Below are positions 1-64,000 of a stretch of 64,000 bases of DNA, one piece after another. This DNA is from Arthonia radiata (Eukaryota; Ascomycota; Arthoniomycetes; Arthoniales; Arthoniaceae). Every line of letters starts with the position of its first letter. Positions within the stretch are counted from its first letter, which is position 1. The notes under the pieces are model-generated. The model searched no databases. It worked only from the letters and a program-made list of their open reading frames with translations, and had not been told where the DNA came from. The position numbers were made by a program, and so were the translations under genes. The stretch lies in assembly GCA_002989075.1 (NCBI GenBank), contig PSQN01000010.1, positions 372,001-436,000 on the forward strand, read 5' to 3'.

Positions 1-3000
1 CTAATAATATTAAAATAGAGGGGAAGATAGAAGTAGACCTATAGAAGTATAGTAAGGAGCTATAGATAGAAGATAGTAATATAAAGAAGCGTTATATATA
101 ATCTAACCTTAAGATTAAGTATAAAATAGTATTAAAAGACTCTAATATAATCTCTTAGCATTATAGTAGCTTTAATAGAGCTTAACTAAGTAACTAGAGT
201 GGTTATTAGTCTATAGTAGGAGTAGTACTACTATAACTATAATATTAGTAGTAGAAGTATCTATTATTTTAGTATATTCTAAGAGGTTAAAGATACTATC
301 TACTACTTAACTTATCTCTAAAGATAAAGTAGATTCTTTTCTTAACTCTAACACTATTATGATTAATAGTCTTAATTCTTAATCTACTAAGACTAGTAGT
401 AAAGATATACTATTAAATTTTATAGTTACTAAGACTACTTTAATTAATAGTAAGAAAGATAAAGAGAGTATTTATAGCAACCAATATAATAATAAGTCTA
501 GTAGAAGTACTATCTATACTATTACTCTTATAGTATATACTATAATAAAAGCTAAAGAGGTATAAGTAGTACTTATCTACTAGGCTTTACTTCTAGAGAG
601 TAATAAAGATAAGCTTTTATAGCCTACTAAATACTTATAGATACTATTAACTAAGCTTTACTTAAAAATATATAAATAAGTACTATAATTAAAGTAATAT
701 CTAACTATAAACGCCTACTTTCTATCTTATAATATAACTATATAAAATTAAAAGATAATATTATAATATATCTTCTTTAAAAAGAATATATATGTAAATA
801 TAATATACTTGTAATTTAGAAACTATAAAGAAATCTATAGTAGAATACTAGCTATAATCTAGTTAAATAGTACTTTAATTTAGTATACCTACTCTATAGC
901 TCTAATATAATAGTCTAAGTAGTGTTTTTTACTAATTAAAGAGTTTATTACTTAAGCTAAGATATTATATACTATACTTCTAATTTAATTCTACTACAAC
1001 TATTTATAGAAGAAGATACTTAGGTAGTATATATTCATAATATTTATAATCCTAGCCCTTTAAACTGATAGAACTTAGTAAGCTTAATAGTCTATAGACT
1101 ATTTATTAGCTAATATAGTTACTATATAGCTAATAGATAAGTACTTAATTATATATAACTTTAATCTCTACTACTCTCTTTAAAGTAGACTAGACTAGAA
1201 TAAGTATAATTCTTAGTATCTAGACCCTTAAATTCTATTTATTAAGACTAAGTTACTCTAGCTACTTACTCATTTTAGTACCAAGATATTTAGATCTAGT
1301 ATGTATAATTAAGGTACTACTATTAACCTTACTTTTATAATACTAAACTTAGTAGAAGAACTTATTAAGTATATAATCAATCTAAAAGTAGATTAATATA
1401 GTAATTATAAGTCTATTATTATAGTTTTAGAGCTTTTTCTATAATAAGTATTAGATATCTTTTAATATAATTAAAAGAAGCTTCATACTACTAGCTTTTA
1501 GTAGAATATCTTAACTACACTATTTAAATAATTTAAGCTATTAAATAAAAAAACTTAGATATAATTACCTTATTACTTCTTTAAACAATTATAGAAGTAG
1601 TAGAAGTAAATATTCTTAAGATTTATATCTATTTATACTTAGTATCAAGACTTAGCCTAGTTATTTAGTAGCTAATTAAGAAAGTATATAAGACTTACTA
1701 TTACTAGTATCTTATCTACTATTAATATAACTAGAAGAATTATTTTAAGATATATTATTAAAAGACCTAGACTATATAGTAGATATATAGAGCCTACTAG
1801 CAAAAATTTACTAAAAAATTAAGATTAATAAGTCTCTCTATAATATTAGTAAATAGATAAAGAATAGCTTTTCTCTATATTTAATCATTATACACTCTCT
1901 TAGAGATATAGTAACTAGCTGAATAGTAATAGACTTTAAAGATAAAGTAGTACTACTATAATAGTTATTCTTCTCTATACTTAAAGAAGTAGATCTTTTA
2001 AATCTTATTAGCTACTAATACTAAAGCTCTATATCTTTTACTAAACTTACTAAGATAGAGGTTATTAATATAATTAAAACTAGTTATTTAGATAAAGTAG
2101 CTAGAGTAAACCAAATTCTATTTTATATTCTTTAGACGGCTAGAGATATCTTTAATTATACTATATAGCTATTTCAAGCCTATATCTAATTAGACTACTA
2201 TTCTAAACCCTTTTAATAACTACTAATAGTAGTTCTATATAAACTAGATAAAGATAATTATTAGAACTCTAAGGCTTTTTAACTAATTATATTATTATAT
2301 ATCCTAGATAAAGCTCTTAAGAAGATTCTTACTATAGAAATTAGCTACTAGATTAAAGAATATAGCCTACTACTATAGCTATATATAGATAGCTATAAAC
2401 TTACATTATTAGAGAATACTATATATTTAATATTAGAAAAGATTTTAGTAGCTCTTAAATTCTTAGAAATACTAGTAGTAAGTATATTTTAACTTAATAT
2501 TAGTGAGGCGTTTAATAGTATTAACTACTAAAGGCTAAGATACTATTTACTTGAATAATATATTCTTTTAATAGTAGTAGAGTACCTACTCTACTACTAT
2601 TAGTAATAAGTTTCTATACTAATTATACTATAATATAAATAACTAAGGAAGAGATACTACTTTACTATACTATAATAGATATACTATAGGGGTCCCTAAT
2701 ATTATCTATTCTCTATTTATTTTATAACGCTAATCTAGTTAATATAGTTACTAAGCAAGGCTATATAGTTCTAGTATTTATTAATAATCTTGATATAGTT
2801 ATTATAGAGTATATAGCTTAAAAAAACTATATAAAACTAGCTAAGCTATACTATTATCTATGAGGATAGAAGTATTAGTACACTTTAGTCTTTAACAAGT
2901 ATAAGTATAAGTTTGTTTACTTCTTTAAGCCTATTTAAAGGCTTTAATTCTTAGTACTAGACAATAATATATTTAGAGTACTAGAAGTTATAGTTAACTT

Positions 3001-4468
3001 AATACTTAGCTAAAAGCTATATCTTAACTATGTTAAATTAAAATTAATAAAGATACTTACTTTAGTAAGTTATAGTAACTTAGTATAGAGTCTTAACTTT
3101 AATACTATATATATGCTCTACTACGCTATAATCTTTCTAAGGTATTAATTCTATATAGGTATTTAGTATAATATATACTAGAAGTAGAGTTCTATAAGCT
3201 ATATTAAGGTATTATTATATAAACTCTCTATATAATTTAAAAGTAGATAGCTAAGATTATTACTAAAGAGTTTAAGACAGTTACTTAAGAATTATTTAAT
3301 ATATTATATAGTCTACTACTAATTAACTCAGTCTTAGAATAGAAGCTTATAAAAGTATTTATATAGCTATATTTAGCTTTAAACTATCTATTAATATAAG
3401 TAATTTAAGACTTAGGTTCTATAGCTAATATTTTATAATTATGTAAGTATTACTTATTACTAATTAAGATCTATAAGACCTAATTAATAAGAGACTTTAG
3501 TCTAAACTTTATAAAGTCTTTTAAGTAGTATATATTTTTCTTAGTAAGCCTCTAAAAAGGCTCTCTTATAATACTATAATTATTTATAATCTAGATACTA
3601 TAATTATAGAATATAACTAGCTTATTATTTAGTTCAGAGCTCTTATAATATATATAGATAGTAGTAGATTTAAGAGCTATGTTAGTATTACTATAATACT
3701 TTCTATAATAAAAGATACTTAGATAGCCTATATAAGTTATAAATATAAGGCTACTATATATACTATAGAGGTAAAGGGTATAGCTATGGTAGTAGAAATA
3801 GTATAAGAAAATATAATAATAGATACTATAGAAATTTAAATCTTTATAGACAACTAAGTAGCTATCTAGTATATAATAAGAAAGCCTAATAAGGTCTCTA
3901 AATAGATCTTTATAGTTAAAGCTTAGTAATACATTTAATAGATATAAGAAATATAGTAAAATAGAGGTAAGAGTCCTATTTTATTTAATATATAATAAAT
4001 ACTATTATACTATAGGGTCCTTAGTAATAAGACTATAGATAGAGTAGTAAAAATAGCTACTAGATAGAATAGTAGTATTAAGAAGGTATCTTTACTAATA
4101 GTAGACTAACTTAAGATTACTATAGTTATAGCTTATATAGTAATACTTAAGATAAGACTTAAGTAGCGCTAAATAGATTACTAGATATAGAGCTTCTATA
4201 GCTAATAAGTCTAGAAGCTATTTATTAAGCTAGTACTGCTATAAAGCTTTATAAGAATAGAAAATAACTAATTATCTCTATAATAACTTAGCTTATTATA
4301 GAAAAGATTAGACTTTATACCTATCTATATAGATAGATAGAAGATATACTAACTAGAAACTATATTTATCTACCTATATAGCCGATAGACAGTTATATTT
4401 TTTTTTACTACTATTCTAATTTAATATAACTTTAATATAATATTCTTAGTAAGGTTATAGTTAACTAT
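1..4468 (+). mobile_element. Tad/I-like LINE (LINE G), RIP-degraded, 5' part outside window
   Basis: This is a non-LTR retrotransposon on the + strand. Conceptual reading shows the order endonuclease (about 730-1,440), reverse transcriptase (about 1,900-2,950) and RNase H (about 3,640-4,030), which is typical of the Tad1/I group in ascomycetes. The sequence is strongly AT-rich, almost lacks CpA, and is riddled with TAA/TAG codons, so it cannot be expressed. The first ~700 bases probably hold the end of ORF1 but show no motif I can name. The Fot1/pogo element at 4,471 interrupts the AT-rich tract; the LINE's 3' end beyond 6,473 cannot be recognised. The class call is firm. The exact family and boundaries are not. 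Confidence 0.75.
730..4250 (+). pseudogene. LINE ORF2 relic: endonuclease, reverse transcriptase, RNase H
   Basis: The reading frame preserves LINE ORF2 landmarks despite many in-frame stops. In the endonuclease part there is an 'IHNIYNPSPLN'-like segment near 1,035-1,070, a YNFNLYHSL-like segment near 1,150 (family GDFNLHHPLW) and SNYK near 1,400 (family SDHxP). The reverse transcriptase keeps SPILYLFYNA near 2,700 and FINNLD near 2,780 (family FVDD). RNase H keeps YIDSS near 3,650 and IFIDN near 3,840 (family F-T-D-N-Q). The replacements D to N, H to Y and Q to stop are what C-to-T/G-to-A changes produce, so RIP explains the decay. The frame has dozens of stops. Confidence 0.7.
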
Positions 4469-4470
4469 TA

Positions 4471-4582
4471 CCCGCACCCTTCTTACTCGGTCCTATTGGA
4501 TATAGAATCCTACGCTATTCCGCTTCGGGTTTTCTTATTTGTTGGTACTAGCTAAAGCTAGCACCCCACGCTTATATAAAAT
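4471..4582 (+). repeat. Left terminal inverted repeat of Fot1/pogo element
   Basis: About 110 bp match the reverse complement of 6,359-6,470, with differences that are mostly C/T or G/A. Inside it, 4,544-4,565 forms a near-perfect hairpin with arms GGTACTAGCT and AGCTAGCACC. Confidence 0.85.
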
Positions 4583-4929
4583 CTCTAGTCACACGAGATT
4601 GATTCGCTTATATTAGCTACTTATAGATCGTAATAAGCTTAAAACTCGATAATCTACTTACTAATCGATAGCTTGAGTTCTGATCTTATAGCTGGCTTGC
4701 TTGTTTTAGTAGTTAGAGCCCTAGCTTATTCCGTTCCTGCGTTCTCCGCGCGCCAAGCTTCCTTTTAATTGCCCTTCCGATTCCGCTTTCCAACTATTGT
4801 TCTTAAAGAGGAAGCCGTAACTACGCCTCCTTTCTATATCTAACGACTATCGCCCTTCTTACGCTTAAGTTCCTTACGTCTGCGCGCTTTTAATTAAATA
4901 AAATTAAGATCTTTAAGAGCTAGATTCCG

Positions 4930-6330
4930 TCCGGTCATTGTATACGAACTAGCACGCACAAGCTAGTTAAATGCGTTCTAAGTCGGGTAAACCTAATAAT
5001 CGGGACCTTACAGGTACTGTACCTAATTTACGATCGAGTTAACGTATTAATCTAGTTTTTGTACCGTTTAGAGAGTTTTAGACGGCTTTTTTTAATCGGC
5101 ATCTGGTTCCTAATAGGCTTTATATAGGTCCGGTATCTAATTAAGTACCTTACTTGTATTTAACGGTTAGATTTCTGTTTTAGCAAAGTCTAAGTGTATA
5201 GTTGCCTCTTTAAACGTATTCCTGTATATCTCTAAAAGCTTATTAAGAAAGTCTGTCTTTCTAAACTTAGTTGCGCCGGAACATACTGCCCGATCGAGTA
5301 CCTGCGCGTAGTAGTACTTCTTAACTTAGAAGATCGATACGTTAAGCGGCTACATTAGATATATTATATACGCTAAGAAGTAGAAGATCTTAATTTTATA
5401 ATTGTCGGCATATTATATAAACTCTGTAGTAGCTTAGCCGGCAAATCTATTTAAAAGAAGCAGTCGATATACTCTTTGTTGCCTCTTTAAGGTAGATTTA
5501 TTGAAGTGCTATAGATACTTAAGTATAATATTATTATTAGCATAGCCTAATTTAAAAAGAGCAAGCATCGTCTCGCCTCCAATATCTGTTCTGGCCTAGT
5601 ATACCTAATAAACGACGCCTAGAAGCACTATAATTGGGTCTAGCTTCGATTTAGTTACAGAAATCGTCTCAATTAGAGTAACTAGTGTACAATCTATTGC
5701 GCTTAGAGCTACTACTCTTGTCGTATACGATTGTACTACAACCCAATTTAAAGCTTCTATTCCGACGCGGAAGCCTGCTTAGTCGATATTCTAGATATTA
5801 TGCGGGTCGATCGTATACTCCTATATTAGCTCTCTAAGCTCTTAATACTACTTTCAGATAGTATCTCGGTTCTACGCTAGGTACCGCGTTATTTCTATTG
5901 GCTTCTAGCGTGCTAGCTTATACTAAGGATACCGAGCTAGCTATCTTTAGCACTAAGACTTCAAAACTTGGGGGAGAGGTGCGTCTGTACCTATATTTAA
6001 CGCTCGCGTTAGAATCAAATTGACCGCCGATACGATTATACAACGGGTCGGAGCAAGGTAGATCTTCCCTAAGCAATTAATATAGCTACAGAGAGCTCTA
6101 TTTTGGGTAGTTGTAAGCCGCTCGGGGGTATTATAGCGCTTCTAGATCGATCCGCGCTTCCGAAAGCGGGCATAAAGCGTTGCGTATAGAATATTATTAT
6201 CGCGAGCCAGCTGCTTAAAGTTAAGCTTCTTCTTTAATTAATTAGTATATAGAAGCTTTTAAATCTTCTATTTCTGTTTCTGTAGATCTTATGCTATATT
6301 TAAAAGTTTAAAGCGTAGAAAGATGATAGG
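4930..6330 (-). pseudogene. Fot1/pogo DDE transposase relic
   Basis: Reading the - strand gives the Fot1/pogo transposase layout. Near 5,765-5,810 it reads a 'YTIDPHNI.NID.AGFRVG' pattern, matching the family motif around the first catalytic Asp (YGI-P-NIYN-DExGF). Near 5,290-5,350 it reads PLNVSIF.VKKYY, matching the family segment QPLDVxxFxxLK that follows the second catalytic region. The expected product is a ~500-residue cut-and-paste transposase with an N-terminal helix-turn-helix. Several in-frame stops, mostly of the CAG/TGG-to-TAG type, make this copy inactive. A non-autonomous use of its ends cannot be excluded. Confidence 0.75.
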
Positions 6331-6358
6331 AAGGTAAATCGATCTCGTATGACCGAAG

Positions 6359-6470
6359 ATTTTGTATAAGCGTAGGGTGCTAGCTTCAGCTAGCACCGAC
6401 GAATAAGGAAACCTAAAGCGGAATAGCGTAGGATTCTATGTCCGATAGGACCGAGTAAGAAGGGTGCGGG
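6359..6470 (-). repeat. Right terminal inverted repeat of Fot1/pogo element
   Basis: This is the inverted partner of the left repeat. It carries the same internal hairpin at 6,376-6,397, here with perfect 10-bp arms (GGTGCTAGCT / AGCTAGCACC). Confidence 0.85.
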
Positions 6471-6472
6471 TA

Positions 6473-7690
6473 ATAGTAGTTTACTACTCTTTAATATACA
6501 TATAATATAGTAAATTTTATACTTAGAGCTAAAGTTCTTATTTAATTCTAATTAGTATTTAATAAGGAGCTTATATAATATTATATATTATAAATTATTT
6601 ATACAACGGTACTACATATTAATAGAGATAAGTATTACTATTACTAATATTAATACTAATAGCTCTTTTGAACTTAGTAACCTTAATAATAGACGCTACG
6701 CTATATATATAATATTCTTTAAGATAAAGACTTTTATTTATTCTATCTAGAGTATATTATAAGACGTATAAGAGCCTTATATTACTAAGACGCTTAGCTC
6801 TTATTTATCCTACCTAAATAAGTTAATATTATTATAGGTATAAGTCTTTAGTAATTAAATTAGAAAATTATACTAATAATAATATTCTTAGAGTCTACAT
6901 ACTATAGATTGGAAAATAGCTAGTCTATAATATATAAAGCTACTAATCTTCTCTATATCTAGATGAATTTATAATATAGAAGAGGCTAATAAAGACTTAG
7001 CTATAGTAACTATAGCTATTATAAAGTAGAGAACCTCTTTTATAAAGATTTATAATGATAAATCTAGTAGAATAGTAGTTATTTAATTCTACTAAACTTA
7101 TTCTTATAGATAAAATAGAGTATTAATACTAGAATTCTATTTAGAAATATCTATATATATACCTTATAGAATATAGCTATATATACATAAAATATAGATT
7201 AAATTTTCTTATATAGCAACCCTCTTTCTGATTTACTAGTCTAGTACAAGGCTATATACTAGCTTACTAGGCTCTTAATTCTATACTAATAAGTTAATAT
7301 AGAATACTCTACTAGTCTTTTTATCCTAGCCTACTATATAAGTATAGAGAGCTAAAGGTTAAAAAGATAGTAAGTAGTAATTATTAGACCCTAGTACTTT
7401 AGTATAGGCAACCCTCTATATCTAGGATATCTAAAAGATAGAGAGGCGTCTTATAGATACCTTATAATGTAGAGGCTTATTTATTTACTTCATTTTTCTT
7501 TATTAAAGCTATTATTCTCTTAAGCTTTTTAGTTTTAGTATATATAGAATATAGAGTTTAATAGATATTAATATAGGATTAGAATTAGAATAGAATCTTA
7601 TATTTATAATACTTACTCTATAAATAGTTGTAGTATATAGAGCCTTAAATATAACTAATATAGCTTATAAATTAGCTATCAAAAGTATAT
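6473..7690. other. AT-rich stretch with unassigned coding-like reading on + strand
   Basis: From about 6,690 to 7,480 the + strand gives a long frame broken mainly by TAA/TAG of RIP type, with a mixed, protein-like amino-acid composition. I recognise no motif. It could be the remainder of an unidentified transposon or a decayed duplicated host gene. The first ~200 bases after the Fot1/pogo element may be LINE G 3' sequence. Confidence 0.3.
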
Positions 7691-7970
7691 AAAGTACGAC
7701 TAGGACCGCGCTACGCGCGGTAATAGATTAGAAATTTAATAATAATAGTAACAACCAAATTAAAGTTAATATACTATTCTAGCCTACTTAGTATTATTAT
7801 ATATAGTAATATTAACTACTTTAGCTTCTATTAGTATATTAAATTAGTTGTAATCCAGAGTTTGGTTCTAATCTAGTTTAGATTAGCCCTATATATAATC
7901 TAAAATAAAATTAAGCTGCGGTTCTAGTTTAGATTAGAATTAATCTAGATTGTAATACTATACTTTCTAA
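7690..7970 (+). mobile_element. hAT element 3' remnant
   Basis: Around 7,770-7,845 the + strand reads ILAYLVLLYIVILTTLAS, which resembles the hAT C-terminal dimerisation segment (D-I-L-A-x-P ... A-I-x-A-T-S-A) also seen in the fuller hAT relic near 60,000. Downstream, 7,855-7,965 begins CAGAGTTTGGTTC and contains GGTTCTAGTTTAGATTAG, which resembles the reverse complement of 60,805-60,860. Only the end of the element is present. Confidence 0.5.
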
Positions 7971-9089
7971 AAGATATATAATTATACTTATAATATTAGT
8001 ATAATAGTAATTCAAATATAAGTAAAATACTTAATATATTATATACTAAAAAGTTAGTTGAATTGTAGTTTATCTAGCTTATTATATTAGCCTCTAATAT
8101 AGTAGTTTAAAGTAAAACTAGCTTCTATAAGTACTTTCCTCTACTATTTATAGATTTTAACTCTCTTATAATACTTTCTAGCTCTTTAGCTCTATCTAGT
8201 TTTTTTAAATATAGATAATTATCTCTAAATTAACTTAGATAACTATATTGCCTACTTTTAATATACCTCAAGATTTAAATTAGAGGCTCTACTACCTTAT
8301 AGTAACTATATAAAACTAGTTATAGTAAGATATTAAGAAGGCTTCAATACTTTATTAAGAATTTACTAGTTTGTTTACTTAACTCTATTTTATATTCTAT
8401 ATTAGTACTAGCCTCTATTTTAATACTAAAAGTAGAGGTAAGAGGAGAAACAGTAGCTAGAGCTATATTAATATCTATAGTACAAGTTAGATATAGCGTA
8501 GTTATAGTAGCGGAACAATTCTATAACAGTCGTAAAACTAAGAAATAATCGATATACGACCTTCTAATAAGCGTCTTACAACTTTATATTAAACTTACAA
8601 TTTATAACCAACTAAACTTAGCTACAATCGCGGTCGTAATAGTAAGGCTTACTATAAGTATAAGATAAAAGTTAATTAAAAGTATATATAAAGATATATA
8701 GATACTATTGCTGCTATATACTACTTTTATATAACTTATAAGAAATCTATATCTTATATATATTTTAGTAGATATGAACGGTCGTTGTTAATACCCTTTA
8801 TCTAATTACTATCTATCGGTACTAGAATAAAGTATACTAGCTTGCTTTATACCGCTAAAAGGCTGTAAATAGCTTATATACCGACGTACTATACTTTAAG
8901 CTGTAGTTTTAGATCTACGATATCTAGATTGCGTAGTTAATTATATATAATAAAGATATAGTACTGGCCGTAATAATATAGTATATAGGCTTAAAATAGG
9001 TATACTTTGCCTCTATCGTATAAGTATAGAAAGTTACTAGAGAAGAAGATCTATCGTTAATTATCTACGCTATGTATATTAGTATAAGT

Positions 9090-9140
<51 letters not shown>

Positions 9141-9141
9141 C

Positions 9142-9194
<53 letters not shown>

Positions 9195-10610
9195 CAGTAG
9201 CAGTATAGAGCTACAAATAGATTTATAAATACAATATAGTTCTACTACTTTAGCTTAAACTTATTAAAGGTTATAACGTTACGCTTACTATAGTTCTTAC
9301 CTACTATAGTAGTTATAGAAAGACATAGTAAGGCGAGAGCTTATAGAGATTAGCTATATTGTAAATACTAAGATTTGTCTATATATAGTAGCTTAGTAAG
9401 GCACCGATAGATATAAGAATATTAATATAGTACGTATCTTTATAAAGTAGATATATAGCGTTTATTAACATAAGAGCGTTATTCTTATTACTAAACTACT
9501 TAAAATTAGTATACTTTAATATAGAAATAAAGCTATAGATTAAGGTATTATAGCGTCTAAATAAATCCTTTAACGTCTTTATAAGCTTTAAATTGTTAAT
9601 TCATACGTTTATAAAACTTAAATAGATAAACTACTTTACTATATTCTTTATAAATATATAGCCTATTAAATTAGATAATATAATGTTATTAGCTATCCAC
9701 TTCTAAGACCTACGTATATTAGTAGCCGTAAATATATTTATAGAGTAACGTACTTATACTTTATTTTATACACTAAAACGTTTATATTTTTAACTGTACT
9801 ATACTTACGTATAGTATTATCGATATATACGCCTATATAGACGTTAAGTAAGCCTAAAAGCTTTAAAAATTTAGTTATAAACTTATCTAAACAGGCTTTT
9901 TTCTTCTATTATTATAGTACTTATAAATACTTAGTCTTATATTTACCCTTAATATCTACTTCTAAGTTATTATTAGTATTTAATCTAACTTAAGAGATTA
10001 CTATATCAATAATATCCTATAAAGCTACTTTATCTATACTAAGCAACTTGTATATAGAACCTCTATAGCTTTTTAAGTAAGCGTTAGTATACTATATTAG
10101 AGCCTAAAAACTCTCTTACGCCTATAGCAGTAAGTAAGTAATTAGATAAGAAGGTGTATAGCGCTAAGTATAGACTACGCTGTTATATTGCGTAACAACA
10201 TAGAAGGCTTATACAATAATATTAGCTATAAATAAAGTATTAATATTAAAATAATTAAGTATAGTATTAAGATAGAGTATTTAGAACTAGCTCGGCTATA
10301 AATATATTTATAAGATTAATAGCGTTAGTATAGTTACCCGACCCGCTTCTAATAGAGATTAGAACTAAAGATAGTATATTAGTAACTAAATCTAGAGTTA
10401 GATAGGTAAATAGCGATATATTTAAAATACTTTAAGGTATAGTACTATACTACGCTTAGTAAAAATACTTAAGAACAATAGACCTTAAAGAATATAACTA
10501 ATACCACGCTACTCAAAATAAGGCGCGTTAAAGCTATATATTAGTATTAAATTAAGCGCTAGTACTAAGTAAGTAACAGACAGGCTCTTAGCTCTTATAT
10601 TGCGCTTATA
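7970..10610 (-). pseudogene. Unassigned RIP-degraded coding fossil
   Basis: On the - strand a frame from about 10,440 down to about 10,080 runs through more than 110 codons with only RIP-type stops. It reads segments such as LFTYLTLDLVT and SRSLYLALYTFLSN-like hydrophobic stretches. Coding-like reading continues with apparent frame changes through about 9,230 and again from about 9,060 to 8,700. GC content and CpG retention are higher than in the flanks. I do not recognise the family. It could be an undescribed transposon protein or a duplicated host gene hit by RIP. The block abuts the truncated start of Gypsy A at about 10,615. Confidence 0.4.
9090..9204 (+). repeat. (TAG)n microsatellite with CAG interruptions
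   Basis: About 38 trinucleotide units of TAG contain three CAG units, at 9,141, 9,195 and 9,201. All interruptions are CAG, which is the unit RIP (CpA to TpA) would turn into TAG. The array is therefore plausibly a mutated CAG repeat. It lies within the unassigned - strand coding fossil. Confidence 0.9.
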
Positions 10611-10614
10611 AAGG

Positions 10615-13600
10615 AATACTAGCTATAGTCTAGCTATATCTCTAGTTTTATTTATTCAAAAGCTTAATAATAATCTTAAAGTCTATATTAATTATAGAGG
10701 CTTAAATACTCTATTAATTAAGTCTAAATATTCTTTTTTATTAATCTATAAGATATTAAACTATCTATTTAAAGCTAAGTACTATATAAAGCTAAATATT
10801 ATTTCTATATTTAACTATATCTATATAAAAGAAGATAAAGAATAGAAAACTACTTTTTAAATAGACTATAGTCTTTTTAAGTCTCTTATTCTATTATTTA
10901 GCCTTTATAATAGCCTAGCAACGTTTTAGTATTATATTAATAATACTTTATAAGAGTATTTAAAATTTTTTATACTACTTATCTTAATAATATTCTTATT
11001 TACTTAAATAATAAGAAATCTTATTAAAAGTTATTAAGTAAGTTTTAAAAAAGCTTAATAAGGCTAGTTTATAATATAATTTTAAGAAGTATAAATTTAT
11101 AGTTTAAAAGATAAAGTATCTAAAACTTATTTTTAGTACTTATAGTATCTAAATAGACTCCAAGAAGATTAAAACTATTGTTAATTAGCCTTAATTCTAC
11201 TTTAGTAAAGAAACTTAAAGTTTTCTTAGTCTTATTAGCTTCTATTATTATTTTATTCTTAAATTTTTAAGAATTGCTACTTTTCTTACTAAGCTAATAT
11301 ATAAGAGTAAAATCTTTTTTTAGTCTTTTAAATATTAGAGTATTATCTTTGTATAAGAATAAGAGTATTCTTTACTCTATTATATTCTTTTTCTAGAAGA
11401 TATTACTAGCTAAATATAATAATAAAATTTATAATAAGAAAATACTAGTAATTATTAAATCTTTTAAAAAATAGCGCTTTAAGCTTAAAGACTCTCTATA
11501 TCTAATTTAAATAATTACTAGTTATAAGAATCTAGAATAGTTTATAACTACTAAGAATCTCTTTTGTTATTAAGCTTACTAGGCTAAGTTTCTATCTTAT
11601 TTTAAATTTTAGCTTATCTATTTAAATGAAAAAGATAAGAAATCTAATAGTCTTACTTATTAATCTAGTAATCTTTTTATTAAAGAAAAAAAATAGCTCT
11701 AGATCTAAGAATAGCTTACTAATAATAAGTACTTATTAAGCTATAGTATATATATAATTTAAAAGCTATTAATAAACCTTTAAATTATACTAGTCCTAGC
11801 CCTACTCTAGCTCTAGTTAATACTCTGTATTAATCCTTAAGAAATAATTACTCTAGCCTATAGTTATAGTTCTAGTCTATACAATTTTAGTTTAGCTATT
11901 AAGTAGCTCTAAATTTTAGTCTAAGTTAGTATTTAAGTTTAATTTCATGCTTATCTTCTAATATTCTAAAAATCTATATTTAGTTACTAACTCTAGTACT
12001 ATATCTTTCTACTAATATTTTAAGTTTTATTTTAAGTCTAGTACTTTTTAGTACTTCTTTAGTTCTTATTTTTTAGTTAACTATCTCTAATCTTAATAAA
12101 TAAAATTTTAAGGTTATATAGCTTTAAACTAACTTTTATTAAGATAATTTTTAGTATAAATGAATTCTCTATAATCTTAAGATCTCTAGTACTATTTATT
12201 ATAAAGATATTAACTTATCTATCTATTCTATTTAAGACAATATTGTTTACTACTAAGATTATTAAGTACTTCTAAATAATAATAAGCTCTATCTATACTT
12301 ATTAGAAAGTACTTATATTTATTCTATCTCTAGCTATTGTAGTACCGCTTAACTTTTAAGTCTTCTTTATTATTCTTTCTAGTAGTCTAGTATTTATCTA
12401 GTAGTTAAGTATTTTATATATAATTACTAATTTACTATACTTATATTTATATTAAGCTATTACTTTAATATTAGTATAGTTAGTTATATTCTTTCTTAGT
12501 TTTATATTAATTATAGAAAGATATCTCTATAGGTTTTATTATTTAACTTTCTAGCTTCTATCTCTTATCTAGTTCTTCTAAAGTTTATAACTATTTAGTA
12601 GTTATTAACTAGCTTATTAAGATAAAATACTTTATTTCTTATAAGAATATATTAATAGAAGCTATTATAGATCTATTTTTTACCTATATTTTTAAACTTT
12701 ATAGTCTTTCTAGTTCTATTGTCTCTAACTAAGGTACTTAGTTTATCTTTACTTTCTAGTATTAACTATCTAAACTAACGTTTAGGTTTAGTTAATAAGT
12801 TTTCTATAGTATACTACTCTTAGACTAATAGTTAGACTAAGAATATAAATAGTAGTCTTAAATACTTTCTCTATATCTATATTAATTATCTTTAAAATAA
12901 CTAAGCTTTTTAGCTTTTAATAGCTAAGTTTACTGCTAATAACTACTAAAGTGCTACTACTAGTTATACTCTATTCTTTATAAACTTAGACTAATATCTC
13001 TATACATTATTTAAATCTTCTTAGCCTTCTTAAGGTAATCTATCCTCTAGTTAACTTTATAATTAAGTCTCTACTAATAAATTTACTATTAAGATAGACT
13101 AAATTAATAGTAAATATTATGAACTTATAGAATTAATTTAAAACAAGTAAGAAAAATATACTAATTGTTTCTATAATTTTTGTCTCTAGTACTAAGTAAG
13201 TAACTATATTTTTTTAGTACTAAAGACCTTAGTACTATATATCCTAGTAAGAAGCTATTATATTTCTAGAAAGATCTCTTTATTTTAAAGAAGGTTGTTA
13301 GTCTCTATACTTACTATCTATCTCTTCTACTAACAATATAGTATTATCTAGTCTTTTATCTATCTAAGCTTTATCTAGCTCTTACTAATCTACTCTCTAG
13401 TTAATATATTAAACAATACCTATTAATTATTACTAAGAATAGTAAATAAGAGTAGTATATTAAAGATATCCTTAACTCTTATCTTTATTATAGTATACTC
13501 TAGTACCTTATTTACTAGGATACTAATAAATAAACTTAAGAACTATAGATACTTATTAATAAGCTTAAAACTATAGTCTAGTTCTATATTAAGTATTCTT

Positions 13601-14100
13601 AATACTCTAGACCTATTAAATTAATTTTCTAGCTAGCTTATGAATACTTACCTTCTTTTAAAAAGATCTACTATTATAAACTAGTTTTAGACCTTTCTAG
13701 CTCTTAGTGTTTTAACTTAATTTTTAACTTATATTTTAATAGTTAAATAGTATATTTAAACTATACTATTACTTCTAACCTTTTTATTTCTAGCTTAGTA
13801 TATTAATTAGGTAATCTAGATCTTGTTAATATATATAGAGACATTATCTACTATCTTATTCTTATTCTATATCTAATTCTTTTTATATCTACTATTTAAA
13901 TAGAGCTCTTAGTATTATATCTCTACTACTATCTATTTACCTTCTTATATAAATTATACTACTCTTAATAAAGCCTTTTATTAAAGTAGCCTAGTATATC
14001 TATATATATATAGAGGCTATTCCAGATCTAGTATTTCTAAGAATTAGCCTTAAAAAGCTACTATCAAAATATATAAATTATTCTTTACTAACTTTAAGGA
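10615..14100 (+). mobile_element. Gypsy LTR retrotransposon A, truncated fossil
   Basis: A Gypsy-type pol region lies on the + strand. Reverse transcriptase starts near 10,620 (LVLFIQKLNNNLKVYINYRG near 10,645-10,705). RNase H follows near 11,350-11,600 and the integrase core lies near 12,560-13,100, where SIVSNxGTxF at about 12,715-12,745 matches the family SDRGTQF motif. gag and protease are missing upstream, because the element begins inside pol next to the unassigned - strand fossil. No LTRs were found. It is broken, with many RIP-type changes. Confidence 0.7.
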
Positions 14101-15538
14101 CTATTATTAATTAGTGTGTTTAATCTACTTATTATCTTAGCTTAATTACTCGCTATATTTTTATATAAGTCTTAATAATAATATAGAAGTAAGTATAAGT
14201 ATTTATATAAGAAGTATAGAATTAATTAGAACTTATTATATCAATATATTAAAGAAGTATTATAGTAGATATAAAAGTAGATATAATATATAGTATATAT
14301 AATATATATACTACGCCTATAGAGGTAAATAGCTAGAGTAGTAAAGCTCTATAGTATAAAGAAAGTACTTATAATTAAAATAGTAGTACCTAGAAACTAT
14401 ATAGTATATTAGACTATATCTAGAGTACTCTTATAATACTATAGAGTGCTAACTAGCTACAACTTACTAGAGCTATAAAGAACCTTAGAGATATATTTAA
14501 ATCTAAAAGTATATAATAAATAGAAGAGAAGCCTTAAATATAGTAGAGTATAGACTTAAGAGTATAGAAAAGGCGCTAATAGTACTCTTAGTATAGTATT
14601 CTTAGGCTACTATTATAGTATAGATCTTAAGTACTAAGCCTATAAGAGTAGCTTAATAAAACTAACTTATTATATAGATATAGATTAAAAAGATAAAATA
14701 GATAGAGAGTTAAGAACTTTTTAAGAAAGTTTAGAAGATAATTCTAGCTACTATAGTAGTTTAGACTCTTTAAAGTAGTATTATAGAGTTTATACTTTCT
14801 AGTATATAAGCTATATAATAAGTATAAAGAGTAGTTTCAATACAAAACTTTAAGAATCTTGATTAGAACTTTTTAGTAGAGGTTCTAGAAGTACTACTAA
14901 GTATAGAGATTAGCTATAGTAGTAAGACTATAAATATAGCTCTATAAAGGACTATTAAGTAAAACTCTATAAAAGTAGTAGGTCTCCTCTAAATAATAAG
15001 AGTAGCCTAGCTTTACTTAATACTAAAGTTAACTAGCTTCTAAAGAGGTAAGAAAGATATATATTAAAGTATAAAAATATATAGCCTACTAATAGTTAGT
15101 TTTCTAACTTAGACTATATAGTACTAGATTATTTAAAAGAGCGTTGTTTTAAATATAAGACTCTATAATGTTAGAGTATTTAATTATATAGTTTAGATTA
15201 AAAACTACTTTAAGTATTAATAGTAGAGATACTAATAGTTAGTATATTACTATACTATATACTATAGATAGTATATAGAAGTATATAATATTTAGAAGTA
15301 TAGTATAGAATATACCTCTTACATAAACTATAGTAAGAACTACTAGGCTTAGTAACGCTAGTTATATATAGCCTTCTAGTTCTACTATAAGAAGATCTAG
15401 ATATACTAAGTATATTTAATAGTATAGTTATAGTATATTTAGTATATACTAGTTATATAGATAGACTCTAAAAGGTTTATCTTTTAAGTAAAGAAAAGAA
15501 AGGTAGTATACTAACTTAAGCTAGCTTACTAAGTAGAC
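14100..15538 (+). mobile_element. LINE F segment 1: 5' region with ORF1-like zinc-knuckle part
   Basis: A + strand reading at about 14,500-15,480 is rich in charged residues and ends in a Cys/His-type segment. RCFKYKTL near 15,148 resembles the CFKCQxxGH start of a zinc knuckle, and further knuckle-like spacing follows to about 15,410. This fits ORF1 of Tad-type LINEs. The segment is cut at 15,538 by chromovirus B. The endonuclease of the same kind of LINE resumes right after B at 28,649. Joining the segments into one split element is inference from order and orientation. Confidence 0.55.
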
Positions 15539-15724
15539 TTAATATATATATTAACTAGAAGAGTGTATAGTTAGATTTAATAGGTAATAGTATTAAAAAA
15601 CTATAGTAAGAAGTAAAAGAGTAAAGCTCTAGCTAATTAGTAAATAAAGAAAGCTAGCTAGATAGAGTAGACTAAAATAGAAAACGGTCTAGAGTTAGCT
15701 AGACTAACTTTAGTAAAACCTAGA
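15539..15724 (-). repeat. 186-bp terminal direct repeat of element B, left copy
   Basis: It matches 28,463-28,648 over its full length with a modest number of transition differences. The pyrimidine-rich tract just inside (CTACCTCTCTTTT) is what a polypurine tract on the - strand would look like. Its LTR identity is likely but unproven. Confidence 0.55.
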
Positions 15725-15959
15725 ATTCTATTACTACCTCTCTTTTAGACTAGTAGATATTCTTATTTACTAATTAGTTAACTTATTTCTTATTCTTAGT
15801 AACTAATAATATAGTTAAGTTACTTAAAGCTCTAGTCGGCTTAGTCTATATAAAGCTAATAGTTATTGTTACTATTATATATTTTCTTAAGAAAGGTTTA
15901 ATATATATAGCTAGTAGTAGAGTTATAGCCTAGAGAAGGAGGATAGCTACTAAACTAAA

Positions 15960-16560
15960 TTGCTAATAGACGGGCAGTAAGAATAAAATAGAGCTAGTAC
16001 TAATTAAGAAGCTAGACAGGCTAATAGGAACTAGTCGCTGTAAGGCGGGCGTTAGCGGTCTAGTTCTAGATAATAGTGTTAGTACTAATAAGAGCCCTAA
16101 TCTAAGTATTTTAAAGGACTCTAATTTAGTTCTAAATTATACAGTAGAACAGGTATTAAAAGACTATAATATATATAGCAACCTCTAGATAGAGGGCGTT
16201 AATAAACTCTTAAACTATAATATATAGCTCTATATTAAATATATAGAAGTACTAGTTATTTTACTACTAATAGTAGAGCTAGAAGATCATATAGTCATAA
16301 AAGTAGATATTAATAGATATATTAAGCTTAATTATAAGCTTAAGAAGCGTATTAATAGTAGTTAGATTAGGGCAATAGAGCTACTAGAAAGATATTCTAG
16401 TAGGGTTGTTATAAAGTTATTAACTAAAATTAGATTATTAATAATTTATAAAGGATAGAAAAGAAATTTAAATAGAAGAAATAAAAGAAAAAACTAGGAA
16501 GGTAGAGATAAAAGATAAGTTATTATCTCTTATCTTTACTCTTATCTTTATTCTCTAGAT
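15960..16560 (+). pseudogene. Antisense coding-like frame between chromodomain and 3' LTR of element B
   Basis: Relative to chromovirus B, the opposite strand carries a coding-like frame of about 170-200 codons with few breaks. It is rich in K, R, E and D, for example segments like VEQVLKDYNIYSNL and ELEDHIVIKVDINRYI. It occupies the same position as the antisense frame in element E, but I see no sequence similarity to it. It has no motif I recognise. It may be an accessory frame of the retrotransposon or chance openness of the complementary strand. Confidence 0.35.
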
Positions 16561-19500
16561 ATTTAAGATTTAGCTACTAGAGCTTAAATATATATAAATA
16601 ATACTTATAGTAGTTCTATAGTACCGCTTAGCTATACTTAAAGTTATTAATAGGGTACTACTTAAAGTTATTATTATAGCCCTTCTATTTTACTTATATT
16701 TATAGTCTTCTACTTATTTTCTTAATTAATTAAATTTCTTTAATAATATACTCTTCTCTACTATTAATATTCTCTAGCGGAGGGTCTTTAGCCGCTTAGC
16801 CTAAGAGAAGGTTGTTCTTATTAAGCTATGAAATATTAGAGTAAAAGATAGAGTAGATATTATAATATAACTATAGAAGCTTAAGTCTATAAAAGATATT
16901 TACCTTCTTTTTAATCTTAAAGAAGCATATAAACTTAGATTCTAACTTCTTAGTTAGATAAGTAAGCTTTAGATTATAAGTCAAGAGATAGACCTACTAG
17001 CTTAGCTACTAGTTAACGTCTATTTAGTACCTATTAGCCTACTACTTTATTAATTTTTAGCTTTCTTTAATTCTAGTATATATAAAGCTTTAAGTTTTAC
17101 TATACTAATTTATAATAGCCTAGATACTCTAAAGAACGATCTAACTATAGGTAGTTTTAGTAGTTAATAGAGAGCTTAGCTAGTTAAAACTATATCTTAA
17201 AATAATTCTCTAGCTAATAAGAAGGGGCTTAATCCTAGTAGTTACGTTCTTTATTAAGTTTATAGTATATTAAGTAATGAAAGGTACTTAAATAAGTTAT
17301 TCTACTTTTATAAGTAGTAGTACTAGAGATATACCTCTATTTCTTAATTAATAACCTTAGTTTACCTATTAGTCTATAGATAGTAGATAATAGAGAGGTA
17401 TAGCTTAATATTTATTAGGTTAGTAAGTATCTTTTAGAAGTCATTAGTTTAAAAGATTCTATAGTTAATAATAATTATCTCTAGAGTTTCTATATAGTAG
17501 TAGACGTTATAGAAGAATAGTTTAGTAGTATTTTCAGTAGAGAGGCCTTCTTTACTATAATAATAGAGGATATAGAAGCGTTCTTTACTCAGCTAGTTAA
17601 TAATATTAAGAATAGTATTATTCTACTAGATATTGTCTAGAAGAGCTACTATAAAATCTATTAAAATATTCTACTATAGAATTTAAGGTATACTAGTAGG
17701 CTATTAAAGCTCTAAGTATTACTAGCGGTTATATTTATTATATATATAGTAGTAATAATTCTATAGATACTAGTAAAGAAGGTAGTTCTATCTAAGAATA
17801 TAGTATTTAGTATACTTAATAGTAAAGACTATCTTGTTAAACCTAATATATTCTATTTCTAGTAAGGTATAGACTTCTTTAATTACTTATATCTAATAGA
17901 AGCTTAGAACTACTAGAAGGTCTTTATAAAATAGAAGATCTTCTTTATTTTAATAGTATTTAATATAGTAGCTATAAATTAACTTCTTATTAATACTAGC
18001 TATAAGGGTCTCTTAAATATCTTTAAGTATAGAGCTACTATAGTTAGCTTACTTAATAGATACTAGAAGGCTTAGTTCTTCTTACTCAATAGAGCCTATA
18101 AATACTAGAAATACTAAGGACTTATAGTTATTTATATAATTATTAAGGATATATAGGTTTAGATTCTCTAGCTTAAGGATTATCTTATAAAGATTAGAAT
18201 TAGTCTTACTACGTGAAACTAGTTTAGTCTAGTAAGTTAGTACGTTAGTCTTACTATTAGTAGCTTCTAAGCGGTATATAATCTTAAAATTAAAGTTTAA
18301 TAGTAATTTGAGGTAGATAGCTTAATAGTAACTAAGTTTCTACTTAATTGTAAAGTATTTAAGTAATTTATAGTTAGTAAGGATCTAAATTAGTATATTT
18401 AGGTTAAAAGATTAAACCTTAGAGAACTACTTCTTAAAGTACTTAATAATAACTATTAACTCTTTATTATAGATAGTATGATTATACTTAGTTAGACTAA
18501 GGCTTTTTAAGAAGAAGGCTATTAAATGGAGAATTCTATTATTGTTTAGCTAGCTAAATACTCTAGTAATAACTATATTACTAGAGTTATATTCTAGAAA
18601 GATCTACTAGACGGAGTTAAAATAGTAGAGTACTAGCTTAGTTATAATTATATCTTTAACTACTTAAAAGGCCTAGTTATAGGCTTTATTCTATAGTATA
18701 GTATCTTTTTATAATAGAGCGTTAATTAGCTAGACTAGCTAAAAGAAATTTCTAATAAACTAGCAATAGTAGTTAATAAAGTTAAAAAAACGCTAGATAT
18801 TAGTAACATTAGTTAACTTTTTTTACTCTAGAATTGCTTTAACCTAAAAGGGGTTTATTCTAATATAGTTAGAAATAATAATAAGTCTAAGAAACCTAAG
18901 CTTCTACTTATAGAACTTATACTTTTTAATATTTATAGTTAATTCTATCTCTTTAAGCTAGATATAGACTTTCTTAAGATACTTCTTATATTCTTTCTTT
19001 AAGTTATTATAGATAATAAGATTATTAAGGTAAATAGAGATAAAATAGTTAAGTATTTCTCTAAATCTATTGTTTATATACTTTTAGAAAGAGCTAGGGG
19101 CGTTATAGAGCTCTATAGATATTATATAAAACTTATAGTTTCTATACTATATACTAAAGATAGTTAGATCCTTACTACTAGGGTCTATTTAGAGCTAATA
19201 AAAGGCCTAAAAGAGATTAATCTTTAAATACTACTTAGCTTTTATAACTTAAGTAATTGTTTCATTCCTTAGTAAAAGAGAGTATTAGTTTTTATATATA
19301 ATAGCGTTAAGACCCTAATAATTAATAGAAAGATAGAAGCTACTATTAGCTTTTTAGATAAATAGTAGAGAAAAGATATAGTCTATCTTACTAGAGCTAA
19401 TCTAACTAAGTCCTATATACTTAATAATCTATTTCTTAATTAGTTAGTTAACTTCTTTACTTAAGTATTAGAGACCTTATATTAGTAGAAGCTTTATGTC

Positions 19501-21428
19501 TAGAAGAAGTTTAATCTTATAGTTATATTTACTATATAGTAAAAGCTAGAGCGCCTAGTCCTTTTAGAACTATTCTATAAACTTCTTAAGATACTCTAGT
19601 AAATACTTAAGAGAGTTAATATCTTTCTTAAGCTATTTCTTCTAGTAATAGTTAATTTTCTTTATAGTAACAACCTCTATAGCAGTATTATTCTCTTACT
19701 TAGTAGTGCGCTTAAAGTCTTAACAGTTAATTAGTATAATTAATAGAATTCTAGGATCTTTAATAGAGCGGTTATTTATAAAATTTAACATACTAGTTTT
19801 AGTATTCTTATAGCGCTTATAAATCCTTTATCGCTTCTAGCAACTAGAGCTCTTACTATCTATATTACTCTATATAGAGTTATTAGAGAAGTACTTAGTA
19901 TTAAAAGAGATTAAAAAGGTATTAGAGTCTATAACGCTTTTATTAGATAAAGGGTCTTTTTATTTAATTTATTAAGTATCTCTTTTTTAGGGGAGATTGG
20001 TTAGTTTATTACTAGTAAATTTAATCTTAAAGGTTCTTATATAGTTCTTTATAGAATTTAAAGCGGCTAGAGTACTAAAGATGCTAGTAAATTAGCTCTT
20101 AATTAGTAAAGATACGCTAAATTAAATAGATAATTATAGATTCTTAGTTGAAAGATGCTTATATTCTAAAAAATATTTAAAAGTCTTTTATAGAGTTATA
20201 ACTAGAAGCGCTCTATAAGCAAATTAAGGTAAATATTAGCGATATAGAAGACTTAAGATAGAATAAAATAGCTAGTAATATAGAAGAGTAGATATATAAT
20301 CTCTTTAATAGCCTTTTAGTTCTTTATTATTATAGTATTAAAGTAGATTAGGTTTAATATAGATATAATAGCTACTTTAAAGATTTAACTAACTTATTAA
20401 GCTATCCTCTTAGAGATTAGACTAATAAAGAAAGAGCTAGTATTTATTAATACTAAGACTTAATAAAGCTATTACTTAGCTATTCTACTAATAAATATAA
20501 ATATTGTTATAGCTTTGTAAGAGACGTTAGTTAGCTTAAAGGTATAGACGTTTTTAGTAATAAGTCTAATAGTAGAAAGATAGTTCTATAGTTTAAAATC
20601 TAATAGAGTACTCTTATTAATAGACCCGCTTACTAAGATTTTAGAGTAGACTTCTCTTTTAATTAGTTCTTACTAGTATTTTAAATATAAATGTACTTCT
20701 TTAGTAAGTAGAATAATAGGCTATTAGAGTTAGTATAGTACTTAGATAGATTATAAGAGACAACTTAGTAGTAGGAATACTACTTAATAGCATTAGTTTG
20801 TTACTTAATTAGATAATCCTCTTTAGCTATCTAAAAGGTAGTACTAGAGGTTAAGCTATAGGTATTTATAGTAGTTTTAATAGTCTTTATCTACTAAAAA
20901 ACCTAGTTAATATTATATATCTATCTAATTAACTTAAATAGAAAGTAGTTTAACTTATTAAGGTTTACTATATACTCTTAAAGATAGAAATTGAGCTTAC
21001 TTTTAAAGTAATTAAGTTATTCTTTCTTTATTATCTTTCTAATCTATACCTTTTTTTAAAGATACTAATAAAGTTAGTAAGTTTTATTAACCTCTACTTA
21101 AGTATATAGAAATTATTTTAGACTTTACAGGCCTAATAGAAGCTAGAGTAAGAGATATTAAGAACTTAAAGTAACTTCTCTACTATAAAAGACTAATATA
21201 GTATAGTATAGTAGTATATCTTATTAATTAGATAAGAGAAGATATAGTTAATATAGTTCTTCTCTATTTAAAGGTAATCTTAGTTAGAGCAAAGCTTATA
21301 GGTTATTTAGTTCTTCTATATAAGGTACTTAATAGAGTTAACTAAGCTTTATCTACTAATAAATAGCGTTAAATTAAGAAGTATAGGCTTACCGTTAGAA
21401 GCTCCTATTAGAGTATCAAAGCGTAACT

Positions 21429-21699
21429 TGTTATAGATAATATTAAGATAAACTTATTAACTATATAGAGAAGCAATAGAATTCTAAAGCTATAGAATAA
21501 CTATTTTTAAAAAAACTGCTATTTAAGTTAGTTAAAACTACTTATTAAGCCTTTATCTTTATCTAGATAATTAAAAGATAGTGTTAATAAAAGATTAACT
21601 AAAAGATATTTTATAGTAAAGAATAGTCTTTTTAATATAAGGAATATATTAATAGCTTTTAAATATAGTAAATAGTTAATTAAAGCTAATTTTATAATA
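21429..21699 (-). repeat. 3' LTR of Gypsy C1
   Basis: This 271-bp repeat is matched by 27,034-27,307 and by both LTRs of C2 in inverse orientation. Confidence 0.85.
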
Positions 21700-24600
21700 C
21701 TACTTCTTTCTTTATTTAGCTAATTATTCTTAACTAGTAAGATAATAAAGAGTTTTAACTATATTAATTAAAGTTTATATAAATAGTGTTTATAGAAACT
21801 TTTTAATAAGTCTTAAGTATATTTAAAGTCTATAATTAGATACTATTAGTAGTCTTTATTATATTTATACTATTTTACTTAAGCTTAAATTTACTTTTAA
21901 TACTCTTATACGTCAATAATACTTTTAACTATCTATTTATTATTATTATTTATTATAATTAGCTCTAATTTTAAGTATTTTTAGTCTTTCAAAGGTTACT
22001 TAGAGTTCTTTAATAGTATTAATAAATTAAAGGTTCTATAAATTTTTATAAATCTTAGTAAGTTAAAAGTATAGATATTTTCTTATTAATATATAATTAT
22101 ATATAGTTTAATATACTTATAATTAAGCTTCTTTAATAGTTAGTTAGTTTTTATATTCTAAGTTAATAACTAGACTTTATTACTAATTTTAAATATAGCA
22201 TTAAAATACTATTTATTAGTCTATTTTATTATTTTTAGTTATAAATTTTCTATACTTACTTTATCTTAAGTCTAGAATTCTTTAAATTTACTTATTATTA
22301 GGTTTATTTTATCTTTCTGTACCCTATTATATACTAATTAGTCTTAATTAATAGCTTTAATAATAGCTTTAAAGCTTATTTTAAGTTTATATTTATATAT
22401 TGTTTTATATAATAATATTTTATTTATTTTAAAGACTATAGTATTAGCTACTAGTTTTATTACTAAATATATAGAAGTATACTTTTATACTTTAATATAA
22501 AACTTTAAATTATCTATTAGTTTAAAGGTTATATACTATTAATAGCTTAGTATTTACTTTTAGCTACTTTATTAAGTACTTTTAAACTATACTTAAAAAA
22601 TAAAAGTTTTAATTAAATATTAATAATCTTAAAAGCTTTTACTTATACTATATATTTTAGTATATTAAATTTACTATTAACTCTATATTTATATTGCTTA
22701 AATTAAACTTATAAAAAAGAAAGATTTTTAATTTAATAAGTTTATTAATTAAAACTAAAAGAGTATTATCTTTATTTAGTCTTAACCTTAAAAGGTTAGT
22801 AATAAAGTTTATAATATAGTTAAGATTAAACTTCTTAAGCGTTAGTAATAGTTAAAGTAGTTCTATAGATTTCTTATTCTAAAATTTTACTTTTTAATAA
22901 ATATAGTAATTATTAATAAACTACTTAATCTTTTAAAATAGTTATAAAAACTAGTAGTATTAAGCTAACTATTAAATTGTATTATTAGTTTTTAAATACT
23001 CTGTCTTTATAAAAAAATTAACTTTATTAATTATTTTAGTAATATATAAGCTAGAAACTATAAGATCTTTTTATACTAGTAATAGACTATTTAGATTAAA
23101 GTAAAAAAAAAGATAGTATTTCTTTATATTCTTTTTAATTAAATTATTCTTTTAGTAGTTTGTTAGAGTATAGTAAATTTGATTAAAAAAATTATTCTTT
23201 AAATTTATATTTTTAATAGTTTTTTTTAAAAAGTTTAAGTAGCTTTATTTTATACTTTATTTTAATTAAATAGACTTAATAGTTCTATTAAACTTTAAAA
23301 AAGAGTTTATTAGTTAGTAATAAGATTTAAAATATATTAAAGTCTTCTTTTACTTTTAAATTTAAAGTTTTTTATATTAAAGTATCTACTTTTTTATTTA
23401 TAGCTTTTTATTAGTATATAATTTTAAAATTAAATATTAATAAGAATTCTACTTACTAAGCTTACTATTAAATTAATTACTTTATAAATATAAAGTATTT
23501 TAATACTTAATAGTTTATAAAGATTTATATTAGCTTATTAATTAGTACTAATTATAATTTTAGTTAAAATATTTTAAAAGATTTAATAATTACTAGTAGC
23601 TTCTTATTATAAATAGTATAGTTTACTTTTATAAAGTTAAAGCTAAATAACTAATATACTGTAAATCTTAATAGACTCTTTTTATTAAGCTATGATAATA
23701 TACTAGCTATAATAAAATTAAAAGAGTTATTTTTAATAAATAATTATTTATTTAGCTAAAAGTATATTATAATTAGCTTTTTATTAATTTTCTCTTTTAG
23801 TTATTTAAATAGTTTATTATAATAAGTATTTTATAGCCTACTATCTTTCTTTATTAGATTATTTAGTACTTAAAATATTTTATTAAAGTTATAAATAAAC
23901 CTTTTATAATAGTTATAGAATTCTAAAAACCTTTATATAGTAGTAATATCTTTTTACTACAAGTAATTCTAGTTTTTAATAGTTTAAATCTTTTTAGAAT
24001 TTATTTTAGTTTTAGTTAATATAATAATAAGTTCTAAATACTTAACTTTTTACTTATAAAACTTATACTACTTAATATTTATATATAAGCTAATAAACTA
24101 TAATTACGCTAAAACTTATCAATTATATTTTTTATATTTCTTCTGAGTTTTACTAAAATTAGTATATTTAAAAAAAAATCATTTATAAAATATTAAAAAG
24201 CTAAGAATGTATTATATAATTTAAAAGAAACTATATTATACTTATAGTTTTTAAAATAAATTATAAATATTATAAAATTTAAATCTTTTTCTAATACTAT
24301 TTAAAGCTAGTAAAAAGCTTATTAAATATTATACTTTAAAAACTATTAAGCTTTAGTAATCTTTATTAGTATATTTTTAATTAATAATAATAGATATAAG
24401 TCTTTTTAAGTTACTATATTTTAAATTTTTTTAGTTAATATACAAATAAAATCTATCTTATAATTTTTAAATAAATAAAATTAAAAAACTATAGTAAAAG
24501 TTATTAAAAGAGATATAATTTTTAATTAAGCTTACTTTTTTAGTTAATATTCTTTTTAAAGACTTATAATATAGTAATTTTATATTAAACTTTAATTTAA

Positions 24601-27033
24601 TTTTTAAATCTTAAAGTTAATATAAAAATAGCTTATTTACTTTATTTTATTAAATATATTTAAAAACTTTTAAAACTCTTTAGATAATTTAGTTTTAAAA
24701 TCTATTATCTTTTACTCTTTATTTTTGTAGATTTCAATATTTTTTATAGATATAAAGAATACTTTTATATCTTTATATTTAATTAAGTATTAAAAAAGTA
24801 TTATACTAATAAAGTTAATATTTATAAAATTAGTAAATTTAGTAGCTTTATAAACTTATATTAAAGCTTACTTTTATTCTTTATATATATATTTCTTAAA
24901 TAATATCTTTTAAGTATCTTTAATAGCTACTAATACTCCTTATTTTTAGTTGATTATACTTATAATAATTAATAAAGTATAAACTTTTAATTAGAGCTTC
25001 TTAATAAATAAATAATACTTAAGTATCTTAAATTTAAAGATTGAAAGTTTCTTTAATATAAATATTCTATTGCTATTATATAATAGTTTAGTATTAATTT
25101 AAGTTAATAGTAAGTTAAATAGTAATTTAAATACTATTAATTAATTTTAAATTAGCTTTTATTTATACTTATAGTTACTTATAAACTTTAATATATCTCT
25201 TTTATAGTTTATAAAAGTTAAGTAATTTTTTAATTAGCAATTTTCTAGTAGCAACTATTATTTATACTATTTTATAATATAAAATAGTATTTTTAAAATT
25301 TAATAGTTTTATATTTAAATTAAAGTAAAGAGTTCTTTTTTAATAATCTATCTTAGTTAGCTTTTAAATCTTTTAGTAGTTATAAACTTAGTTAGTTTTA
25401 TTAACCTAATCTTAAATTATTAATATATCTTTTAAATAATATAATAATTTATAATAGTAGTAATTTAGTAACTTATATTTACTATCGCTAAAAATTTAAG
25501 TAAAGTTTAAATTTAGTTATTAACTATTAAAAGCTATATTTAAATAAATAAGTTACTTTATATTTTAAGATTATTTTTAATACTAATTAGTTAAAAAAAG
25601 AGAAAAAGAAAAATTATTATATTTTTTTAAATTACTATTATTACTAAGTTTTAGTCTTTTTAACTAAACTTTATAAAAAACTATATATTTCTTTATTTAA
25701 ATATAAAAGTTTTATTTTAAAAGTAATTCTTTTAATAGTATCTTTTCTTTTAATATTTATAATAAATAATATTTTTAAAGTTTTATTAAAAAAATTTATA
25801 TTTATACTTAAAGTTAATTAATATACTACTAAAATTATAAAAAGTTTTATTATAGCTAAACTACTAACAACTATTAAAATTAAAATTATTTATATTTATA
25901 AGAAATAGTACAGTTAAATATTATTATTTTTTAATGGTATTTATTTAAAACTTTACTTTATTAATTTATTAAATATTTTAATTAATAAATTAGAGTTTTT
26001 TAATATAAATAGTAACTATTTTAAACTTTACTAGTAATATTACTTCTTTTAAAAGTATCTTAATTTTATTTTTTAAATTATATAGCTAAATAAACTTATT
26101 GATATTTATTTTAATTATATACTTATAAAACTAAATAAAAAACTTAAAAAGCTCGTTTTATTTTTAATATAAATTATAATAGTTTTTTTTGATAGTTATT
26201 TTTTAAAATAAATCTTTATATTAATTTTAAGAGCTTAATAAATATTTTTAAGTATTATATTATTTATTTAATTTAAATAAGATTTTATATATTAAGTTAT
26301 AGTACTATTTAGCTTATATAAATATAAACTACTTTAATTTTATTTATTAAGTATTAGTTAATATTAATATATATTTTATTTTCTATATAACATATCTATA
26401 ATTTAAGTTTTTAGGTAGCTTTACTAATAAAGATAGAAAAATTAAATACTTTCTTTAACTTCTTTTTTCTATTAATTTATTCTAAAATTAAACTATTATT
26501 TTTAATTTTATAGTAATAATCTTTATATAATTTTTTTACTTAGTTTTTTTAGCTTAAAGCTATTATAACTTAACTAAATTTTTATTATTTTTAGTATAAA
26601 AAATAGCTTAAAATAATATAAAATCTTTTAATTAATACTTAATTAGTTTAATAGTAGACTTATTATTTAAATATTATTAAAGTTTTCAATAAAATTATAT
26701 ATTTAAATTATTATCTTTAGCTAGTTATTCTAATAATAATACTAAAAATACTATTTTAATCTATCAAATATTAACTATTTAAGCTTTATACTTAAATAAA
26801 ATTAATAATACTTTTTATTATAATAGAGTTTATTTTATAAAGTTAAAATATTTTATATCTTCTATTAACTACCTTACTTAGCGTTATTAATTATATTTTA
26901 TTAAAAAATACTTAAATAATTTAATAAATTAGTATTATTATTAAGTATAATATAATAGTCTTTAACAAGTATTAATATTATTAAAATTTATTATATATAT
27001 ATAGTTAATAGAAAAAGAGAAGCTTTAAAATAA

Positions 27034-27307
27034 TATTATAAATAATATTAAAATAAACTTATTAACTATATAAAGAAACAATAGAATTTTAAAGCTATAA
27101 AATAACTATTTAAAAAGCTAAAATTACTGTTTATGTTAGTTAAAACTACTTATTAAGTCTTTATTTTTATCTAAATAACTAAAAGATAGCGTTAATAAAA
27201 GATAAACTAAAAGATAATTTATAATAAAGAATAGTCTTTTTAATATAATAAGTATATTAATAGCTTTTAAATATAGTAAATAGTCAATTTAAGCTAATTT
27301 TATAATA
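27034..27307 (-). repeat. 5' LTR of Gypsy C1
   Basis: This 274-bp repeat is the same length as both LTRs of C2. Confidence 0.85.
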
Positions 27308-27308
27308 C

Positions 27309-27775
27309 TAGTATTACAAACCTAAATATACTAAATTACTAAATTAGATATTATCTTTAATATTAGATTTACATAGTTTTTTATAGTAGTAGTATACTAT
27401 AATATAATATTAAAGACTTGCTTAGTATAGTAGTATTAGAATATAATATTATAGTTAATTTATTCTATATAATATTGCACGTAGATATACTAAGTTAAGT
27501 TCGCTGGTTTAATTTCTAATATAAATAGCTAAGTTCTTATATAACTATAAGAAATCGCTAAGTAGTATATTAGTATATATATAAAATAGATTTAAGGCGT
27601 ATAGGTATTATATTGTTTTCAATAGATTGTAACTTATAGAGTTGTAAGTCTAAAAGAGGTAATAGTAGTATTATAAAACTATATATACTATATTATTAAA
27701 TTGGATGTTGTCTTTAATATTAGGTTTGCTTGGCTTTTTATAGTAGTAGCATACTATAATATAACTAGCCTTTAT
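27309..27775. repeat. ~100-bp direct repeats about 361 bp apart, beside C1
   Basis: 27,311-27,408 and 27,672-27,769 are similar, sharing for example TTTTTATAGTAGTAG and TATACTATAATATA. On the - strand each begins TTATATTATAGTAT and contains TATAAAAA, which resembles an LTR start with a TATA box. This may be a small LTR or a tandem duplication cut by C1. The family is unknown. Confidence 0.45.
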
Positions 27776-28462
27776 TAGTAGTAAGCTATACTAGAAGTTA
27801 ATTAACTATCTTCTCTAACTAGATAAGATAAATAGTAGTTCTATTAGTTTTCTTCTTAGTATTAGTAGTATTGTTCTAGACGCGCGTCTCAAGGTAGGTA
27901 ACTTTATTAGTAAGTTTCTAGTTCTTTTTCTACTTAATAGCTAGTTCTCTAGCAATTTCAATGCTAAGAGCTATAGTATCTTCTATATTAGACTTATTAT
28001 TATTCTATTTAGCTTAATAACGGCGCTTAGACTCCTCTAACGTCTAGTTAGCGTTCTTAAGCTTAGCCTTCTTGGCCTAGTACTCACTAATAAGCGTATA
28101 ATACTACTAAAATAATTTCTTATATTCTTAAAACAAGAGGTTAAATACTTAAATTAGCTAGATTAACTATTTATAGTCGGCTATAAAGAGTTTAGTAATC
28201 TTAGTCGGTTCTAGAAGGTTTTTATTCTTATTAACTTAGTAAGTAAGGTAGTTAACTACCTTTATTAGAGTTTCTTCTATATATAGAATAAATTCTTAAG
28301 GTCTATATAATTAATATAAGTGCTAGTTGACTTTCTTAGATAGAAGGTTAGCTAGTTGTTTTGTTTTAAGTCTTAGAAGCTTAAGACTTTCTAGATAGAT
28401 TACTAATTAAATTTTACCTATAGCTTAGCGTATATAGAGTAAAAGGGGTAACTATAGTTTTA

Positions 28463-28648
28463 TTAATACGTATATTAACTAAAAGAGTATATAGTTAGAT
28501 TTAATAGGTAATAGTATTAAAAAACTATAGTAAGAAGTAAAGGAGTAAAGCTCTAGCTAATTAGTAAATAAATAAAGCTAGCTAAGTAGAGCAGACTAAA
28601 GTAGAAAACGGTCTAGAGTTAGCTAATCTAACTTTAATAGAACCTAGA
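28463..28648 (-). repeat. 186-bp terminal direct repeat of element B, right copy
   Basis: This is the partner of 15,539-15,724 in the same orientation and of equal length. LINE F resumes immediately to its right. Confidence 0.55.
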
Positions 28649-29909
28649 GGGTCCTAGCTAGAGTCCTATTAAGACTAACTAATCTTTCTTATCTTAGCTA
28701 TAAAGAACTTAGTCTAGAGACTACTTTTCTTTAGTAGCTAATAGATACTATAGTAGAAAGAGAAGAGTATAGAGGTTAAGTAGAGTATATAATAATAGAA
28801 TACTAGGTTATATAGTATAATTATAGTAATATAAATAGAAAAGCTATATAGCTCTTCTTTAATTTACTTAAAAATAGTCTTATTATTATACTCTAGAAGC
28901 TAAAATAGAATATTTATACTAAGTTAATATACTATCTAAAGCTATATAAACTTAAGTTTAATTTTATTTTACTAATCAAGATAGCTTTTCTAGTTAAATA
29001 GATACTAATAAAAAAGAGTATAGTCTTTTACTAATTTAGATTATATATAGCTAAGCTTATCTTTAATACTAATATAAAGATAATTAGTATAGTTAATATA
29101 TATAATCTAAGAGATAGTAATAATACTTTTACTATATAAACAGCTATCTATAATACTCTCTAAAGTACTATAGATAAGTATATTTTACTAGAAAACTTTA
29201 ATCGTTATAATCTAATATAGAGTAGCTTTATAGTAGCTAGTAACTAGAGTGTATAGGTTCTATAGAAATTATATACTAATTTTAAGCTTTATTTACTTAC
29301 TTTATAAGTAAATTTAATTTAAAGAAGAGAATAGTAGTTCTTAGTTATAAATCTTATCTTTATTACTAAATATATTTAAGTAGATATTACTTTTTATAGC
29401 CTATAACTAGAGTAGACTCTTATTTAAAACTATATTTTAATTAAGCTATACTTAATAGAGACTTTTAGTAAGTAGAATAGCTATATATAACTAGCTCTAA
29501 ATATACTTAACATAGAAAATTATATTAAAAAGCTAAGTAACTTATAATAGTATAATATAGAATACTCTTTTAAGACTCTTTATCTCTACTTAGTAGCTCT
29601 TTTACTAAAATATTATTAATTAGTATATTTAAGTAAAAAAGTAAGATTAACCTAGTTTTTTAAAGTAAATTAGCTTTTAAAATATATATAATAGACTAAG
29701 AAGACTTACTTTATAAACTCTACTTCTATACTAAAATATAAGTTTTAATACTAGTTTAACTTTTTCAAATATAAGCTTTATTAAAATAATAAAGAATAGT
29801 AGTACTACTTTTTATAGAAATATATTGAGTTAGTAAATAAATAAAGAAGTCTCTAAAAAATATATAAGTAGAGTAAGAGTAAGTATACTAGTTTAATAAA
29901 GATTCTATT
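28649..29909 (+). mobile_element. LINE F segment 2: endonuclease region
   Basis: The + strand reads an AP-endonuclease-like segment. VNIYNLR near 29,093 matches the family H-N-V-Y-N-P motif, and ILLENFNRY near 29,180-29,206 matches ILLGDFNxHH. From about 29,480 to 29,905 it runs into the linker before the reverse transcriptase. Gypsy C2 interrupts it at 29,909, and the reverse transcriptase follows C2 at 55,187. Stops are numerous and of RIP type. Confidence 0.65.
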
Positions 29910-30183
29910 TATTATAAAATTAGCTTAAATTAACTATTTACTATATTTAAAAGCTATTAATATACTTATTATATTAAAAAGACTATTCTTTATTATAAAT
30001 TATCTTTTAGTTTATCTTTTATTAACGCTATCTTTTAGTTATTTAAATAAAAATAAAGACTTAATAAGTAGTTTTAACTAACATAAATAGTAATTTTAGC
30101 TTTTTAAATAGTTATTCTATAGCTTTAAAATTCTATTATTCTTTTATATAGTCAATAAGTTTATTTTAATATTACTTATAATA
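29910..30183 (+). repeat. 5' LTR of Gypsy C2
   Basis: This 274-bp repeat pairs with 54,913-55,186. It begins TATTATAAAATTAGC, from a TG start altered by a transition. Confidence 0.88.
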
Positions 30184-30570
30184 TTATTTTAAAGCTTTTC
30201 TTTTCTTTATTAACTATATATATATATATTTAATGAATTTTAGTAGTATTAATACTTATTAAAGACTATTGTATTATACTTAATAATAATACTAATTTAT
30301 TAAATTATTTAAGTATTTTTTAATAATATATAACTAATAAATACTAGCAAAGATAGTTAATATAAAATATAAAATATTTTAACTTTATAAAATAAATTCT
30401 ATTATAATAAAAAGTATTATTAATTTTATTAAAATATAAAGCTTTAATAGTTAATATTTAATAAATTAGAATTGTATCTTAGATATTATTATTAAAGTAA
30501 CTAGCTAAAAATAATAACTTAAATATTTAATTTTATTAAAAACTTTAATAGTATTTGAATAATAAGTTTA

Positions 30571-30733
30571 TAAAGTCAATTCGAGTCTTAAAGACAGACA
30601 ATATAACAATAGCTTTCCCTTGCTACTAAGTATTGTACCTATACTAAGTCTAAGTATTGCACTAGTCTTAAGCTAGTCTCGTCTTTCTACTCTTTATAGT
30701 AGTATTCTTCTTCTTTCCTGTACCTTTTTAATA
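30571..30733 (+). repeat. 5' terminal repeat of D3
   Basis: This 163-bp repeat ends in CTTTTTAATA, the usual 3' end of this Copia family's LTR. It is followed at once by the primer-site sequence GGCTATAAGCCCGG. Confidence 0.87.
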
Positions 30734-31875
30734 GGCTATAAGCCCGGGTTAGTACCAATTCCTTTTAAATTTCCTTTTTAGAAAATATTTTCTCTTCGAT
30801 ATTTATCGGCATCTCCGAACGATTTTATTACCAATCGACTCTAAATTTTAAGCCTAATTTAACTATTAGAACAGAATTTCCTTTTTTTTCGGAAATCTCC
30901 GATTATAAATTCGGCTATAGACTCCTCTTATAAGATCTCTAAACTTAAGAGCTCGACTAATTAAGACATTTAATCGATTCGAATAGAGGCCTTTTTAAAC
31001 TAAAAAGGGCTACAGTAATATTATAATCCTCTTTTTTGGCTATTTAGCTAGAAATAATACTAAAGCTAGCCGCTAAAAACAGTCGATAAGAACAGCAGCC
31101 CTTATTTAACTAACTCTAAAGAACAGTCCTTTTATTTAAATAAAGAGAATTTATAACTCTCTAGAGCTTTAAAATAGCTTAAAAAGGTTATATAAATTAA
31201 AAGATTATAGTTTTGAGTTTCTAATTTGTAAGAAGCTCTTTAGCACTATACTTAGTAAGATAAAAAACCTTAAGCTTTATCTTACTAAAATTAGACAATT
31301 AACGGACAATTTAGTAACCTAAGGACTAGTACTATCTAATAAGATAGTAGCTACCTACATCCTTTATAATTTAACTTCTAAATATAAGTATACAGTAGCT
31401 ATTATTAGCTAAATTTATTAGTAAATAACTAGTAATATAAGTTTATAGGACTTATTTAGTTAACTTATAAACAAGTCTCGCCGAATCCGCGGTAGTATCC
31501 TAGTAGAAAACGTTTTTACTACAATAGACAATAAATCGACGCAAAGGACCAAAGAAAAATTAAAGTCTTTAAGTAAAAATTAAGAAAAATGCCTCTTTAA
31601 TAACAAAAAGGAGCATAAACCGGCAACTTATTAGAAAAAATATCCAAACCTCCGGCTAAATTCTAACAAAAGCTCCAAAAACACTAATTTTTTAATATTT
31701 TCTGTAAATAGTTCTAATCTATAAGAAGAACAATGCTTTATAGTATTATTAAACGGAGTTAACTACTTTATTAATTCTTAAATCCTTGATATAAGCTTAA
31801 TAAGCTATATTTGCTCGAATATTAATTTTCTAACAGATATCCGGCCAACTAACCGGATTATTCGTTAAAGAGGAG

Positions 31876-32038
31876 GAAAGTTAATTCGAGCCTTAAAGAT
31901 AGACAATATAACAATACCTTCCCCTTACTACTAAGTATTGCACCTGTACCAAGCCTAAGTATTGTACTAGTCTCAAGCTGGTCTCGTCTTTCTACTCTTT
32001 ATAGTAGTATCCTTCTTCTTCTCTGCACCTTTTTAACA
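31876..32038 (+). repeat. 3' terminal repeat of D3
   Basis: This 163-bp repeat ends CTTTTTAACA and is followed by the target duplication GTTTA. Confidence 0.87.
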
Positions 32039-33171
32039 GTTTATTATTAAACTAATTAAGTATTAATTAAAAGATTTTATAATATTTTATTTAAATTAAA
32101 TAGTACTATAGCTTAATATATAAAACTCTATTTAAATTAAGTAAATAATATAATTTAAAGATATTTATTAAGCTCTTAAAAATTAATATAAAGATTTATT
32201 TAAAAAAAACTATTAGAAAGAACTATTATAACTTATATTAAAAATAAAAGAAGCTTTTTAAATCTTTTACTTAATTTTATAAGTATATAATTAAAATAAA
32301 TATTAATAAGCTTATTTAACTTAATAATATAAAAAATAAAATTAATATTTTTCTAAAAAAGTAATATTATTAATAAAGTTTAAAATAGTTACTATTTATA
32401 TTAAAAACCTTTAATTTATTAATTAAAATAATTAATAAATTAATAAAGTAAAGTTTTAAATAAATATTATTAAAAAAGATAACATTTAATTATATTATCT
32501 TTTATAAATATAAATAATTATAACTTTAGTAGCTATTAGTAGCTTAGCTATAATAAAGCTTTTTATAACTTTAATAGTATATTAATTAACTTTAAGTATA
32601 AATATAAATTCTTTTTAATAAAACTTTAAAAAGATTACTTACTATAAGTATTAAAAAAAGAGGTATTTTAAAAAAATTATTTTTAAAATAAAACTTCTAT
32701 ATTTAAGTAAAAAAACGTATAGTTTTTTATAAAGTTTAGTTAAAAAATCTAAAATTTAGTAATAACAGTAATTTAAAAAATATAATAATCTTTTTCTTTC
32801 TTTTTTTTAACTAGTTAGTATTAAAAATAACTTTAAAATATAAAGTACCCTATTTATTTAAATATAGCTTTTAATAACTAGTAACTAAATTTTAACTTTA
32901 TTTAAATTTTTAATGATAGTAAATATAAGTTACTAAATTGCTACTATTATAAACTATTATATTACTAAAAAGATATACTAATAGTTTAAAGTTAGTTTAA
33001 TAAAGTCAACTAAATTTATAACTATTAAAAACTTTAAAGGCTAATTAAAATAGATTATTAAAAAAAACTCTTTATTTTAATTAAAATATAAAACTACTAA
33101 ATCTTAAGAATACTATTTTATATTATAAAACTAAATAAATAATAGTTACTATTAAAAAAGTACTAGTTAAA

Positions 33172-33701
33172 TGTTAGAAATTAACCAACTAGCTGGTTAG
33201 TCGGAACCTCTAGAAGTCTAGAGTATTGAATAGGTTCTATCGGCTATCTCGGTCTAAAATAGAACAAGCCTTTTATCTAAAGGGTCGGGCCTAGTAGTCC
33301 GCATTTAAGATAAAAAGGAGCATTATATAATCTATTCTAGACAACTAGCCTATAATTTAAGATAACATAGAATATACCTAAAGACTAATAGTTTTAGATA
33401 GATAGAATTACTATCTTATATAGTAAGTTATAGGTTATCTAGCCTCTATTAAAAAGAATAGATATTTAGTAAGTTCTATATAAGCTACTAGACTTAAATA
33501 TATAAGCTACTAGACTTAAATATATAAGCTAAAATTTCTTTAGAGAATTTTAGGTAACAAAATAAATAATATAACAACAGCTTTCCCTTGCTATTAAGTA
33601 TTGTACCTATATTAAGCCTAAGTATTGTACTAGTCTTAAGCTAGTCTTGCCTTTCTACTCTTTATAGTAGTATTCTTTTTCTTTCCTGTACCTTTTTAAT
33701 A
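33172..33701 (+). repeat. 5' LTR of Copia D1
   Basis: It starts TGTTAGAAATTAACC and ends CTTTTTAATA. At 530 bp it is 22 bp longer than the 3' LTR because of a tandem 22-bp duplication at 33,487-33,530 found only in this copy. Confidence 0.9.
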
Positions 33702-33725
33702 GGTTATAAGCTCGAGTTAGCACCA
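33702..33725 (+). promoter_or_regulatory. Primer binding site of D1, half-tRNA-iMet type
   Basis: GGTTATAAGC directly follows the LTR. D2 and D3 read GGTTATAAGCCCG and GGCTATAAGCCCG at the same place. These resemble the complement of the anticodon stem-loop of initiator tRNA-Met (GGTTATGAGCCC), the site used by Copia and Ty5 with a half-tRNA primer. Confidence 0.65.
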
Positions 33726-36700
33726 ATTCCTTTTAAATTTCCTTTTTAAAAAATATTTCTTTTACAAAACCTATCGGCACCTTTAAACAATCTTATTACC
33801 AATCGACTCTAAATTTTAAGTCTAATTTAACTATTAGAACAGAATTTCTTTTTTTTTTTAGAAATCTCCAACTATATATTCGACTATAGACTCCTCTTAT
33901 AAGATCTCTAAACTTAAGAGCTCGACTAATTAAGACATTTAGTTAATTCGAATAGAGGCCTTTTTAACTAAAAAGAGCTATAGTAATATTATAATCCCCT
34001 TTTTTAGCTATTTAGCTAGAGATATTACTAAAGCTAGCCGCTAAAAACAGTTAATAAGGGTAGTAGCCCTTATTTAACTAACTCTAAAGAACGGTCCTCT
34101 TATTTAAATAAAGAGGATTTATAACTCTTTAGAGCTTTAAGATAGCTTAAAAAGGTTATATAAATTAAAAGGTTTTAGTTTTAAGTTTCTAATTTGTAAG
34201 GAGCTCTTTAGCACTATACTTAGTAAGATAAAAAACCTTAAGCTTTATTTTGCTAAAATTAGACAATTAACTAACAATTTAGTAACCCGAGGACTAGTAC
34301 TACTTAACAAGATAGTAGCTACCTACGTTCTTTACAATCTAACTCCTAAATATAAGTATACGGTAGCTATTATTAGCCAAACTTATTAGCAAATAACTAG
34401 TAATATAAGTTTATAGAACTTATTTAGTTAACTTATAAATAAGTCTCGCTAAATCTGCAGTAGTACTCTAATAGAAAAGGTTTTTACTACAATAGACAAT
34501 AAATTAACGTAAAGGATCAAAGAAAAATTAAAGTCTCTAAGTAAAAACTAAGAAAAATACCCCTTTTATAACAAAAAGAGGTACAAACCGGCAACTTATT
34601 GGAAAAAATACTTAAACCTCCGGCTAGATTTTAACAAAAGCTCTAAAAACACTAATTTTTTAATATTTTTTTATATAGTTCTAACCTATAAGAAGAACAA
34701 TGCTTTACAGCATTATTAGACGGAGTTAACTACTTTATTAATTCTTAAATTCTCGATATAAGCTTAATAAGCTATATTTGCTTAAATATTAATCTTCTAA
34801 CAGATACCTAGCTAACTAACTAGATTATTTGTTAAAAAGGAGGAAAGTTAATTTAAGTCTTATAGACAGGTAAAGTAAAACTATTCTTTAAGGACAAAAT
34901 AATTGTTCTAAACAAAGTTTTATTTATTAAGAAATTTAAAATTAACCTTCTAAGCTTTAATAAGCTTAGAAAGAGGGGAGATAAGGTAACTTTTAGCTAA
35001 AACAAGCTAAAAGTTAATTAAGCTAGATAACTAACTACTAAGAGGCAGTATATTAATAGTTTAATAGTAATAAAAGCTTAGACTATTAATATAGTTTAAT
35101 CTTTCTATACTATTTTTTTAAAAACTGACCTTTAGTATTAACGAATAGAATATATAAGCAAGAACGCCTTAAAATAGCTTAAAAAGTTGCTCTAGAGACA
35201 GATTATTTAGACAAATTAGAAAATAATTGCTAAATTTACTTTAAAGTAAAGGCAACGACTAAAGTTAGCTAAAAAACTTTAAACAAATTAATTAATTATT
35301 TAGAAAAAGTTTACTTAAATATTTATAAGCTAATTATACTGCAAACCCCTTCTAAAGGTTAATTATTTACTAGCTTTATAAATAATAAAACCTGGTATAC
35401 AACTACTAAGGTACTATAGTTTAAAGACTAGATTTTTAATGCATTATTTATCTATATTACTTAGAAAGAAACGTAGTTTGAGCATTCTTTTAAAAAACTA
35501 TACTTAAATAATATAAAAGAATATCGGAAAGGTCAAATAAAATAGCTTTTAAAATAAAAAGAAGCTATTTCAACAATATCTATATTATATATCTTTTAGT
35601 AAAATAGACGAGCTAAACGCTTTAACCGAACAATTGTTAGTAAAGTTTAAGCAATACTTTATACCGCTAAACTACTTTAGATATATTGAATAAAAGCGCT
35701 AAGAGCAGCTATCTATATTTATAATAGAACCTCTTATACTAAATTATTAAGGTTTATTATTCCGTATAAAGTAAAATACGGTAAAAAACTAGATATTAGT
35801 ACTATTAAAATTTAGAGCTTAGTTATTTATTTTAAAGAACCTAAACTAAAAAAATTAAACGCTAGAGTAATTATTTATATTCTAATAGACTACAGATCGA
35901 ATTAATATAAGCTCTTAGACTCTAATAGCTAAAAAGTTTACTAAAAGAGAGACGTCTACGTTTAAAAAGGAAAATTTATTTGAGATCTATAGAGATCTAC
36001 AGTTAATTAATTAACCAAGAGTATTTCTAAAGAGTTTAAAAAATAACTAAAAGTTAAGTTTAAAAATAAGCTAATTTTAATCGCTAAATCTTAAGATAAT
36101 AGAAAGGTATCTTCTAATAAAGAAGGAAGTTTTTTATATAAGAAACAGTATACCTTCTCTATATTATAACAACTAGCGGACAAATTTAAATAAAAACTAT
36201 ACTAAATTAGAGCTTTAAACGAGTCTAACCTTCTTATTAAGTTAGATTATAGAAGTACTAAAGACTTCAGCCGAATAGATATCGATTGTACCTAAGAAAT
36301 AGATTTTATATACAAAAACGTCGACAAAAATTAGTTTAATAAGTTCTATAATAACCTAGAACAATATACCGAATAGACCTTAGTTATAGTTACTAAAGAG
36401 CTTAATAACTTAAAAGAAATAAGAATATTTAAGAATTAGCCTTCTTAGCTAAATATAATATAGTTAAAGCTTAAAGAGCTAGCTAACTAAGAAACTTAAA
36501 TATTAACTAAGCTACTACCGAATAAAAAGACGCTAAAAGGGTGCTAAATACCGAAGATTAAATACTTTTTAAAGAACAAACTAATTTTTAAAGTCTGCTG
36601 AATAGCTAAGGGCTGCCAGTAAAGACCCGGTCTTAATTTTATAAAGACCTTTATAAATATAGTAAATTTAATTACTTACTAGCTTATACTAGCCTTAGTA

Positions 36701-38098
36701 GCAGAAAAAGACTAAAAAATAAAGTAATAAGACGTAAAATTAGCTTATTTTAACGTAAAATTAGATAAGATTGTCTATATTAAGCAACTAACTAGTCTAT
36801 CTAACGGAACTAATAAAGTTTATTAAATAAAGAAGGCCCTTTACAGTCTAAAATAGGCCGACCGACAGTAGAAAGTCTATCTTTAAGAATTACTAAGGGA
36901 AATAGATTTTAAAACCCTAGTATCTAATTAGTCGGTTTATATTTAAAGAATTAAAAAGCAGGTAATTTTAATCGTCTATATAGACAATATATTAGCTGTA
37001 TCCAATTCTATTGAAACAAGCTCTAAAATCTATTAGAAACTAAATAAGACTCTTATAGTTAAGAACTTAAAAGACGTTAGTAAGTTTCTAGAAATTAAAA
37101 TTATCTAAGATCGCCTAGCAAAAACAATTTGCTTAGACTAGTCGACTTATTTAGCTAAAATTTTAACCAAATATTTAAAGAAAAACGGCCGAATGCCCGA
37201 AAAAATACTGCAACCCGTCGGCTTAAAATTAGCATCGAATTCTAACTAAGCTAGTAGTACCAATATTTCTAATTATTAGCAACAAATTGGGTTAATTTTG
37301 TATTTAATAACAAAGATAAGATTCAATATTACCTTTATAACTAGCCTACTAGCCCAGTATATATTAAATCTTAGTAAGAAGCACTAGAAAGTTTTAAATA
37401 GCCTTTAAGCTTACTTAAATAAAACTCCTAACTTTAACCTTTACTATAAATTTTTCTTAATAAACAGTATAACCGGCTATTGTAACGTAAATTAGAGGAA
37501 AGACCTTAGTATTAGGAGATCGACTACCGGCTATATCTTTCTACTTAGAAACGAAGCTCTTAGCTAAAATTTAAAGCTACAAAAAATAGTTGCTTTAAGC
37601 TCTAATAAGGCTAAATATACAGTCTTTAAAGAAGCTATAAAGAAACAGTTATTTATTTAATTAATTGTTATTAAACTATCTAAGATTTTTAAAGAAAATT
37701 CGATTACTACCGTTTTAGCGGATACTTTTAAAAAGTCTGCGGATAAAAAGCCTCGGCAGGCTTTAACGCACTAAATAAGTATAGATTTGCCCGAGCAAGC
37801 TAGTTAAATTAGACCGAAGATTCTAATTTTATCGGTAAAACTGTTACTTACTAATAGTAATTCGATAAAAGAATCTATAAAAAACCCTATCTTCTAAGCT
37901 AAATCTAAGTATATTAATATACAGTATTACTATATTAAAGAAAACGTTTAAATAAACTAAATAGAGCTTAAATACGTTTCTATAAAGAAACAATTAGTAG
38001 ACGGTTTAATAAAACCAATTAACTTAGCTAAAATACTAACGTTTAGAACTTAAATTAGCTTATAATCCGGCTAAAATAACTAGTCGATTAAGAGAGTG

Positions 38099-38328
38099 TA
38101 TTAAAAATTAACTAACTAGCTAGTTAGTTGGAACCTCTAAGAGCCTAAAGTATTAGATAGGTTCTACCGGCTATCTTAGTTTAAAATAGAACAAGCCTTT
38201 TATTTAAAGGGTCGGGCCTAGTAGCCCGGATCTAAAATAAAAAGAAGTATTATACGACCTGTTCTAGACAGCTGGCCTATAGTTTAAGACAATATAGAAT
38301 AGATTTAGAGACTAATAGTTTTAAATAG
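38099..38328 (+). repeat. 3' LTR of D1, first part
   Basis: This is the first 230 bp of the D1 3' LTR, including the AATAG (38,324-38,328) duplicated when D2 inserted. Confidence 0.88.
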
Positions 38329-38812
38329 TGTTAAAAAGATACAGAGAAGAAGAAGAATACTACTACAAAGAGTAGAAAGATAAGACCAGCTTGGAACTAG
38401 TGCAATACTTAGTAGCAAGGGGAAGCTGTTATTATATTGTCTGTCTTGTTAGCTAAAATTCTCTAGAGGGATCCTAGCTTATATATCTAAGTCTAGCGGC
38501 CTGTATAGAACTTACTAGATATCTGTTCTTTTTAATAGAAGCTAGATAACCCGTAACTTACCGTATAAGATAGTAATTCTGTCTATCTAAAACTATTAGT
38601 CTCTAAGTCTATTTCGTATTGTCTTAGACTACAGGCCAGCTATCTAAAACGGGTCGTATAATGCTCCTTTTTGTTCTAAGTCCGGGCTACTAAGTTCGAC
38701 CCTTTAGATAAAAGGCTTGTTCTATTTTAGACCGAGATAGCTAGTAGAACCTATTCGATACTCTAGGCCCTTAGGGGTTCCGGCTAACTAGCTAGTTGGT
38801 TAATTTCTAATA
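38329..38812 (-). repeat. 3' LTR of Copia D2
   Basis: This 484-bp repeat is head-to-head with the D1 3' LTR fragment to its left and pairs with 50,500-50,983. Confidence 0.92.
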
Positions 38813-41296
38813 TACCTTCTTAATCGACTAGTTATTTTAGCCGGATTATAAGCTAATTTAAGTTCTAAACGTTAGTATTTTAGCTAAGTCGATTAGTTTT
38901 ATTAAACTGTCTGCTAATTGTTTCTTTATAAAAACGTATTTAAGCTCTATTTAGCCTGTCTAAACGTTTTCTTTAATATAGTAATACTGTATATCAATAT
39001 ACTTAGATTTAGCTTAGAAGGTAGAGTTTTTTATAAGTTCTTTTATTAAATTACTGTCGGTAAGTAATAGTTTTACCGGCAAAATTAGAGTCTCTGGTCT
39101 AATTTAACTAGCTTGTCCGGGCAAATATATACTTGCTTAGTGCGTTAAAGCCTGCCGAGTCTTTTTATCCGCAGACTTTTTAAAAGTACCCGCTAAAACG
39201 ATAGTAATCGAATTTTCTTTAAAAATTTTAGACAGTTTAATAGCAATTAATTAAATAAATAACTATTTCTTTATAGCTTCTTTAAAGGCTATATATTTAG
39301 CCTTATAAAAGCTTAAGACGACTATTTTTTATAGCTTTAAATTTTAGCTAAGAGCTCCGTTCTTAAGAAGAAAGATATAGTTGATAGTCGATCTTCTAAT
39401 ACTAAGGTTCTTCCTCTAATTTACGTTATAATAGCCGATTATACCGTTTATTAAGGGAGATTTATAGTAAAGGCTAAGGTTAAGAGTTTTATTTAAGTAA
39501 GTCTAAAGACTATTTAAAACTCTTTAGTGCTTCTTGCTAGAATATAATATATATTAGGCTAGTAGGTTAGTTATAAAGGCAATATCGGGTCTTATTTTTA
39601 TTATTAGATACAAAATTAACCCAATTTATTGCTAATAATTAGAAATATTGGCACTACTAGCTTAGTTAGGATTTAGTGCTAATTTTAAGCCGACGGGTTA
39701 CAGTATTTTTCTGGGCATTCGGCCGTTTTTCTTCGAGTATTTAGTTAAAATTTTAGCTAAATAAGTCGACTAGTCTAGACAAATCGTTTTAGCCGGGCAA
39801 TCTTAGGTAATTTTAATTCTTAGGAACTTACTAACGTCTCTTAAGTTCTTAACCGTAAGAGTCTTATTTAGTTCCTAATAGATTTTAGAGATTATTTCGG
39901 TAAAATCGAATATAACTAATATATTGTCTATATAGGCGATTAAAATTACCTACTTTTTGGTTCTTTAAATATAAACCGACTAATTGGATACTAGAGGTTT
40001 AAAATTATTTCTCTTAGTAATTCTTAAAGATAGGCTTTCTACTGTTGGTCGGCCTGTTTTAGACCGTAAAGGGCCTTCTTTATTTAATAAACTTTATTAG
40101 TTCCGTTAGATAAGCCAGTTAGTTGCTCGATATAGACAATTTTATCTAACTTTGCGTTAGAATAAGCTAATTTTACGTTTCATTACTTTATTTTCTAGTC
40201 TTTCTCTGCTACTAAGGCTAGTATAAGCCGGTAGATAATTAAATTTACTATATTTATAAAGGTCTTTATAAAAATAAGACCGGGTCTTTACTAACAGCTC
40301 TTAGCTACCTAGCGGGCTTTAAAAATTGGCTCGCCCTCCGAAGGGTACTTAATCTTTAGTACTTAGCGCCTTTTTAGCGTATTTCTACCTAACAGTAGCT
40401 CGATTAATATTTAAGTTTCTTAGTTAGCTAGCTCTTTAAGCTCCGACTGTATTGCGTTTAGCTAAGAAGGCTAATCCTTAGATACTCTTATTTCTTTTAA
40501 GTTATTAGGCTCTTTAGTAACTGCAACTAAGACCTGCTTGGCGTATTGTTCTAGGTTATTATAGAACTCCTTAAACTAATTTTTGTCGGCGTTTTTATAT
40601 ATAAAATCTATTTTCTGGGCGTAATCGATATCTACCCGGCTAGAATCTTCGGTACTTCTATAATATAACTTAGTAGAAAGGTTAGACTCGTCTAGAGCTC
40701 TAGTGTAGTATAGTTCTTATTTAAATTTGTCCGCTAGTTGTTAAGATATAGAGGAGGTATACTGTTTCTTATATAGAGGACTCTCTTCTTTATTAGAAGG
40801 TACCTCTCTATTATCTTAAGATTTAGTGGTTAAATTTAGCTTGTTTTTAAACTTAACTTTTAATTGTTCTTTAAGCTCTTTAGAAATACTTTTGGTTAAT
40901 TAATTAACCGTAGATCCCTATAGATCTTAAATAAATTTTTCTTTCTAAATATAGACGTCTCTCTCTTAGTAAACCTTCCGGCTATTGGGGTCTAAGAGCT
41001 TATATTAGTTTAATCTATAGCCTATTAGAATATAAATAGTTGCTCTAGCGTCTAGTTTTTTTAGTTTAGGTTCTTTAAGATAAGTAACTAAGCTCTAAAT
41101 TTTAATAGTACTAATATCCGGTTTTTTGCTGTATTTTGCTTTATATAAGATAATAAACCCCGGCAATCCGATATAAGGAGTTCTGTTATAAATATAGATA
41201 GCTGCTTTTAGCGCTTTATCTTAATATATCTAGAGTAGCTCGGTAGTATAAAGCATTGCTTAAACTTTACTAACAATTGTTCGGTTAAAGCGTTCG

Positions 41297-41747
41297 TGTT
41301 ACGATCTTACTATGTCGGGCTAGTACAGGGCTGAGCGCAGCCCGCCTTATTGGAGCATTATACAGTATACCCGACGACTCCGATATAGCGACGTTAGCAA
41401 CGTCGCCATATCGCAATAGGATCCCGATTACGCGACAAAGGAAGTATTGGGACTGTTAGACACAGAGGAACATATCTATGTACCTTAGACTATATAGCTA
41501 GACTAATGGCCGACCTTAGAATAGACTTTAGTCTATTAACTTAATATCTGAATATAAGTTTCTTAACTATATTTAGGTAACGTGCTTTACCTTCTATTTA
41601 CTTTAGTTAAGCTTCTCTCACCTCTTAGTAATCTGTCTCGCCTCTCCTGCCTTTTAGTCTCTAGTACACGAGACACCTACTATTAAGGTCGATAAGTATA
41701 TAAGGTAAGTAAGCCTTAGTTCGGTCCTCCTAGCGACCGGCGTTGCA
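41297..41747 (+). repeat. 5' LTR of chromovirus E
   Basis: This 451-bp repeat is the partner of 48,137-48,587. The short unrelated frames found inside it have no significance. Confidence 0.93.
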
Positions 41748-41789
41748 CTTTAATAGACTTGCTACGAAAGTAGAGAAAGCAGATTAATT

Positions 41790-44700
41790 ATGTTTACTAC
41801 TTTAGTACCTAATAGCCGCGACGCTGCGGACAAATTAGCTAACAGAATAACTAGCACGAGTAAGATATCGGACGTTAATACTAAGATAGAAAAAAGTTTC
41901 TTAGGTGAATATTCTGAAGTTACTTTATTCTTAATACGCTTAGCCGTATACTTTAAAACTTATAAAAACTAGTTTCTAAACGATACTACTATAGTTCTAT
42001 TCGCTACCTCTTATATAGACGGAGATGCCTATAAGTGGGTCGAGTACTACCTCGACGATTTCTTATTTACTTCGATAAAGAACAGGCGCGAGGATACCGA
42101 CGAGTTCTTCGCTAGCTTTACCTTCTTTTAAAGGAAGCTTCGCGAAATCTTTAGACAGACCGACGCCGGACGCGTCGCTATTAGAAAGCTTAGGAACCTT
42201 AAGCAAATAGGACCAGCAAGCAGGTACGCCGCCGAATTTATACAGTATACTAATTAAACAGGATAGGACGAGAAACCCCTTATTGAGACCTTTTACGAAG
42301 AACTCAAGGATTATATTAAGGAAATAATCTATATTCGTAGAGAAAAGTTTAATAATCTCGACAAATTTATACAACGAGTAAAGAAGATCGACGACAGCAA
42401 CTTTGAAAGATAAATAGAAAAGAAGGGTAACCCTACTAACAGGTTCTATAGAGCAAAGAACCGAGCAAACTTACGACAAGACCGAGGCGACCCAATAGAG
42501 TTAGATTTTACTAAGCCTCGAGGGAAACTAAACAATTAGGAACAAGAATACAGAATAAAGAACAAGCTATGCTTGTATTACAGAAAACCAGGGTATTAAG
42601 TTAAAGAATGTCGTTCTAAGAAACAACAGTTCAACAGTACCGGCAGAAACGGGCACAACAATCGATCTTAGAAACTCTGTCTCCTACGACAACAGTTTAA
42701 TATAACTACTCAGACAAAAGAGGACAACGGTTGCGATAAGGCAATAAAACTACTAGCAGCCTTCTCCGACCGCTGGTAGAAGGACCTAACTGAGGGTTGT
42801 CTTCTCTAAGAATTAATTTTCTTATAAAAGACTATCTAGAACTGGTATAAGTACGTTACTAAACTAACTAAGGAGCAGAAGGACATCTACTAGAATACCT
42901 TCTGTAACCAGGAAAACACTCACTAGGTTTCGTCTAACGAGAAGTACTACGAGTAGAATCTGTTTAATTTATATAAAAACTGGGATATAGACATTGAGTT
43001 ATAGGAAGAAACAAAAGAACGATAAATAAAACAGGAACAATAAAACCTATAGAACTGGAATAACATTAACCGCACTATTCTAAGACAGTAGATACGAGAT
43101 ACCGCTACACTATACAAAACACTATCCTAAACTGCGTACTACGATAATAATTATACGACCTATAAATCTGATAAATTGGAATTAGAATGGTAGCCGAAGA
43201 AACTGACATCTCCGAAACAAGATTCGACACAAGAACTAGGCCTTATTCAAGGACGACCTAGGTTACCTTATCTAGAAACTTAAGGGGAATTTAAGGACAA
43301 ACAGACTATAGAAGCTAAGCAAGATAGTAGCTACGATACGTTATAGATAAGGTAACGACTTAAAGACAAAAACATAGATTCTAATGGTACGGAATCTTTG
43401 CTCAAGAACGATACTAACTAAGAAGAGCAAACTCTAATCTGTTGGGAAGGAATAATATAGAGACTTTGTTAGTTGGCCTTCTACAATAGAAAGTTAAGCG
43501 CTAATAGAGACATTAACGATATTCTAGAATATATTTACTTACGCTTACGACGACTAGTAGACCACCTTATTAGGGGTCTAGAATTGCATAGTCAGTACTA
43601 ATATCTTCAACTAACAATATACAACCTATAGACACGACAAGTTTTAACTAGCGATAGTTGTATAATTAAAGCAGGGATCGTAAACAACAAACCAGACGTT
43701 ATAATAAAAGTAGTACTAAAACACTTTATACAGGAATTCTTACAGCAAATTAACCGACAATAGGTTCTAGTACCTAAAATACTCTAGAACGTACACAATT
43801 AACAGGGAAAAGACTAGGCCGACTACTTCGAGGGCAGTAGTACCGGCTCGTCCAACGGTTAGACCCTCTAGGAGTCTAGCTCTGTACGAGCTCGGCTGCC
43901 TATAGAACATACCTATATACTCGGGCAACAATAAACTATAGAAACATTAAAATTATAATCGATTTAGGCGCAACAGGCAACTTTATTTCAATACGCTGCG
44001 TTAAGGAGTACTAGATACAAATACGAAAGAAGAAATTACCCTACGTACTGTCTAGATTTCAAGGGGCAGAGAGAAGAGTCGACTACGAGACTTCGCTAAT
44101 AGATATAACAATTAAGAACTATTAGGAAGAAATTACTTATAATATCGTAGATATTAACTAGTACTACGCTGTACTAGGTATACCTTAGTTGCAACAATAT
44201 AACCTAGAAGTAGATTAGAGAACTAAGAAACTCCTCTTTATTAGGTATAAGCACTCTAGGTAAGAGTCGTTCTACAGAATAGATACCCTATAAGCTAATT
44301 TTAGTAGTAAGGATAAGGAGCGCGATAAAGAACTTATGCGGGCTAGTACTACTATACTCCGATATTTAGATATCCTACGAGAGAAGTTTAACGCAGTATT
44401 TCGTCTATAACTAACTATACGCAAGTATAAATAAGAGACGACTATACGCCAACGATTCTATATAACGACAAGTACTCAGCTAATTACTAAGATACCCGAG
44501 GAATACGATTAATTCCGATATCTATTTAAAGAAGCTAAGCCGGACTTAGCTCTCCTAGAACACAAATCGTAGGATTATACAATACCTTTATAAGAAGGTA
44601 AAACGCCAACATTCGGTTTAATATACTCTCTATTAGAAGCAGAAAATTAAGCACTCCGCGATTATCTTAACGAGAACCTTAAGAAAAGATTTATTCGGAA

Positions 44701-47400
44701 ATTAACATTACTAGCCGGATACCCGATACTCTTCGTACCAAAGAAGAATAGCAAACTACGACTCTACGTAGATTATAGACAACTGAACGGGATAACTATC
44801 AAAAACCGATACCCTTTACTACGTATCGACGAAATAACAGACCGATTGTATAACGCGCAATAGTTTACTAAGTTTAACCTATAAGGAGCATATAACCTAA
44901 TTTGTATAAAGAAGGACGAGAAATAGAAAACAGCCTTTTGCACCAGACACGGACTTTTTGAGTATTGTGTTATACCCTTCGGGCTAATAAACGCTCTAGT
45001 ATTATTTCAGAAACTAATTAATAGCACACTTAGCGATTATCTAGACATATTTATAACTGCTTATCTAGACGATATCCTAGTATACAGCTGTATACTAAAA
45101 AAATATAAGAAACATATTAAGAAGGTATTAGAAAGATTAGTGCGTGCCGATTTATAAATCGATATCGAGAAAACTTAGTTCTACCAACAATCCGTCGAAT
45201 TTCTTGGATTTATAATTACCGAGCACGGTCTCTAAATAAAAGATTCGAAGATTTAATCTGTTCTAACCTAGCCTATATTAAAGAATATAAAATAATTGCA
45301 ACAGTTTCTTAGTTTTGTTAACTACTACAGGCGATAGATATCCAACTTTGGCCGAATTACAGCACCGCTGTCTTAACAAACGAAACAATCGATAGAATTC
45401 TCCTAGACGTAGAAAGAACAATCAGTATTTAAAGAACTTAAAGAAGCTTTTAAGATCGGGCCCGTACTAGCAATATTTAACCCCAACCTATCGATTATTA
45501 TAGAAATAGACGCGTTAGACTATATAATTAGAGCATATATAAGTTAAAACAATAAAGAAGGAAAGCTTAGACCAGTAGCTTTCTACTCAAGAAAAATATT
45601 ACCTATAGAATAGAACTACAATATTTACAACAAAGAGCTTTTAGCCATTATAGCAGCATTCGAGATATAGCGAGCTTACCTAGAAGGAGCAAACTATACG
45701 ATTATCGTATATATAGACTACAAGAACCTAACTTATTTCACAATAACAAAGAAACTTAACCGCAGACAAGTTAAATAGTCAAAAACTATAGCTCTATACG
45801 ACTTTATTATTACCTACAAGAAGGGTTCTAAGAACGACAGAGCTAACGCTCTAAGCCGACGACTAGATTACCTCAATAATAAGGAACACGTCGAGTATGC
45901 AATATTCCGAGAACACAATAACGAGATTAGATACAATCAATTAGCTATAACAACCGAGTTTGTTATTAAACCAGACAGCTGAATCCCAGACATCCTAAAC
46001 GACCCTAAAACCTACTAAGAAAATAAGAAACGACACCTAGGATTAACTAAGAACAACAAGGGATACTACGAATTTTAAGGTAAAATCTATGTCCTAAGGA
46101 ATCTAATCCGAAACATTATCAGTAACTTCTATAATAACCCAACTAAAGGACATAAAGGTATCGATAATACTATAGAAAAGATTACGAGAACCTACTACAT
46201 CCCGAGGATCCGACACTACGTCGAAAATTACGTCTAAGAATACGATATATACGTAAGAACTAAACACCCAAGGCATTTACTATATAGTAAACTATAACTA
46301 CTTAAGATACCCAAGAGACTATAGTATATAGTCTTACTAAACTTTATTACTAAATTACTAACCTCTAAGGATCTACTTACAGGAGTAGCTTACGACGCTA
46401 TTCTAGTTATATACGACAAACTAACAAAGTACGCGTACTTCGTACCTTACAGGGAGGCTAGCAACTTAGAACAGTTAATATATACCTTCCTTCAGATTAT
46501 CTTAGCAAACTATAGTCAACCCTAAAGAATTGTCTTAGACAGAGACCAGAAGTTTGTTTTACGGTTTTAGACATCTCTAATACAATAGCTAGAGACAAAA
46601 TAAAAAATGTTAACATTATTCTATCTATAAACAGACGGACAGACAGAACGAACAAATTAAACACTTAAACAGTATCTCCGGGTATATATTAACTACCAGC
46701 AAAGTAACTGGGTATAATTACTATTAGTAGCGTAAGCAGCGTACAACGATATAAAGAACGATATAACTAAGATAACTCCGTTTTACGCCTTGTATGGCTA
46801 TTATTCTCTTTAGGGAAGACAACTACAAAATACTATAGAAAACGAAGCAGCTACACGAATAGCTACGAACATAAAATACCTGTACTAGCAGTTAAAGTCT
46901 GACAGCGAGTTTATTAACGAATAAACAAGAAAATAGTATAATAAGTTAAAAACTACCCTGAATACAAGTATAAAAGAGGGGGGAAGAGCTTACTTACTTA
47001 TAAGAAACTTAAAAACTATTAGACTAAGCAAAAAACTTAACTATACTAAGACAGAACCGTTTAAAATCCTACAGCAATTGGGACTCGTAACATTTAAACT
47101 CGAACTCCTAAAGATAATAAGAATATATTCTGTATTCTATGTAGCGCTATTAAAACCAGTCTACTTCCGAGAAGCGGAACGACCTAACCCAGAAATCCTT
47201 TTTAATAATTAAGAACCTGAGTATAAGGTCGAAACAATTTGAGCTCACAGACAATATTAAGGTAAACAACAATATCTTATAAAGTAGAAAGGATATTCCG
47301 AGCACAAAAATTAATGGAAACCGGAACAAAACCTGACCAACTATAAAGACACTATTCGACAGTATTGAAACTAGAATATTAATCGGTCGTAATAGTACTA
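41790..47400 (+). pseudogene. gag-pol region of chromovirus E
   Basis: The gag start is at 41,790 (MFTTLVPNSRDAADK). A zinc-knuckle region lies at about 42,569-42,612. The protease motif ID.GATGNFIS is at about 43,958-43,990. Reverse transcriptase runs from about 44,690 to 45,250 with a preserved YLDD at 45,061-45,072. RNase H is at about 45,480-45,850. Integrase covers about 46,120-46,950 with the HK zinc-binding start, LDRDQKF and TDGQTERTN landmarks. A chromodomain lies at about 47,205-47,350 (EYKVETI ... KGYSEH.N). This order defines a chromovirus; the chromodomain class is known to bind methylated H3K9 and steer integration into heterochromatin. This copy is a fossil with many breaks. 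Confidence 0.85.
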
Positions 47401-47429
47401 ACACTCTAATCTACTACCTAGTATGCCTT

Positions 47430-48041
47430 ACCGGCACTTAGGTTATCTACAAACGAACCAGCCCACCATGTTAGTGGTCTACTACCTAACTCTAGAAACG
47501 GATCGTTACGAAAATCTACACTTAGGCTACTCGGCACCTCCACAATATTACTACCGGACATGGCCGCCAGCCATTCTTCTTTAAACAATATATTATTCTA
47601 ATTTATTTTATTCTGCGCCTAAATACACAACCTTTCGAGCTTCTTCTCCGAATTTACAACCGACGCTTTAATAACTTCGCGCTACCTTTTCGCCGCACGA
47701 ACAACTTCCTTTTCTTCCGCCAAACGCTTACGTTGCTCCTAGAGGGCATCCGACACCCGCAAGTACTGAGAACAAATACTCTGAGCTAAAAATAAGTTAA
47801 ATTAATACGACCAACAAACGTAGGATAGAAACTAACTATCCTCTAACGACGGACGAACGTTATACGACTTCTTGTCGCGAGTATACATAAAACACAATAT
47901 CTTTCTAAACTTTAGAACACATTTCTCGCCTAAGTAAGAGCAACGGGAACACGGAGGCATCTCTCGACTATAGACTTTAGCAAGGACGGTATTAATCTCG
48001 AGCGCTTTATTAGCGCTAGGAACTTTCGTAACTTTAGGCAT
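47430..48041 (-). pseudogene. Antisense accessory frame in chromovirus E: zinc-cluster-like plus coiled-coil-like
   Basis: On the strand opposite to gag-pol, between the chromodomain and the 3' LTR, a frame starts at 48,041 (MPKVTKVPSANKALE). Around its residues 30-50 the cysteines follow C-X2-C-X6-C-X8-C (PPCSRC ... GEKC), which fits the start of a fungal Zn(II)2Cys6 cluster. Downstream, about 47,720-47,560, the same frame is rich in R, K and E (EQRKRLAEEKEVVRAAKR) and looks like a coiled coil. The layout recalls uncharacterised fungal zinc-cluster/coiled-coil proteins. That the element carries it as an accessory gene is inference. The frame is broken in this copy. Confidence 0.55.
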
Positions 48042-48136
48042 AACGACTTACAGAACTAGATCTACTATAGAGAAACAACAAAGTTTTAATGTCTCTAGAG
48101 CCGTCGAGGACGACTAGCCTTAAAGAGGGGACCTTG

Positions 48137-48587
48137 TGTTACGATCTTACTATGTCGGGCTAGTATAGAGCTGAGCGCAGCCCGCCTTATTAGAGCATTA
48201 TACAGTATACCCGACGACTCTAATATAGCGACGTCGGCAACGTCGCTATATCGCAATAGGATCCCAACCACGCGACAAAGGAAGTATCGGGACTGTCGGA
48301 CACAGAGGAACATACCTATATACCTTAGACTATATAGCTAGACTAATAGCCGACTCTAGGATAAACTTTAGTCTATTAACTTAATATCTGAATACAAGTT
48401 TCTTAACTATATTTAGGTAACGTACTTTACCTTCTGTCTACTTTAGTTAAGCCCCTTTTACCCCTTAGTAATCTATCTCGCCTCTCCTGTCTTTTAGTCT
48501 CTAGTACACGAGACACCTACTACTAAGGTCGACAAGCACACAAGGTAAGTAAGCCTTAGTTCGGTCCTCCCAGCGACCGGCGTTACA
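48137..48587 (+). repeat. 3' LTR of chromovirus E
   Basis: This 451-bp repeat is followed by the target duplication GTTCG. Confidence 0.93.
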
Positions 48588-50476
48588 GTTCGGCTCGTCT
48601 GTTTTACTGAGAGGTATATAGTACGAATATCGTTAAAATAGCTTCTTTTTGTTTTAGAAGCTATTTTATTCGGTCTTCTTGGTATTCTTTTGCGTTATTT
48701 AAGTATAATCTTTTAAAAGAATGCTCAGACTACGTTTCTTTTTAAGTAATATAAGTAAATAGTACGTTAAAAATCTAATCTTTAGACTATAGTACCTTAG
48801 TAGTTGTATACCGGGTTTTATTATCTATAAAGTTAGTAAATAATTGACCTTTAAAAGGGGTTTGCGGTATAATTAGCCTACAAATATTTAAGTAGATCTT
48901 TTCAAAATAATTAGCCTATTTGTTTAGAGTTTTTTAGCTAACTTTAGCCGTTATCTTTGCTTTAAAGTACTTTTAGCAATTATCTTCCGATTTATTCGAA
49001 TAATCTGTTTCTAAGGCAACCTTTTTAAGCTATTTTAAGGCGTTTTCGCCTATATGTCCTATTTATTGATACTAAAGGTTAGTTTTTAAAGAAATAGTAT
49101 AGAGAGATCGGACTATATTAATAGTCTAAGCTTCTATTACTATTAAGCTATTAACATACCGCCTCTCGGTAGTTAGTTGTCCAATTTAATCAACTTTTAG
49201 CTTGTTTTAGTCAAAAGTTATCTTATCTCCTCTCTTTCTAAGCTTATTAAAGCTTAGAAGGTTAATTCTAAATTTCTTAACAAATAAAACTTCGTCTAGA
49301 ACAATTATTTTGTTCTTAAAGAACAGTTTTACTTTATCTGTTTAAAAGGCTCGAATTAACTTTTCCCCTCCTCAACGAATAATCCGGTTAGTTGGTCGGA
49401 TATCCGTTAAAAGGTTAATATTCGAGCAAATATAGCTTATTAAGCCTATATCGAGGATCTAAGAATTGGTAGAGTAATTAACTCTGTCTAGTAATGCTGT
49501 AAAGCATTGTTCTTCTTGTAGGTTAGAATTATATATAGAAAATATTAAAAAATTAGTGTTTTTAGAGCTTTTATTAGAATTTAACCGGAGATTTAGGTAT
49601 TTTTTCCAACAAGTTGCCGGTTTATGCCCCTTTTTGTTATAAAAGGGGCATTTTTCTTAGTTTTTGCTTAAAGATTTTAATTTTTGTCTAGTTCTTTACG
49701 TTAATCTATTGTCTATTGCAGTAAAAACCTTTTCTACTGAGATACTACCGCAGATTTAGCGAAACTCATTTATAAGTTAACTAAATAAGTCCTATAGACT
49801 TATATTGCTAGTCGTTTGCTAGTAGCTTTAGCTAATAATAGCTACCGTATACTTATATTTAGAGGTAAGATTGTAAAGAATGTAGGCAGCTACTACCTTG
49901 TTGGATAGTACTAGTCCTCGAGTTACTAAATTGTCTGTTAATTATCTAATTTTAGCAAGATAAAGCTTAAGGTTTTTTATCTTATTAAGTATAGTGCTAA
50001 AGAGCTCCTTATAAATTAGAAACTCGAAACTAAAACCTTTCGATTTATATAACTTTTTTAGGCTATCTCAAAGCTCTAGAGAGTTATAAATCCCCTTTAT
50101 TTAAATAAGAGGACCGTCTTCTAGAGTTAGTTAAACAAGGGCTGCTACCCTTATTAACCGTTCCTAGCGGCTAGCTTTAGTAATATCTCTAGCTAAATAG
50201 CCGGAAAAGAGGATTATAACATTACTGTAGCCCTTTTTAGTTAAAAAGGCCTATATTCGAATCGATCAAATGTTTCAATTAGTCGAGCTCTTAAGTTTAG
50301 AAATCTTATAAGAGGAGTCTATAGCCGAATATATAGTCGGAGATTTCCAAAAAAAAAAAAGGAAATTCTGTTCTAATAGTTAAATTGAGCTAAAAATTTA
50401 GAGTCGATTGATAATAGGATCGTTCGGAGGTGCCGATAGGTGGAATATTCTCTAAAAAGGAAATTTAAAAGGAATT

Positions 50477-50499
50477 GGTGCTAATCCGGGCTTATAACC
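50477..50499 (-). promoter_or_regulatory. Primer binding site of D2, half-tRNA-iMet type
   Basis: On the - strand GGTTATAAGCCCG abuts the 5' LTR. It matches the complement of the initiator tRNA-Met anticodon arm at 12 of 13 positions, compared with the family form GGTTATGAGCCCG. Confidence 0.68.
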
Positions 50500-50983
50500 T
50501 GTTAAAAAGGTGCAGGAAAGAAGAAGAATACTACTATAAAGAGTAGAAAGACGAGACCAGCTTAGAACTAGTACAATACTTAGTAGCAAGGGAAAGCTAT
50601 TATTATATTGTCTGTCTTGTTAGCTAGAATCCTTTAGAGAGATCTTAGCTTATATGTTTAAGTTTAGCGGTCCGTATAGGACTTACTAGATATCTATTCT
50701 TTTTAATAGAAGCTAGATAACCGGTAACTTACCGTATAAGATAGTAATTCTGTCTATTTAAAACTATTAGTCTCTAAGTCTATTTTATGTTGTCTTAGAC
50801 TATAGGTCAGCTGTCTAAAATAGGTTGTATAATGCTTCTTTTTGTCCTAGATCTAGGCTACTAGGCCCGACCCTTTAGGTAAAAGGCTTGTTCTATTTTA
50901 GACCGAGATAGCTGGTAGAACCTGTCCGATACTCTAGGCCCCTAGGGGTTCCGGCTAACCAGCTAGTTGGTTAATTTCCAACA
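50500..50983 (-). repeat. 5' LTR of Copia D2
   Basis: This 484-bp repeat reads TGTTAAAAAGGTGCAG ... TTAATTTCCAACA on the + strand. Confidence 0.92.
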
Positions 50984-51266
50984 AATAGACAGAATTACTG
51001 TCTTATATAGTAAATTACGGGTTATCTAGCCTTTATTAAAAAGAATAGATATCTAGTAAGTTTTATACAGATTACTAAACTTAGATATATAAGCTAAAAT
51101 TTTTCTAGAGAATTTTAGCTAATAAGACAAACAATATAATAATAGCTTCCCCTTGCTACTAAGTATTGTACCTATATTAAGCCTAAGTATTATACTAGTC
51201 TTAAGCTGGTCTTGCCTTTCTACTCTTTATAGTAGTATTCTTCTTCTTCCCTGCATCTTTTTAATA
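50984..51266 (+). repeat. 3' LTR of D1, second part
   Basis: After the duplicated AATAG (50,984-50,988) the D1 LTR resumes and runs to CTTTTTAATA. The target duplication TTAAA follows. Confidence 0.88.
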
Positions 51267-54200
51267 TTAAAGAATTACTTAATCTCTATAAACTATAAAA
51301 AAGATATAATAAAGTTTATAAATAATTATAAATATAAATAAAAGCTAATTTAAAATTAATTAATAGTATTTAAATTACTATTTAACTTACTATTAACTTA
51401 AATTAATACTAAACTATTATATAATAGTAATAAAATACTTAATAACTTCTTTATATTAAAGAAACTCCTAATTTCTAAATTTAAGATACTTAAGTATTTT
51501 CTATTTATTAAGAAGCTTTAATTAAATATTTATATCTTATTAATTACTATAAATATAATTAATTAAAAATAAGAAGTATTAGTAGCTACTAAAAATACTT
51601 AAAAGATATATTTTAAAAAGAAAATATATAAAAAATAAAAGTAAGCTTTAATATAAGTCTATAAGGCTATTAAATTTAATAATCTTATAAATATTAACTT
51701 TATTAATATAGCGCTCTTTTAATACTTAATAAGATATAAGAATATAAAAGTATTCTTTATATTTATAAAAAATATTAAATTTTATAAACATAAAAAGTAG
51801 GAAATAATAAACTTTAAAATTAAATTATTTAAAGAATTCTAGAAGTCTTTAAATAAGTTTAATAAAAATAGAGTAAATAAATTATTTTTATATTAACTTT
51901 AAAAATTAAAAATTAAATTAAAGTTTAATATAAAACTACTATATTGTAAGTCTTTAAAAAGAATATTAACTAAAAAAGTAAGTTTAATTAAAGACTAAAT
52001 AAAAACACATCTTATTAAATAGTATATCCCTTTTAGTAACTTTTATTCTAGTTTTTTAATTTTATTTATTTAGAAATTAAAAAATAAACTTTATTTATAT
52101 ATTAATTATAAAGAATTAAATATAGTAACTTAAAAAGACTTATATTTATTATTATTAATTAAAAAAATACTAATAAAGATTATTAAATTTATTAGTTTTT
52201 AAAACTTAATATTTAGCAAGTCTTTTACTAACTTTAAATAGTATTAAAAAAAGATTTAAATCTTATAATATTTATAACTTATTTTAAAAACTATAAATAT
52301 AATATAGTTTTTTTTAAATTATATAATATATCCTTAACTTTTTAATATTTTATGAATAATTTCTTTTTAAATATACTTAATAAGTATTTATTAATTTATC
52401 TAAACAATATACTAATTTTTAGTAAAACTAAAAAGAAATATCTAAAGTATATTTAATAGGTTTTAGTATAGTTATAGTTTATTAGTTTATATATAAATAT
52501 TAAGAAGTATAAGTTTTATAAGTAAAAAGTTAAGTATTTAAGACTTATTATTATATTAACTAAAACTAAAATAGATTTTAAGAGAGTTTAAGCTATTAAA
52601 AACTAAAAATAACTATATTAAAAAGATATTACTATTATACAAAGGTCTTTAAAATTCTATAACTACTATAGAAGATTTATTTATAACTTTAGTAAAATAG
52701 CTTAATTATTAAATGATTTAATAAAGAAGAATAGTAAACTATAAAATAGTTATTATAATAAAGCTTTTAAATAATAAAAATAGAAAGTTAGTAAAAAGCT
52801 AGTTATAGTATACTTTTAGCTAAATAAATAATTATTTATTAAATATAACTCTTTTAATTCTATTATAGCTAATATATTATTATAGCTTAATAAAAAAGGT
52901 CTATTAAGACTTATAATATATTAATTATTTAGCTTTAACTCTATAAGAGTAAACTATATTATTTATAATAAGAAGCTACTAGTAATTATTAAATTCTTTA
53001 AAATATTTTAATTAAAACTATAATTAGTACTAATTAATAAGCTAATATAGATTTTTATAGACTATTAAATACCAAAATACTTTATATTTATAAAGTAACT
53101 AATTTAATAGTAAGCTTAGTAAATAAAGTTTCTGTTCGTATTTAACTTCAAAATTATATACTAATAAGAAGCTATAGATAAAAAAGTAAATACTTTAATA
53201 TAAAGAGCTTTTAATTTAAGAATAAAAAAACAGCTTAATATATTTTAAACCTTATTACTAATTAATAAAGTCTTTTTTAAAGTTTAATAAAACTATTAAG
53301 TTTACTTAATTAAAATAAAGTATAAAATAAAGCTACTTTAATCTTTTAAAAAATTAATTAAGAATACAAATCTAAAAAATAAGTCTTTTAATTAAATTCT
53401 TTATACTCTAGTAAACTACTAAAAGAATAATTTAATTAAAAAGAATATAGAAGAATACTATCTTTCTCTTTATTTTAATTAAAATAGTTTATTACTAGTA
53501 TCAAAGTATCTAATAGTTTCTAAATATTTTATCTCTATAAAAAAGTATATTCTATTAATTACTTTAGTAATATAAGAGCTAGAAACTAGTAATAAAATCT
53601 AGTAGCTAGCTTAATACTACTAATTTTTATAGCTATCTTAGAAGATTAAGTAGTTTATTAATATCTATTATATTTATTATAGAGTAAAGCCTTAAAATAA
53701 GAAACCTATCAAACTACTTTAACTATTACTAACTTTAAAGAAGCTTAATTTTAACTATATTATAAACTTTATTACTAACCTTTTAAAGTTAAAACTAAAT
53801 AAAGATAATACTATTTTAATTTTAGTTAATAAGCTTATTAAGCTAAAAACCTTTCTTTTTGGTAAGTTTAATTTAAGTAATATAGATATAGAGTTAATAG
53901 TAAATTTAATATATTAAAATATATAGTATAAATAAAAACTTCTAAAGTTATTAATATTAAACTAAAACCTCTATTTTATAAGTATAGTTTAAAAGTACTT
54001 AATAAAGTAGCTAAAAGTAAATACTAAGTTATTAATAGTACATTACCTTCAAATTAATAGTTAATTTAAAGTTTTTTACTAAAGTATAAAAGTATACCTC
54101 TAAATATTTATTAATTAATTTTAAGATAACTAGTATAATATACTCTTAGTAATAGAACTAGTAATTAATACTATAGTCTTTAAAATAACTAAAATATTAC

Positions 54201-54912
54201 TATATAGAATAATATATAAATATAAACCTAAAATAAGCTTTAAATTTATTACTAAAGCTATTAATAAAGACTAATTAGTATATAATAGAGTATAGAAAGA
54301 TAAAATAAATCTAATAATAAGTAAATTTAAAGAATTCTAGACTTAAGATAAAGTAAGTATAGAAAAAATATAACTAAAAATAATAAAATAGACTAATAAA
54401 TAGTATTTCAATGCTATATTTAAAATTAGTAATAAAGTCTAGTTATTAACTCAAAATATAAAAACTAACTAACTATTAAAGAAGCTTAATTATAAGTATA
54501 TTAAACTATATATAATTATATATTAATAAAGAAATACCTATACTCTTAACTTACTAAAATTTATAGAAATTTATAAAACTTTTAACTTATTAATACTATT
54601 AAAGGACCCTAATTAACCTCTAAGAGGCTAAAAATATTTAAAACTAAAGCTTGTTATAATAAATAATAATAAGAAATAGATAATTAAAGATATTATTAAT
54701 ATATAAAAGTATTAAAAGTAAATTTAAGCTTATGTAAAATAGTATAGATATAATAAAGACTACTAATAGTATTTAATTAAAGACTTTAAATATACTTAAG
54801 ACTTACTAGAAAGTTTCTATGAACACTATTTATATAAATTTTAACTAATATAGTTAAAACTCTCTATTATCTTACTAATTAAGGATAACTAGCTAAATAG
54901 AGAGAGAGACAG

Positions 54913-55186
54913 TATTATAAAATTAGCTTAAATTAATTATCTACTATATTTAAAAGCTATTAATACGCCTACCATATTAGAAAGACTATTCTTTACTATA
55001 AATTACGTTTTAGTTTATCTTCTATTAATACTATCTTCTAGTTACTTAGATAAAGATAAAGACTTAGTAAGTAGTTTTAGCTAACTTAAATAGCAGTTCT
55101 AGCTTTCTAAGTAGTTGTTCTATAGCTTTAGAATTCTATTGTTCCTCTATACAGTCAATAAGTTTATCTCGACGTTGCCCGTAATA
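54913..55186 (+). repeat. 3' LTR of Gypsy C2
   Basis: This 274-bp repeat is preceded by a purine tract and followed by the target duplication CTACC. It keeps more CpG than the 5' copy. Confidence 0.88.
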
Positions 55187-57330
55187 CTACCTCTTATTAA
55201 TTAGACTAGTAATAAACCTATAAAAATACTTATAAATAAGATAAAAGTACTATTAAAGAAGTTCTTTTTACTAGTACTATTTATAGATCTTATAAATCTT
55301 AATAGTAGTATTTAAAGTAACTATAAGTTAAATATTTTATTTAAAATAACTATTAAAGAGATTAGATATCTTATTACTAGACTTTTAAATAGTAAGACGC
55401 TTAGCTCTAATACTATTTCTAATAAGATTATTAAGACTATTCTTTTTTACTATAATATCTAGCTTATATATATAATTAATATATATTTTAGCTTTAAATA
55501 GTAACCTTTTACCTTTAATAAAACTACTATAATTATTTTATAGAAAAAAAAATAAAGAAAGACTATTTAATAATTGTAAGCTACTAGCTAATTATACTTA
55601 AGAATACTATAATAGAACTTATAAAAAGGTACTTATAAACTAAATTTAAAATATAGTAAAGACTTATAGCCTTTTATCTTAAATCTAAATTAAAATATAG
55701 CAATAATAGTCTATATTATCTATAATAGACCTTCTTATTTTATATATTTAAATAACGTAGTACGTTTAACTAAAATATATAATTTTTATACTTAGTCTTA
55801 ACTAAATTAAAGTATTTAATAATCTATTTTATATTAAACTAATTATAATTCTTGAAAAAAAGAACTTTTTAATATAAATTTAGTAGTATATTGAAGAATT
55901 TCTTTAGAGTTAGTATATATAACTAGTTTTAAGATTATAAGTTAGTAACTAGCTTAGTATATAAAGTAGTATTTTATAAGGCTCTCTTCTCTTTCTAATA
56001 CTTTATCTTTTCTTTATATTTACTCTACTTAAAGAGTTTTAAGTAGTTAGTAATAATATCTTAAGCTTTAGCTTTATTAATAATATTAATCTAATAGCTT
56101 AAATACTAACTATTAGTAAAGTTTATACTTAATTTTTAAGTAATAAATAGTTTATTATAATATATAATTTACTCTAAAAAATACTAGCTTATATACTTTA
56201 TTCAAAGTAAAAAAAACTTATAAACTAACTTTTAGCTTTATTTATTTAAGCTAATATTTAAAGTATTTAATTTAAAAAAAATAAATATATATTTTAAATA
56301 TATAAGTTAACTTAAAGCTTATATAAAGGGTATAGCTTAACTGTATTACTTAAAAGAGTAAAAAGGGTCTTTTATACTTGAGTTAGATTATAATATTAGT
56401 ATAAAGTTTATTAGCTAGAAATATAGTTATAATCTATATAGTAGTTATCTAGCTTAATATACTTTATAAAACTTTAGAATAAAGTACATTAATAAATCTA
56501 TATAAGCTATTAAAATATACTAAGTAAGCTTTTACTAAAAGATAAAATAACTATCTTTATTATACTATAGAAGCTTACTAAAGAACCTTTATTATAGGTT
56601 TTAAAAAGAAAACTAGTATTCTACTAGTAAATATATATATACACGCTTTAAGTATTTAATATATACTTAGTATATACTAAGCTTTAATAAAGTTTAAAAT
56701 TAATATAGTACTTAACTAAATCTAAATAAGTATAAAGTAATTAAAACAACTTTACTAAAGGTCCTATATATACTAAGAAAGATTTAAAGTATAGTTCTTT
56801 ACTCTATAAAAGTATATTAGTAGTAATATATAATATATAGTACGTTCTAAGGTAGTTATAAAGGCCTTTTTAGTAATAAAATAGAAATAATATTAGGCTA
56901 CCTACTAACTTAGTAACAGAGTATATACTTTTATAGCTTAAAAGATACTATAGTATTTTAACTGTAGAAAGCTCTATATATAGCTCTCTAAGACTATAGC
57001 TATAGCACTATTTCTTTTATACTTAGAGGTACTTAAGCTAAATATCTAACTATTTTATATTAATATTCTTAATATTAGTTTTAGTTATAGCTATAGATAA
57101 GGTTTCTAAACTATTAAATATATACTCTTATTCTATCCTCTTTATAATAGATTAAGACTTCTAAAGAAGTACTAAATAGAGAGTCTTTAATAGCTTCTTA
57201 TAGTTTTAATACTAGCTATATATATTATCTAATAGTTTATTATTAGTAAAGCGCTAGGTTAATTCTATACTATATTCAAGATTAACTAAAAATCTATTTA
57301 AAATTAGTAACCCTTTTAAAGATTAGAAGA
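55187..57330 (+). mobile_element. LINE F segment 3: reverse transcriptase and C-terminal region
   Basis: Just after Gypsy C2 the + strand gives the reverse transcriptase N-terminal part of a Tad/I LINE. It includes a segment near 55,550-55,720 corresponding to the family RPIALLNTIGK ... EQYSLLP stretch. The C-terminal part reads LLFYPLYNRLRLL near 57,125-57,160, matching the Cys/His-rich tail LLxCPLYxxxR. Together with segments 1 and 2 this makes one LINE of roughly 4.8 kb recognisable sequence, split by B and C2. It is non-functional, with many stops. Confidence 0.7.
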
Positions 57331-58300
57331 TTAAAAGTAAGTAAAATAGAGAGAAGAAGAAATTTTTAGCTAGAAATAGTATTAAAAAGTTAGATAGTAA
57401 ATAAAAGATAAAGAAAAAGTATATATAAGTGTAACTAAGTTATATATATATAAAGAAAATAATATAGTCTAGTAATAAATATTAAAGTATACTAAGTTTA
57501 AGAAACTTAGAATAAAAGGACTCTTTCTATTTATTATAAATATATAGTTTATTAATAATAATAAGGTAAATAGCTTTATAAAAAGAAGGCTACTTAATTA
57601 CGTCTTCAAAGAAGATATTACTTAATATAATTTTAAGACTAAGCTATACGTATATATACTTCCTATCTATAATCTATTAACAGCTCTTTTTACTATTAGT
57701 TAAACTATTTAATATAGATAGCTATACTCCTTAAAGCTACTATGTTGCTTTATACTGATTACTCTTAATTACCCTTAAGAGGCTAATAGTTAGTATAATA
57801 CTTAGGTTTAGTATATAAAGTAGGCTAGATACTTAAAAGATAAGTATCTTTCTAAACCTATATTTTACAACTAATATAACGTCTTACTAGGCTTTTAACG
57901 TCTCTAGAGCTTTAAGCTACTTAACTCTTATCTATTAAATACCAAACAGCTATTTAATTAATTATATAAATATAGAAGATAGATAGGTTAGTTAAAAAGT
58001 ATCACTAGAGAACGCTATATTAGCGTCTTTAGTACATATATATACCTTATAGCCTACTCTATAGGTTAAGATACTATTATAATCTTATTATTAAACTATT
58101 ATATAATAGACTTAGAGCGGTTTTAAAACTAAATTAAACTAACTCTTAAAATTATTATACATTTAGATCTTACAACTACTACCGCTACTAAAATATATAA
58201 TTATACTAGTAAGCTAGCTATATTATATCTTGTTACTACTACTATAGTAAAAATAGAGTCTAGTTTAGTTTTACTACTATATTACTACTACATTTTAACT
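57330..58300 (+). pseudogene. Unassigned RIP-degraded coding fossil
   Basis: From about 57,540 to 58,290 the + strand holds one frame of about 240 codons with only RIP-type stops. It contains readable segments such as LKLLCCFILITLN and LLNTKQLFN. The first ~150 bases after LINE F are A/G-rich and may be LINE 3' sequence. No motif is recognised. It might be part of an unknown transposon adjoining the hAT relic, or a decayed duplicate of a host gene. Confidence 0.35.
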
Positions 58301-60930
58301 TTATATTAAGCTAACAATCCGCTACTAGTCTAACTTTACTTAGAATTTCAATTTTCATCTAGTTTTAATATAGATTATAGTTATAAAATCTAAATCTTAT
58401 AATTTTACTTTTATTTTTAAGTCTAGCTTAGCTACTTAATTACTATACTAGATAGTAGAGTATCTTTATATAGTAAATTTTAGTTAAACTCTAAAAATCT
58501 AAGAATTTTTATTTTAGCGCTACTATCTAGTAAGATATCTTTAGATTACTAAATAGCTACTTCCTTATTAAGCCGGGGTTTTATAACCCTAGCGTAGCTT
58601 TCTAAAAAAGTTTTGGCTTTAGTTTTACATTAGTTTTATGTTACTTATATTATATAGAACTAGGTCTTATAACCGCTACTAAAACTAGAACTAGAATAAT
58701 ATTATAAACTTTTATTTATCTAGATATTTAGAGAAAAATAGAGATAGTTTCTAGATTTAAATTCTAAATCTAAATAGAATCTTATCTTATATCTAGTAGT
58801 ATATTAGATTTTATTATTATAATATATATATCTACTAAATATAAAGTATATATAAAGATTCTTATTATTATAGATATAAAAATACTTCTTAAAACTAAAA
58901 TACTATTAGTATAGTTTTAAAACTATCTATAATCTAAATATGATCTATTTAAATACATATAACTATTCTATAACCTTATTAAAACTAGATTTTAACTGTT
59001 TCTTAACTTAGAAGAAGGCCTCTAAGTTATTACTATATACAACTAAGATAGTTTTTAGGCCTTTTTAGTTGGAATTTGTATATAGTTAGAAATATAAGGT
59101 ATTATTAACTTAATTAATATACTTCTTTAATTAAATTCTAATGATTAGAATAATATTTAGTTAATAAGACTAAAAAAGTTACTATTAGGCCTCAGACCCT
59201 TTAGACGTCTACTTTCTAAAAGGGAATAGTATAGTAAATACGTACGATCATCTAAGGGTCTAAGCAGACTAAGACTACTAAGAATATTAGCTTGTGATTT
59301 TACCTTATCAGTACGATAGAATTTAATATTCTAGTAAATATAGTAGAAATACTTAAAATATTTAAAAAAGTAATGATAACTTAGCTATAAGATAGTAGCT
59401 ATTTACCTTACATTGGAGTCTATTATACTTTATTATATTTGAAAAAGAACTAGAAGATACTAAAAATAATAATAAAGCACTAGAATCTAGCCTTAAAAAG
59501 CTGATAAAATATTAATTAAAAAAAGATAAACTACTATTTATAATAACAGTAGACTCTAGATATAAATTAAATATATTTAGATATCTAGATTATAAATATA
59601 ACAAGATTGAAATAATTAAAAATAAGTTTATTACTAGCATATAATAGGTAAGTTACTAGATATATTCAATTTAGATATAAAACCTAATCATTTATCTAGT
59701 ATAATGAACTTTCTAATTGGGTCTAGTAATTATATTATTAGATCTAGTAGAATGGTATCATTAGATCTTATTTATATTATGTTAGTAGTAATAATATTAT
59801 ATTAGTAGTAATAATAATGTATAAAGTAATAAAGAGGATAACAACAATATTAAAAATATTAATTATTATTAAAGCTCTAAGGTACTAAGATTAGTAAGTA
59901 TATTTAATATAATCTAGATTTAATACTAATTATAATATAGACTAATTCTCTAGAGTACTAGTAACTAAATAAAATAAAATATTATATTCTAGCCTACTTA
60001 GTATCAATATATCTAGCTATACTAGCTACTTTAGCTCCTATAGAATCTAAATTCTCTTAAGGCTTAGATATATTTACTAAAAAGAGAAATTAATTAGCTA
60101 AGGATAGTATAAGTATTATACTGTGTCTAAAAAACTAGGCTCCCTATTTAGATAAGAATAATAATATTAGGAACCTAGCTAAAAATACTAAAGATACTAA
60201 AAATAATAATAAAAAGAACAGCTGAATCTAATTATAATAGCTCTAAGCTAATTAATAACCTACCTACTAGTCTAAAATAAGCCTAGTTCTTATTAGATAG
60301 ATAATCTAGAAGAGGATCTAGAAGGATAAAGTCTAGAAGATCGATTAATTATATTAGTTTCCTGTTCTAATCTAGACAACAATAGTAGTAAAAATAACTT
60401 AGCTACTAATACTAGACACTCTAATAGATCTAGTAAATCTAGATCTAGTCAGACTAGATTTAATAAAACTAGACCTAGGTCTACTAGTCTAGTTTTAGAT
60501 ACTATAGAAGATACTACTACTAATTACTAAACTTGATCTTCTATAGATAAGCTAAGTTAATTTTATTCTACTATATAGATTACAATATAGCTATAACCTT
60601 TCTAAGTTACAATTTAGTAGTATATATTAGCTTAGAATACTAGAATAATGTAAGATACTTGAATAAGCTTAGATTTTAATATTTAAATCAGTTTTAGTAT
60701 AGAAGGTTTGAATATTAAGTTCTAGAACTTTTAGTAATAGTATAATGTTTAATATTGTATCTAAAAATAATTTAAAATTATTCTGTTTCTAGAAATTCTA
60801 ATCTAGATTAATTCTAAGCTAGACTGGAACCGAACCAACAAATTAGCTCTACATATAATTTAAACGAATCAAACCAAACTAGATCAATTTAGATCAATTT
60901 AGATTACTAGATTCAATTTAATATACTACC
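58300..60930 (+). mobile_element. hAT DNA transposon relic
   Basis: Two parts of a hAT transposase are readable on the + strand. Near 59,400-59,640 is a segment with ALESSLKKLIKY and VDSRYKLNIFRYL, resembling the hAT core's 'L...KL..YY ... LxPRYK' stretch. Near 59,985-60,110 is DILAYLVSIYLAI.ATLAPIESKFS...DIFTKKRN, matching the C-terminal dimerisation domain. Distal sequence at 60,805-60,930 carries GGAACCGAACCAAC and AATCAAACCAAAC tracts, similar to the hAT end at 7,855-7,965 and probably its terminal/subterminal repeats. The left end was not located. Multiple stops make it inactive. Confidence 0.6.
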
Positions 60931-62540
60931 TTCTATAGAGTCTAAATACTCTAACGATATAAATAATAGCTACTAAATTAAAAAGCTAACTTATTAGCTC
61001 TATCTAAGATATAGTCTAATCTAAAGGAAGTTAAACAATACTTGATATATCTAATTTAAATCACAAAAATTATTCTAATATACTATAGATAGAATAAAGA
61101 ATCTTATCTTATAGACTCTCTTAAAAGCTTAAAATCAGTTATTTTAATAGCTCTAATAGAGTTATAATAGAGCTATAAGTATTTAAATAATATTAATCTA
61201 GATTATAGAGAGTAGTAAAACTATATAAATACGTTATAAAATTTAATACAGAGTTTTATTTCTAGAATAATAAAGTCTATATAACTATAATATTTTAATT
61301 TAGTAATCTAGATATATAAATAGCTAAATTATATAACAATTTTCTTTAGAAAATTAAGCTAATCTAGTTAGATATTAATTGAAATGCAACTAGATTTTAG
61401 TACATATTATAAATAGTATATTACCAGCTAGAAACTATATTTAAAAACTAAAATGAAAAGCTATACTAGAGTTATATAAATTCATTCTAAAGCGAAATTA
61501 GCTATGTAACAATCTAAAGCTATCTTATATCTAATAGACTTAGAAGAAAGACTTCTAGGTTTTAGAGTTTAGACTAAAATTCAGTATAGATCTATATTCT
61601 ACTATCTAATGTAGTAATAAATTAGCTCAATCTTCAGTAGTTTTAGTTTTCAGTCTAACTCTTGTTAGTAAATTACTAATATTTGTCGTTTTTACTTCTT
61701 ACCTATAATTTAATTCTATAGTCTTAAGTCTCTTATTTGGTATCTAAGAAATAAAAAGTATTAGCTTATAGAGAGTATCTTAAAACTATAGGTTTATTAA
61801 ATTTCTTAGTAAAATACTAAGAGAAAAGATAGCAAAATATTTTTTATCTATTATAGAACCTAAAAGAGCTAACTATAAGAGTACTATAAATCAGATTTAG
61901 ATTTTAAGTAGAAGCTTAAGCTAACTTTGTCTTTAGATATATATTTAGCTCTAAAATACTAAGACTACTTCTTTAGCTTATTGCTTAGAGTATAAAGAGA
62001 TAGAGATACTACTATATTAATCTAGTTCTAATTCTAGCTATATAGACTCTATATATATATATATAAGCTATAGATAAATTAGAGTCTATTTAGTTATAAA
62101 CTAATTTAAACTAATTTACTATATTATAAAGAAATTTAATTATACTTATTTTAGCTATTTTGATTATTAATCTAAATTAAGGAATTAATTTCTATAATAG
62201 TAGGTACTTACTTTAAATAAAAAATTTAGCTAATATACTATTTTAGAAATAATTTTTAATGTCTCTATAAGACTTTAGTGTTTCTTTCTATATACTTATA
62301 CAACAAATTAGGTAAATAGTATAGAAATTAATTTATAACTCTTTATACAACTTTATAGTTTCTATACTAGATAACAAACTAGATAGAAAGTATTTAAGTA
62401 TTAAAAATATACTAGATTACTAAGTATACTACTATAATAGACTTATAACTACTAATAATAGTAAATATTAAAGATTTAAGAAAATTTTTTATTATAAAGT
62501 AAGCTTTTAGATTAAATCTACATTCTATAATATTATTAGT
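60930..62540. other. AT-rich DNA without recognisable feature
   Basis: I see no coding frame with known motifs, paired repeats or structured RNA here. It is somewhat less depleted in TG/CA than the flanking transposons, so it may be non-repetitive DNA or very old repeat remnants. Confidence 0.5.
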
Positions 62541-62640
62541 AGGGGCCGCTATTATAAGATCTAGGGTTAATAATTTTATTTTTACTCTTAGACCTAGCTT
62601 AGCTCAGAGGCTCTATTGATTCTCTGTCATCTTTCCTATT
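62540..62640. other. AT-rich isochore / euchromatin boundary
   Basis: Within about 100 bases composition changes from AT-rich, CpA-poor sequence to balanced sequence with frequent CpG, CpA and TpG (for example CTATATCTAGCCGTGTGCAA at about 62,655). This marks the edge of the RIP-affected block. Confidence 0.8.
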
Positions 62641-63541
62641 GTAGTCATTTTTGGCTATATCTAGCCGTGTGCAAGGTCTTATGCGCCGTGCTCTTTAGCC
62701 TTGGCGCGCTGGTAGGAATAAGGAATGTTGGTGATTGCAGAGCGTTTGAGGCCACTGGGACTACTTGAGAAGGTGCAGAAGTACGATCACCTCACCGTGA
62801 ATCTTATTTGTCGACAAAATTGGTGTACCAGTGCCATTGAGCCACCGAAAAAAGTAAGCGCGTTGACAATGCCATGCAGCTGACAGGCATGTACAGCTGC
62901 CAAGATCGAAAGTGATCGGATAGGGCAATGTTTGCGACTTCGTGTCGATACCACCTCCTCGTACAGCGTTGGGTGAGCGCTGCATTCATCTGGCCCCGCT
63001 GTGATGCTGGAAGTGAGCAGGCCGAGTTCTTTCAGATACGGTACACGGCTGGAGTTTATATCGTCCTGAAATAGTCCGCCAACTGGGAGCTTTGGTAGAA
63101 ACCAAGCGCGAGAATGCAATCGAACGTTCAGAATATGTCCGCCATGATACAATGGGTTGGTTCCTCTCGAGCAGTCTAGTATGCTAGGATCGAAATGGCT
63201 ACAAGATGCCCATATCAGCTCAACCGCCTGCGAGCCGCGTATATGGCGCCGAATTTCAAGGATTCCCCGTTTGGACTCTCACGTAAGCAACAGCGGCCGA
63301 CCTCGTGGCTGGCTGTGGCAAGTAGGGACTGAAACCAGGTATACGCATCCTACGCAAAAGTGCAGCGTTATCGGCCTACGTCTCTATTTAAGAGGGGGGA
63401 TTTGCTCTTCATCTCTCGTTGCTCGCTCACCAATCGATTTGCTTCTCTCCACCGTTCAACAATTTATCAAAATATCGGGCACTGTAAAGTTCAGCAGCCG
63501 CGTCAAAAGCAACAGATCAACTCTCCCAAAACCATCACAGA
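62640..63541. other. Intergenic / upstream region of the GPI-protein gene
   Basis: Composition is balanced. Open frames occur on both strands, including 121 codons on the - strand at 62,787-63,152. Overlapping - strand frames of 61 and 74 codons occupy the same place, and none shows a domain or signal peptide. The region likely holds the promoter of the downstream gene. A pyrimidine-rich stretch (about 63,405-63,460) precedes the probable 5' UTR. Confidence 0.5.
63386..63392 (+). promoter_or_regulatory. TATA-like box (TATTTAA)
   Basis: TATTTAA lies about 150 bp upstream of the ATG at 63,542, followed by a CT-rich region (TTGCTCTTCATCTCTCG) that resembles fungal transcription-start regions. 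This is a plausible core promoter without direct evidence. Confidence 0.45.
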
Positions 63542-63940
63542 ATGCGCATCCCCCTCCTTTTCTCTATCGCAGCCCTTGCAGCCCTAACGCACGCTCAACT
63601 CTCCGTCTCGCTCGGCGACGACAATGACAACCATGATGGTGGCCTAATTGATTTCGACTCCAATGACGACAGAGACTCACGGAAATCCAGCAGCTCCTCC
63701 ATCTCCTCAGTCACCAGCGCCGCGACATCCTCGATTTCTTCGCTGTCGTCTGAACTGTCTACGGCGGCTACCGCGACCGACGCCAGCGCCATCAGCTCTT
63801 CGATTCAAGAAGAAATCAGCCGTGTGAGCAGTTCGGCGTCTTCGGCAACGGCGACAGCAGATGCAGCGGCAGAGACCATGGGTAGTCGAATTGGTGGCGT
63901 GGCGATATTGGCAGCGGCGGGGGTGATGGCGGTGATTTGA
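63542..63940 (+). CDS. Small secreted Ser/Ala-rich protein, probably GPI-anchored
   Basis: The 132-codon intact frame has no intron. Residues 1-18 (MRIPLLFSIAALAALTHA) form a clear secretion signal with A-x-A-like cleavage before QLSVS. Residues ~25-48 are Asp/Asn-rich (GDDNDNHDGG, DFDSNDDRDSRK). Residues ~49-108 are Ser/Ala/Thr-rich, suitable for O-mannosylation. The last 15 residues (GGVAILAAAGVMAVI) are hydrophobic, as in a GPI-attachment signal. There is no cysteine, so it is not a CFEM protein or hydrophobin. The start is supported by A at -3 and by the signal peptide beginning at this Met. It probably sits in the plasma membrane or cell wall. The family is not identified. It is the only intact gene in the window, about 1 kb from the AT-rich block. 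Confidence 0.8.
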   Translation: MRIPLLFSIAALAALTHAQLSVSLGDDNDNHDGGLIDFDSNDDRDSRKSSSSSISSVTSAATSSISSLSSELSTAATATDASAISSSIQEEISRVSSSASSATATADAAAETMGSRIGGVAILAAAGVMAVI

Positions 63941-64000
63941 GACATGATAGAAAATGTGGCGGCTACGGCATGGCGTGCGGCGTCGAGCAAATCAATGGGA
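63941..64000. other. 3' flank of the GPI-protein gene
   Basis: Sixty bases of balanced composition follow the TGA. No clear polyadenylation signal is visible before the window ends. Confidence 0.4.

Follow-up and report, generated by a model that had tools for sequence, protein, structure and literature searches.

The locus at positions 30571-32038 of the window (the whole stretch of 64,000 nucleotides of Arthonia radiata contig PSQN01000010.1 that was analysed) raises the question of how an integrated retrotransposon can carry terminal repeats that are built in part from its own internal sequence. The element, D3, is a Copia-type derivative of 1,468 bp with direct terminal repeats of 163 bp at both ends. 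Searches for its relatives covered the assembly of 33.5 Mb in 16 contigs.

Anatomy and integration of D3

Each repeat of D3 consists of one base, 19 bp of gag/protease sequence and the 143-bp 3′ part of the family LTR (Table 1). The sequence-only reading had described exact repeats in which internal sequence is fused to the LTR. The fusion stands, with an internal share of 19 bp and not 30, but the exactness was wrong: the two repeats (30571-30733 and 31876-32038) are identical at 144/163 positions, and their 19 differences comprise 17 transitions and 2 transversions. The first repeat position is among these differences (T on the left, G on the right), and identity over the other 162 positions is 144/162. 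The homologous part of the right repeat (from 31877 on) does lie directly 3′ of the purine tract AAAGAGGAGG, as had been noticed, and the 14-nt run that holds this tract occupies the same place inside the relatives D1 and D2. The AGACAG match at the join between gag and LTR, also pointed out earlier, is real, but the crossover has to be placed one base 5′ of it, between A(-2) and A(-1), because position -1 is T or C in 37/37 other distinct internal sites read. The earlier observation of D3 as an integrated chimeric element is, in all, partly confirmed.

Table 1. Features of D3 and of related sites in the window
Feature	Position	Strand	Remarks
Left copy of the target site duplication, GTTTA	30566..30570	.	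5 bp; from empty-site comparison
Extra T at the left end of D3	30571..30571	+	no counterpart in the right repeat; 31876 is G, the last base of the purine tract
Left repeat, part 1 (new U3)	30572..30590	+	19 bp of internal gag/protease sequence, directly 3′ of the purine tract
Left repeat, part 2 (putative R-U5)	30591..30733	+	last 143 bp of the family LTR; starts with AAGACAG
Primer binding site GGCTATAAGCCCGGGTTAGTACC	30734..30756	+	GGTTATGAGCC at its start in less mutated relatives
Remnant from gag to the start of protease	30757..31866	+	even the best of the three frames across 30734-31875 has 23 stops
Internal purine tract AAAGAGGAGG (PPT*), putative plus-strand primer	31867..31876	+	within a 14-nt run, the longest in the D3 interior
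Right repeat, part 1	31877..31895	+	internal sequence, 19 bp
Right repeat, part 2	31896..32038	+	last 143 bp of the family LTR; ends with AACA
Right copy of the target site duplication, GTTTA	32039..32043	.	from empty-site comparison
Same purine tract in relative D1	34834..34843	+	runs on into internal sequence, no LTR here
Same purine tract in relative D2	49364..49373	-	internal
Paralogous empty site of the flanking repeat	26620..26689	-	65/70 identical to the joined flanks of D3

The left flank of D3 is itself a repeat, with nine other copies that are matched over the full length of the 495-bp query. Eight of these nine were examined as paralogous empty sites (C10:905100 being left out), and 8/8 are uninterrupted across the insertion point, have a single GTYTR and lack D3, with 61-65 of 70 positions identical. 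Random 5-mers of the local flanks match by chance with a probability of about 1.0%. The proposal that D3 integrated properly and duplicated GTTTA is hence borne out: the motif flanks both ends, and the empty sites show a real target duplication and not a fortuitous match. A 6-bp duplication, GTTTAT, was considered and is disfavoured by the second element described below (D4), where the corresponding hexamers differ (CAGCTT versus CAGCTA); a duplication of 5 bp plus an extra T is therefore favoured. The repeat that hosts D3 belongs to an AT-rich family, present in the window at 26655-27359 (-) and 29854-30570 (+), and 10 further copies of it align with the complete 495-bp query, or very nearly so, at 83-90% identity.

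Full copies of the parent family measure about 5.4 kb and have LTRs of about 507 bp, that is, 364 bp before the join (in L016) plus the 143 bp seen in D3 and D4. These LTRs run from TGTTRG to AACA, the normal 3′ purine tract just 5′ of TGTTRG is short (for example AAGAAGG or AAGAGGG), and 5-bp duplications flank 4/7 full copies printed (ATAAG, AGAAT, CTAAG and GTTAC). D3 itself lacks pol. RVT_2 (PF07727) lies within at least 5 of the 12 fetched loci (L014, L015, L016, L018 and L020; best 150 of 203 candidates scored), and the family is assigned to Ty1/copia because this domain is found inside full-length relatives. At ≤2 mismatches, the assembly contains 500 places with the late LTR pattern and 499 with the regular LTR junction CTAAYAAGACAG...; the internal site, at ≤3 mismatches, is found 157 times, D3's two included. 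Of 498 candidates the best 40 were scored, and among the 43 matches listed from them, 39 other than D3 are long and 86-90% identical; the alignments of the long relatives to D3 end at query positions 1316-1336, which is where D3 switches from internal to LTR sequence.

In contrast to the 499 regular junctions, the chimeric junction (a 35-mer tolerant of C/T and G/A changes, ≤3 mismatches) occurs at two places in the assembly, both in D3's own repeats. No amplification of D3 is therefore visible: the check for multiple copies that had been suggested returned no other copy with the 163-bp repeats within this tolerance, and an amplified D3 family was rejected on this basis. Within the same tolerance no other copy has the short portion in its LTR, and the LTR of another Copia subfamily was rejected as the source of this portion. 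Three matches that start at query position 1, on C3, C1 and C10 (L005, L019 and L020), are not relatives of D3 either; they have the ordinary CTAAY/AAG junction, and their alignments merely extended upstream past it. An array of 1,627-bp period on C9 (L053, C9:214500-224400, reverse strand 2398-6121; three LTRs) was also discarded as another derivative, with no PBS after its LTRs and a spacer foreign to the family; judged by this layout, it is a tandem duplication of a solo LTR and its flank.

The internal purine tract and a second element

Both LTRs of D3 start at the 3′ end of one purine tract, with a target duplication outside them. At this start the left end of D3 has T where its right end has G. 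A purine precedes RAAGT at all 38 distinct sites counted (37 other copies and the right end of D3), and a second element described below (D4) has T in its place; the tract is 10 nt long in 37 of these sites and 11 nt in one. In 6/6 full copies scanned, the two longest purine runs of the + strand (both 14 nt) include the one that the tract forms together with RAAG; inside D3 this run is the longest, the next measuring 9 nt. In 6/6 full copies (L013, L014, L015, L016, L018 and L020) the internal tract is followed, 134 bp downstream, by another 14-nt purine run.

A search of the whole assembly for the left end only (a pyrimidine before RAAGT) returned exactly two places, D3 and D4. This search ignored the LTR junction, whereas the earlier one that led to D4 had been built on the D3 junction and was hence biased. 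D4 (L081, C3:441502-442296) is a 795-bp chimeric LTR unit with CAGCT on both sides, arranged as CAGCT, T + GAAGTC ... AACA, CAGCT. It reads T + GAAGTCAATCC... (a new U3 of 652 bp in all), joined at AAGACAGACAATATAAC to the 143-bp LTR end. Its family sequence begins exactly 3′ of the same purine tract as that of D3, in one LTR. The internal breakpoint lies 632 bp downstream of D3's and the LTR-side join nucleotide is identical (immediately before AAGACAG), the crossover being ambiguous within the shared 5 nt AAGAC. Of the 13 x 7 offsets tried in the scan for a duplication, two neighbouring registers gave a match (ACAGC and CAGCT); we chose CAGCT because it is consistent with the AACA end of the family and with the geometry of D3. 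A second copy of the unit was not found in the 4.5 kb fetched around D4, and for this reason D4 is read as the solo LTR of an element with rebuilt LTRs of 795 bp. When the LTR part was searched for with a purine before it, six places were returned: D3's two, C3:441624-441645 (D4) and three ordinary LTRs. The latter (C6:834402, C6:839306 and C10:2311874, with a purine before AAGAYAG) were rejected as further derivatives.

D4 starts at the internal tract although another 14-nt purine run sits nearer its junction. Because its LTR end was set by the upstream tract despite the closer run, the internal tract seems to be a preferred plus-strand primer.

Read with the next base, the extra T yields a TG end in D4 (followed by G) and a TA end in D3 (followed by A). 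Untemplated addition of an A at blunt ends is common among reverse transcriptases; such an A on the minus strand would give the T and, where the next base is G, a TG terminus. The T on the left and G on the right of D3 were considered as proof of a first-generation product, but the argument fails, since in every generation the right LTR is preceded by the G of the tract. That D3 is a first-generation product rests instead on the finding that the assembly search returned no parent with the junction. One cycle would have sufficed for D3 on grounds of parsimony, a parent since lost being possible.

A proposed reverse-transcription route and its rivals

We propose that D3 arose in an aberrant reverse-transcription cycle, in which a misdirected first-strand transfer was followed by plus-strand priming from the internal tract, and that the product was then integrated; we give this reading a probability of about 0.7. 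What it builds on is observed directly: the repeats are chimeric, the integration is clean, the element starts at the 3′ end of the tract, and D4 has the same start, junction and T. Minus-strand strong-stop DNA (a copy of R-U5), with a 3′ end complementary to AAGACAG..., would anneal internally and not at the 3′ R, at AGACAG in D3 and at AAGAC in D4. The resulting minus strand would lack U3 and the normal polypurine tract, so that the internal tract would have to prime; plus-strand synthesis would begin there and give a strong-stop product made of the internal stretch, R, U5 and PBS. This internally started product would then make the second jump and become both LTRs, one non-templated base added on the left would create a TG terminus, and the integrase would insert the molecule. 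The new LTR would lack the family's TATA-bearing U3, which would explain why the copy did not spread. In D3 the proposed annealing would mismatch at the very 3′ nucleotide, or need one added base (-1 differs from 37/37 sites).

The position of the join on the LTR side bears on this proposal. In 43/44 LTR segments, homologous copies that amount in effect to one observation, a TATATAA-like motif begins 38 bp 5′ of the join, and a Y/A step, which stands at many transcription starts, is found at the proposed RNA start. From the TATA spacing and the shared junction, we infer that the RNA 5′ end lies at the A of AAGACAG. Among left-maximal matches of at least 5 nt between interior and LTR in five full copies, 0.5-1.3% fall on the shared join site. 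Misdirected first-strand transfer is preferred over deletion because the internal breakpoints of D3 and D4 differ and yet the LTR nucleotide is shared, just 3′ of the TATA motif; this shared-join argument rests on two events, of which D4 is a solo unit. The sequence-only reading had invoked a deletion at microhomology, then priming from the internal tract. Its priming step, which yields a new short LTR, has good support and is seen again in D4, and its deletion step is probably better replaced by the misdirected transfer, so that the earlier interpretation as a whole is supported in part.

In the order of events imagined there, a chromosomal copy would first have lost the DNA from gag to the LTR at the microhomology, and its transcript would later have been reverse transcribed with priming from the internal tract. 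The same final anatomy of D3 would result, and the AGACAG match at the join is there to serve it. We nevertheless regard this order as unlikely: it requires two steps and the survival of a damaged copy, it leaves the common LTR-side nucleotide of D3 and D4 unexplained (0.5-1.3% expected), and a pre-deletion locus that combines a normal 5′ LTR with the gag-LTR join did not turn up in the assembly, where the join is present only in D3's repeats. That shared nucleotide weighs in the same way on a template jump at a later stage, in which the transfer to the 3′ R would be normal and the growing minus strand would then leap from the LTR to gag before internal priming. Jumps that delete into the 3′ LTR have been proposed for HIV-1 (PMC9278108, in the part consulted) and the anatomy would again be the same, but the jump point would be free to fall anywhere in the LTR, and this makes us consider such a jump improbable.

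Slightly less probable again is the descent of D3 and D4 from one founder in which the internal tract had been activated, one of the two being derived from the other through a later U3 deletion. The tract, the extra T and the LTR-side junction are indeed common to both. The T cannot decide the matter, since the right LTR follows the tract's G and the T would be added anew in each cycle, and against a single founder stand the internal breakpoints, 632 bp apart, which would require the later deletion to hit the same LTR nucleotide by coincidence, as well as the absence of any intermediate left end from the search that gave two places only. As for the possibility that the 19-bp stretch comes from another Copia subfamily, as part of its regular LTR, or that chance accounts for the repeats and the duplication, we found nothing in favour. 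A chance match of 5-mers in the flanks has a probability of about 1%, the junction is limited to D3 as against CTAAYAAGACAG... at 499 places, and all 8/8 empty sites examined speak against it, so that this explanation is scarcely credible.

Misdirected transfer followed by internal priming may also be a recurrent process. We would put at even odds the broader proposition that a second plus-strand primer, built in near the gag-pol boundary, repeatedly rescues failed cDNA with new LTRs (20 or 652 bp of U3 plus 143 bp of R-U5), a non-templated T restoring the TG preferred by the integrase; LTR length and U3 would then be replaceable in a single cycle, as a natural counterpart of self-inactivating vectors.

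Relation to TRIMs and other known systems

TRIMs have LTRs of roughly 100-250 bp and measure about 1 kb or less as whole elements, with no coding remnant. The LTRs of D3 (163 bp) fall within this range; the element as a whole, at 1,468 bp and with a gag/protease remnant, does not fit, and it shows no amplification, the junction being found at D3 only (≤3 mismatches). Within its LTR we found no TATATAA-like motif, and just 20 bp occupy the U3 position, which is why D3 probably had no promoter. As the TATA-bearing U3 of the family is gone, D3 is unlikely to be a TRIM founder, and the suggested birth route for small TRIM-like elements is weak for an element that is apparently single-copy, too long and deprived of this U3. 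The route would be limited unless captured internal sequence or the flank supplied a promoter. The 652-bp new U3 of D4 has one TATATAA-like motif, at position 309, and the lack of further copies of D3 and D4 fits with or without such a motif in the new U3.

The comparisons with published systems draw on portions of the cited papers. TRIMs have been characterised as internally deleted forms of larger elements whose LTRs are similar (PMC4717578). Like D3, plant TRIMs are small and non-autonomous and have short terminal repeats, but they keep the LTRs of the larger element, and one has recently transposed, whereas D3 has new LTRs, is apparently single-copy and retains a 1.1-kb gag remnant (PMC4717578). 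RLG_Kyoko resembles D3 as a non-autonomous deletion derivative that retains gag; it keeps the LTRs, PBS and PPT of its partner, whereas D3 lost U3 and the normal PPT (PMC12542154). Second purine tracts have been described in Ty1 and HIV-1 (PMC2829016, PMC3206600). In Ty1, which shares with the D3 family both the Ty1/copia superfamily and a second purine tract in the coding region, plus strands start at PPT1 and at PPT2 within pol (Heyman et al. 1995, cited in PMC3206600 and PMC2829016). In the portions consulted, PPT2 is not reported to define LTR ends, as the internal tract did in two integrated elements, D3 and D4. Retroviral internally initiated plus strands belong to the same class of intermediate as in D3 and D4, and PPT-primed strands prevent their transfer, according to the title of Bowman, Pathak and Hu 1996 (cited in PMC2829016); in D3 and D4, by contrast, apparently no normal PPT was left to block the internal strands. 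HIV-1 proviruses with asymmetric LTRs are like D3 in that misalignment of the minus strand, proposed for them, deletes up to and into the 3′ LTR, but their 5′ LTR is mostly normal, whereas both LTRs of D3 are rebuilt (PMC9278108).

In the open-access literature covered, with subscription journals mostly outside its scope and sources seen in part, we recognised no description of an integrated element with LTRs rebuilt from an internal purine tract. Plus-strand starts at internal sites are an established biochemical finding, but, to our knowledge, LTR ends are not expected to be set by them; D3 and D4, as fossils in the genome, suggest that this can happen, with target duplications as well. Since misdirected first-strand transfers would leave a record of RNA 5′ ends (the start of R), elements of this kind may furthermore allow these ends to be read from the genome sequence by itself. 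Such elements also bear on the origin of unusually short or long LTRs: a single step can replace U3, though probably with loss of the promoter.

The start of the primer binding site, GGTTATGAGCC in less mutated relatives, gives a partial match, of 11 nt, to one tRNA-Met anticodon arm (1/11 loci scanned contained a tRNA); 15- and 13-mer patterns of the arm were absent. The fungal GalEa Copia clade is described, in the portion consulted, as having no PBS and a conserved hairpin sequence that follows the 5′ LTR, for example CTGATCAGT (PMC5445492). We did not find a sequence of this type: in the copies printed the LTR is followed by GGTTATAAG..., and in D3 by GGCTATAAG.... Seven copies (L066, L070, L071, L072, L074, L075 and L076) keep TGAG at the PBS where the printed copies have TAAG, and the load of RIP-like changes therefore varies between copies. 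Beside a family element, L012 holds two adjoining direct copies of about 284 bp (1462-2028), LTR sequence included. A related PBS-like sequence, CGGGCTCATAACCTGTC, is found in two further loci, L068 and L073, which are possibly other Copia families that use the same primer.
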